A DNA stretch of 41,498 bases from Gammaproteobacteria bacterium (GTDB lineage: Bacteria; Pseudomonadota; Gammaproteobacteria; Steroidobacterales; Woeseiaceae). The notes below the pieces were generated by a model. That model had not been told where the DNA came from and searched no databases. It saw only the letters and a list, made by a program, of their open reading frames with translations. The DNA is taken from NCBI GenBank assembly GCA_009937525.1, contig JAACFE010000013.1, forward strand, positions 1-41,498. The letters run 5' to 3'. Below are positions 1 to 41,498 of the stretch, piece by piece (position 1 is the stretch's first letter; every line of letters starts with the position of its first letter). Made by a program: the position numbers and the translations under genes.

Positions 1-429
1 TCGACCTCGATATCCAGGTGATCGAAGCGCTCGTGCAGGTGGTTGACGGCCTCGTTCTCCGGGGTTCGCCGTGGCAGGACCGACCAATGCGGCAACGGCC
101 GCTCTCGGGCGTCTTTGAAGACAATTTCGCCCGACGAGGCGCTCTCACAGGTGAAACCGCCTTCGTGCACGAGGCGGTGGTGCTCGCGGCAGAGCTGCAC
201 CAGGTTTTCCAGACTGGTCTCACCGCCAGCGCTCCAGTGCTCAATGTGATGGGCGTCGACAAACTGCTTCCGGGTACAACCCGGAAAGCGGCAACCGTCG
301 TCGCGAAGCCTTAATGCGCGCCGTATTGCGGGGGGAATAAGCCGGGAACGTCGTCCGATGGACAGAGGTTCGCCATTCTTGTTGTCTCTTACCCCGACTA
401 CGTTGCAGTCGCAGCCGATACGTCTGGAT

Positions 430-462
430 GTTTCCGCGGACTACGTGCCCTCCGGGGTAAAC
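430..462 (-). repeat. Short intragenic repeat, copy at the frameshift
   Basis: 33 bp running GTTTCCGCGGAC to GGGGTAAAC on the plus strand. It matches 635-666 except for two substitutions and one extra base. Its outer parts, when the central 19 bp (441-459) are removed, form the perfect 14 bp palindrome GTTTCCGCGGAAAC, and the gene then reads the family motif VSAETSRR. Seen directly: the two copies and the frame change. Inferred: that the 19 bp is an insertion. Confidence 0.7.
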
Positions 463-634
463 ACGGGGGCCATCGTCGATCCAGCTCGACTCCTCGCTCA
501 TGTGCACGATCACCTGGTAGCGGTCCGCGGTGCTGTTGGCGACCGGTTGAGAGTTCATGTAGGTCTCAGCGATTTCAGCCAACGCATCGGCGCGTCTCGC
601 CCCGACCGGCGAGCGCGGTTCCGGCTCTTCCGGT

Positions 635-666
635 GTTTCGCGGACTACGTGTCCTTCGGGGTAAAC
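635..666 (-). repeat. Short intragenic repeat, in-frame copy
   Basis: 32 bp near-identical to 430-462, lacking one G in the CCGCGG part. It is translated in frame as VYPEGHVVRET in the linker between the DUF222 helices and the later part of the protein. Without the 19 bp core and with the missing G restored, the site would read DVSAETPEEP, so the same palindromic context may have existed here too. Confidence 0.65.
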
Positions 667-1318
667 ATCTTGCACCGGGGACGCTCGGAAGCGCTTTTCC
701 ATCTGCATCTCCAGCGCCTTCAGTATCAACGCCCCCTGCTCTGCCGGCAGGCGGCCGCGAAACACCAGGGAGCCGTCGTCGTCCCAGTAGTACGTCAACT
801 CTCGAGTTACGTGGATGGCATTAGCCGTGTCGACGTCGCGCTGCATCTGCACCCGGCGGTATTTCCGCACCAGGGTCTCGACGTGGTAGGCCGTACCGTG
901 CCGCGCAATGTTCAGGAGGAAATCCTCGTTCTCGGGCGTTGCGACACGCGTCATCGCGCGGACCTTCGAGTAACTCAGCGTACCCGCTTCGAACGCAGCG
1001 GAGATCTTCGGCAGTTCGGGCAGCGCTCGGGCCACTCGAACGCGTTCGCGCGCCGCGTTCATTCCCATGCCGCATTTGAAATTCAGCCAGTGGGCACAGG
1101 ACATGAGCCCGGGCCCGCCCCAGTAACCGTTCTCGTCGAATTCGCGGATCTTGAGGAGCAGTTGGTACTCGGCAGCGTACAGGTAGGAGCAGAGCTCGGT
1201 GATCTCGTTCGCCAGGGCCTCGCCGCGCGCGTGGAAATCCGGGTTCGGTTGTTTCAATGCGGTAACGGCACCCATGTCTCGGCCCTCGAGTTAATGATCA
1301 AAAGATATTTAGAAAATC

Positions 1319-1346
1319 AGTGTAAGTCACTGTTATTTATAATCAA
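1319..1346 (-). promoter_or_regulatory. Possible promoter of the DUF222-HNH gene
   Basis: On the minus strand TTGATT and TACACT are separated by 16 bases, about 45 bases before the ATG at 1275, within an AT-rich stretch (about 1291-1350) that contrasts with the surrounding GC-rich sequence. CAGTG-TAAGT-CACTG at 1318-1332 is a short inverted repeat overlapping the -10. Prediction only. Confidence 0.4.
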
Positions 1347-1441
1347 AGCTTCGAAATTCAGGGTTTCGTCGAGAAAAGGCGCGGGCCGGCGGCCTTTGGC
1401 CCGCTGGAGCAGGCTCCGACAGGCCCAGGCCAGAACAGCCA

Positions 1442-1504
1442 GTAGGAGCGGTTCTGGAACCGCGACCAGATTGGAGTCGATCGCGCGCCGAGGCGCGCTC
1501 CTAC
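1442..1504. repeat. REP/BIME-like paired-hairpin element
   Basis: Outer inverted ends GTAGGAGCG (1442-1450) and CGCTCCTAC (1496-1504) enclose two perfect 7 bp hairpins: GCGGTTC-tg-GAACCGC (1448-1463) and GCGCGCC-ga-GGCGCGC (1483-1498). It sits 6 bases past the nuoN stop codon. The ends and size resemble gammaproteobacterial REP sequences, which are dispersed by RAYT-type transposases. A second element of the same design is at 19470-19537. It could also stabilise or end the nuo transcript. The rest of the 1276-1510 gap holds only the AT-rich stretch next to the HNH gene. Confidence 0.8.
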
Positions 1505-1510
1505 GGCTCT

Positions 1511-2950
1511 CTATCCGCCCAGGACGGCCAGGCAGAGCGCCCACAGCCAGCCCGGCACGATGCCGAGTGCGAGTACCGCGACGCCGTTCAGGCTCATTAC
1601 GAGACGCGTATCCGTATTGGCCTGCAACACTGCCAGGTCTTCCGGCTCCTCGAAGTACATGTACCAGATCACCTTCAGGTAGTAGTACAGGCCTGGTACG
1701 GAGGCCAGCATCATCAGGATCGCGAGACCCGTGTAGCCGCTGCCGAGCACCGCGCTGATGGCGTTCAACTTGCCGAAGAAGCCGATGAAGGGCGGGATGC
1801 CGGCCATGCTCATCATCAGGAACATCATCATCAGCGCGAACCATGGGCTCCGCGCATTCAGACCTTTGAAATCCCTCAGGGACTCCGCCTCGAACCCTCT
1901 CCGGCTAAGGAGAATCACCATGCCGAATGCACCGGCGGCCGCCACAACGTAGGTCAGCGTGTAGAACATTCCCGCCGCGTAGCCCTCCTCGGTGCCGGTA
2001 TAGATGGCGAGCAGGATGAAGCCGACGTGCGCGATCGTCGAATACGCGAGCATACGCTTGATGTTGGTCTGCGCGATGGCAACGATATTGCCGAGCAGCA
2101 GCGATAACACCGCGATCACCATGATCATGCCGCTCCAGACGTCGTGCAGGTCGCCCAGCGCGTCGACGAGGATACGGATGGTCAGCGCGAATGCGGCAAT
2201 CTTCGGGGCAGAGGCCACGTACAAAGTGACTGGCGAGCGCGCACCATGGTAAACGTCCGGCAACCACATGTGGAACGGTACGGCACCGAACTTGAAAGCG
2301 ATGCCGACAACGATGAATGCGATCCCGAACCAGAGCGGCAGGCTGTTCATCGCCGGGTCGTCGATGAGCGCCGCGGCGATCTCGTTGAACTGGATGCTGC
2401 CGGTCACGCCGTAGACCCAGGAGATACCGTAAAGCAGCGCGCCGGATGCAATCGCGCCGAGCACGAAATACTTCATGGCCGACTCGGCCGAGTTCTCATT
2501 ATTACGATCGAAGGCGACCAGCGCGTACTGCGACAGCGCCAGCGTCTCGAGGCCGAGGTACATCGTGAGCAGGCTGTTTGCCGAGATCATGATCATCATG
2601 CCCAGCAGGCCGAACAGCCCCAGGGTGTAGAACTCGCCCTTGTGAAGGTCATTGGCACGCAGGTAGTCACGCGCATACATGAATGCGACGGCCACGAATC
2701 CCGTCACGGAGATCTTCAGGACCTGGGACAGACCGTCACTCACATAACTGCCGCTGAAGACCTCGGTTCGTCCGTCAGGTGAAGTAGCCAGCAGTATGCA
2801 CAGCGTGGCGCCCAGGCTTGCCAGCGCCATCCAGAAGGTAATGATCCGGCGCTCTTGCTCGATAAACAGGTCCGCGACGAGCACGATGCAGATCAGACCC
2901 AGCAGGGTCATTTCGGGCGCGGCAACAATGTATTGCGTTAAATCCATCAT
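1511..2950 (-). CDS. nuoN: NADH-quinone oxidoreductase subunit N
   Basis: Last gene of the complex I operon; 479 residues, close to the family's usual ~485. NuoN is one of the three antiporter-like proton-pumping membrane subunits. The protein is almost wholly hydrophobic, with about 14 membrane segments, and carries the family signatures KYFVLGAIASG, FKFGAVPFHMWLPDVYHGA (the conserved lysine/histidine region of the channel) and NIKRMLAYSTIAHVGF. Start taken at the first of two adjacent ATGs (2950 or 2947), 2 bases after nuoM ends, so translation is probably coupled. A REP-like element follows directly. Confidence 0.97.
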   Translation of the reverse strand: MMDLTQYIVAAPEMTLLGLICIVLVADLFIEQERRIITFWMALASLGATLCILLATSPDGRTEVFSGSYVSDGLSQVLKISVTGFVAVAFMYARDYLRANDLHKGEFYTLGLFGLLGMMIMISANSLLTMYLGLETLALSQYALVAFDRNNENSAESAMKYFVLGAIASGALLYGISWVYGVTGSIQFNEIAAALIDDPAMNSLPLWFGIAFIVVGIAFKFGAVPFHMWLPDVYHGARSPVTLYVASAPKIAAFALTIRILVDALGDLHDVWSGMIMVIAVLSLLLGNIVAIAQTNIKRMLAYSTIAHVGFILLAIYTGTEEGYAAGMFYTLTYVVAAAGAFGMVILLSRRGFEAESLRDFKGLNARSPWFALMMMFLMMSMAGIPPFIGFFGKLNAISAVLGSGYTGLAILMMLASVPGLYYYLKVIWYMYFEEPEDLAVLQANTDTRLVMSLNGVAVLALGIVPGWLWALCLAVLGG

Positions 2951-2952
2951 CG

Positions 2953-4467
2953 TCAGTATTTCGTCTGCCCTGCCTGTTCAACAAGGTGCTGGATCGTCAC
3001 TTCCATCATGTCGATCAGCGGCGCCGGCCACAAACCGACCAGCAGCACGGCAAATGCCAGGATGCCGAGCACGATGAATTCGCGTCGATTCACGTCCTCG
3101 AGCGTCGCGACGTGATCATTGGCAACCTCGCCGTACACCACGCGCTTGATCATCCACAGCGTGTACGCCGCGCCAAGGACCAGCGTCATCGCCGCGAAGA
3201 ACGCGAACCACGGATTCGCCTTGAAGCTCGCGATGATCACCATGAACTCGCCGACGAACCCGGACGTACCGGGCAGGCCGGCGTTCGCCATTGCGAACAG
3301 AACCATGAATGCCGCGAATACCGGCATCGTGTTGGCGACGCCGCCGTAGTCCGAGATCTGGCGGCTGTGCACGCGGTCATAGAGCACGCCGACGCACAGG
3401 AACATGGCACCCGAGATCAGGCCGTGCGAGACCATCTGCACCATGCCGCCCGATACGCCCAGCACGGCCCCGCTCTCGCCGAACATGTGCCAGACGATGA
3501 AGAAACCAAGCGTAACGAAGCCCATGTGGGCGATCGACGAGTACGCGATCAGCTTCTTCATGTCCTTCTGCATCAGCGCCACGAAACCGATGTACACCAC
3601 CGCAATAAGGGACAACGCGATCATCATGCCGGCGAAGTAGCGGCTGCCGTCCGGCACCATGGGTAGCGAGAAGCGTACGAAACCGTAGCCGCCCATCTTC
3701 AGGAGGATCGCGGCCAGAATCACCGAGCCGCCCGTAGGCGCCTCGACGTGCGCATCCGGCAGCCAGGTGTGCACCGGCCACATGGGCACCTTGATAGCGA
3801 ATGCGAGCAGGAAGGCGATGAAGATCATTTTCTGCGCGGTCAGGCTGACGGGCACTTCCATCCAGCGGCCCATGTCGAAACTGCCGGTCAGGCGGTAAAG
3901 GTAGATGAACGCCACCAGCATCAGCACCGAGCCGAGGAAGGTGTAGAGGAAGAACTTCAGCGTCGCGTAGACGCGCCGCTCGCCGCCCCAGACGCCGATG
4001 ATCAGGAACATCGGCACCAGCATCGCTTCCCAGAAGACGTAGAACAGCAGGCCGTCGAGTGCCGAGAACACGCCGTTCATGAGCCCTTCGAGGATCAGGA
4101 ACGCGGCGAAATACTGCGCCGGGCGCGTCTTTATGACGTCCCAGCCGGCGATCACGACCAGCGGCGTGATGAACGTCGTGAGCAGGATGAGCGGCGCGGA
4201 GAATCCGTCCACCCCGAGGTAGTACCAGACGTCGATCGCATCGATCCAGGGCGCACGCTCGACGAACTGCATGGCCGCTGTCGTCGTGTCGAAACCGGTG
4301 TACAGGCCGATGCTGAGGACAAAAGTCAGCACCGATACCGCAAGCGCAGTCCAGCGCATCGCGTTTGCACGCGCCGACGCGGCGTCGTTGCCGTCGCCCA
4401 TCGCGAGCAGGACGACGCCGCCCGCTATGGGCAGCCAGATCAGTACGCTGAGGAGATTGTCCACCAT
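2953..4467 (-). CDS. nuoM: NADH-quinone oxidoreductase subunit M
   Basis: 504 residues, full length for NuoM. It is a Mrp-antiporter-like subunit of the membrane arm that pumps protons. Visible family hallmarks are FAIKVPMWPVHTWLPDAHVE (conserved lysine and histidine), the LLKMGGYGFVRFSLP segment with its key lysine, and DMKKLIAYSSIAHMGF. About 14 membrane segments. It lies between nuoL (18-base gap) and nuoN (2-base gap), in the usual order. Confidence 0.97.
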   Translation of the reverse strand: MVDNLLSVLIWLPIAGGVVLLAMGDGNDAASARANAMRWTALAVSVLTFVLSIGLYTGFDTTTAAMQFVERAPWIDAIDVWYYLGVDGFSAPLILLTTFITPLVVIAGWDVIKTRPAQYFAAFLILEGLMNGVFSALDGLLFYVFWEAMLVPMFLIIGVWGGERRVYATLKFFLYTFLGSVLMLVAFIYLYRLTGSFDMGRWMEVPVSLTAQKMIFIAFLLAFAIKVPMWPVHTWLPDAHVEAPTGGSVILAAILLKMGGYGFVRFSLPMVPDGSRYFAGMMIALSLIAVVYIGFVALMQKDMKKLIAYSSIAHMGFVTLGFFIVWHMFGESGAVLGVSGGMVQMVSHGLISGAMFLCVGVLYDRVHSRQISDYGGVANTMPVFAAFMVLFAMANAGLPGTSGFVGEFMVIIASFKANPWFAFFAAMTLVLGAAYTLWMIKRVVYGEVANDHVATLEDVNRREFIVLGILAFAVLLVGLWPAPLIDMMEVTIQHLVEQAGQTKY

Positions 4468-4485
4468 CGCCGTCGCTGCCCTGCC

Positions 4486-6453
4486 CTAGCGGAACCAGAT
4501 CAGCCAGCCGAGGAACATCGTGAGACCGATGATCATCGCGAAGGCGTAGGTATAGAGGTAGCCGCTCTGCAATTGGCGCATCACGCCGGCGAGCTTGCCG
4601 ACCGAGTTGGCGGTGCCGTTCACCAGCACGCCGTCGATCAGGAACTGGTCACCATGCTTCCAGAGCGCGGTCCCGATGCCGCGACCCCAGGCCGCGAAGC
4701 CCTTGATATAGAGGTCGTCGAAGTAGTACTTGCGATCCAGCAGGTTGTAGAGACCCTCGACCTTCGCCTTGATCTTCGCCGGCAGGTCGGGCCGCAGCAG
4801 GTAGAGGTAAACGGCCGTCGCGAGCCCTCCCATCGCGAGCCAGAACACGGGCGTCTGCCAGGTATGCGTGAGCAGCCCCATCGGGCCGTGCCAGTGCTCG
4901 CCGATGTGAGCGAGTACGTCGCGGCTGTGTTCGACGAAGATCGCATCGCCGAAGAAGCCGCCGAAAAGCACCGGCCCTACCGTGAACCAGCCGATGGCGA
5001 GCGACGGTATCGCAAGCATCACCAGCGGCACCGTGACCACCCACGGCGTCTCATGCAGGTGCGAGCGGGTCTCCTTGTCCATGCGTTCCTCGCCGTGGAA
5101 CACCAGGAAGAACATGCGGAAGGAATACAGCGCCGTCACGAACACGCCGAGCAGCACGCTGAGATAGGCTATCCAGTAGACCGCGCCCTCGCCGTGCCAG
5201 TGCGAATCCCGGACCGCCTCGATCAGCAGATCCTTGGAGAAGAAACCTGCGGTTCCCGGGAAACCGATGAGCGCAAGCGAGCCGATCAGCGACGTCCAGT
5301 AGGTGATCGGCATGTACTTGCGGATACCGCCCATCTTGCGGATGTCCTGCTCGTGGTGCATCGCGATGATCACGGAGCCGGCCGCGAGGAACAGCAGTGC
5401 CTTGAAAAAGGCGTGCGTCATCAGGTGGAAGATCGCCGCACCGTAGGCGGACGCACCCAGCGCGACAGTCATGTAGCCGAGCTGCGACAGCGTCGAGTAG
5501 GCCACGACCCGCTTGATGTCGTTCTGCACGATGCCCAGCAGGCCCATGAAAAACGCCGTGATCGCGCCGATCACGATGACCACGGCAAGCGCCGTTGTCG
5601 AGAATTCGTACAGTGGCGACATGCGCGCAACCATGAAGATGCCTGCGGTCACCATCGTTGCGGCATGGATGAGTGCCGAGATCGGCGTCGGGCCTTCCAT
5701 GGAATCCGGCAGCCAGACGTGCAGCGGCGCCTGCGCGGACTTACCCATCGCGCCGATGAACAGCAGGATGCAGATCAGCGTCATCGCGTTCCAGGGGCTG
5801 CCCGGGAATACCTCGACGCTCTGCGCGGCAACCTCTTCGGCCTGGCCGAACACCGTCGCGTAATCGAGCGAGCCTGTGAACATCACGACCGCGGCGATGC
5901 CCAGGATGAAGCCGAAGTCGCCGACGCGGTTGACCAGGAACGCTTTCAGGTTCGCGAAGATGGCCGTTTCGCGCTTGAACCAGAAGCCGATCAGCAGGTA
6001 GGACACGAGCCCGACCGCTTCCCAGCCGAAAAACAGCTGCAGGAAATTGTTCGACATCACGAGCATCAGCATCGAGAAGGTGAACAGTGAGATGTAGCTG
6101 AAGAAGCGCTGGTAGCCCGGGTCGTCGTGCATGTAGCCGATCGTGTAGATATGCACCATGAACGAGACGAAGGTGACCACCGCCATCATCAGCACGGTCA
6201 GGCGGTCGACGAGGAAACCGACCTCCATGCGCAGGCCGTCGCTGACCGCCCACGTGTAGACGCTGATGTTCTCGGGCTCGGCGCCTCCCCAGTACATCCG
6301 GTAGAGCACGTAGAAGGACAGAACGCAGGACAGTCCCACCGCCCCGATCGTGATCGAGTGCGCACCCTTGCGGCCGATCTTGTAGCCAAACAGGCCGGCG
6401 ACGATCGCCGCGAACAGCGGCGCCAGGACGATTGTCAGGTAGTAGGAATACAT
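4486..6453 (-). CDS. nuoL: NADH-quinone oxidoreductase subunit L
   Basis: 655 residues, matching full-length NuoL. It is the distal proton pump of complex I, with the C-terminal amphipathic lateral helix and anchor that run along the membrane arm (the last ~130 residues here, ending in a final membrane segment near MIIGLTMFLGWLIW). Visible motifs include FFGWEAVGLVSYLLIGFW, GKSAQAPLHVWLPDSMEGPT (channel lysine and histidine) and NDIKRVVAYSTLSQLGYM. Starts 6 bases after nuoK. Confidence 0.97.
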   Translation of the reverse strand: MYSYYLTIVLAPLFAAIVAGLFGYKIGRKGAHSITIGAVGLSCVLSFYVLYRMYWGGAEPENISVYTWAVSDGLRMEVGFLVDRLTVLMMAVVTFVSFMVHIYTIGYMHDDPGYQRFFSYISLFTFSMLMLVMSNNFLQLFFGWEAVGLVSYLLIGFWFKRETAIFANLKAFLVNRVGDFGFILGIAAVVMFTGSLDYATVFGQAEEVAAQSVEVFPGSPWNAMTLICILLFIGAMGKSAQAPLHVWLPDSMEGPTPISALIHAATMVTAGIFMVARMSPLYEFSTTALAVVIVIGAITAFFMGLLGIVQNDIKRVVAYSTLSQLGYMTVALGASAYGAAIFHLMTHAFFKALLFLAAGSVIIAMHHEQDIRKMGGIRKYMPITYWTSLIGSLALIGFPGTAGFFSKDLLIEAVRDSHWHGEGAVYWIAYLSVLLGVFVTALYSFRMFFLVFHGEERMDKETRSHLHETPWVVTVPLVMLAIPSLAIGWFTVGPVLFGGFFGDAIFVEHSRDVLAHIGEHWHGPMGLLTHTWQTPVFWLAMGGLATAVYLYLLRPDLPAKIKAKVEGLYNLLDRKYYFDDLYIKGFAAWGRGIGTALWKHGDQFLIDGVLVNGTANSVGKLAGVMRQLQSGYLYTYAFAMIIGLTMFLGWLIWFR

Positions 6454-6459
6454 GCGCCG

Positions 6460-6765
6460 CTAACCCTTCATCCTGTTCAATTCTTCCACGTTGATGGAGC
6501 GTCGCGTTCGGAACAGCACCACGAGGATCGCGAGTCCGATCGCCGCTTCCGCGGCGGCCACCGTCAGGATGAAGAACACGAACACCTGTCCCGTCTCATC
6601 GCCGAGGTAGCGCGAGAACGCGATGAAGTTGAAGTTCACCGCCAAAAGCATCAGCTCGATGCACATCAGAAGCAGAATCAGGTTGCGCCGATTGATGATG
6701 ATGCCGGCGATACTCAGCACGAACAGCATCGCGGACAAAGTCAGGTAGTGCTGCAGCCCGATCAC
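6460..6765 (-). CDS. nuoK: NADH-quinone oxidoreductase subunit K
   Basis: 101 residues, typical for NuoK. Three membrane segments; the conserved glutamates of the proton path are in [14 protein letters not shown] (segment 2) and [11 protein letters not shown] (segment 3). The ATG overlaps the nuoJ stop by 4 bases, which indicates translational coupling. Confidence 0.97.
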
Positions 6766-7367
6766 TGCTTCTTCTCCGCGTCCATCTTCACGATGCGGAT
6801 GCGGTCCTTCGCGCGTACGGAGACCTGCTTCGCGATGTCCTGGACCTTAAGTCCGGGGCGCTTGCGCATCGTCAGCGTGATCGCCGCGACGATCGCGAGC
6901 AGCAGGATGACCGCCGCGATCTCGAATGCATACACGTGCTCGGTGTAGAGCACGGCGCCCAGCGCCTTGGTATTGTCGTAACCCTCCGGGTTCGGCGCGA
7001 ACGACGACGACACCTGCACGTCCTGGCTGCGCAGCCAGATGAGCTGGATCAACTCGATGACCATTATCAGCGCGATGGCGATCGCGAGCGGCGCATACCG
7101 CGTCAGTCCGCGTTTCACGGCCTCGACGTTCACTTCGAGCATCATGATCACGAACAGGAACAGCACCATCACGGCGCCGACGTAGACAAGCACCAGCACG
7201 ATGGCCAGGAACTCCGCTTCGGCCATGAGCCAGAGGATCGCGCTGTTGAAGAACGTCAGCACGAGGAACATGACCGAGTGCACCGGGTTCTTCGCAAACA
7301 CGACACCGAGCGCGGCGCCGATCATAATCGCGGCGAAGAGATAGAACAGCATGGCCTCGAATATCAT
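6762..7367 (-). CDS. nuoJ: NADH-quinone oxidoreductase subunit J
   Basis: 201 residues from the ATG at 7367. The open frame extends upstream to 7562, but that part only overlaps nuoI in another frame, whereas [19 protein letters not shown] is the typical NuoJ N-terminus. Five membrane segments; the conserved [17 protein letters not shown] segment, which contains the pi-bulge region at the junction with the quinone module, is clear. A charged tail of ~35 residues follows the last segment. 8 bases separate it from nuoI. Confidence 0.96.
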
Positions 7368-7375
7368 CGCTCGTC

Positions 7376-7864
7376 CTACCGGTACGGGGCGTCCGCAGCC
7401 TTGTCCGCCGCGATCATCGCGTCGTACTTGTCGCCGACCGCGAGCAGCTTGTCCTTGGTCATGATGTTCTGCCCGGGCTCCTCCATGTGATATTCGTGGA
7501 TGCGGGTCTCGACGATGGCATCGACCGGACAGGCCTCCTCGCAGAAGCCGCAATAGATGCACTTGAAGAGATCGATGTCGTAGCGTGACGCGCGCCGCGT
7601 GCCGTCATCGCTGACGTCCGACTCGATCGTGATGGCGAGCGCCGGGCAAACGGCCTCGCAGAGCTTGCACGCAATGCAGCGCTCCTCGCCGTTCGGGTAG
7701 CGGCGCAGCGCGTGCAGGCCGCGGAAACGGTGTGACTGCGGTGTCTTTTCCTCGGGATAGGAGAGCGTCACGCTTTTTCTGAAGAAATTCCGAAGAGTGA
7801 CCGACAGGCCGCGCAGCAGCTCCCACAGCACGAAGGTCTTGACGTAGCTGATCGCTCGATTCAT
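7376..7864 (-). CDS. nuoI: NADH-quinone oxidoreductase subunit I (two 4Fe-4S clusters)
   Basis: 162 residues, the short form common outside enterics. Two ferredoxin motifs are seen: [13 protein letters not shown] (Cys63, 66, 69, 73) and [13 protein letters not shown] (Cys102, 105, 108, 112), ligating clusters N6a and N6b in the electron path to the quinone. The N-terminal amphipathic part lies against the membrane. Located between nuoH and nuoJ. Confidence 0.97.
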
Positions 7865-7880
7865 TTCGCGCCGCCCCCGC

Positions 7881-8960
7881 TTATCCTGCCAACCCGGACC
7901 ACGGTCCGACCTTGAGCCATGCCATGACCCCTTCCACCGCGATCCAGACGATCGTGACGGGGATGAATACCTTCCACCCGAGACGCATGATCTGGTCGTA
8001 GCGATAGCGCGGGAACGTCGCGCGCAGCCAGAAGAAGGTGTACATGAACAGGCATATCTTGGCGAACAACCAGAAGAAGCTGCCCTCCCTCAGGAAGGAA
8101 TCGCCGAGGAAGGTCCAGCCCTCGAACGGTGACGCCCACCCGCCGAAAAAGAAGATCGATGTCAGCGCCGCGATCAGCACCATGTTGGCGTACTCGGCGA
8201 GAAAGAACAGCGCAAACGCCACGCCCGAATACTCGACGTGGAAGCCGGCCACGATCTCCGACTCGCCTTCGGCGACGTCGAACGGCGCGCGGTTGGTCTC
8301 GGCGACGCCTGATATCCAGTAAACCAGGAACAGCGGGAACAGCGGCACGAGGAACCAGTTGGAGAGACCGCCGGACTGCGCTTCGACGATGTCGCCGAGA
8401 TTCAGGCTGCCGCCGGCCATCAGCACGCCGACCAGTGCGAATCCCATCGCGATCTCGTACGCGACGATCTGCGCCGCCGACCGCATGGCGCCGAGAAACG
8501 CGTACTTCGAGTTGGTGGCCCAGCCCGCGAGGATGACGCCGTAGACGCCGACCGAGGTCAGCGCCAACACGTACAACAGCCCGGCGTTGATATCGGCGAT
8601 GACGAACGTGTCGTTCATCGGGATCACGGCCCAGGTCGCAAGCGCCGGAATCAAGGACAGCAGTGGCGCTATGACAAACAGGAAGCGATTGGACTCCGAC
8701 GGAATGATCACTTCCTTGAACAGCAGCTTGAAAACGTCTGCAAACGGCTGCAGCAAGCCCAGCGGACCCACCCGGTTCGGGCCGACGCGCGCCTGCATGC
8801 TGCCGATTACCTTGCGCTCGAAATACGTCGAGTAGGCAACGACCAGGATGACGCCGATCAATACGATCAGTATCTTGAAGCTCGACAGCGTAACGTACTG
8901 CACCATCGGCGGCAGCGAATTCCAGGTATCGACGAGGAATTGTGGGATAAGCCCGGTCAC
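7881..8960 (-). CDS. nuoH: NADH-quinone oxidoreductase subunit H
   Basis: 359 residues with about 8-9 membrane segments; NuoH forms the quinone chamber and the link between the peripheral and membrane arms. The signature [19 protein letters not shown] follows the first membrane helix, and [20 protein letters not shown] holds the conserved acidic loop. The ATG overlaps the nuoG stop by 4 bases. Confidence 0.97.
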
Positions 8961-11128
8961 TGCTCTTCGCCCTCCCCGCGCGCGCGTTTCGCAGCCACTG
9001 TCAGCTGCAGTGCCCGGGCCCTGCGGACCACGGGGTCGACCGCATAGATCGGGATATCGACATCGTCGGCCGGTGCGTCCGCGCCGTTCGGGCGTGCGAT
9101 GACCATGGTGCCTGCATAGGCATTGTCCGGGTTCACATCACCAAGCTGCTCGCGCAGCTCCTCGAGCACGTCCTCGCTGCACACGTATTCGAAGCCGGGC
9201 GCGTCGAGCAGGTTGCCGATCACGCGCAGGACTTTCCACGTGGGGCGCGCCTCGCCCACCGGGTTCGCGATGCCGGGAAAGCTCTGCCACGTGCCCGCGG
9301 CGTTGACGTACGTCCCGGACGACTCGGCGAATGTACCTACAGGCAACAGCAGGTCGGCCGCATCCAGTAATGCTTCCGACTCGAACGGCGTCAGCGCGAC
9401 CGTGAAGTTCTGCAAGCCGATCGTCGAAACCGCGTCATCTATCGCCAGGATATCGGCGTCGGGCTCGGCGTTGACCAGCATCAGCACGTCGAGCGCTGCG
9501 CCGGGTATCTCTCCGGCATGCAGGCCCGGCTCCGCGCGCTGTACGCCACCGAGACCCCGATGCGGCAAGACGCCCGCCAGCGCTGCACCGGCCGAGTTCG
9601 GCCCCTCGGACAGGACGCCGAAGGTCGCCCCGGTGGCATTCGCGATCGCGGCCGCGAGCGCGCGTACCGCGGACATCGCACGGTGGCGCCCGGCGATATT
9701 GCCGAGCAGCACCAGGGCCTTGTCTGCATCCTCGAGCGATGCCGCAATCTTCTTGTGACCGGCATCGGCTTTGACGGCTTCGCATAGAGCCGCCACGCTG
9801 GCCGGCAGCGACTTGCCGCAGGCGGCCACGGCGACGCCCGCGAGCATCTCGACCAGGCCCTTACCCGACAGGCTGTTCGCCACGTCGAAGTAATACCCGT
9901 GCTCAACGCTGTTGACGAAGCTGACCTCGGCGCCGGCAAGTGCAGCCTTGCGCACGCGGTGTGCCAGTATCGGCGCTTCCTGGCGCATGTTGCTGCCGAC
10001 GACGAGGATTGCGTTTTGATTCTCGACATCGGCGATATCGCAGCCGAGCCAGGGAAAGAGCGGGTCGTTGTCCTGGTCCGAGAAATCGCGTTGCCGGATG
10101 CGGTAATCGATGTTGCTGGTGCCGACGTAGGACGCTATCCCGGACAGCAGGTGCGCCTCCTCCGCCGTGACCCAGGGCGAAGCGAGTATGCCGACCTTGT
10201 CGGCGGCGGCTTTCCTGATCGCGTCGGCCACTGTCGCCAGCGCCTCCTCCCAGTCGATGTCCCGCCATTCGCCGGCGTGCTTGATCTTCGGTGTCAGCAG
10301 GCGGTCGTCGCTGTAGACGGCCTCATAGCTGAAGCGGTCCCGGTCGGCGAGCCAGGTCTCGTTGATGCTCTCGTTCTCGCGAGGCACGACGCGCTTGACG
10401 GTGCCGCGCAGCACGTGCGCGTACATGTTGGAGCCGACGCAGTCGTGCGGCGACACCGTCGCTTTCTGCGTCATTTCCCAGGCGCGCGCGCTGTAGCGAT
10501 AAGGCTTGTTGTTCAATGCCCCAACCGGGCAGAGGTCGATGATGTTGCCGGACAGCTCGTGATCGACGCTCTGCTCAATGTAGGTGCCGATCTTCATGTT
10601 CTCGCCGCGTTCCGTCGTGCCGAGCTGCGGGATGCCGGCGATCTCCTGGCCGAAGCGCACGCAGCGCGTGCAGTGGATGCAGCGCGTCATGTCCGTGGAC
10701 ACCAGCGGACCGATGTTCTTGTCCTTCACGACGCGTTTGCCGTCGTTGTAGCGCGACACGTCGCGACCGTAGCCGACGGCGAGGTCCTGCAGCTCGCACT
10801 CGCCGCCCTGGTCACAGATCGGGCAGTCGAGCGGATGATTGATGAGCAGGAACTCCATGGTCGCCTTCTGCGCCGCGATGGCATACGGCGAACGCGTAAA
10901 GACCTTCATGCCCTCGTTGACCGGTGTCGCGCAGGCCGGCAGCGGCTTGGGCGCCTTCTCCACCTCGACGAGGCACATCCGGCAGTTGGCGGCGATGCTC
11001 AGCTTCTCGTGGTAGCAGAAACGCGGGATGTAGGTGCCGATCGCGTCGGTGGCCTCGATGATCATCTGGCCCCTGCGTGCTTCGACCGGCTTGCCGTCGA
11101 CTTCGATGTTTACGACATCATCGCTCAT
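8957..11128 (-). CDS. nuoG: NADH-quinone oxidoreductase subunit G
   Basis: 723 residues; the large iron-sulfur subunit of the NADH-oxidising arm. The N-terminus is a 2Fe-2S ferredoxin domain (Cys38, 49, 52, 66), followed by the N3 site (His98, Cys102, 105, 111) and the N4 site in [12 protein letters not shown] and LCPVGAL. A molybdopterin-oxidoreductase-like domain follows. The fourth cluster site N7 of E. coli NuoG (CxxCxxxC and a distal Cys) is not present: the matching stretch reads [10 protein letters not shown] and [10 protein letters not shown]. This is the mitochondrial-like form. It is shorter than the E. coli protein (~900). Confidence 0.96.
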
Positions 11129-11130
11129 CG

Positions 11131-12435
11131 TCAGGCAGCCTCTCCCGGCGCGGCATCGACGATGCTCCGCCCCTGGTTACGAACCATGTATTCGAATTCG
11201 TGGTGGTAGTGTTTCAGGAAGCTCTGCACGGGCCACGCTGCAGCGTCGCCGAGCGCGCAGATCGTGTGGCCCTCGATCTTGTTCGCGACGTCGAGCAGCT
11301 TGTCGAGATCCTCTTCCTGTCCGCGGCCTTCCACGATGCGCGAGAGCATGCGATACAGCCAGCCCGTCCCCTCGCGACACGGTGTGCACTGCCCGCAGGA
11401 CTCGGCCATGTAGAAGCGCGAGATGCGCCGCAGGACCTTCACCATGCAGGTGGTCTCGTCCATCACCATGACCGCGCCCGTGCCGAACGACGAACCCGCC
11501 TCGGACAACGAGTTGTAGTCCATCGTGCAGTTCATGATGATCTCGCCGGGCATGACGGGCACCGAAGACCCGCCGGGAATGACGGCCTTCAGCTTGCGGC
11601 TGCCGAGCATGCCTCCCGCGATCTCGAGCAGATCCTTGAAAGGAATACCCATCGGCAGTTCATAGTTGCCCGGCTTCTCGACGTGCCCCGAGACGGAGAA
11701 CAGTGCCGTGCCGCCCGATCCCTCCGGGCCAAGCCCTGCGAACCAGGCGGCACCGTTACGGATGATCGCCGGCACGCTCGCGAGGCTCTGCGTGTTGTTG
11801 ATCGTCGTCGGCTTGCCGTAGAGGCCGTAGTTCGCCGGAAACGGCGGCTTGAAGCGCGGCTTGCCCTGCTTGCCCTCGAGGGACTCGAGCAGCGCTGTCT
11901 CCTCGCCGCAGATGTATGCACCGGCACCGACGAACGTGTAGAGGTCGAAATCGATTCCGGAACCGCCGATATTCTTGCCGAGCAGGCCCGCCTCGTACGC
12001 TTCCTTTACGGCCGCCTCGAAACGCGGCACCGGCTCCACCAGGAATTCGCCGCGGATGTAGTTATAACCAACCGTGGCGCCCATCGCGTAGCCGGCGATG
12101 GCCATGCCCTCGACCAGCGCGTGCGGGTTGTAGCGCAGGACCTCGCGGTCGTGGCAGGTACCCGGCTCGCTCTCGTCCGAGTTGCAGACGAGATACTTCT
12201 GCCCTTCGTAGCCCTTGGGCATGAAGCTCCATTTCAGCCCGGTCGGGAAGCCCGCACCGCCGCGGCCGCGGAGCCCCGACGCCTTTACCGTGTCGATCAC
12301 ATCCGCGGGCGACATCTCCCCCTTGAGGATGCTGCGCCACGCCTCGTAGCCGCCGTGCTTCTCATAGGTCGCAAACGCCCAGGGCTCCTCCTCGCCGAGC
12401 GTCGTGAAACAGACGAGATTTTGTTCGTAGGCCAT
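11131..12435 (-). CDS. nuoF: NADH-quinone oxidoreductase subunit F (NADH and FMN site)
   Basis: 434 residues from ATG at 12435; the open frame reaches 12540, but the upstream part lies inside nuoE and the chosen ATG shares an ATGA with the nuoE stop. NuoF oxidises NADH with FMN and passes electrons to cluster N3. The glycine-rich NADH loop LRGRGGAGFPTGLKW is at 55-69; the FMN site includes GAGAYICGEETALLESLEGK; the 4Fe-4S motif is ESCGQCTPCREGTGW with a distal Cys in TICALGDAAAWP. Ends 2 bases before nuoG. Confidence 0.97.
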   Translation of the reverse strand: MAYEQNLVCFTTLGEEEPWAFATYEKHGGYEAWRSILKGEMSPADVIDTVKASGLRGRGGAGFPTGLKWSFMPKGYEGQKYLVCNSDESEPGTCHDREVLRYNPHALVEGMAIAGYAMGATVGYNYIRGEFLVEPVPRFEAAVKEAYEAGLLGKNIGGSGIDFDLYTFVGAGAYICGEETALLESLEGKQGKPRFKPPFPANYGLYGKPTTINNTQSLASVPAIIRNGAAWFAGLGPEGSGGTALFSVSGHVEKPGNYELPMGIPFKDLLEIAGGMLGSRKLKAVIPGGSSVPVMPGEIIMNCTMDYNSLSEAGSSFGTGAVMVMDETTCMVKVLRRISRFYMAESCGQCTPCREGTGWLYRMLSRIVEGRGQEEDLDKLLDVANKIEGHTICALGDAAAWPVQSFLKHYHHEFEYMVRNQGRSIVDAAPGEAA

Positions 12436-12926
12436 CAGTCCAGCCCGTCCAGGATCTCGTCGACCTGGTCCCTGGTCAGGTTTTCGTAGTACTCGTGGTT
12501 CACCATCATCATCGGCGCGCCACAACAGGCGGCGAGGCACTCTTCCTCGCGCTTCAGGTAGATGCGGCCGTCCTCGGTGCTCTCACCGAGCTTCACGCCG
12601 AGCTTGTTCTCGACGTGCTCGACGATGTCGTCGGCACCTCGGAGCATGCAGGAAACATTGGTGCAGATCGCAACGTTGTTCCTGCCCACCGGCTTGGTCT
12701 GGAACATCGAGTAGAAGGTCGCGACCTCGTAGACCTGGATCTTCGGCAGCTCGAGGTATTCGGCGACCGCGTCCATCAGTTCCGGTGTCAGGTAACCGTC
12801 ATTCTCGTGCTGCACGGCATGCAGCGCCCCGATCACGGCCGAGCGCTGCCGGTCCTCCGGGAATCGCGCTTTCCAGTGCTCGATCTCCTCGCGGACGTGC
12901 TCTGAGAGAAGCGTGTCGCCGCTCAT
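12435..12926 (-). CDS. nuoE: NADH-quinone oxidoreductase subunit E (2Fe-2S)
   Basis: 163 residues from ATG at 12926, in ATGA overlap with nuoD; the longer open frame to 13283 is antisense-of-frame noise over nuoD. Thioredoxin-like 2Fe-2S subunit: Cys88 and Cys93 in CTNVSC, and Cys130 and Cys134 in [10 protein letters not shown], ligate cluster N1a. Its helical N-terminus and the VATFYSMF motif are typical. Confidence 0.97.
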
Positions 12927-14176
12927 CGGTCCACCTCGCCAAATACGATGTCCTGCGTGCCGATCACGGCCACGACATCGGCGAGCATGTGGCCCTCGAC
13001 CATTTCCGACATCGCCGACAGGTGCGCGAAGCCCGGCGCGCGGATCTTCACGCGGTAGGGTTTGTTTGCGCCGTCGGAAATCAAATAAACGCCGAACTCG
13101 CCTTTCGGATGTTCCACGGCCGCATACGCTTCGCCCTCGGGCACGCAGTAGCCTTCCGTGAACAGCTTGAAGTGATGGATCAGTGATTCCATGTCGTCTT
13201 TCATTTCGACGCGCGTCGGCGCCACGATCTTGCGATCGTCGATCATCACCGGGCCCCGGTTCTCGCGCAGCCAGTCGACGCACTGCTTTATGATCCGGTT
13301 CGACTGCCGAAACTCCTCGACACGCACGAGATAGCGGTCGTAGCAGTCACCGTTGACGCCGACGGGAATGTCGAAGTCCAGCTGGTCGTAAACCTCGTAG
13401 GGCTGTTTCTTGCGCAGGTCCCACTCGACACCCGAACCACGCAACATCGGGCCGGTGAAGCCCAGCTGCATAGCGCGTTCCGGCGAGACAACGCCGATGT
13501 TGACCGTGCGCTGCTTCCAGATGCGATTGTCGGTCAGCAGGGTCTCGTACTCGTCGACACAGCCCGGGAACTTGTCCGTGAACGCCTCGACGAAATCCAG
13601 CAGCGAGCCCTGCCGGTCGGCGTTCATGCGATCGACTTCCTTTTTGCTGCGGAATTTCGACTCCTGGTACTTCGGCATCGTCTCCGGGAGATCCCTGTAG
13701 ACGCCACCGGGACGGTAGTAGGTCGCGTGCATGCGCGTGCCGGAGACCGCTTCGTAGAGATCCATCAGGTCTTCGCGTTCGCGGAAGCAGTACAGGAATA
13801 TCGTCATGGCGCCGATATCGAGGCCGTGCGCGCCCAGCCACATCAGGTGGTTGAGGATGCGCGTGATCTCGTCGAACATCACTCTTATATATTGCGCACG
13901 TATCGGCACCTCGATACCGAGGAGCTTCTCGATGGCAAGCACGTAGCCGTGCTCGTTACACATCATCGAGACGTAGTCGAGCCGGTCCATGTAGCCGATG
14001 CTCTGGCTGAACGGCTTCGATTCCGCGAGTTTCTCCGTCGCGCGGTGCAGCAGTCCGACGTGCGGATCGGCCTTGTGGATGACCTCGCCTTCGAGCTCGA
14101 GCACCAGTCGCAGCACGCCGTGCGCCGCAGGGTGCTGCGGGCCGAAGTTCATCGTGTAGCTCTGGATCTCAGCCAT
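12923..14176 (-). CDS. nuoD: NADH-quinone oxidoreductase subunit D (49 kDa-type)
   Basis: 417 residues, full length. NuoD is related to the large subunit of NiFe hydrogenases and forms the quinone site with NuoB. Typical stretches are [20 protein letters not shown] at the N-terminus, [12 protein letters not shown] and [14 protein letters not shown] near the C-terminus. It is encoded separately from nuoC, unlike the fused nuoCD of E. coli. It overlaps nuoC by 8 bases and nuoE by 4. Confidence 0.97.
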
Positions 14177-14864
14177 CCGCCTCGTCCTTCAGTGCCGCTT
14201 CGTAGCGGTTGTCGTCGCGAATGACGCGCGGCACCAGCGTGCGAGGCTCGATGCTGACGGGCTGGTAAGCCACCCTGCCCTTTTCCTCATCGTAGCTCAC
14301 CTCGACGTTGCCGATCAGCGGGAAGTCCTTGCGGAACGGATGGCCGATAAAGCCATAGTCGGTCAGGATGCGTCGCAGGTCGGGATGACCGACGAATAGG
14401 ATGCCGTACAGATCGAACGCCTCGCGCTCGAACCAGTTGGCGGAGTTCCAGATGTCGACGACCGAGTGGACGATGGGCGGATTGCTCGTGCCGGTGTAGG
14501 CCCTGAGCCTCATCCGCAGGTTTTGCTGCAGCGACAGCAGGTGGTAGACGACCGCGAACCGCTTCGGGTCGAATTCGTCCGCTTCGTCCAGGATCACCGG
14601 CTCGCGTTCGACGCCGCGGCTGAAGCCTGTCTCGGTGGCGCTCTTCGTGAGCCATTCGTCGCTGCCGTAGGTGAGGTAGTCCACGCCGCAGACGTCGATC
14701 AGCATTTCGAAACCGATCTCGCCGCGCAGCGCCGTGGCCACCTCCAGCAGGTGGTCCTTGTCCACCTCGTAGGTCAGCTCGCCGCAGCGGGACTCGACGC
14801 GGAGCATCTGCTCGCCGAAGCGCTCGTCGATACGAGCAGCCAATGTCTCGAAACGATCTGTCAT
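14169..14864 (-). CDS. nuoC: NADH-quinone oxidoreductase subunit C (30 kDa-type)
   Basis: 231 residues. The central signature [20 protein letters not shown] followed by [20 protein letters not shown] is the 30 kDa-subunit motif. NuoC is a structural part of the connecting fragment between the NADH module and the membrane arm. The N-terminal ~70 residues are more variable. It begins 10 bases after nuoB ends. Confidence 0.96.
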
Positions 14865-14874
14865 GCCTGTATTT

Positions 14875-15411
14875 TTATCGCCTGGCTATCGTGCTGGTTC
14901 GGCGAATCTTGTTCTGCAGTTGAATAAGCCCGTAAATGAGGGCCTCCGCCGTGGGAGGACACCCCGGAACGTATACGTCGACAGGGACGATCCGGTCGCA
15001 ACCCCTTACAACCGAATAGGAATAATGGTAGTAGCCGCCGCCGTTGGCGCAGGAGCCCATGGACACGACCCAGCGCGGCTCCGGCATCTGGTCGTAGACC
15101 TTGCGCAGGGCGGGCGCCATCTTATTGGTGAGCGTGCCGGCGACGATCATGCAGTCGGACTGCCGGGGGCTCGGCCGGAAGATGATGCCGAAACGATCCA
15201 GGTCGTAGCGGCTCGCGCCCGCCTGCATCATCTCCACCGCGCAGCAGGCCAGGCCGAAGGTCATGGGCCAGAGCGAACCGGTCCGGGCCCAGTTCATCAC
15301 CGTGTCGACACTGGTGACGACGAAGCCTTTCTGCTGGAGGCTATCCCCGGCCGACGCGGCGCTGGTCTCGGCCGCGGAATCTCGCGGCGACTGTTCCTGC
15401 GCTAGTCCCAT
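14875..15411 (-). CDS. nuoB: NADH-quinone oxidoreductase subunit B (cluster N2)
   Basis: 178 residues from ATG at 15411, chosen because AAGGGGG lies 7 bases upstream on the minus strand; an in-frame ATG at 15432 would add 7 residues but has no ribosome-binding sequence. The four ligands of the terminal cluster N2 are Cys56, Cys57 ([10 protein letters not shown]), Cys121 (GSCANGGG) and Cys151 ([11 protein letters not shown]). The ~30-residue Ser/Ala-rich N-terminal extension is variable in the family. It overlaps the end of nuoA by 10 bases. Confidence 0.96.
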
Positions 15412-15758
15412 TCCAGCGCCCCCTTCTTCCATTCATAAATGAAGCCGACGACGAGGATTGCGAGGAAGATGCCCATCGCCGCGATGCCGAAGCGGCCTAC
15501 GGCATCGAGAGACACGGCCCATGGAAACAGGAAGGCGATCTCGAGATCGAAAATAATGAACAGGATGGCGACGAGGTAGTAACGAACGTCGAATTTCATG
15601 CGCGAATCGTCGAAGGCTTCGAAACCGCATTCGTAGGGCGAGAGCTTCTCTTCGTCCTTGCGCCCATGACCGATCAGGAAACCCAGTCCCAGCAGCACGC
15701 CGCCCAGGGCTGCCGCCACGCCGAGGAAGATCAGTACAGGTATATATTCTTGTAGCAT
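15402..15758 (-). CDS. nuoA: NADH-quinone oxidoreductase subunit A
   Basis: 118 residues, typical NuoA, with three membrane segments and the conserved [20 protein letters not shown] loop between the first and second, which contacts the quinone-site region. The ATG at 15758 is used; the open frame continues upstream to 15917 but that part runs into the tRNA gene. This is the first gene of the nuo operon. Confidence 0.96.
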
Positions 15759-15805
15759 TATTGACCGTGACCGGATCCGGCGTTGGCTCGCCCCATAAGC
15801 GCGCC

Positions 15806-15834
15806 ATTGTATCAGCGCCGGACGCGTTGAACAG
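15806..15834 (-). promoter_or_regulatory. Possible nuo operon promoter
   Basis: TACAAT on the minus strand (15806-15811) is a good -10, 48 bases before the nuoA ATG and just past the tRNA gene. The matching -35 position holds only TGTTCA or CTGTTC, a weak fit, so an activator or read-through from the tRNA side is possible. Confidence 0.35.
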
Positions 15835-15875
15835 GCCTTGTCAGCCCACCCGGCGCGGAAATACGACAAAAGAGT

Positions 15876-15960
15876 TGGTGCTCTGGGCGAGACTCGAACT
15901 CGCACGGCTTGCGCCACTGCCCCCTCAAGACAGCGTGTCTACCAATTCCACCACCAGAGC
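15876..15960 (-). tRNA. leuU: tRNA-Leu (anticodon GAG)
   Basis: 85 bases with encoded CCA. The acceptor stem GCTCTGG pairs with CCAGAGC. The anticodon stem CTGTC/GGCAG encloses loop TTGAGGG, giving GAG at 15924-15926. It has a long variable arm, as class II tRNAs do, and the T-loop GTTCGAGTC. It follows secG by 15-17 bases on the same strand, the same context as leuU (GAG) in E. coli, so it is probably cut from the tpiA-secG transcript. Confidence 0.97.
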
Positions 15961-15977
15961 AATATCGTTGCCTGCGC

Positions 15978-16427
15978 TTACTCCGTGTCAGCGTCGTCTT
16001 CGGCCGGAGCGTCCTCGGCAGGCGCCCCCTCGTCGAGTGAAGGCAATGCGCCGATGTCCTCTTCGTTGGGCTGCTCGAGGGGCGCGCCCGGCAGCGGGAC
16101 CTCGACCTCGCCTTCCTCGAGCGGCACGGCCACGGCTTCCTGCTCGACGACCGGCGCATCGTCCAGCAGACTTGTCGGACCCGTCGTGCGCTGGCTGCTG
16201 AGGTAGGCGAGCGTCAGGCTGCTCACGAAGAACGCGGCAGCAAGAATCCCCGTGGCGCGCGAGAAGAAGCTCGACGAGCCGCGCGCGCCGAACACCGTGC
16301 CGGATGCCCCTGCACCGAAACCGGCGCCGGCATCCGCTCCCTTGCCGCGCTGCAGTAGCACGAGCACGATTATCAGGATTGCTATGAGCGTGTGCCCGAT
16401 CAGCACAACCTGTTGCATAGTAGTCAT
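15978..16427 (-). CDS. secG: Preprotein translocase subunit SecG with long acidic tail
   Basis: 149 residues from ATG at 16427, which has GAGGA 4 bases upstream; the open frame starts earlier inside tpiA. SecG is the small accessory subunit of the SecYEG channel. Residues 4-22 and about 57-77 are the two membrane helices, joined by the glycine-rich GAGFGAGASGTVFGARGSSS loop typical of SecG. From about residue 85 to the end the protein is a Glu/Asp/Pro/Ala-rich tail, longer than in E. coli SecG (~110 residues in total). Overlap or near-contact with tpiA suggests one operon. Confidence 0.93.
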   Translation of the reverse strand: MTTMQQVVLIGHTLIAILIIVLVLLQRGKGADAGAGFGAGASGTVFGARGSSSFFSRATGILAAAFFVSSLTLAYLSSQRTTGPTSLLDDAPVVEQEAVAVPLEEGEVEVPLPGAPLEQPNEEDIGALPSLDEGAPAEDAPAEDDADTE

Positions 16428-16434
16428 CGTTTCC

Positions 16435-17193
16435 TCAAATTTCCGTTGCGGCACTGGCTATGGCCAGGAAATCCGCGGGCTTCAGCGAAGCACCGCCGAT
16501 CAGGCCGCCGTCGATGTCAGGCATGCCGAATAGACCTGCCGCATTGTCCCCTTTCACGCTGCCGCCGTACAGTATCTGCACGTTCTCGGCGACAGACGCA
16601 TTGTGTCCTGCCAGGACGGACCGAATGTAGCGGTGCACATCCTGCGCCTGTTCGGGCGTCGCCGTCCTGCCGGTGCCGATCGCCCAGACCGGCTCGTACG
16701 CAATGACCGACGACGCGAATGCCGCGATACCGTTGCGTTCCACCGCCGCCGCCAGCTGCTCGCCGACCACCTGCTCGGTGCGATCCGCTTCGCGCTCGTC
16801 GAGCGTCTCGCCGATGCACAGGATCGGAATCAGGCCGGCATCCAGCGCTGCGGCCATCTTCTCGGCGACCTGCTCGCTGGTTTCGCCATACAGCGTGCGC
16901 CGCTCGGAGTGGCCCACGATCGCGTACCGGCAGCCCACATCCCGCAGCATCCCGGGCGCGACCTCGCCCGTGTAGGCGCCGATCTCGTGCTCCGAGACAT
17001 TCTGGGCCCCGAGCGCCACGTTCGTGCCCTCGAGCTGGCTCGCGACCGACGCCAGGTACGGATACGGCGGACACACGAGCAGGCTGACGTTCTCTGCCGT
17101 GGGCGCGCCCTCGACGATACCGGCGACGAGTTCGCGGTTGCTCGCTTCGTCGCCGTGCATTTTCCAGTTTCCAGCAACCAGGAAATTGCGCAT
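16435..17193 (-). CDS. tpiA: Triosephosphate isomerase
   Basis: 252 residues, standard length. Interconverts dihydroxyacetone phosphate and glyceraldehyde 3-phosphate in glycolysis and gluconeogenesis. Catalytic residues are visible: Lys11 in GNWKMHG, His95 in VGHSERR and Glu167 in YEPVWAIGTG; the phosphate-binding YGGSVK and GGAS loops are near the C-terminus. Followed by secG at 7 bases. Confidence 0.98.
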   Translation of the reverse strand: MRNFLVAGNWKMHGDEASNRELVAGIVEGAPTAENVSLLVCPPYPYLASVASQLEGTNVALGAQNVSEHEIGAYTGEVAPGMLRDVGCRYAIVGHSERRTLYGETSEQVAEKMAAALDAGLIPILCIGETLDEREADRTEQVVGEQLAAAVERNGIAAFASSVIAYEPVWAIGTGRTATPEQAQDVHRYIRSVLAGHNASVAENVQILYGGSVKGDNAAGLFGMPDIDGGLIGGASLKPADFLAIASAATEI

Positions 17194-17228
17194 GGATACC
17201 TACCTGAGGGGGCCCGAAATGGCGCGCA

Positions 17229-17257
17229 AGGATACCGGGGCTAACGCCGCAAATCAA
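17229..17257 (-). promoter_or_regulatory. Predicted sigma-70 promoter of tpiA-secG-tRNA
   Basis: On the minus strand TTGATT (17252-17257) and TATCCT (17229-17234) are 17 bases apart, in the 101-base gap after glmM and about 36 bases before the tpiA ATG. Both boxes match consensus at 4 of 6 positions. Confidence 0.5.
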
Positions 17258-17294
17258 CGCGAAATCAGGCCTTTTCGCCGGGATTCGGGACTTT

Positions 17295-18629
17295 CTAGCC
17301 AGCGGCCTCGGCAACCACCGCCGCCAGGCGCTCCGCGACAGAATTCACCTGCTTTTCGTCCCGACCCTCGACCATGACCCGGATCACCGGCTCGGTGCCC
17401 GACGCGCGCAGGACGATCCGGCCACTATCGGCCAGTTCGTCCTCGGCCGCAGACACGGCTTCCCGTATCTGCGAGGACGCATTCGGGTCCATGCGCTGCT
17501 CCGTCCTGACGTTCAGCATGGTCTGTGGGTACTTGGGCATGCCGGCGGCCAGTTCCGACAACTTCCTGCCCGTGCGCTTCATGACGGCGAGAACCTGCAG
17601 GGCGGTGATCAATCCGTCACCGGTCGTGGTCTGGTCCAGGACGATCATGTGGCCCGACGTCTCGCCACCGATCACCCCGCCACCCTGCTTCAGGGCTTCG
17701 AGCACGTAGCGGTCGCCGACGGCAGCCCTCTGAAACTCGATATTGCGCTCCTGCAGCGCCCGTTCCAGGCCGAGATTGCTCATCACCGTGCCGACCACGG
17801 GTCCGTGGAGCCTGCCCTCCTCCTGCCAGGCGGTCGCGAGCACGTACAGGATCTGGTCGCCGTCCACCAGCTGACCGGCCTCGTCCATGAGAACGACGCG
17901 ATCACCGTCGCCGTCGAGGGCGATACCGATGTCGGCGCCAACGGCCGGAACCGTCAGCTGCAGCAGGTCGGGCTTCGTCGAGCCACAGTTATCATTGATA
18001 TTGCGGCCATTGGGCGAACAGCCGATCGGGATGACTTCGGCGTCGAGATTCGCGAGGGTCCGCGGCCCGACCTTGTAGCCGGCCCCGTTGGCCCCGTCGA
18101 ATACCACTTTCAGCCCGTCGAGCCGCACGCCACCGGGCAGCGTTGAGGCGCAGAACTTCTCGTAGCGCACCAGCGCCGAGTCGATGCGCTGCGCTTTGCC
18201 CAGGGACTGTGAGTCGACGGTGATGGCCGCTTTGTCGAGGCTCGCTTCGATTGCTTCTTCAACCTCGTCGGACAGCTTCGAGCCGGCCCCGTCGAAGAAC
18301 TTGATGCCGTTGTCGTAATACAGGTTGTGAGACGCGGAAATGACGACGCCGAGGTCGGCCGAGAATTCCTGGGTCAGGTAGGCAACGCCCGGCGTCGGCA
18401 ATGGGCCTACCAGCAGGACGTCCGCGCCGGCAGCGGTGAATCCCGCTTCAAGCGCCGATTCGAACATATAGCCGGAGAGGCGCGTGTCCTTCCCTATCAG
18501 CACGGTACCGCCCGTCGGCACCAGTACCTGTGCTGCCGCACTCGCGAGACGCAGCGCGAAGTCCGCCGTCATCGGGTCCTGCCCCACCGCGCCGCGAACG
18601 CCGTCCGTTCCGAAATACTTCTTGCTCAT
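17295..18629 (-). CDS. glmM: Phosphoglucosamine mutase
   Basis: 444 residues, full length. Converts glucosamine 6-phosphate to glucosamine 1-phosphate for UDP-GlcNAc, peptidoglycan and LPS synthesis. N-terminal FGTDGVRG, the phosphoserine loop VVISASHN (Ser100), the metal loop DGDGDRV and the C-terminal phosphate-binding RASGTEPVIRVMVEG are all present. The residue after SASHN is Leu103, where proline is usual. Overlaps folP by 4 bases. Confidence 0.97.
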   Translation of the reverse strand: MSKKYFGTDGVRGAVGQDPMTADFALRLASAAAQVLVPTGGTVLIGKDTRLSGYMFESALEAGFTAAGADVLLVGPLPTPGVAYLTQEFSADLGVVISASHNLYYDNGIKFFDGAGSKLSDEVEEAIEASLDKAAITVDSQSLGKAQRIDSALVRYEKFCASTLPGGVRLDGLKVVFDGANGAGYKVGPRTLANLDAEVIPIGCSPNGRNINDNCGSTKPDLLQLTVPAVGADIGIALDGDGDRVVLMDEAGQLVDGDQILYVLATAWQEEGRLHGPVVGTVMSNLGLERALQERNIEFQRAAVGDRYVLEALKQGGGVIGGETSGHMIVLDQTTTGDGLITALQVLAVMKRTGRKLSELAAGMPKYPQTMLNVRTEQRMDPNASSQIREAVSAAEDELADSGRIVLRASGTEPVIRVMVEGRDEKQVNSVAERLAAVVAEAAG

Positions 18630-19456
18630 CTGTTACCGTCCGTTTCCATTACCGCCGCCGCAACCTGAAGCGCATCCACGGTTTCCCTCACATCGTGGGC
18701 ACGAATCATCGCCGCGCCCTCGATGACTGCAATCACTGCCGCCGCGATACTCGCCGGCATGCGTTCTTCCACGTCCCTGCCGGTGAGCTCCCCGAGCGTG
18801 GACTTCCTCGACAGGCCGGCCAGGATCGGCCGCCCGAGCGCCCGCAATTGTCGCAGATTCGCCAGCAACTCGATATTGTGCCGCGGCGTCTTGCCGAAAC
18901 CGAAGCCCGGGTCCACGATGATCCGCTCCTCGGCAAGCCCCGCAGCGACACAGGCTCGCACCCGATCCGCCAGGAATTCCCCGACTTCCGCAACGATGTC
19001 GCGATATTCGGGCTCGTCCTGCATGGTCCGCGGTTCGCCCTGCATGTGCATGAGGCAAACCGGGCACTGCAGTTCGACGGCAGCCTGCAGCGCGCCGTCT
19101 TCGCGCAGCGCGCGGATATCGTTGATCATTGCCGCCCCTGCGGCAACCGCGGCGCGCATGACGGCGGGCTTGCTGGTGTCGATGGATACGGGCACGCCGA
19201 CGGCACTGACGACGGCTTCGATGACCGGCAGAACCCGGTCGAGTTCTGCCTGCTCGGGTACATCGGCCGCGCCCGGCCGCGTCGACTCGCCGCCGACATC
19301 GATAATGGCGGCGCCGTCACGCGCCATGGCCTCGGCCTGGCGGAGCGCGGCGTCACGGCCGACGAATCGTCCGCCGTCCGAGAACGAATCGGGCGTGACG
19401 TTCAGAACCCCCATCACGGCGGGGACATCGAATTGCAGCGTACCGAGCGTCAGCAT
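18626..19456 (-). CDS. folP: Dihydropteroate synthase
   Basis: 276 residues from ATG at 19456. The frame is open up to 19603, but the extra 49 codons would translate the REP-like repeat at 19470-19537 and are not family-like. Condenses p-aminobenzoate with hydroxymethyl-dihydropterin pyrophosphate in folate synthesis; the sulfonamide target. Motifs: MGVLNVTPDSFSDGG near the start, DVGGESTRPGA, and SRKSTLGELTGR. It is between ftsH and glmM, as in E. coli. Confidence 0.97.
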   Translation of the reverse strand: MLTLGTLQFDVPAVMGVLNVTPDSFSDGGRFVGRDAALRQAEAMARDGAAIIDVGGESTRPGAADVPEQAELDRVLPVIEAVVSAVGVPVSIDTSKPAVMRAAVAAGAAMINDIRALREDGALQAAVELQCPVCLMHMQGEPRTMQDEPEYRDIVAEVGEFLADRVRACVAAGLAEERIIVDPGFGFGKTPRHNIELLANLRQLRALGRPILAGLSRKSTLGELTGRDVEERMPASIAAAVIAVIEGAAMIRAHDVRETVDALQVAAAVMETDGNR

Positions 19457-19469
19457 GGATCCATCGTTC

Positions 19470-19537
19470 GTGGGAGCGGTTCTCGAACCGAGATTGTAGG
19501 CAACCTGGAAGGGTCGCGCTTCGAGAAGCGCTGCTAC
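19470..19537. repeat. REP/BIME-like paired-hairpin element, second copy
   Basis: Same design as 1442-1504: an outer GTGGGAGCG, hairpin CGGTTC-tc-GAACCG (19477-19490), a ~25-base middle, hairpin GCGCTTC-ga-GAAGCGC (19516-19531), and an outer CGCTGCTAC. The first 21 bases differ from the other copy at only two positions. It occupies most of the 112-base ftsH-folP gap, so it lies within the transcript and could modulate downstream folP-glmM expression. Confidence 0.75.
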
Positions 19538-19568
19538 TGAGATCCGATCCGAACTGGCGCTGAGCCCA

Positions 19569-21491
19569 TTAGTGCTCCGGCGCCGGGCCTCCGATCTTGC
19601 CACCCACTTCGGCCTTCGGTGCGGGCGTTTCTTCCTGGCTGCGCGATCCCGCCGTGTCGTCCCAGTCCTCGGGCGGCCTGGGCTCGCGACCGGCCATGAT
19701 GTCCTTGATCTGCTGCTCGTCGATGGTCTCGTACTTCATCAGCGCCTTGGCCATCGTGTGCAGCTTTTCGATGTTGTCCTCGAGATGCTTTCTCGCCCGC
19801 TCGTAATTGGTGTCGATAATACGTCGAACTTCCTCGTCGATCGCATGCGCCGTATCGTCGGAAACCTGCTTGTGCTGCGTGACCGAACGGCCCAGGAATA
19901 CCTCGCCGTCGTCCTCGCTGTAGGTCAGAGGACCGAGTCGGTCCGAGAGGCCCCACTTGGTGACCATGTTGCGGGCAAGCTCCGTTGCGCGTTCGATGTC
20001 GTTGGACGCACCGGTGGTTACGCCGTCGACACCGTTGATCATCTCTTCCGCGATGCGACCGCCGAACAGGCTCGCGATCTGGCTCTCGATACCCTGCCTG
20101 GAGATGCTGTAGCGGTCCTCCTCGGGCAGGTACATCGTCACACCGAGCGCCCGGCCGCGTGGAATGATCGTTACCTTGTAAACCGGATCGTGTTCGGGCA
20201 CGAGGAAGCCCACGATGGCATGTCCGGCCTCGTGGTAGGCGGTGTTGAGCTTCTCCTTCTCGCTCATCACCATCGAGCGCCTTTCGGCGCCCATCATGAT
20301 CTTGTCCTTGGCCTTCTCGAACTCATCCATGCTCACGACGCGCTTGTTGGCGCGAGCGGCAAAGAGAGCGGCCTCGTTAACCAGGTTCGCAAGATCGGCA
20401 CCCGAGAACCCGGGCGTGCCGCGTGCGATGACGCTCGGATTGACGTCGTCATTCAACGGCACCTTGCGCATGTGGACCTTGAGAATCAGCTCCCGGCCAC
20501 GCACATCCGGCAACGGCACGACGACCTGGCGGTCGAAACGCCCGGGACGCAACAGGGCAGGATCGAGAACGTCCGGCCGGTTGGTCGCGGCGATGACGAT
20601 GATGCCCTCGCTGCCTTCGAAGCCGTCCATTTCCACGAGCATCTGGTTCAGCGTCTGCTCGCGCTCGTCGTGACCCCCGCCGAGGCCGGCACCGCGATGA
20701 CGGCCGACCGCGTCGAGTTCGTCGATGAAGATAATGCAGGGCGCCTGCTTCTTTGCCTGGTCGAACATGTCGCGCACGCGGGAGGCGCCGACACCGACGA
20801 ACATCTCGACGAAGTCCGAACCGGAGATTGTGAAGAAAGGCACTTTCGCCTCGCCGGCGATGGCCTTGGCGAGCAGGGTCTTACCGGTACCGGGCGGCCC
20901 TACCATGAGCACGCCCTTCGGAATCTTGCCGCCGAGACGCTGGAATTTGCTCGGATCCTTGAGGAACTCGACGATTTCGGCTACTTCAGCCTTGGCCTCG
21001 TCCACGCCTGCGACGTCCGCAAATGAAATGCCTACCTGGTCCTCTCCCAGCAGGCGCGCCTTGCTCTTGCCGAAGGACATCGCACCGCGGCCGCCTCCAC
21101 CGCCCTGCATCTGGCGCATGAAGTAGATCCACACGCCGATCAGGAGCAGGATCGGGAAGGAACTGATCAGGAGCTGGCCGATCAGGCTCTGCTGCTTCGG
21201 CTCGGAGGCCGAGAAGCGCACACCGTTCTTTTCGAGCATGCCGATCAGCGGGCTGTTGTCGGTCTCGGGACTGATCGTGTAATACGGCAGCGGCTCGCGC
21301 TGACCGAAACGGATTCGCTGACCCTCGAATTCCACGAGGGTCACCTCGCCATTGCGGACTTCCGCAAGGAATTCCGAGTAGTCCCGTGACTGCGGCTGCC
21401 CACCACTGACGCCCGACAGTCCCTGCACGACAGACAGCAGGACGACAATGATGACGATGAATACAAGTATGTTTTTGGTCAGATCATTCAC
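19569..21491 (-). CDS. ftsH: ATP-dependent zinc metalloprotease FtsH
   Basis: 640 residues. Membrane-anchored AAA+ protease that degrades sigma-32, LpxC-type substrates and damaged membrane proteins. Membrane helices at about 8-24 and 106-124 flank a periplasmic domain; Walker A GPPGTGKT at 198-205; Walker B in [11 protein letters not shown]; the substrate loop FVGVGASRV; and the zinc site HEAGH in the protease domain. The tail is Glu/Pro/Gly-rich. It lies 65 bases after rlmE, in the conserved rlmE-ftsH-folP-glmM order. Confidence 0.98.
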
Positions 21492-21556
21492 ATTTCTTAC
21501 CGCGCGGGAGCCAATCCGGACACCGGACCGTTAGACAGATTCTAAGTTAGACACTA

Positions 21557-22180
21557 CTACAATCGATAGTTTCTCGCTACCAAATACACCTCACGACTGC
21601 CGAGCCTCGACGCCTCGGGTTTCATGACCCGGACGCGCCCGAAACGCTGCCTCGCCGAGGCGATGAAGGCGTCGGTGCCCTCGCCCTGGAACAGCTTGCA
21701 GACGAAATCGCCGCCCTTTTTCAGGGCGTTATCGCACAGCTCCAGGGCCAGCTCGGCGAGATACATCGACCGCGGCTGGTCGACCGACCTGCTGCCGCTG
21801 ATATTGGGCGCCATGTCGCTGATTACAAGGTCGGCCCGCTCATCGCCGAGCGCGGCCTCGAGCGCCTTCAGCACCTCGTCTTCCCGGAAGTCGCCCTGGA
21901 TGAACTCCACCGACGGCAGTGCATCCATCTCGAGGATATCGAGGGCGATGATCCTCACCCGCCCCTCGAGCTTCTCCGTGACGTACTGGCTCCAGCTGCC
22001 CGGCGCGGCCCCGAGGTCGACGACCAGCATCCCCGGCCGGAGGAGCTTCTCCTTCTTGTCGATCTGCTCGAGCTTGTAGACCGCGCGCGAGCGCCAGCCC
22101 TCGCTGCGGGCGCGAACGACGAACGGATCGCGTTCCTGCCGCTCCCGCCAGCTTCCAGAGCTGCGCCTGGGCTTGCTCAT
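21557..22180 (-). CDS. rlmE: 23S rRNA (uridine-2'-O) methyltransferase RlmE
   Basis: 207 residues. Methylates U2552 in the A-loop of 23S rRNA; formerly FtsJ/RrmJ. SAM-binding VVDLGAAPGSWSQYV at 53-67, and the catalytic tetrad Lys36, Asp122 (VISDMAPN), Lys162 (FVCKLFQGEG) and Glu197 (SREVYLV) is complete. Directly upstream of ftsH and divergent from yhbY with a 57-base gap. Confidence 0.97.
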   Translation of the reverse strand: MSKPRRSSGSWRERQERDPFVVRARSEGWRSRAVYKLEQIDKKEKLLRPGMLVVDLGAAPGSWSQYVTEKLEGRVRIIALDILEMDALPSVEFIQGDFREDEVLKALEAALGDERADLVISDMAPNISGSRSVDQPRSMYLAELALELCDNALKKGGDFVCKLFQGEGTDAFIASARQRFGRVRVMKPEASRLGSREVYLVARNYRL

Positions 22181-22237
22181 CGCGAGCCCCCCGGTATTCG
22201 TGCTATCGGGGCCGAAGCGCTGCTAAACTCCGCGCCC

Positions 22238-22537
22238 ATGACGCTCAGTGAACCACAGAAGAAGTACCTGCGCGGCCTCGGGCACGCCCTGAAGCCCGTG
22301 GTGATGGTAGGGGACGCCGGCCTCACAGAGGCCGTCCTGTCGGAATTCAACAGCTGCCTCGAGCACCACGAACTCATCAAGGTGCGCGTCAAGGTCGGCG
22401 ATCGCCCGGAACGCGACAGGATCATCACGAAGCTTTGCGATGCCGGTCACGCGGAGCTGGTGCAGCGCATCGGCAATATGGCGCTGCTGTTTCGCGAAAA
22501 CCCGGAGAAGAAGAAGCGTATCCAGCTGCCGCGCTGA
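22238..22537 (+). CDS. yhbY: CRM-domain RNA-binding protein YhbY
   Basis: 99 residues covering one CRM (CRS1-YhbY) domain. The family associates with pre-50S ribosomal particles. Seen: LSEPQKKYLRGLGHALKPVVMVGDAGLTEAV at the start (quoted in parts: KKYLRGLGHALKPVV and VGDAGLTEAV) and the basic C-terminal end. It is flanked by divergent rlmE and convergent greA (14-base gap), the same neighbourhood as in E. coli. Confidence 0.95.
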   Translation: MTLSEPQKKYLRGLGHALKPVVMVGDAGLTEAVLSEFNSCLEHHELIKVRVKVGDRPERDRIITKLCDAGHAELVQRIGNMALLFRENPEKKKRIQLPR

Positions 22538-22551
22538 TGCGGCAGAGTCCG

Positions 22552-23028
22552 CTAAATATAACGAACCTCGATGATTTCAAACTGTTTCTCGCCGTCCGGC
22601 GCAGCAAACTTGATGACATCGCCTTCGTTCTGACCGATGAGTGCCCTGGCGATCGGCGATGTGTAGGAGATCAGCCCCGCGCCGATGTTGGCCTCGTCCT
22701 CGCCGACGATCCTGTACTCGATCTCCTTGCCGGTGGACTCCTCCAGAAGCTCCACCGTCGAGCCGAAGATAACCTTGCCTCGTGCATCGACCTCGGTGAC
22801 GTCGATTACCTGTGAGTGCGAGAGCTTGCCTTCGATTTCCTTGATCCGGCCCTCGATGAAGCCCTGCTGCTCCTTGGCCGCATGGTATTCGGCATTCTCC
22901 TTGAGGTCGCCGTGCGCGCGTGCCTCCGCAATCGCCCTGATCACGTTCGGCCGTTCGACGGACTTGAGACGTTTCAGTTCTTCCTTGAGCAATTCGTGAC
23001 CCCTGACGGTCATCGGTACCTTGTTCAT
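22552..23028 (-). CDS. greA: Transcription elongation factor GreA
   Basis: 158 residues, exactly the usual length. Binds the RNA polymerase secondary channel and stimulates cleavage of backtracked RNA. The N-terminal coiled coil includes the basic/acidic tip [20 protein letters not shown] with the catalytic Asp and Glu; the C-terminal FKBP-like domain includes [14 protein letters not shown]. The ATG overlaps the carB stop by 4 bases, so it is likely the last gene of the carAB operon. Confidence 0.97.
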
Positions 23029-26000
23029 GCAACTACCTCGTTGTGCAGGTCCTGCAACCGATTGACGTCACTGTCGTCGAGATGCTCGATCGCGGTGCAG
23101 GTAGCAATCGCTGCCCCGAGCGTCGTGTAATACGTTACACCCTTGCGCACGGCCTCGGCGCGAATGGAGTGTGACTCGTGGATTGCCTGCTTGCCTTCGG
23201 TGGTATTGACGATGAGATCGATCTCGCCATTCTTGATCATATCGACAATATGCGGCCGCCCTTCGCGAACCTTGTTCGCCCTCCGGCATGATACACCAGC
23301 AGCTGCAAGATGCTTTGCCGTGCCGTGCGTGGCGACGAGGTCGAAGCCCCGCGCCTCCAGGATCTTTGCGAGTTCAACGGCGCTATCCTTGTCGCGGTCG
23401 CGAACGCTGAGGAGCGCCGCGCCCTGCCGCGGCAGGACCACGCCCGATGCGAGCTGCGCCTTCGCATAGGCTTCGCCGAAAGACCGGCCGACACCCATGA
23501 CTTCGCCCGTCGATTTCATTTCCGGGCCGAGGATCGGGTCCGCACCCGGGAACTTGATGAACGGAAAGACCGCCTCTTTCACCGAGAAATAGTCGGGATT
23601 GCGTTGATTGACGAATCCCTGTTTCGCGAGCATCTCGCCGACCATTACCTTGGCGGCGATCTTGGCGAGCGGGATCCCGATCGCCTTGGATACGAACGGC
23701 ACGGTACGCGAGGCGCGCGGATTGACCTCCAGTATGTAGATCACGTTGTTCTGGATGGCGAACTGGGTGTTCATGAGGCCCACGACGTGCAGCCCCCTGG
23801 CGAGCTTGACGACCTGCTCCTGCAGCTCTTTCTGCAGCGCTTGCGGCAGGCTGAACGGCGGCAGCGAGCAGCCGGAGTCGCCGGAATGCACGCCGGCCTG
23901 CTCGATATGCTCCATGATGCCGCCGATGAGCACGCGCTCACCGTCGCACACGCAGTCGACGTCGACTTCGGTGGCGAGGTCCAGGAAGCGGTCGAGCAGC
24001 ACCGGGCTGTTATTCGACACGCCGATGGCGGCGTCCATGTAGGTGGCCAGGTCTTCCTCGCTGTGAACGACTTCCATGGCCCTGCCGCCGAGGACGTACG
24101 AGGGGCGGACCACGAGCGGGAATCCCACATCCGCAGCCATGCGCAGCGCGTCCTCCTTGCTGCGGGCCGTGCAGTTGGGAGGCTGCTTGAGATCGAGCGA
24201 CTCGACGAGTTGCTGGAATCGTTCGCGATCTTCGGCCAGGTCGATCGAATCAGGCGATGTGCCGATGATCGGCGCGCCGGCGGCCTCGAGCTGCCTCGCG
24301 AGTTTCAGTGGCGTCTGCCCGCCATACTGCACGATCACGCCCTTCGGCTTTTCCTTGTCGATGATCTCCATGACGTCCTCGAACGTCAGGGACTCGAAGT
24401 ACAGGCGGTCGGAGGTGTCGTAGTCAGTAGACACAGTCTCGGGATTGCAGTTGACCATGATGGTCTCGTAGCCCGATTCACGCAGTGCCAGCGCCGCATG
24501 CACGCAGCAGTAATCGAATTCAATGCCCTGCCCGATACGATTCGGACCGCCCCCGAGGATCATGACCTTCGGCGCGTCGGTCGGTGCCGCCTCGCACTCT
24601 TCTTCATACGTCGAGTACATATAGGCGGTCGTCGTGGCGAATTCCGCCGCACAGGTGTCTACCCGCTTGAATACAGGCCGAACGCCGAGTTCGAGCCGCC
24701 GCCGTCGTACGGCGAGCTCGTCGACGTTCAGCAATGCCGCTATTCGGGCGTCAGAGAAACCCTTGCGCTTCAGGGCGCGCAGAGAGACCTTGTTCAGGGC
24801 CGAGAGGTTCTTGCCCCTGAGCGCCTGCTCGTCAACGATCAGGTCCTCGATCTGCGCCAGGAACCAGGGATCGATGCCGGAAATCGCGGCGATGTCCTCG
24901 TAGGTGAAGCCGTTCCGCATGGCATCGGCGACGTGCCGAAGGCGGTTGGCGCCGGGGATGCGCAGCTCCTGCCGCAGCCGATCACGCTCCGCTTCGGTGG
25001 TGATGCGGCCGTCGACTTCGTCGAAACCGGCGATATCGATCTCGAGCCCGCGCAGTGCTTTCTGCAGCGATTCCTGGAATGTGCGGCCGATCGCCATGAC
25101 CTCACCGACCGACTTCATCTGTGTCGTCAGTCGGTCGTTCGTGCCCGGGAACTTCTCGAAGGTAAACCGCGGAATCTTGGTAACGACGTAATCGATAGTG
25201 GGCTCGAACGATGCGGGTGTTGCACCCCCGGTGATGTCGTTTTGCAGTTCATCGAGCGTGTAGCCGACGGCCAGTTTGGCCGCCACCTTGGCGATAGGGA
25301 ATCCGGTGGCCTTCGACGCCAGCGCAGAGGATCGCGATACTCGGGGGTTCATCTCGATGATCAGGACGCGGCCGTTCTCCGGGCTCACCGCAAACTGTAC
25401 GTTGGACCCGCCGGTTTCGACGCCGATCTTGCGCAGCACGTCGATCGACGCATCGCGAAGCCGCTGGTACTCCTTGTCGGTCAGAGTCTGCGCCGGCGCG
25501 ACAGTGATCGAATCGCCGGTATGCACGCCCATCGGGTCCAGGTTCTCGATGGAACACACGATGATGCAGTTGTCGTTCCTGTCGCGCACGACCTCCATTT
25601 CGAACTCTTTCCAGCCGATGACCGACTCCTCGAGCAGGATTTCCGTGGTCGGCGACATTTCGAGTCCGTGCGAGACGATGCCCTCGAACTCTTCGCGGTT
25701 GTAGGCGATTCCGCCCCCGGTTCCGCCCAGCGTGAAGGACGGCCGAATGATGGTCGGGAAACCGATATCCGCCTGTTTCTCCAGCGCTTCCTCGAGTGAA
25801 TGCGCGATATCCGCTCTCGGAACCTCGAGACCGATTTCCTGCATGGCCTTTCGGAAGAGTTCGCGGTCCTCGGCCATGTCGATGGCCTCGCGCGACGCGG
25901 CGATGAGCTCCACGTCGTATTTTTCCAGCACACCCTCACGCGCGAGGTCGAGCGCGCAGTTGAGGCCCGTCTGGCCACCCATCGTGGGCAGCAGTGCGTC

Positions 26001-26249
26001 CGGGCGCTCCCTGGCGATGATGCGCTCCACGGCCGTCCAGTGAACGGGCTCGATGTAGATCGCGTCGGCCATTTCCGGGTCCGTCATGATCGTGGCCGGG
26101 TTGGAATTCACCAGGATGACGCGATAGCCCTCCTCGCGCAGGGCCTTGCATGCCTGTGCGCCCGAATAGTCGAACTCGCAGGCTTGGCCGATCACGATCG
26201 GGCCTGCGCCGATGATCAGAACGCTTTGGATATCGGTGCGCTTGGGCAT
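23025..26249 (-). CDS. carB: Carbamoyl-phosphate synthase large subunit
   Basis: 1074 residues, full length. Makes carbamoyl phosphate from bicarbonate, ATP and glutamine-derived ammonia with CarA; feeds arginine and pyrimidine synthesis. The duplicated ATP-grasp architecture is clear: nucleotide-binding [17 protein letters not shown] at the start and [17 protein letters not shown] at about 555, and two RPSFTLGG / RPSYVLGG loops. The last ~140 residues are the MGS-like allosteric domain ([14 protein letters not shown]). It is separated from carA by an unusually AT-rich 59-base gap. Confidence 0.98.
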
Positions 26250-26308
26250 GGTTATTATCTAATAATTTACTTTATCTAAATTATATATCATATTGTTTCC
26301 ACTTACTT
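26250..26308 (-). other. AT-rich carA-carB spacer with hairpin over carA stop
   Basis: The 59 bases between carA and carB are roughly four-fifths A or T, in a GC-rich setting. A perfect inverted repeat GTTTCCAC (26295-26302) / GTGGAAAC (26313-26320) with a 10-base loop spans the carA TAA at 26309-26311. Downstream on the minus strand TATAAT occurs at 26280-26285, and TAGATAA appears twice before the carB ATG. Possible roles are an attenuator, an RNA-processing site or an internal promoter; none is shown. Confidence 0.55.
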
Positions 26309-27466
26309 TTATGTGGAAACCATCGCCCTGAAGGTGCTGCGTTTGCCAGCCTCCATATCGGCCAGGAATCGCTCGAACAGGGGCAGCAGGTCGTGGGGGC
26401 CCGGGCTGGCTTCGGGGTGGCCCTGGAAGCTGAACGCGGGCTGGCCCTTGATCGAGATGCCCTGCAGGGTGCCATCGAACAGCGAGCGGTGCGTCGCCTC
26501 CACGGTATCGGGCAGGCTTGCTTCGTCGACGGCAAAGCCGTGATTCTGGCTCGTGATCATCACCCGCCCCGTCGCAAGATCCTGCACCGGATGATTGGCG
26601 CCGTGGTGGCCGAATTTCATCTTTTCGGTCCTCGCGCCGGCCGCAAGGGCCAGCAGCTGGTGGCCGAGACAGATACCGAAGATCGGTATCTTTTCCTCGA
26701 TGAATTGTTCGATCGCGCTGATCGCGTAATCGCAGGGCTCCGGGTCGCCCGGGCCGTTGGACAGGAAGATGCCGTTCGGCCCGAGCGATAGCGCCTCTTC
26801 GGCGCTGGTCTTGGCCGGTACGACCGTCATGCGGCAATCGAGGTCCGCCAGCAGGCGCAGAATATTGCGCTTGATGCCGAAGTCGTACGCAACGACGTGG
26901 TACGGCGCAACGCGGCGGCTCAGTATGCGGGGCTTGCGGCCGAAGGTCGTTCCCTGGCTCCACTGGTAGGCCACGTCCGACGTGACGAACTGCGCCAGGT
27001 CCATGCCGGCAATACCGGGAAACTTCCGCGCGTGCTCGATGGCGGTGGCCTCCGAGACATCGCCGGTCATGATGCATCCCGACTGCGCGCCTTTCTCGCG
27101 AATGATTCGCGTCAGCTTGCGGGTATCGATATCGGCGATTGCGACCGTCTCGCTCTGCCGCAGGAAATCGCCCAGCGAGCGCTCATTACGCCAGCTGCTG
27201 GTCACCATCGACAGGTCGCGGATGATGAGCCCGGACGCGTGAGCCCGGGACGACTCCATGTCCTCGGCCGTCGTGCCGGTGTTGCCGATATGCGGATAGG
27301 TGAGAGTGACGATCTGCCGGCAGTAGGAAGGATCGGTAAGGATCTCCTGGTAACCGGTCATTGCGGTATTGAAAACGACTTCGCCGATAGTCTTGCCGTC
27401 GGCACCAACGGAGATGCCATGGAAAACGGTGCCATCTTGCAGAGCCAGTACAGCCGGCGTACTCAA
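26309..27466 (-). CDS. carA: Carbamoyl-phosphate synthase small subunit (glutaminase)
   Basis: 385 residues from a TTG start at 27466, chosen because [17 protein letters not shown] aligns with the usual CarA N-terminus, the length fits the family (~380), and GAGG lies about 6 bases upstream. No ATG is available nearby. It hydrolyses glutamine and channels ammonia to CarB. Class I amidotransferase nucleophile Cys266 in [10 protein letters not shown], with His350 and Glu352 in GHPEASPGP. Ends in the hairpin described for the carA-carB spacer. Confidence 0.95.
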
Positions 27467-27604
27467 ATGCAGACCTCGGTGCGAAACTCGACTGGAAACC
27501 CAAATCCAGACCGCCCGGTGATCAGCGTCTATCGTTGGCGCGCCTGAAGAGACGCGAGTCGCAGATGTACAAAAGCGGAAGGACAACGCCTCCCGCTCAA
27601 GACT

Positions 27605-27622
27605 TCGCTGACCGCTCAGCGA
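27605..27622 (-). promoter_or_regulatory. Perfect hairpin in the carA upstream region
   Basis: TCGCTGA-GCGG-TCAGCGA on the minus strand, a 7 bp stem with a 4-base loop, about 140 bases before the carA TTG in the 219-base dapB-carA gap. No run of U follows, so it is not a classical terminator. The rest of this gap shows no convincing promoter boxes. carAB leaders are regulated by pyrimidines and arginine in many relatives, so a regulatory role is possible but unproven. Confidence 0.35.
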
Positions 27623-27685
27623 TCCGGCGTAGTTTACTGAACAGCGACACGCTGCGCCAGACCACGCGGGCGCTTTTTTTCGAAT

Positions 27686-28438
27686 TCAGCCCGTGTTTGC
27701 GCCGAAAAGTACATCGTGCATGTCGTACAGACCCGGCGGCCGACCGGACACCCAGCGGGCCGCACGCAGCGCGCCTTCGGCGAATACGGTGCGGGTCGTG
27801 ACGCTGTGGCTCAGCGTCAGGCGCTCGGTGGGCGAGGAAAAGATGACATCGTGGTCTCCGGGCACTTCACCACGACGTTCCGACTGGTAGTGGACGGAAT
27901 CCGCGCCCTCCTGGTTCCGCGCGCTGGCAACGGACTCGCCGAGCTTCAGCGCCGTCCCGGACGGTGCATCCTTCTTGTGGATGTGGTGCGTCTCGTGAAT
28001 CTCGATCGCGAACTCGTCCCCCAGCGACCGGGCGGCGCGCCCAACCAGGTCCTGCAGCACGGCGATACCCTGGCTCATATTGCGATCGTAGACGACCGCT
28101 ACCTGCTGCGCCGCGTCGTCCAGCGCTGCCATCTGCGCCTCGCCCAGCCCGCTGACGCCACAGACCAGCGGCTTGCCGTGGCGTTTCACGGCAGCGGCCA
28201 CCTCCTCCGTGGCTTCGAACAGGCTGAAATCAATGATTACGTCGGCGGCCTCGACGACGTGGTCGAGGTCGCCCGAGATAATCGCGCCGGAGGGCGTCGC
28301 CATGTCCGCGGCCGCGTCAGGATCGCGCACCCACACGCTGCCTATCTCGAGATCGGGAACTTCGTTGACCGCATTGATGATGGCGAGCCCCATCCGGCCC
28401 GCGCCTGCAATTCCGAGCCTGATCGGGTTAGTGGCCAA
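27686..28438 (-). CDS. dapB: 4-hydroxy-tetrahydrodipicolinate reductase, with divergent motifs
   Basis: 250 residues, a little shorter than the E. coli protein (273). Reduces the dihydrodipicolinate precursor with NAD(P)H in lysine and diaminopimelate synthesis. The N-terminal Rossmann motif GIAGAGRMG and the catalytic [20 protein letters not shown] are clear. Two usually conserved stretches differ: the GTTG loop reads GVSG, and the ANFSVG-type stretch reads DRNMSQGI. The start at 28438 overlaps the dnaJ end by 11 bases, in the conserved dnaJ-dapB-carAB order. Confidence 0.93.
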
Positions 28439-29564
28439 TGCGATCGAAGAACCGCTTCACGGTATCGAACCAGGAGTCGGCACGCGGCGAATGTTTATCA
28501 CCGCCCTTCCGCACCGTGGTATCGAACTTGCTCAGCAGCTCTTTCTGTTCGTTCGTAAGATTCACAGGTGTCTCCACCGCGACCTTCGCAAACAGGTCGC
28601 CCTTGCGAGGATCCCGCACCGTTGTCACGCCCTTGCCGCGCAACCGAAATACCTTGCCGGACTGCGTGCCCGCCGGCACTTTAAGCGATACGTTGCCGTC
28701 GAGCGTGGGCAGCTCGACTTCGCCGCCGAGGGCGGCTGTCGCAAAACTGATCGGCACTTCGCAAGACAGGTCTGCCCCGTCACGCATGAAAATCTTGTGC
28801 GGATCGAGGCGAATTTCGACGTAAAGATCGCCGGGAGGACCGCCGTTCCGGCCGACCTCGCCCTCTCCCGACAGCCGGATCCGGTCGCCATCGTCGACGC
28901 CCGCCGGGACCTTGACCGACAGGGTGCGGGTCTTGCGGACGCGGCCGCGACCGTGACAGCTTTCGCAGGGATCGGAAATCATGGTGCCGGCGCCCTTGCA
29001 GGCCGGACAGGTCTGCTGAATCGAGAAGAAGCCCTGCTGCATGCGAACCTGGCCTGCGCCGCCGCAGGTCGAACACTGTACCGGCGTCGTGCCTTTCTTC
29101 GCGCCGCTGCCGTCGCAATCCTCACAGGTGACCTGCGAGGGCACCTCGATGGTTACGGTGTCGCCGCGGACAGCCCTTTCGAGATCGAGCCGGAGCTCGT
29201 AGCCCAGGTCGGCTCCTCGAAACACCTGCCTCCCGCCGCGCCGTCCACCACCGCCGAAGATATCGCCGAACACGTCGCCGAAAATATCGCTGAATCCCTC
29301 GGTACTGAAACCGCCGGGCCCGCCCATTCCGGCGCCGCGCAGGCCGTCGTGCCCGAAGCGGTCATACGCGGCTCGCTTGTCACCGTCGCGAAGTACCTCG
29401 TAGGCCTCCTTGGCCTCCTTGAACTTGCTCTCCGACTCCGGGTCTTCGCCCTTGTTACGGTCCGGGTGGTACTTCATGGCCAGCCGGCGGTACGCCTTCT
29501 TGATCTCGTCTGCCGAAGCCGACTTCGAAACCCCCAGTACGTCGTAATAGTCGCGTTTAGCCAT
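28428..29564 (-). CDS. dnaJ: Chaperone protein DnaJ
   Basis: 378 residues, type I Hsp40. J-domain at 1-70 with HPD at 33-35; a Gly/Phe-rich linker (about 72-110); four zinc-finger repeats [24 protein letters not shown] and CESCHGRG; then the substrate-binding C-terminal domains. It stimulates DnaK ATPase and delivers substrates. No clear Shine-Dalgarno sequence precedes the ATG; instead a strong hairpin lies ~15 bases upstream. Confidence 0.98.
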
Positions 29565-29578
29565 GCTTGTTCAAGAAC

Positions 29579-29598
29579 GGGCGCCCGCCAGGGCGCCC
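29579..29598 (-). promoter_or_regulatory. GC hairpin between dnaK and dnaJ
   Basis: GGGCGCCC, a 4-base loop, GGGCGCCC: an 8 bp all-GC stem in the 63-base dnaK-dnaJ gap. No U-run follows on the minus strand, so it is more likely an mRNA-stabilising or partial attenuation structure that keeps DnaJ below DnaK than a terminator. Each arm is itself a palindrome. Confidence 0.5.
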
Positions 29599-29627
29599 TA
29601 TTCGGTTTCCGATACCCGGGCCTGCCC

Positions 29628-31553
29628 TCAGGCCGACCTGGACTGATCGTCCTTGTCGACTTCCTCGAATTCCGCGTCGACTACGTCGTCGCCCGAATCG
29701 CCCTGCTGACCTTCAGCAGACGACTCCGCCTGCTGCTGCTCGGCGTAAAGCTTCTGCGCAAGCGCTCCGGAGGCTTCGGCAAGCGCAGCCGTCTTCTTCT
29801 CGATAGCTTCCTTGTCGTCCTTGTCCATCACAGCCTTGAGGTCCGACACGGCGTTCTCGATATTCATGCGTTCTTCGCTGGTGGCCTTTTCACCCAGATC
29901 CTTCAGCGTCTTCTCGGCAGCATGGATGAGACCGTCCGCCTGGTTGCGCACGTCGACGAGTTCGCGAAACTTCCGATCTTCCTCGGCGTGGCTCTCGGCA
30001 TCACGAACCATCTGCTCGATCTCATCATCCGAAAGACCGCTGGATGCCTTGATGACGATGTTCTGGCTCTTGGCCGTCGCCTTGTCCTTGGCAGACACAT
30101 TGAGAATACCGTTCGCATCGATATCGAACGTCACCTCGATCTGTGGCATGCCGCGCGGCGCCGGCGGAATGTCCGTGAGATCGAATCGGCCGAGCGACTT
30201 GTTGTCGACGGCACGCTCACGCTCACCCTGGAGCACATGGATCGTCACGGCCGTCTGGTTGTCGTCCGCGGTCGAGAAGACCTGCTCCGCGTTTGCGGGA
30301 ATCGTCGTGTTCTTGTCGATCAGCTTGGTCATGACACCACCGAGGGTTTCGATACCGAGCGACAGCGGCGTGACGTCGAGCAGCAGCACGTCCTTGACAT
30401 CGCCCGCAAGCACGCCGCCCTGGATCGCCGCGCCGAGCGCGACCGCCTCGTCGGGATTCACGTCCTTCCGCGGCTCCTTGCCGAAGAAGTTCTGCACAAC
30501 CTCCTGCACCTTCGGCATGCGCGTCTGCCCGCCGACGAGGATTACATCATCGATCTCGTTGACCTTGAGACCGGCATCCTGCAGAGCGGTCTTGCAGGGA
30601 CCCATCGTGCGCTCGATCAACTCGTCAACGAGCGCCTCGAGTTTCGCGCGCGTCAGCTTGATGTTGAGGTGCTTGGGTCCGCTGGCATCCGCCGTGATGT
30701 ACGGCAGATTGACCTCGGTCTGCTGCTGAGAGCTGAGTTCGATCTTCGCTTTCTCTGCGGCTTCCTTGAGGCGCTGCATGGCAAGCGGGTCCTTGCTGAT
30801 GTCGACGCCTGTCTCTCGCTCGAATTCCTTGGTGAGGTATTGGATGATGCGCAGGTCGAAGTCCTCGCCGCCAAGGAATGTGTCACCGTTGGTCGACAGC
30901 ACCTCGAACTGGTGCTCGCCATCAACTTCCGCAATCTCGATGATCGAGATATCGAAGGTGCCGCCGCCGAGGTCGAACACGGCGATCTTCTGATCGCCGC
31001 GCTTCTTGTCCATACCGTAGGCCAGCGCCGCGGCCGTCGGCTCGTTGATGATGCGTTTTACGTCGAGACCGGCGATCTTGCCGGCGTCCTTGGTCGCCTG
31101 TCGCTGCGAATCGTTGAAATACGCAGGTACCGTGACGACCGCCTCGGTGACGGGTTCGCCGAGGTAGTCTTCCGCCGTCTTCTTCATCTTCATGAGCACG
31201 CGCGCCGAAATCTCGGGCGGCGCCATCTTCTTGCCGTGCGCTTCGACCCAGGCATCGCCGTTATCCGCCTTGACGATGGTGTAGGCCACCATGTCCATGT
31301 CCCGCTGCACGACATCATCCTCGAAGCGGCGACCGATGAGGCGCTTTACGGCAAACAGGGTGTTGCTCGGATTCGTTACGGCCTGGCGTTTCGCCGACTG
31401 TCCGACGAGCACCTGGTCATCCTTGCTGAACGCGACGATGGACGGCGTCGTGCGATCACCCTCGCTGTTCTCGATGACCTTCGGGGTGCCACCTTCCATG
31501 ACCGCTACGCAGGAGTTCGTGGTACCCAGGTCGATACCGATTACTTTACCCAT
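29628..31553 (-). CDS. dnaK: Chaperone protein DnaK (Hsp70)
   Basis: 641 residues, standard. N-terminal ATPase domain with [17 protein letters not shown], the phosphate motif [13 protein letters not shown] and [11 protein letters not shown]; the linker [15 protein letters not shown]; the substrate-binding domain; and an acidic-tipped C-terminal tail ending near [10 protein letters not shown], a typical DnaK end. Preceded by a sigma-32-type promoter, and part of the hrcA-grpE-dnaK-dnaJ cluster. Confidence 0.99.
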
Positions 31554-31595
31554 GCTGATCTACTCCAAAAACTGATGTTTTCCAAAACTGCCTGT

Positions 31596-31624
31596 GAATT
31601 GGGGGCAAGCCCATGTGTTTCAAG
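31596..31624 (-). promoter_or_regulatory. Predicted sigma-32 heat-shock promoter of dnaK
   Basis: On the minus strand CTTGAAA (31618-31624), 13 bases, then CCCCAATTC (31596-31604). This is a near-consensus RpoH promoter, in the 92-base grpE-dnaK gap and about 43 bases before the dnaK ATG. Confidence 0.8.
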
Positions 31625-31645
31625 CGCCCGCGACCATGCTGCTGC

Positions 31646-32236
31646 TCAGTTCCCGGCGTCTGCCGGCGGCGGCTCGGCGGCGACGATCACCCGCGCCGGG
31701 CGCAACAGGCGCCCGTTCAGCGCATAGCCCTTCTGAATGACCTGCGCGACGGACCCCGGCTCGACCGTGTCCGACGGCATCATGCTCATGGCTTCGTGCA
31801 TCTCCGGATCGAAGGGTTCTCCCTCCGGATCCACTTCCGATATCCCGAAGCGCTCGAGCGTCGTCTTGAGGAGCTTGCAGGTCGCCTCGCTGCCCTCGCG
31901 AAGCGCGTCGGCATCCGCGTTGTCGGCGGCGGCGAGGCCGATCTCCAGGCTGTCCACCACGGCGAGTAACTCGCGGCCAAAGCTTTCGAGCGCAAACCTG
32001 TGCGCATTCTCGACGTCGCGCGCAGCGCGCTTGCGGACGTTTTCCAGCTCCGCAGCGGCACGCAGATAGAGGTTCCAGTTCTCGTCCGCTTTCGTCTGTG
32101 CTTCCGCCAGCGCCGCCTCCGGGTTTGCTTCCGCCTCGCTGTTCTCTTCCGCAGCCGCGTCGGGCGCCGGCTGGTCGCCGGCTTCCGGCGGCATTTCCCC
32201 GGCTTCGATGTCAGGCCGCTTGGGCTCTGCGCTCAT
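31646..32236 (-). CDS. grpE: Nucleotide exchange factor GrpE
   Basis: 196 residues from ATG at 32236; the open frame extends to 32326 but the added part is not family-like. Releases ADP from DnaK. An acidic, disordered N-terminus (about 1-55) is followed by the long coiled-coil helix (LYLRAAAELENVRKRAARDV) and the C-terminal beta domain ending in GYALNGRLLRPARVIVA, the GrpE signature. Confidence 0.97.
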   Translation of the reverse strand: MSAEPKRPDIEAGEMPPEAGDQPAPDAAAEENSEAEANPEAALAEAQTKADENWNLYLRAAAELENVRKRAARDVENAHRFALESFGRELLAVVDSLEIGLAAADNADADALREGSEATCKLLKTTLERFGISEVDPEGEPFDPEMHEAMSMMPSDTVEPGSVAQVIQKGYALNGRLLRPARVIVAAEPPPADAGN

Positions 32237-32299
32237 GCATGCAACTCCACATATCTGTCGGCCGCACCTGTCCGGTGGCCGGTAACAAGGAAGTTGGGA

Positions 32300-32327
32300 G
32301 TGTGGGGATCGCGCCCCAAAAATCAAG
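32300..32327 (-). promoter_or_regulatory. Predicted sigma-32 promoter of grpE
   Basis: On the minus strand CTTGAT (32322-32327), 14 bases, then CCCCACAC (32300-32307), in the 123-base hrcA-grpE gap and ~64 bases before the grpE ATG. A weaker match than the dnaK one. GGGG/CCCC arms overlap the -10. Confidence 0.6.
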
Positions 32328-32359
32328 CGTCAGCGCGGATATTTTGGCGAATTCGGGGT

Positions 32360-33418
32360 CTAGCCGCGCTGGCCGAGCGCCGATTCCAGCAGGCGGGCCG
32401 TGATATCCACGATCGGCACCACCCGGTCGTAGGCCATGCGCGTCGGTCCGATCACGCCGAGAACCCCGATGGTGCCGTCGCCGCTGCGGTACGGCGCGGT
32501 GACCACGCTGCAGTCGTCGAGGATGCGGAAACCGGACTCCTCGCCGATGAACACGCGCACGCCCTGTGCGTCGATGCTGCGATCCATCAGCTCGAGTATC
32601 AGCCGCTTCCTGGAAAACGCCTCGAACAGTCGCCGCAGGGTTTCGATGTCCGAGAGCTCGGCGAAATCCATCAACTTCGTCTCGCCCGTCAGCACGAATT
32701 CGCCGCCCGGTTCCGCCGCGCCCGCCAATGCCGAATGGGCAACCGCGATGATGTCCTGCATCGCCTGGTTCATCGAGTCTCTCAGGTCCCCGAGGTCCGA
32801 AACGATCTGCTCGCGAACCTGCAGCATGTCCATGCCGGCATACTTGTCGTTGATGAAATTCGCCGCCTGGGTCAGCTCCGACTCGGAGTAAGTGCGGTCG
32901 AGATGCAGGATCCGGTTCTGCACCTCGCGGTCGTTGATCACCAGGATGACCAGGACGCGATGGTCCGAGAGCGGCAGGAACTCGATCTGCCGCAACGTAG
33001 CCTGCTGCCCTCGCGGCACGGTAACGACGCCGGCGAGACTCGTGATTTCCGAGAGCATGTTCGAGACGGAACTGATCAGCGAACCGGGATCGTCGACATT
33101 CTTCTGCAATTGAGATTGCAGGCGGCGCAGGTCGTTGCCCCGCGGCTGGCGATAGCGGACCAGCGTGTCGACGAACAGGCGGTAACCCTTGGCGGTCGGC
33201 ACGCGACCCGCCGACGTATGCGGTGCCGCGACGAGACCCATCTCCTCGAGGTCCGCCATCACGTTGCGGATGGTCGCCGGGCTGAGGTCCAGGCCGGAGT
33301 CCTTCGACAGCGTCCTCGAGCCCACGGGCTCGCCCTCGCGTATATAGCGCTGGATGAGCACTCGCAGGAGGTGGCTCGCGCGTTCGTTGGGTAAGGAACT
33401 GACTGCTTCTGCCGACAT
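32360..33418 (-). CDS. hrcA: Heat-inducible transcription repressor HrcA
   Basis: 352 residues, full length. Represses heat-shock genes by binding CIRCE operators. N-terminal winged helix with EPVGSRTLSKDSGLDLSPAT and IRNVMADLEEMGLVAAPHTS (the DNA-binding part), then a GAF-like dimerisation domain. No CIRCE inverted repeat is visible near hrcA, grpE or dnaK, so its target is probably elsewhere, such as groESL. Divergent from nadK; no strong ribosome-binding site before the ATG. Confidence 0.96.
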   Translation of the reverse strand: MSAEAVSSLPNERASHLLRVLIQRYIREGEPVGSRTLSKDSGLDLSPATIRNVMADLEEMGLVAAPHTSAGRVPTAKGYRLFVDTLVRYRQPRGNDLRRLQSQLQKNVDDPGSLISSVSNMLSEITSLAGVVTVPRGQQATLRQIEFLPLSDHRVLVILVINDREVQNRILHLDRTYSESELTQAANFINDKYAGMDMLQVREQIVSDLGDLRDSMNQAMQDIIAVAHSALAGAAEPGGEFVLTGETKLMDFAELSDIETLRRLFEAFSRKRLILELMDRSIDAQGVRVFIGEESGFRILDDCSVVTAPYRSGDGTIGVLGVIGPTRMAYDRVVPIVDITARLLESALGQRG

Positions 33419-33470
33419 TTAGAGGAAACGGAAACAGCGGGAATCGTTCGCTGTGTTACGGTAGCAAAAC

Positions 33471-33499
33471 AAGCTAACAACGGCTTGGCGACCGGTCAA
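33471..33499 (-). promoter_or_regulatory. Possible hrcA promoter
   Basis: TTGACC (33494-33499) and TAGCTT (33471-33476) on the minus strand, 17 bases apart, about 53 bases before the hrcA ATG, in the 139-base hrcA-nadK divergent gap. The -35 is good, the -10 moderate. Confidence 0.45.
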
Positions 33500-33557
33500 G
33501 GGTTTGCAACAATCACCGTACGGGCGCCCCGGCACGAGCAATCGAAAGCAAAGCGAC

Positions 33558-34457
33558 ATGGCAACGATGTTCAAGAAAGTAGCGATCATGGGGCGCCACG
33601 AGGATCCACGGGTATCCGAGCCGATGACCGTGCTCGCAGAGTATCTCTCCCAGTCGGGCGTCGAGGTGCTGGCCGCCGAGGATATGTCGCTCGCGATTGC
33701 GGCGACCCGCATTCCCGAATCGGACCTCGCCGAGCGAGCCGACCTGATCATTGCGATCGGCGGCGACGGCGCGATGCTGTATGCCGGGCAGCTGGCCCGG
33801 CGTGGCGACGTACCCCTGCTGGGCATCAATCGCGGGCGCCTCGGATTCCTCGCTGACGTGACTCCCGAGGAGATGCTCGACAGTGTCGGACACGTACTGG
33901 CCGGCGAGTTCACTACGGACAAGCGCCTGGTGCTGGAGGCGCGACTCGAGCGCCCCGGCGAACCGGACACGACCGCACTTGCCCTGAACGACGTCGTCCT
34001 GCAGCGACGTGAAACCGGCCGCATGCTCGATTTCGTTACTCGCGTCTCGGGCCGCTTTGTTAATACCCATGCGGGCGACGGCCTCGTCATTGCGACACCG
34101 ACCGGTTCGACAGCGTACTCGCTCAGCTGTGGCGGCCCGATCATCGAGCCGCGTCTCGATGCTGTCGTGGTCGTGCCGGTCGCACCCCATACCCTCTCGG
34201 ACCGTCCGATCGTGATTCCCGCCGACCTGGGCATCGAACTCCGCCTGCTCGAACGCGAGAATACGCGGGCCGAGATCATGGCAGACGGACACTCGATGGG
34301 TGAGATCCGACCCCAGGACAGGCTGCTCGTCGCCGCGTCAGAGACGCGCCTGACGCTGCTGCATCCGCCAGGATACGATTTCTTCGGCATCCTGCGGTCC
34401 AAACTCCACTGGGGCCACGATTCGCGCAAACGCGACGTGCCGCCGGAAGGCACCTGA
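33558..34457 (+). CDS. nadK: NAD kinase
   Basis: 299 residues from ATG at 33558. The frame is open from 33504 but the extra codons are not family-like; an ATG three codons later is also possible. Phosphorylates NAD to NADP. Motifs: GGDG at 68-71, LNDVVLQR (Asn144-Asp145), and TPTGSTAYSLS at about 180-190. The ATG of recN follows the stop by 2 bases, so the two are co-transcribed, as in many gammaproteobacteria. Confidence 0.97.
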   Translation: MATMFKKVAIMGRHEDPRVSEPMTVLAEYLSQSGVEVLAAEDMSLAIAATRIPESDLAERADLIIAIGGDGAMLYAGQLARRGDVPLLGINRGRLGFLADVTPEEMLDSVGHVLAGEFTTDKRLVLEARLERPGEPDTTALALNDVVLQRRETGRMLDFVTRVSGRFVNTHAGDGLVIATPTGSTAYSLSCGGPIIEPRLDAVVVVPVAPHTLSDRPIVIPADLGIELRLLERENTRAEIMADGHSMGEIRPQDRLLVAASETRLTLLHPPGYDFFGILRSKLHWGHDSRKRDVPPEGT

Positions 34458-34459
34458 CG

Positions 34460-36142
34460 ATGCTCGTCAATCTGCAGGTCCGGGACTTCGCGATCGTCGA
34501 CCGCATCGAGGTCGAGTTCGAGCCGGGAATGACCGTCCTCACCGGCGAAACCGGCGCCGGCAAGTCGATCCTGGTCGACGCGCTGGGACTGGTCCTCGGC
34601 GAGCGCGGTGGCGGCAAGCTCGTTCGCAGCGGCGCGAAACGCGCCGAGTTCAGCGCCGAATTCGACGTGTCCGCCCTGCCACTGGCGAAAGCCTGGCTCG
34701 AGGAACAATCGCTCGACGAAGACGACCAGTGCCTGCTGCGCCGGGTCATCAATGCTGACGGCAGGTCACGGGCGTTCGTCAACGGCAACGCCGTTCCCGT
34801 GCAGCAGCTCAAGACCCTGGGCGAGATGCTCATCGACATCCACGGCCAGCATTTCCACCAGTCGCTGGGGCATCGCTCCGTCCAGCGCGACCTGCTGGAT
34901 CATTACGGCGGGCTGCTCGGACTGCGCGAGCAGACGGAACGCGCGTTCATGCACTGGAAAACGCTGCTCGAGCGGCTCGAGACGCTCCGTAACGCGGATG
35001 CAGACCGGGCGTCGCGCGTCGACCTGCTGACGTTTCAGCTGCATGAACTCGAATCGCTGGACGCTGGGCCCGGCGAGTACGCGGAACTGCGGTCCGAGGC
35101 GCAGCGCCTGGCGAACCGCGGCCGGCTTGCCGAGGGAGTTGCGGCGGCCCTGGAGGGCCTGTCGGAGAGCGACGCCGCTAACGTAGCCGGCATGCTTGCG
35201 GCGGCAAAACGGCTGCTGCAGGGCCTGGTCGAATTCGACCACGAGCTGGCGGCCGTGGCGGAGTTGCTCGACAGTGCCGGGATACAGGTTGCCGAGGCCA
35301 GCGACTCGCTGCGCCGCTATGGCGATTCGATTGACATGGATCCCGGCCGGCAGGACCTCGTCGAACAGCGCCTCGATTCCATGCAGACCATCGCCCGCAA
35401 GCACCGGGTCGAAGCAGACGGCCTGCCGGAACTCCGCGCGCGTCTCGGCGCGGAACTCGATGAGCTGACGCACGCCGAAGAACGCGGCCGCGAACTCGAA
35501 CAGGAGGTGCGGCACGCAGAGGACGGATACCGCGAACTGGCCACGGAATTGTCGCGGCTGCGCAAGGCCGCCGCGGGGAAATTCGAGAGCTCTGTCAGCG
35601 AGGCGATGGCGGGCCTCGGCATGCCGGGGGGCAAGTTCGAGATCGCCGTCGAGCCGCTTGCCGAAGGCGCAGAACGCAGCGGTGGCCTGGACGAGATCGA
35701 ATTCCTGATCAGCGCCAACCCGGGCCAGCCCGTCATGCCGCTGTCGCGGGTCGCGTCCGGCGGTGAACTATCGCGCATGAGCCTGTCGATCCAGGTTATT
35801 GCCAGCGACGGCAGCACCATTCCCACGATGGTTTTCGATGAAGTGGACAGCGGTGTGGGCGGCGGGGTTGCCGAGATGGTGGGACGACGCCTGGCGGAGG
35901 TTGCCGGGGACCGCCAGGTCCTGTGCGTCACCCATCTGCCGCAGGTCGCCAGCCTGGCCGACCACCACATTCGAATCAGCAAGGTCACTGACGGCAAGGC
36001 GACGCGCACCGGCGCGCACGTTCTCGATCAGGAAGAACGCGTCGACGAGCTTGCGCGAATGCTCGGCGGCGTCGAAATTACCGCAAAGACCCGCGAACAC
36101 GCAGCCGAGATGCTTGCCGGCGCGCCTCAGAAACGCGCCTGA
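34460..36142 (+). CDS. recN: DNA repair protein RecN
   Basis: 560 residues; an SMC-like ATPase in double-strand-break repair. Walker A GETGAGKS at 29-36; the DIHGQHFHQSL region; a central coiled-coil stretch (about 150-370); ABC signature SGGELSRMSL near 432-441; Walker B TMVFDEVDSGVGG near 456-468; and the late THLPQVA histidine loop. No obvious LexA box before nadK-recN. Confidence 0.97.
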   Translation: MLVNLQVRDFAIVDRIEVEFEPGMTVLTGETGAGKSILVDALGLVLGERGGGKLVRSGAKRAEFSAEFDVSALPLAKAWLEEQSLDEDDQCLLRRVINADGRSRAFVNGNAVPVQQLKTLGEMLIDIHGQHFHQSLGHRSVQRDLLDHYGGLLGLREQTERAFMHWKTLLERLETLRNADADRASRVDLLTFQLHELESLDAGPGEYAELRSEAQRLANRGRLAEGVAAALEGLSESDAANVAGMLAAAKRLLQGLVEFDHELAAVAELLDSAGIQVAEASDSLRRYGDSIDMDPGRQDLVEQRLDSMQTIARKHRVEADGLPELRARLGAELDELTHAEERGRELEQEVRHAEDGYRELATELSRLRKAAAGKFESSVSEAMAGLGMPGGKFEIAVEPLAEGAERSGGLDEIEFLISANPGQPVMPLSRVASGGELSRMSLSIQVIASDGSTIPTMVFDEVDSGVGGGVAEMVGRRLAEVAGDRQVLCVTHLPQVASLADHHIRISKVTDGKATRTGAHVLDQEERVDELARMLGGVEITAKTREHAAEMLAGAPQKRA

Positions 36143-36151
36143 ACAGACTCC

Positions 36152-36571
36152 CTAGTCCTCGCCGGACCCGTCATCGCGCCTGACGTAGAGCACGAGACTG
36201 TGATCGATGAGTTCGAAACCGTGCTTTTCGGCGATCTCGTACTGCAGGCGCTCGATTTCGTCGCTGGTGAATTCGATGACGTCGCCCGTTTCGACACAGA
36301 CCATGTGGTCGTGGTGCTCGCCATCATCGAGTTCGAAGACCGAGTGCCCGCCCTCGAAATTGTGGCGTGTGACCAGGCCCGCCGCCTCGAACTGCGTGAG
36401 CACGCGATAGACCGTCGCAAGCCCGATTTCCTCACCCGAGTCCAGCAGATCCTTGTAGATATCCTCGGCACTCAGATGACGATTCGAGGCGCTCTCGAGG
36501 ATCTCAAGGATCTTCAGTCGCGGTAAGGTGATCTTGAGTCCGGCCTTGCGTAATTCGTGACGTTGCTCCAT
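36152..36571 (-). CDS. fur: Ferric uptake regulator Fur
   Basis: 139 residues. Fe(II)-responsive repressor of iron uptake genes. N-terminal winged helix (GLKITLPRLKILEILE; GLATVYRVLTQFEAAGLV) and the metal-site HHDHMVC (His86-Cys92). The second cysteine of the usual CxxC is Thr95, as in Pseudomonas-type Fur, so the structural zinc site of the E. coli protein is not expected. Convergent with recN (9-base gap); no clear Fur box in the 150-base gap to bamE. Confidence 0.96.
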   Translation of the reverse strand: MEQRHELRKAGLKITLPRLKILEILESASNRHLSAEDIYKDLLDSGEEIGLATVYRVLTQFEAAGLVTRHNFEGGHSVFELDDGEHHDHMVCVETGDVIEFTSDEIERLQYEIAEKHGFELIDHSLVLYVRRDDGSGED

Positions 36572-36721
36572 TGAGGGTATCCCTGGCGGTACTGAGGACC
36601 AGCGCCTATCGCGGCGTCAGGCAAGAAGGTATCATGCGCGCCTATTATGACGCAGATGGCAGCCTGGCTCTAGCAGCGGGTTCGCCGCGAAATTCGACTC
36701 TCGGAATCTGGCCGGTCCCCA

Positions 36722-37060
36722 ATGCATCGCTCGCTTCGCAAGTCATTATTCCTCGCCGTGGCGCTGGGGATCCTCATCAGCTCGTCCGGCTGCGTCTACC
36801 GTGCCAATATTTCGCAGGGAAATATCGTCGAAGAAGAGGACCTCGATCAGGTCGAGGTGGGAATGACCCGCAACCAGGTCCGATTCCTGCTCGGGACGCC
36901 GATGGTCGATGATCCGTTTCACCGGGACCGCTGGGACTACGTCTACTACGTCAAGATCGGCCGCAAGGATGCGACGGCGAAGCGCTGGGTGACGATCGAA
37001 TTCGAAGCCGATACGGTGACCGAGATTCAGCGCAACCGGAATCTCGCCGATAATCTCTGA
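36722..37060 (+). CDS. bamE: Outer membrane assembly lipoprotein BamE
   Basis: 112 residues. Lipoprotein of the BAM complex that inserts outer membrane proteins. A signal peptide (1-23) ends in ISSSGC with lipidated Cys24. The SmpA/OmlA fold is visible: VEVGMTRNQVRFLLGTPMV, then DRWDYVYYVKIG. Convergent with rnfH, 3 bases apart. The fur-bamE-rnfH-ratA order is conserved in relatives. Confidence 0.96.
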   Translation: MHRSLRKSLFLAVALGILISSSGCVYRANISQGNIVEEEDLDQVEVGMTRNQVRFLLGTPMVDDPFHRDRWDYVYYVKIGRKDATAKRWVTIEFEADTVTEIQRNRNLADNL

Positions 37061-37063
37061 GCC

Positions 37064-37351
37064 CTAGCCTTTTTCTGCAAATGCCCGTTGGCGGCGCGCC
37101 TCACGAGGATCGATCTCGAGCGGGCGGTAGAGTTCGATCCTGTCGCCATCGCTGACGGCGCTTTGGCGCGATACGGGTTTGCCCCAGATGCCGGTGGGCA
37201 TGTCGTCCACCGCCAGCTCCGGGAATCGCGACGCTATGCCGGAGGCGGCAATCGCATCGCCCACGGTGGCTCCCGCGTCGACGCGCAACGCCAGCAGTAT
37301 CTGCTTCGCAGGCGTCGCAAGGACGACTTCCACGGCAAGGCTTTCAGCCAT
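37064..37351 (-). CDS. rnfH: RnfH/RatB-family small protein
   Basis: 95 residues from ATG at 37351, which overlaps the ratA stop by 8 bases. Ubiquitin-like beta-grasp family (UPF0125): a VVLATPAKQILLALRV strand, VSDGDRIELYRPL and the basic tail DPREARRQRA are characteristic. The function is not established; it is usually found with ratA. The name RatB was used for the ratAB pair in E. coli. Confidence 0.93.
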   Translation of the reverse strand: MAESLAVEVVLATPAKQILLALRVDAGATVGDAIAASGIASRFPELAVDDMPTGIWGKPVSRQSAVSDGDRIELYRPLEIDPREARRQRAFAEKG

Positions 37352-37796
37352 CGGGCTTCTCCCCGGCGCCGTACATGTGCTCGGCCCGGCGCACAAAGGC
37401 GTCCACCAGTGAATTGCAGATTTCCTCGAAGTAGTGCCCCAGCAGCCGGTTGGTTGCCCTGTTCCTGACTTCGAACTCGACTTCGAGCGAGACTTTGCAA
37501 CCGAGCTGATCGAGCGCCTTGAACTGCCAGCCGCCGCTCAGTTGGCTGAACGGACCCTCGACGAGCTCCATGTCTATGGCTTCGAACTCGCGCATCCTGT
37601 TCCGCGTCCTGAAGCTGCGTCGCAGCCCTGCAATACGCATTTCGACAGAGCCTTCCAGCACGTCGCCGTCACGCCAGTGCAGCACCGCGCCGCCACACCA
37701 CGGCAGAAACTCGGGGTAGGATTCGACGTCCTCGACGAGGACGTACATCTGGCGGGCCGAAAACGGCACGAGCGCACTGCGGCTGACCTTGCGCAC
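37344..37796 (-). CDS. ratA: RatA-family START-domain protein
   Basis: 150 residues from a GTG start at 37796; the N-terminus VRKVSRSALVPFSARQMY matches the family (ISRTALVPYSAEQMY in E. coli). Polyketide-cyclase/START-like fold, related to the coenzyme-Q-binding COQ10 proteins; in E. coli RatA was reported to block 70S ribosome formation. Which role applies here is unknown. Overlaps rnfH, and is separated from smpB by the transporter gene instead of being next to it. Confidence 0.9.
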   Translation of the reverse strand: MRKVSRSALVPFSARQMYVLVEDVESYPEFLPWCGGAVLHWRDGDVLEGSVEMRIAGLRRSFRTRNRMREFEAIDMELVEGPFSQLSGGWQFKALDQLGCKVSLEVEFEVRNRATNRLLGHYFEEICNSLVDAFVRRAEHMYGAGEKPDG

Positions 37797-37826
37797 GACG
37801 TCAGGCGCTACGGTTTCCGCGGCGGA

Positions 37827-39218
37827 TCATGACAGGTCGGGCAGCAGACCGACCGCCTTGAGAAACACGAACAGAATTCCCACCGGCACCACGAACCGGG
37901 CCAGCAGGCGCCAGATCCTGTAGAAGAAACCCGCACCACCGAGTTCTTCGGCGGTCGAATTCCTGCACATGATCCAGCCGGCGAAGACCGCGATGAACAG
38001 ACCACCGAGCGGCAACATGATGTTGTTGGTCAGGTGGTCGAGATTGAGAAATATTGTGCCTTTGTAGAAGCTAACGTCTGCCAGGACGTTGAACGAAAAA
38101 ACCGTTCCGAAGCCGAGCAACCAGATCATGCCTCCGATGATGATCGCGGCCTGCGCGCGCGTCTTGCTGAACCGCTCGACGACCCACGCGACGGCCGGTT
38201 CCATCAGGCCGAGCGCCGACGTCCACGCGGCAAACGACAACAGGATGAAGAACAGGGTCGAGAAGAATGCGCCGCCCGGCATCTGGCCGAGCGCCAGGGG
38301 TAGCGTCTGGAACACGAGCCCCGGGCCGTCGGCCGGGTCCAGTCCGTTCGCGAAGACCAGCGGGAAGATAACGAGACCGGCGAGAATGGCGATAAGCGTG
38401 TCTGCCGTCACGACCGCGCCGGAAGCGCCCATGATGGACGTCTCCTCGGGCAGGTACGCGCCGTACGCCATGATCGCCCCCATGCCGATCGACAACGTGA
38501 AGAACGCCTGCCCCATCGCGGCGAGAACGCTGTCCCAGCTCAGTTTGCTGAAGTCCGGGGTGAACATGAACGACAGGCCCTCACCGAAGTGCCCCGACGT
38601 GACGGAATACCCCAACAGCACCAGCATCAGCACGAGCAGCGCCGGTACCATGAATCGGACGGCCTGTTCCAGCCCGCGCTCTACGCCACGCATGACGACG
38701 AAGATCGTCAGGCCCATGAACAGGGTGTGGCAGAAGGCCACCGCGCGCCAGTCGCCGACGAAGCCGTCAAACTGGGCGCCGACCGTCGCCGCATCGGCCC
38801 CCGTGAACACACCCGTTGCGCTCTTGACGATGTAGGCGAGCGTCCACCCCGCGATGACGCTGTAGAACGAGAGGATCATGATCCCGGCGAGCACACCCAT
38901 GCCGCCGACCCACTGCCAGCGTTTCGAACTGCCCTCCTCCTCGCCGAGCAGGGCCATCGTCGCCACCGGATTGCGCCGCCCGCGACGCCCGATAAGGATC
39001 TCGGACATCATCACCGGCATACCGACCAGCACGACGCAAAGCAGATAGACGATGACGAACGCGCCGCCGCCGTTCTGGCCCGCGACATAGGGAAATTTCC
39101 AGACGTTGCCGAGACCGACAGCCGAACCGGTCACTGCGAGAACGAAGGCCATCCGCGACGACCAATGCCCGTGAAGTGATTTGCGCTTGCCGGATTCGGC
39201 AGCCTGGTTGCTCAGCAT
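37827..39218 (-). CDS. Sodium-dependent transporter of the neurotransmitter:sodium symporter family
   Basis: 463 residues from ATG at 39218; the frame is open to 39305 upstream, but MLSNQ is followed by the normal N-terminus. About 11-12 membrane segments with the family signature GSAVGLGNVWKFPYVAGQNG in segment 1 (sodium and substrate site) and GGGAFVIVYLLC in segment 2. Bacterial relatives (TnaT, MhsT, LeuT) import amino acids with sodium; the substrate cannot be told. It lies between ratA and smpB, which are adjacent and divergent in E. coli, so it looks like an insertion into a conserved neighbourhood. Confidence 0.92.
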   Translation of the reverse strand: MLSNQAAESGKRKSLHGHWSSRMAFVLAVTGSAVGLGNVWKFPYVAGQNGGGAFVIVYLLCVVLVGMPVMMSEILIGRRGRRNPVATMALLGEEEGSSKRWQWVGGMGVLAGIMILSFYSVIAGWTLAYIVKSATGVFTGADAATVGAQFDGFVGDWRAVAFCHTLFMGLTIFVVMRGVERGLEQAVRFMVPALLVLMLVLLGYSVTSGHFGEGLSFMFTPDFSKLSWDSVLAAMGQAFFTLSIGMGAIMAYGAYLPEETSIMGASGAVVTADTLIAILAGLVIFPLVFANGLDPADGPGLVFQTLPLALGQMPGGAFFSTLFFILLSFAAWTSALGLMEPAVAWVVERFSKTRAQAAIIIGGMIWLLGFGTVFSFNVLADVSFYKGTIFLNLDHLTNNIMLPLGGLFIAVFAGWIMCRNSTAEELGGAGFFYRIWRLLARFVVPVGILFVFLKAVGLLPDLS

Positions 39219-39333
39219 TCTCGCTCTCTCGGGGCGGCGGAAGGCGCGATTCTCATACAATTTCCGAAAGGTGACAACACGACCCGCGACCGGGGGGTGA
39301 CGCACGCAAGGCTAAACGCGCCACAGAATTCCG

Positions 39334-39339
39334 TATAAT
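39334..39339 (+). promoter_or_regulatory. Possible smpB promoter -10
   Basis: A perfect TATAAT 35 bases before the smpB ATG. The -35 position has only GCTAAA-like sequence, so a weak or activated promoter. The divergent transporter promoter must share this 156-base gap, but I see no clear boxes for it. Confidence 0.45.
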
Positions 39340-39374
39340 CGCGGCCCCGGCCACCGTCCGGCACAGCCCAGGCC

Positions 39375-39842
39375 ATGAGCAAGAAGAAGCCAGACACCAG
39401 CAACGTCATCGCCGCGAACCGCAGGGCACGGCACGATTTTTTCATCGAGGATCGGATCGAGGCGGGCCTGTCGCTGCAGGGCTGGGAGGTGAAAAGCCTG
39501 CGCGAGGGCCGCGCGCAGCTCACCGAGAGCTACGTGACCATCAGGAACGGCGAGGCGTACCTCGTCGGCGCGCATTTCTCGCCGCTCCTGTCCGCGTCGA
39601 CCCACGTGCAGGCGGATCCGACGCGGAGTCGCAAACTGCTCATGCACCGTCGTGAGCTCGATCGCCTGATCGGGGCCGTGGAACGCAAGGGCTACGCCCT
39701 GGTTCCGCTGGACCTCCACTGGCGCAAGGGCCGTGTGAAACTCGAGGTCGGGCTGGCGCGCGGTAAGAAACAACACGACAAGCGCGCCGCCGACAAGGAT
39801 CGCGACTGGGCGCGGCAAAAAGCGAGAATCCTGAAACATTGA
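39375..39842 (+). CDS. smpB: SsrA-binding protein SmpB
   Basis: 155 residues. Binds tmRNA and mimics the codon-anticodon helix during trans-translation. Clear stretches are [34 protein letters not shown], and the basic C-terminal tail [19 protein letters not shown], which enters the mRNA channel. ssrA follows by 115 bases on the same strand. Confidence 0.98.
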
Positions 39843-39919
39843 TATATTTCAGTGTATTATACTACTTTATTAAAGTGTTTTATTTGTATTGCCCGGACCA
39901 AAAAATGTGGGCGTATGCG

Positions 39920-39947
39920 TTGTAATGCCGCGCATAGCCCATACACT
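39920..39947 (+). promoter_or_regulatory. Predicted ssrA promoter
   Basis: TTGTAA (39920-39925), 16 bases, then TACACT (39942-39947), which ends 10 bases before the mature 5' G of tmRNA. It follows an AT-rich stretch (39843-39896) after smpB that could act as an UP element. Each box matches consensus at 4 of 6. Confidence 0.5.
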
Positions 39948-39957
39948 TAGGGTTCAC

Positions 39958-40282
39958 GGGGGTGACCTGGTTTCGACGCGGGTCGCGAAACTCCGAGTGC
40001 ATGCCGAGGGACAGATGACCTCGTAAATCCAGCTGTAACACTCATAGTTGCCAACGACGACAACTACGCTTTAGCTGCTTAAAAACCAGCTCTAAGCCTT
40101 CCGCCCGGATCGTGCCTGTGCGTCCGGATCACGGGAGTCACCGACACTAAATCCTTACTGAACTGGCTGTGAGTTTTCCCTGCCCGTCGGGTAGCCCGCA
40201 GTGAGATTAAAGGCGGAATAAGCATGTAGATCTCGTAGCGTAGGACTTGCGGACGTGGGTTCGATTCCCACCACCTCCACCA
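39958..40282 (+). ncRNA. ssrA: Transfer-messenger RNA (tmRNA)
   Basis: 325 bases with encoded CCA. 5' GGGGGTG pairs with CACCTCC before the terminal ACCA; the tRNA-like ends (GACCTGGTTTCGACG and GGTTCGATTCCCACC) are typical. The tag frame at 40050-40082 encodes ANDDNYALAA and stops with TAA; E. coli has ANDENYALAA. Works with SmpB next door to free stalled ribosomes and mark the incomplete peptide for proteolysis. Confidence 0.98.
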
Positions 40283-40289
40283 ACACCGG

Positions 40290-40330
40290 GGACAGTGACC
40301 TTTTCAAAAAAGTCACTGTCCTTTTTTTTT
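40290..40330 (+). terminator. Rho-independent terminator of ssrA
   Basis: GGACAGTGAC (40290-40299) pairs perfectly with GTCACTGTCC (40312-40321) over a 12-base loop, followed by nine T. It may also serve the opposing regulator gene, whose stop is at 40332. Confidence 0.95.
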
Positions 40331-40331
40331 G

Positions 40332-41018
40332 TTAGTCGTAGGGGCGCAGCCGGGTGAGGCTGTGGATGAATACGACCCGGTCCTCGATCGAGATCACGCC
40401 CTCGTCCGCGAGACTGCGCAGCAGCCGGGAGAGCGTCTCTGGCTTGATCGACAGCCGCGATGCGATCACGTGACGCGGCAACTCCAGTCTTGCCGTCGCC
40501 TGGTCGCCATCGCGCGCGTCGGTAATGTGGTCGATGATATAGCTCGACAGCCGATGCCGGGCATTCTGTATGGAAAGGTTTTCGATTTCCCGAACGCGTG
40601 CGTGCAGGTGCCGTGAAAGATCGGCGAGCAGGCGCATGCACGCATCCCGGTTCGTTCGAAGCATGTCCAGGAAGGCCCGGTTCGGAATTTCGCAAAGCTT
40701 TGACTTATGCAACCCCTCGGCCGTGACCGGGAACTTGACCTCCTGCATGAAGGTCACCGCTTCACCAAATGTCCTCCCGGGGTTGACGACCTCGAGCGTC
40801 TTCTTGTCGCCGGTCGCGGAAATCAGGCTCAGTTCGATCAACCCCGTGTCGACATAGAAGAAGCTGTCAGCAGGATCGCCACGGTGAAACAGGACCTCGC
40901 CCTGATCCAGGTCTCTTACCTTCATTTCCGCCGCGAGCCGGTCAAAGTCCTCCTCTTCGAGGCCGGAAAACAGGTAATGACTGCGAACCGATTCGTAGAG
41001 GCCCGATTGTTTTTCCAT
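40332..41018 (-). CDS. Crp/Fnr-family regulator, DNR-like
   Basis: 228 residues from ATG at 41018 (the frame is open to 41159 upstream, but MEKQSGLYESVRSHYLFSGL fits the family start). The cyclic-nucleotide-binding-like domain spans about 15-125, a dimer helix 128-158, and the C-terminal helix-turn-helix 183-203 with PETLSR (Glu194, Ser197, Arg198), the residues that read TTGAT half-sites in FNR proteins. Only Cys109 and Cys127 are present, so it has no FNR-type 4Fe-4S cluster. Overall it looks like DNR, the haem-dependent nitric oxide sensor of pseudomonads; that role is an inference. No strong ribosome-binding site. Confidence 0.88.
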   Translation of the reverse strand: MEKQSGLYESVRSHYLFSGLEEEDFDRLAAEMKVRDLDQGEVLFHRGDPADSFFYVDTGLIELSLISATGDKKTLEVVNPGRTFGEAVTFMQEVKFPVTAEGLHKSKLCEIPNRAFLDMLRTNRDACMRLLADLSRHLHARVREIENLSIQNARHRLSSYIIDHITDARDGDQATARLELPRHVIASRLSIKPETLSRLLRSLADEGVISIEDRVVFIHSLTRLRPYD

Positions 41019-41124
41019 GGGAACAGAGTCTAGCACCAAGCTACTTTGCGTCACTGCGCTTGTCTCCGGGAATGAACCACATCGACCACGTTTCAGTAGT
41101 CTAGTCCTCATCCCGCCGTCGTCC

Positions 41125-41138
41125 TTGACCTGGATCAA
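41125..41138. promoter_or_regulatory. FNR/DNR-type binding site
   Basis: TTGAC-CTGG-ATCAA, one base from the TTGAT-N4-ATCAA consensus, in the 188-base gap between the regulator and the TonB receptor. A TACCGT at 41161-41166 would put the site near -41.5 of a start near 41173, the usual activating (class II) position for the receptor. It could also serve the divergent regulator gene. Confidence 0.75.
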
Positions 41139-41206
41139 GGCAGTTTGCTCGCCGGGCACCTACCGTTGGCCTTGTTTCCGCAGCAGTTTGCAACGAGGTC
41201 ATTGGA

Positions 41207-41498
41207 ATGCCGTACCGCGAACCGTCCAGCCCTATGTCACTCGCCCTGGTACTGGCCGCTATTGCGCCGCTGCTTTGCGCAGCTTCGTCAGCCGGCGACA
41301 CGGACTCAAGAACAGCATTCGTCGAAGAAGTCGTGGTCGTCGCCAACAAGCACGAGCGCAGCCGCCGGGAAATCACTGCCAATGTCAGCGTGTTTGACGA
41401 CGAAGACTTTCGTTTCGAACTCGCCAGTTCCATCGCCGAGGTATTTCGCTACGCGCCCGGTATCGACTACGAGTCGGATCGTTCCCGGTTCGGCGCCG
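41207..41498 (+). CDS. TonB-dependent outer membrane receptor, N-terminal part (cut by window edge)
   Basis: 97 codons visible. A signal peptide (about 1-29, hydrophobic core SLALVLAAIAPLLCAA) is followed by a TonB box-like EEVVVVA and the start of a plug domain: ANKHERSRREITANVSVF, LASSIAEVFRYAPGIDYE. GAGG lies ~9 bases before the ATG; an in-frame ATG at 41234 is also possible. Imports a large or scarce ligand (siderophore, haem, vitamin or similar); which one cannot be told from this part. Predicted FNR/DNR control is described at 41125-41138. Confidence 0.85.
   Translation, partial: MPYREPSSPMSLALVLAAIAPLLCAASSAGDTDSRTAFVEEVVVVANKHERSRREITANVSVFDDEDFRFELASSIAEVFRYAPGIDYESDRSRFGA

Follow-up and report, generated by a model that had tools for sequence, protein, structure and literature searches.

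A PhuR-like TonB-dependent receptor gene beside nirS in gammaproteobacteria without detected haem d1 synthesis enzymes: a possible module for haem d1 uptake

The analysed stretch of DNA, 41,498 nucleotides long and called the window below, appears to end in the front half of a DNR-type module. Related genomes contain a PhuR-like TonB-dependent receptor gene next to nirS, and family searches find no NirDLGH, NirJ, NirF or NirN in them. Whether such a module supplies external haem d1 or a late precursor of it to periplasmic NirS is, in our judgement, about evenly balanced. In the proposed course of events the cluster-free, DNR-like regulator would respond to nitric oxide (NO) or low oxygen, bind the box between the divergent genes and switch on an operon of receptor and nirS. 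The receptor would take haem d1, or one of its late precursors, that other denitrifiers have released and pass it through the outer membrane to the periplasm; there NirS could pick up the imported cofactor and mature. The more pointed reading, a TonB-dependent haem d1 transporter under DNR-type control in a NirS clade that gave up synthesis and scavenges d1 from other denitrifiers, is put forward tentatively and with a confidence just short of even.

A cluster-free, DNR-like Crp/Fnr protein had already been recognised in the preliminary description and this assignment holds. The regulator (Table 1) comprises a cNMP_binding and an HTH_Crp_2 domain, and as cysteines occur at positions 109 and 127 only, the four-cysteine cluster of FNR is absent. 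Its top match among solved structures is DNR of Pseudomonas aeruginosa (PDB 3dkw, E 3.8e-41; runner-up 4.7e-26). It is classed as DNR-type here since DNR is its closest solved relative within Crp/Fnr and N-terminal FeS cysteines are missing; both proteins also share the type of box. In the NCBIfam search it exceeded the cut-off of none of the regulator models (best FtrB with 90.8 of 211 bits, Fnr with 51.7 of 228), with no DNR model among the matches. Unlike DNR of P. aeruginosa this regulator adjoins a receptor–nirS operon, and its sensing of haem and NO is putative. The ATG was adopted as its start; an alternative GTG 141 bases upstream would carry the reading frame across the box. On the 3' side of the regulator follow a tmRNA gene and smpB. 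The tmRNA gene thus immediately precedes the module (window 39958-40331); tmRNA genes are a common integration site.

Table 1. Features located at the end of the window and the basis of their assignment
Feature	Position	Strand	Basis
Hairpin with T run between tmRNA and regulator	40283..40331		Judged a shared terminator by eye
DNR-like Crp/Fnr regulator, 228 aa, divergent from receptor	40332..41018	-	ORF, domains, PDB match
DNR/FNR-type box including its flanks, the core TTGACCTGGATCAA occupying 41125-41138	41121..41141		Pattern scan, conservation
TonB-dependent receptor gene of PhuR-like haem-receptor type, 5' part only, truncated where the contig ends	41207..41498	+	ORF, profile, identity

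The receptor gene runs for 97 codons from its ATG before the contig ends. This fragment reaches 80.6 bits against a profile of full-length relatives and is 74% identical across 61 residues to the receptor of locus L026 (Gammaproteobacteria bacterium bin.62), so that the TonB receptor proposed next to regulator and site is verified. The L026 locus represents the full module of the window type, with a regulator 83% identical to that of the window, the same 21 bases including the box, the receptor and nirS directly behind it; its contig stops about 0.2 kb beyond the regulator, at the flank that in the window bears the tmRNA gene. A paralogous locus is found on contig C164 of the window's own genome (G000). 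It contains a regulator 65% identical to that of the window, the box TTGATTCAGATCAA, a divergent receptor gene and, 4 bases 3' of the latter, nirS. No close match to the missing receptor part was detected on the other contigs of the assembly with the paralogous receptor as query. Because the single assembled NirS of G000 sits on C164, a nirS behind the window receptor, past the contig end, is something that we infer. The suggestion of a nitrogen-oxide or low-oxygen locus nevertheless gains support from the NirS on C164 in the paralogous arrangement, with which the genome does encode a denitrification protein, and from nirS behind the L026 receptor.

Beyond the regulator the C164 locus carries another box, then genes for a weak CoxB-like subunit, for subunit I of a haem-copper oxidase and for haem o synthase, and further on those for a cytochrome b/FeS protein, for a haemerythrin and for an NrfH-like cytochrome. 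Subunit I (L060:8017-10257) is ba3-like and carries glutamine at the position of the cross-linked tyrosine of ba3 oxidases. As this glutamine replaces the tyrosine the subunit is judged NO-reductase-like and is possibly an unusual NO reductase.

The near-consensus FNR-type site described beside the receptor is present as TTGACCTGGATCAA, the sole TTGAYN4RTCAA in the window (expected 0.06). Genome-wide, this one included, a search revealed 10 unique sites versus 1 for the reversed pattern. Seven of them lie inside long reading frames; the other three, namely TTGACCTGGATCAA and two at the paralogous C164 locus, are intergenic provided that regulator and receptors start at their ATGs. The 21 bases 41121-41141 are identical in L026 and show two changes at the C164 locus. 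With 75 bp between box centre and receptor ATG the spacing would allow class II activation. Among the NirS genomes of the own genome and 59 relatives the box accompanies the regulator. Seven of them match the regulator with E values of 1e-40 or lower, and each of the seven has the box (at most one mismatch in six, two in G030); among 15 scanned of the 17 NirS genomes without regulator, a box with a single mismatch or fewer was never observed, the best being that of G013 with two. Regulator and box were also found in G207 of the same genus and, from another family, in G354 and G419. The box scan covered 29 places, with G002 and G042 left out; in G021 it covered the receptor start only and the box was taken from reading the locus, and in L026 the start used sits 9-12 bases within the gene. 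In G021 (L123:13324-15057) a c-type cytochrome gene separates the box from the receptor; a gene that looks NorC-like by eye runs in the opposite direction.

Concerning its type, the receptor is nearest across plug and barrel to PhuR, the haem/haemoglobin receptor of P. aeruginosa (PDB 8the). Searched against PDB, the L026 receptor alone gave 264.7 bits with PhuR (next 83.7) and a profile of 26 rows gave 500.5 bits (next 163.7); this alignment (A1) did not include G002, G021, G042 and the window fragment. With the TonB-hemin model TIGR01785 (cut-off 316.85) the C164 copy scored 320.1 and the L026 copy 307.7 bits, and there was no match to the window fragment. The iron ligands of PhuR are presumably His124 and Tyr519, and at these positions the aligned receptor rows carry T, S or G, and N. 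As the PhuR ligands are not conserved the receptor is termed PhuR-like and is not filed as PhuR, from which it differs in these replaced ligands and in its linkage to nirS. The three homologues L212, L213 and L214, which are not linked to nirS and of which L214 belongs to the d1-positive genome G331, equally lack the PhuR ligands; therefore no substrate is read from these residues, and their use as proof of the substrate was dropped.

From the two cargoes proposed earlier for the benefit of denitrification enzymes, haem or copper, haem is favoured, PhuR being the best solved relative, and copper is not. Two receptor copies reached 45.2 and 52.1 bits with the TonB-copper model TIGR01778 (cut-off 472.45), scores on which a copper receptor of the OprC/NosA type was rejected, and OprC remained at or below 61 bits versus 500 for PhuR when the receptor profile was run against PDB. 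Copper receptors do occur beside nos genes, and the C164 locus encodes a weak CoxB-like subunit II together with a haem-copper subunit I. That the receptor takes up copper for this ba3-like oxidase or for other denitrification enzymes is still very improbable in view of these scores and of the many receptor–nirS stretches without such an oxidase.

Genes for haem d1 synthesis were searched in two genome samples, the own genome with 59 relatives (60) and 370 genomes of the class. A strong Cytochrom_D1 match was found in 24 of the 60 and PF17805 (NirDLGH) in none of the 60. In the class sample 44 genomes (counted from the listing) matched D1 with E values of 1e-140 or lower; PF17805 was present in 38 of these, with 2-5 D1 matches each, and absent from six with one D1 match each (G000, G207, G343, G349, G354 and G419). 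With G000 counted once this leads to 29 genomes, called d1-less here, and 38 comparison genomes. PF17805 is detected in 0/29 d1-less versus 38/38 comparison genomes, and NirJ above its cut-off in 0/29 versus 37/38 (the exception being G217); in G343, G354 and G419 the NirJ model picks up radical-SAM sequences below its cut-off, with at most 136 of 515 bits. No NirF- or NirN-level D1 protein was found by family search in any of the 29; the NirS genes of G007 and G036, which are split, and a weak extra match in G012 represent neither. In G354 and G419 five of nine D1 candidates were scored, and the D1 search of the class, the receptor search and the phylum search likewise scored part of the candidates in some genomes. 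The set searched was NirDLGH, NirJ, NirF and NirN, with NirE and NirC outside it, and judged by this set the d1-less hosts do not qualify as makers of haem d1. Completeness is at least 90% in 20 of the 29, absence in draft genomes being weaker evidence than in closed ones. Four of the 71 genomes in the NirJ and receptor searches (G337, G375, G409 and G416) fit neither group and were excluded from the counts. One of them, G416, has a solitary NirN-like D1 protein (L221) and neither a NirDLGH nor a NirJ match. G066, G114 and G131 are among genomes that contain NirDLGH and D1 proteins yet no NirS-level D1 match (best about 1e-119 to 1e-123).

The linked NirS, absent from the window itself, consists of cytochrome c and Cytochrom_D1 domains with the d1-site histidines, as expected of a member of this family. 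Two CxxCH motifs are found in all 29 d1-less rows and one in 29/30 comparison rows, G370 having two. The histidines at positions 182, 327 and 369 are kept in 29/29 d1-less and 30/30 comparison rows; the roles of the d1-site residues follow PMC8756737. In the NirS tree the d1-less rows group as a single clade with support 100/99, embedded within the comparison NirS. These 29 rows of tree and motif table stem from 28 of the 29 genomes, the split G007 being omitted, and from bin.62; the comparison rows cover 30 of the 38 genomes (omitted: G296, G198, G217, G331, G116, G292, G248 and G278), and G715 was included in addition. As to the origin of the extra cytochrome domain, NirC was considered and set aside: in nine loci, namely that of G715 and those of eight genomes that have d1 genes, the reading frames containing a CxxCH motif gave only weak matches, the best with 18.9 bits to the NirS of G370. 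Two cytochrome c domains ahead of the d1 domain are shared with the C1-C2-NirS fusion that PMC8756737 calls unique to Chloroflexi; the present NirS differs in being gammaproteobacterial, in having a receptor gene as its neighbour and in the lack of d1 synthesis genes.

The second CxxCH in all d1-less rows and the missing d1 enzymes might also mean that this NirS clade uses another tetrapyrrole supplied by the receptor, with the extra cytochrome domain as an adaptation. We regard this as distinctly unlikely, since the d1 site is intact (all histidines kept and a Trp498-like site in 28/29 rows) and the relatives' unbroken D1 domains reach 474-501 bits versus 471-537 in comparison NirS. Because the d1-less NirS form a single clade, the counts over 29 genomes are not independent trials; the absence of the d1 genes and the linkage to the receptor may go back to a single event, passed on by descent or by transfer of the whole unit.

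Linkage itself is almost general within this clade. The receptor gene lies beside nirS or less than 2 kb away in 28 of the 29 d1-less genomes, 27 of them with a long or full match in the receptor profile search; in G042 it is split into two contig pieces, one on the nirS contig at 1.7 kb from nirS. The profile found no receptor in G038, a genome that is 82% complete. In the 38 comparison genomes (E 1e-70, 15 candidates scored per genome) its matches were confined to G331 with 562 bits and G415 with 249 bits, which contig coordinates place 2.8 Mb and 0.7 Mb away from nirS. Direct reading of six comparison loci likewise revealed no receptor of this kind close to nirS. An Opr/alginate-export-like outer-membrane porin gene is frequent after nirS (5/5 tested, e.g. 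L119:9558-10778; others judged by length).

This distribution bears on the view that the receptor imports ordinary haem or iron for haem-rich denitrification enzymes, haem d1 being made internally by an unrecognised pathway. The PhuR type of similarity fits it, so do the two haem c motifs that NirS has here on top of d1, and enzymes yet unknown could make haem d1. We consider it unlikely, though to be taken seriously: the comparison NirS genomes lack a receptor of this kind at nirS although their needs are similar, and NirDLGH, NirJ, NirF and NirN would all have to be replaced.

The pairing could further be a historical accident in which receptor and nirS travel together with unrelated roles. 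A single NirS clade would agree with this, as would a quick receptor tree in which the 28 linked rows group together, with long branches and with two unlinked paralogues (G021 and G022) among them. However, the linkage persists in 7 families through at least three gene orders that vary by family (receptor before nirS, receptor after nirS, convergent). NirS and receptor are moreover under purifying selection in the seven pairs tested, as judged by rough pairwise pN/pS values well under 1 (four NirS pairs with 0.066-0.30, three receptor pairs with 0.13-0.32), some of the underlying dS values being close to saturation. An accident thus seems decidedly improbable to us.

In a phylum sample of 397 genomes a D1 match at 1e-60 occurred in 48, of which G000 and three single-match genomes were examined. 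G794 and G642 were ruled out as d1-less, their single D1 match being an undercount because d1 genes adjoin the D1 gene. In G715 NirS is the only D1 match, and the 20-kb nirS stretch (L218) contains no recognised d1 gene and no receptor of this kind, so that G715 may lack both. The same stretch also holds MoaA and a DNR-like regulator. G715, the receptor-free G038 and the non-conserved PhuR ligands, which leave haem as ligand unproven, count against haem d1 as cargo.

Returning to the uptake of haem d1, the host appears to be without the d1 enzymes searched, hence the receptor would most likely carry haem d1 or a late precursor. In known denitrifiers the final step of haem d1 formation and its insertion into NirS are periplasmic, according to PMC13168839 and PMC3694632. 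Since this last step is periplasmic, delivery through the outer membrane would put the cofactor where NirS needs it, without an inner-membrane step. PqqU (YncD) is a TonB receptor that delivers PQQ made by others to a periplasmic apoenzyme. If the proposal is right, both systems share the supply of a foreign-made cofactor to a periplasmic apoenzyme by a TonB receptor; they differ in the cofactor, and PqqU is distant in sequence (about 61 bits). No report of haem d1 uptake and cross-feeding was found in the literature searched, mostly without subscription journals.

The gene nirS is a standard marker of denitrification, and if hosts with a conserved nirS under selection are unable to make the cofactor, their nitrite-reducing capacity would depend on neighbours. 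If the proposed uptake is true, the presence of nirS would no longer imply that a bacterium reduces nitrite on its own; haem d1 would become a public good and join B12 and PQQ as shared cofactors. It would at the same time give a subfamily of haem receptors a directly testable substrate.
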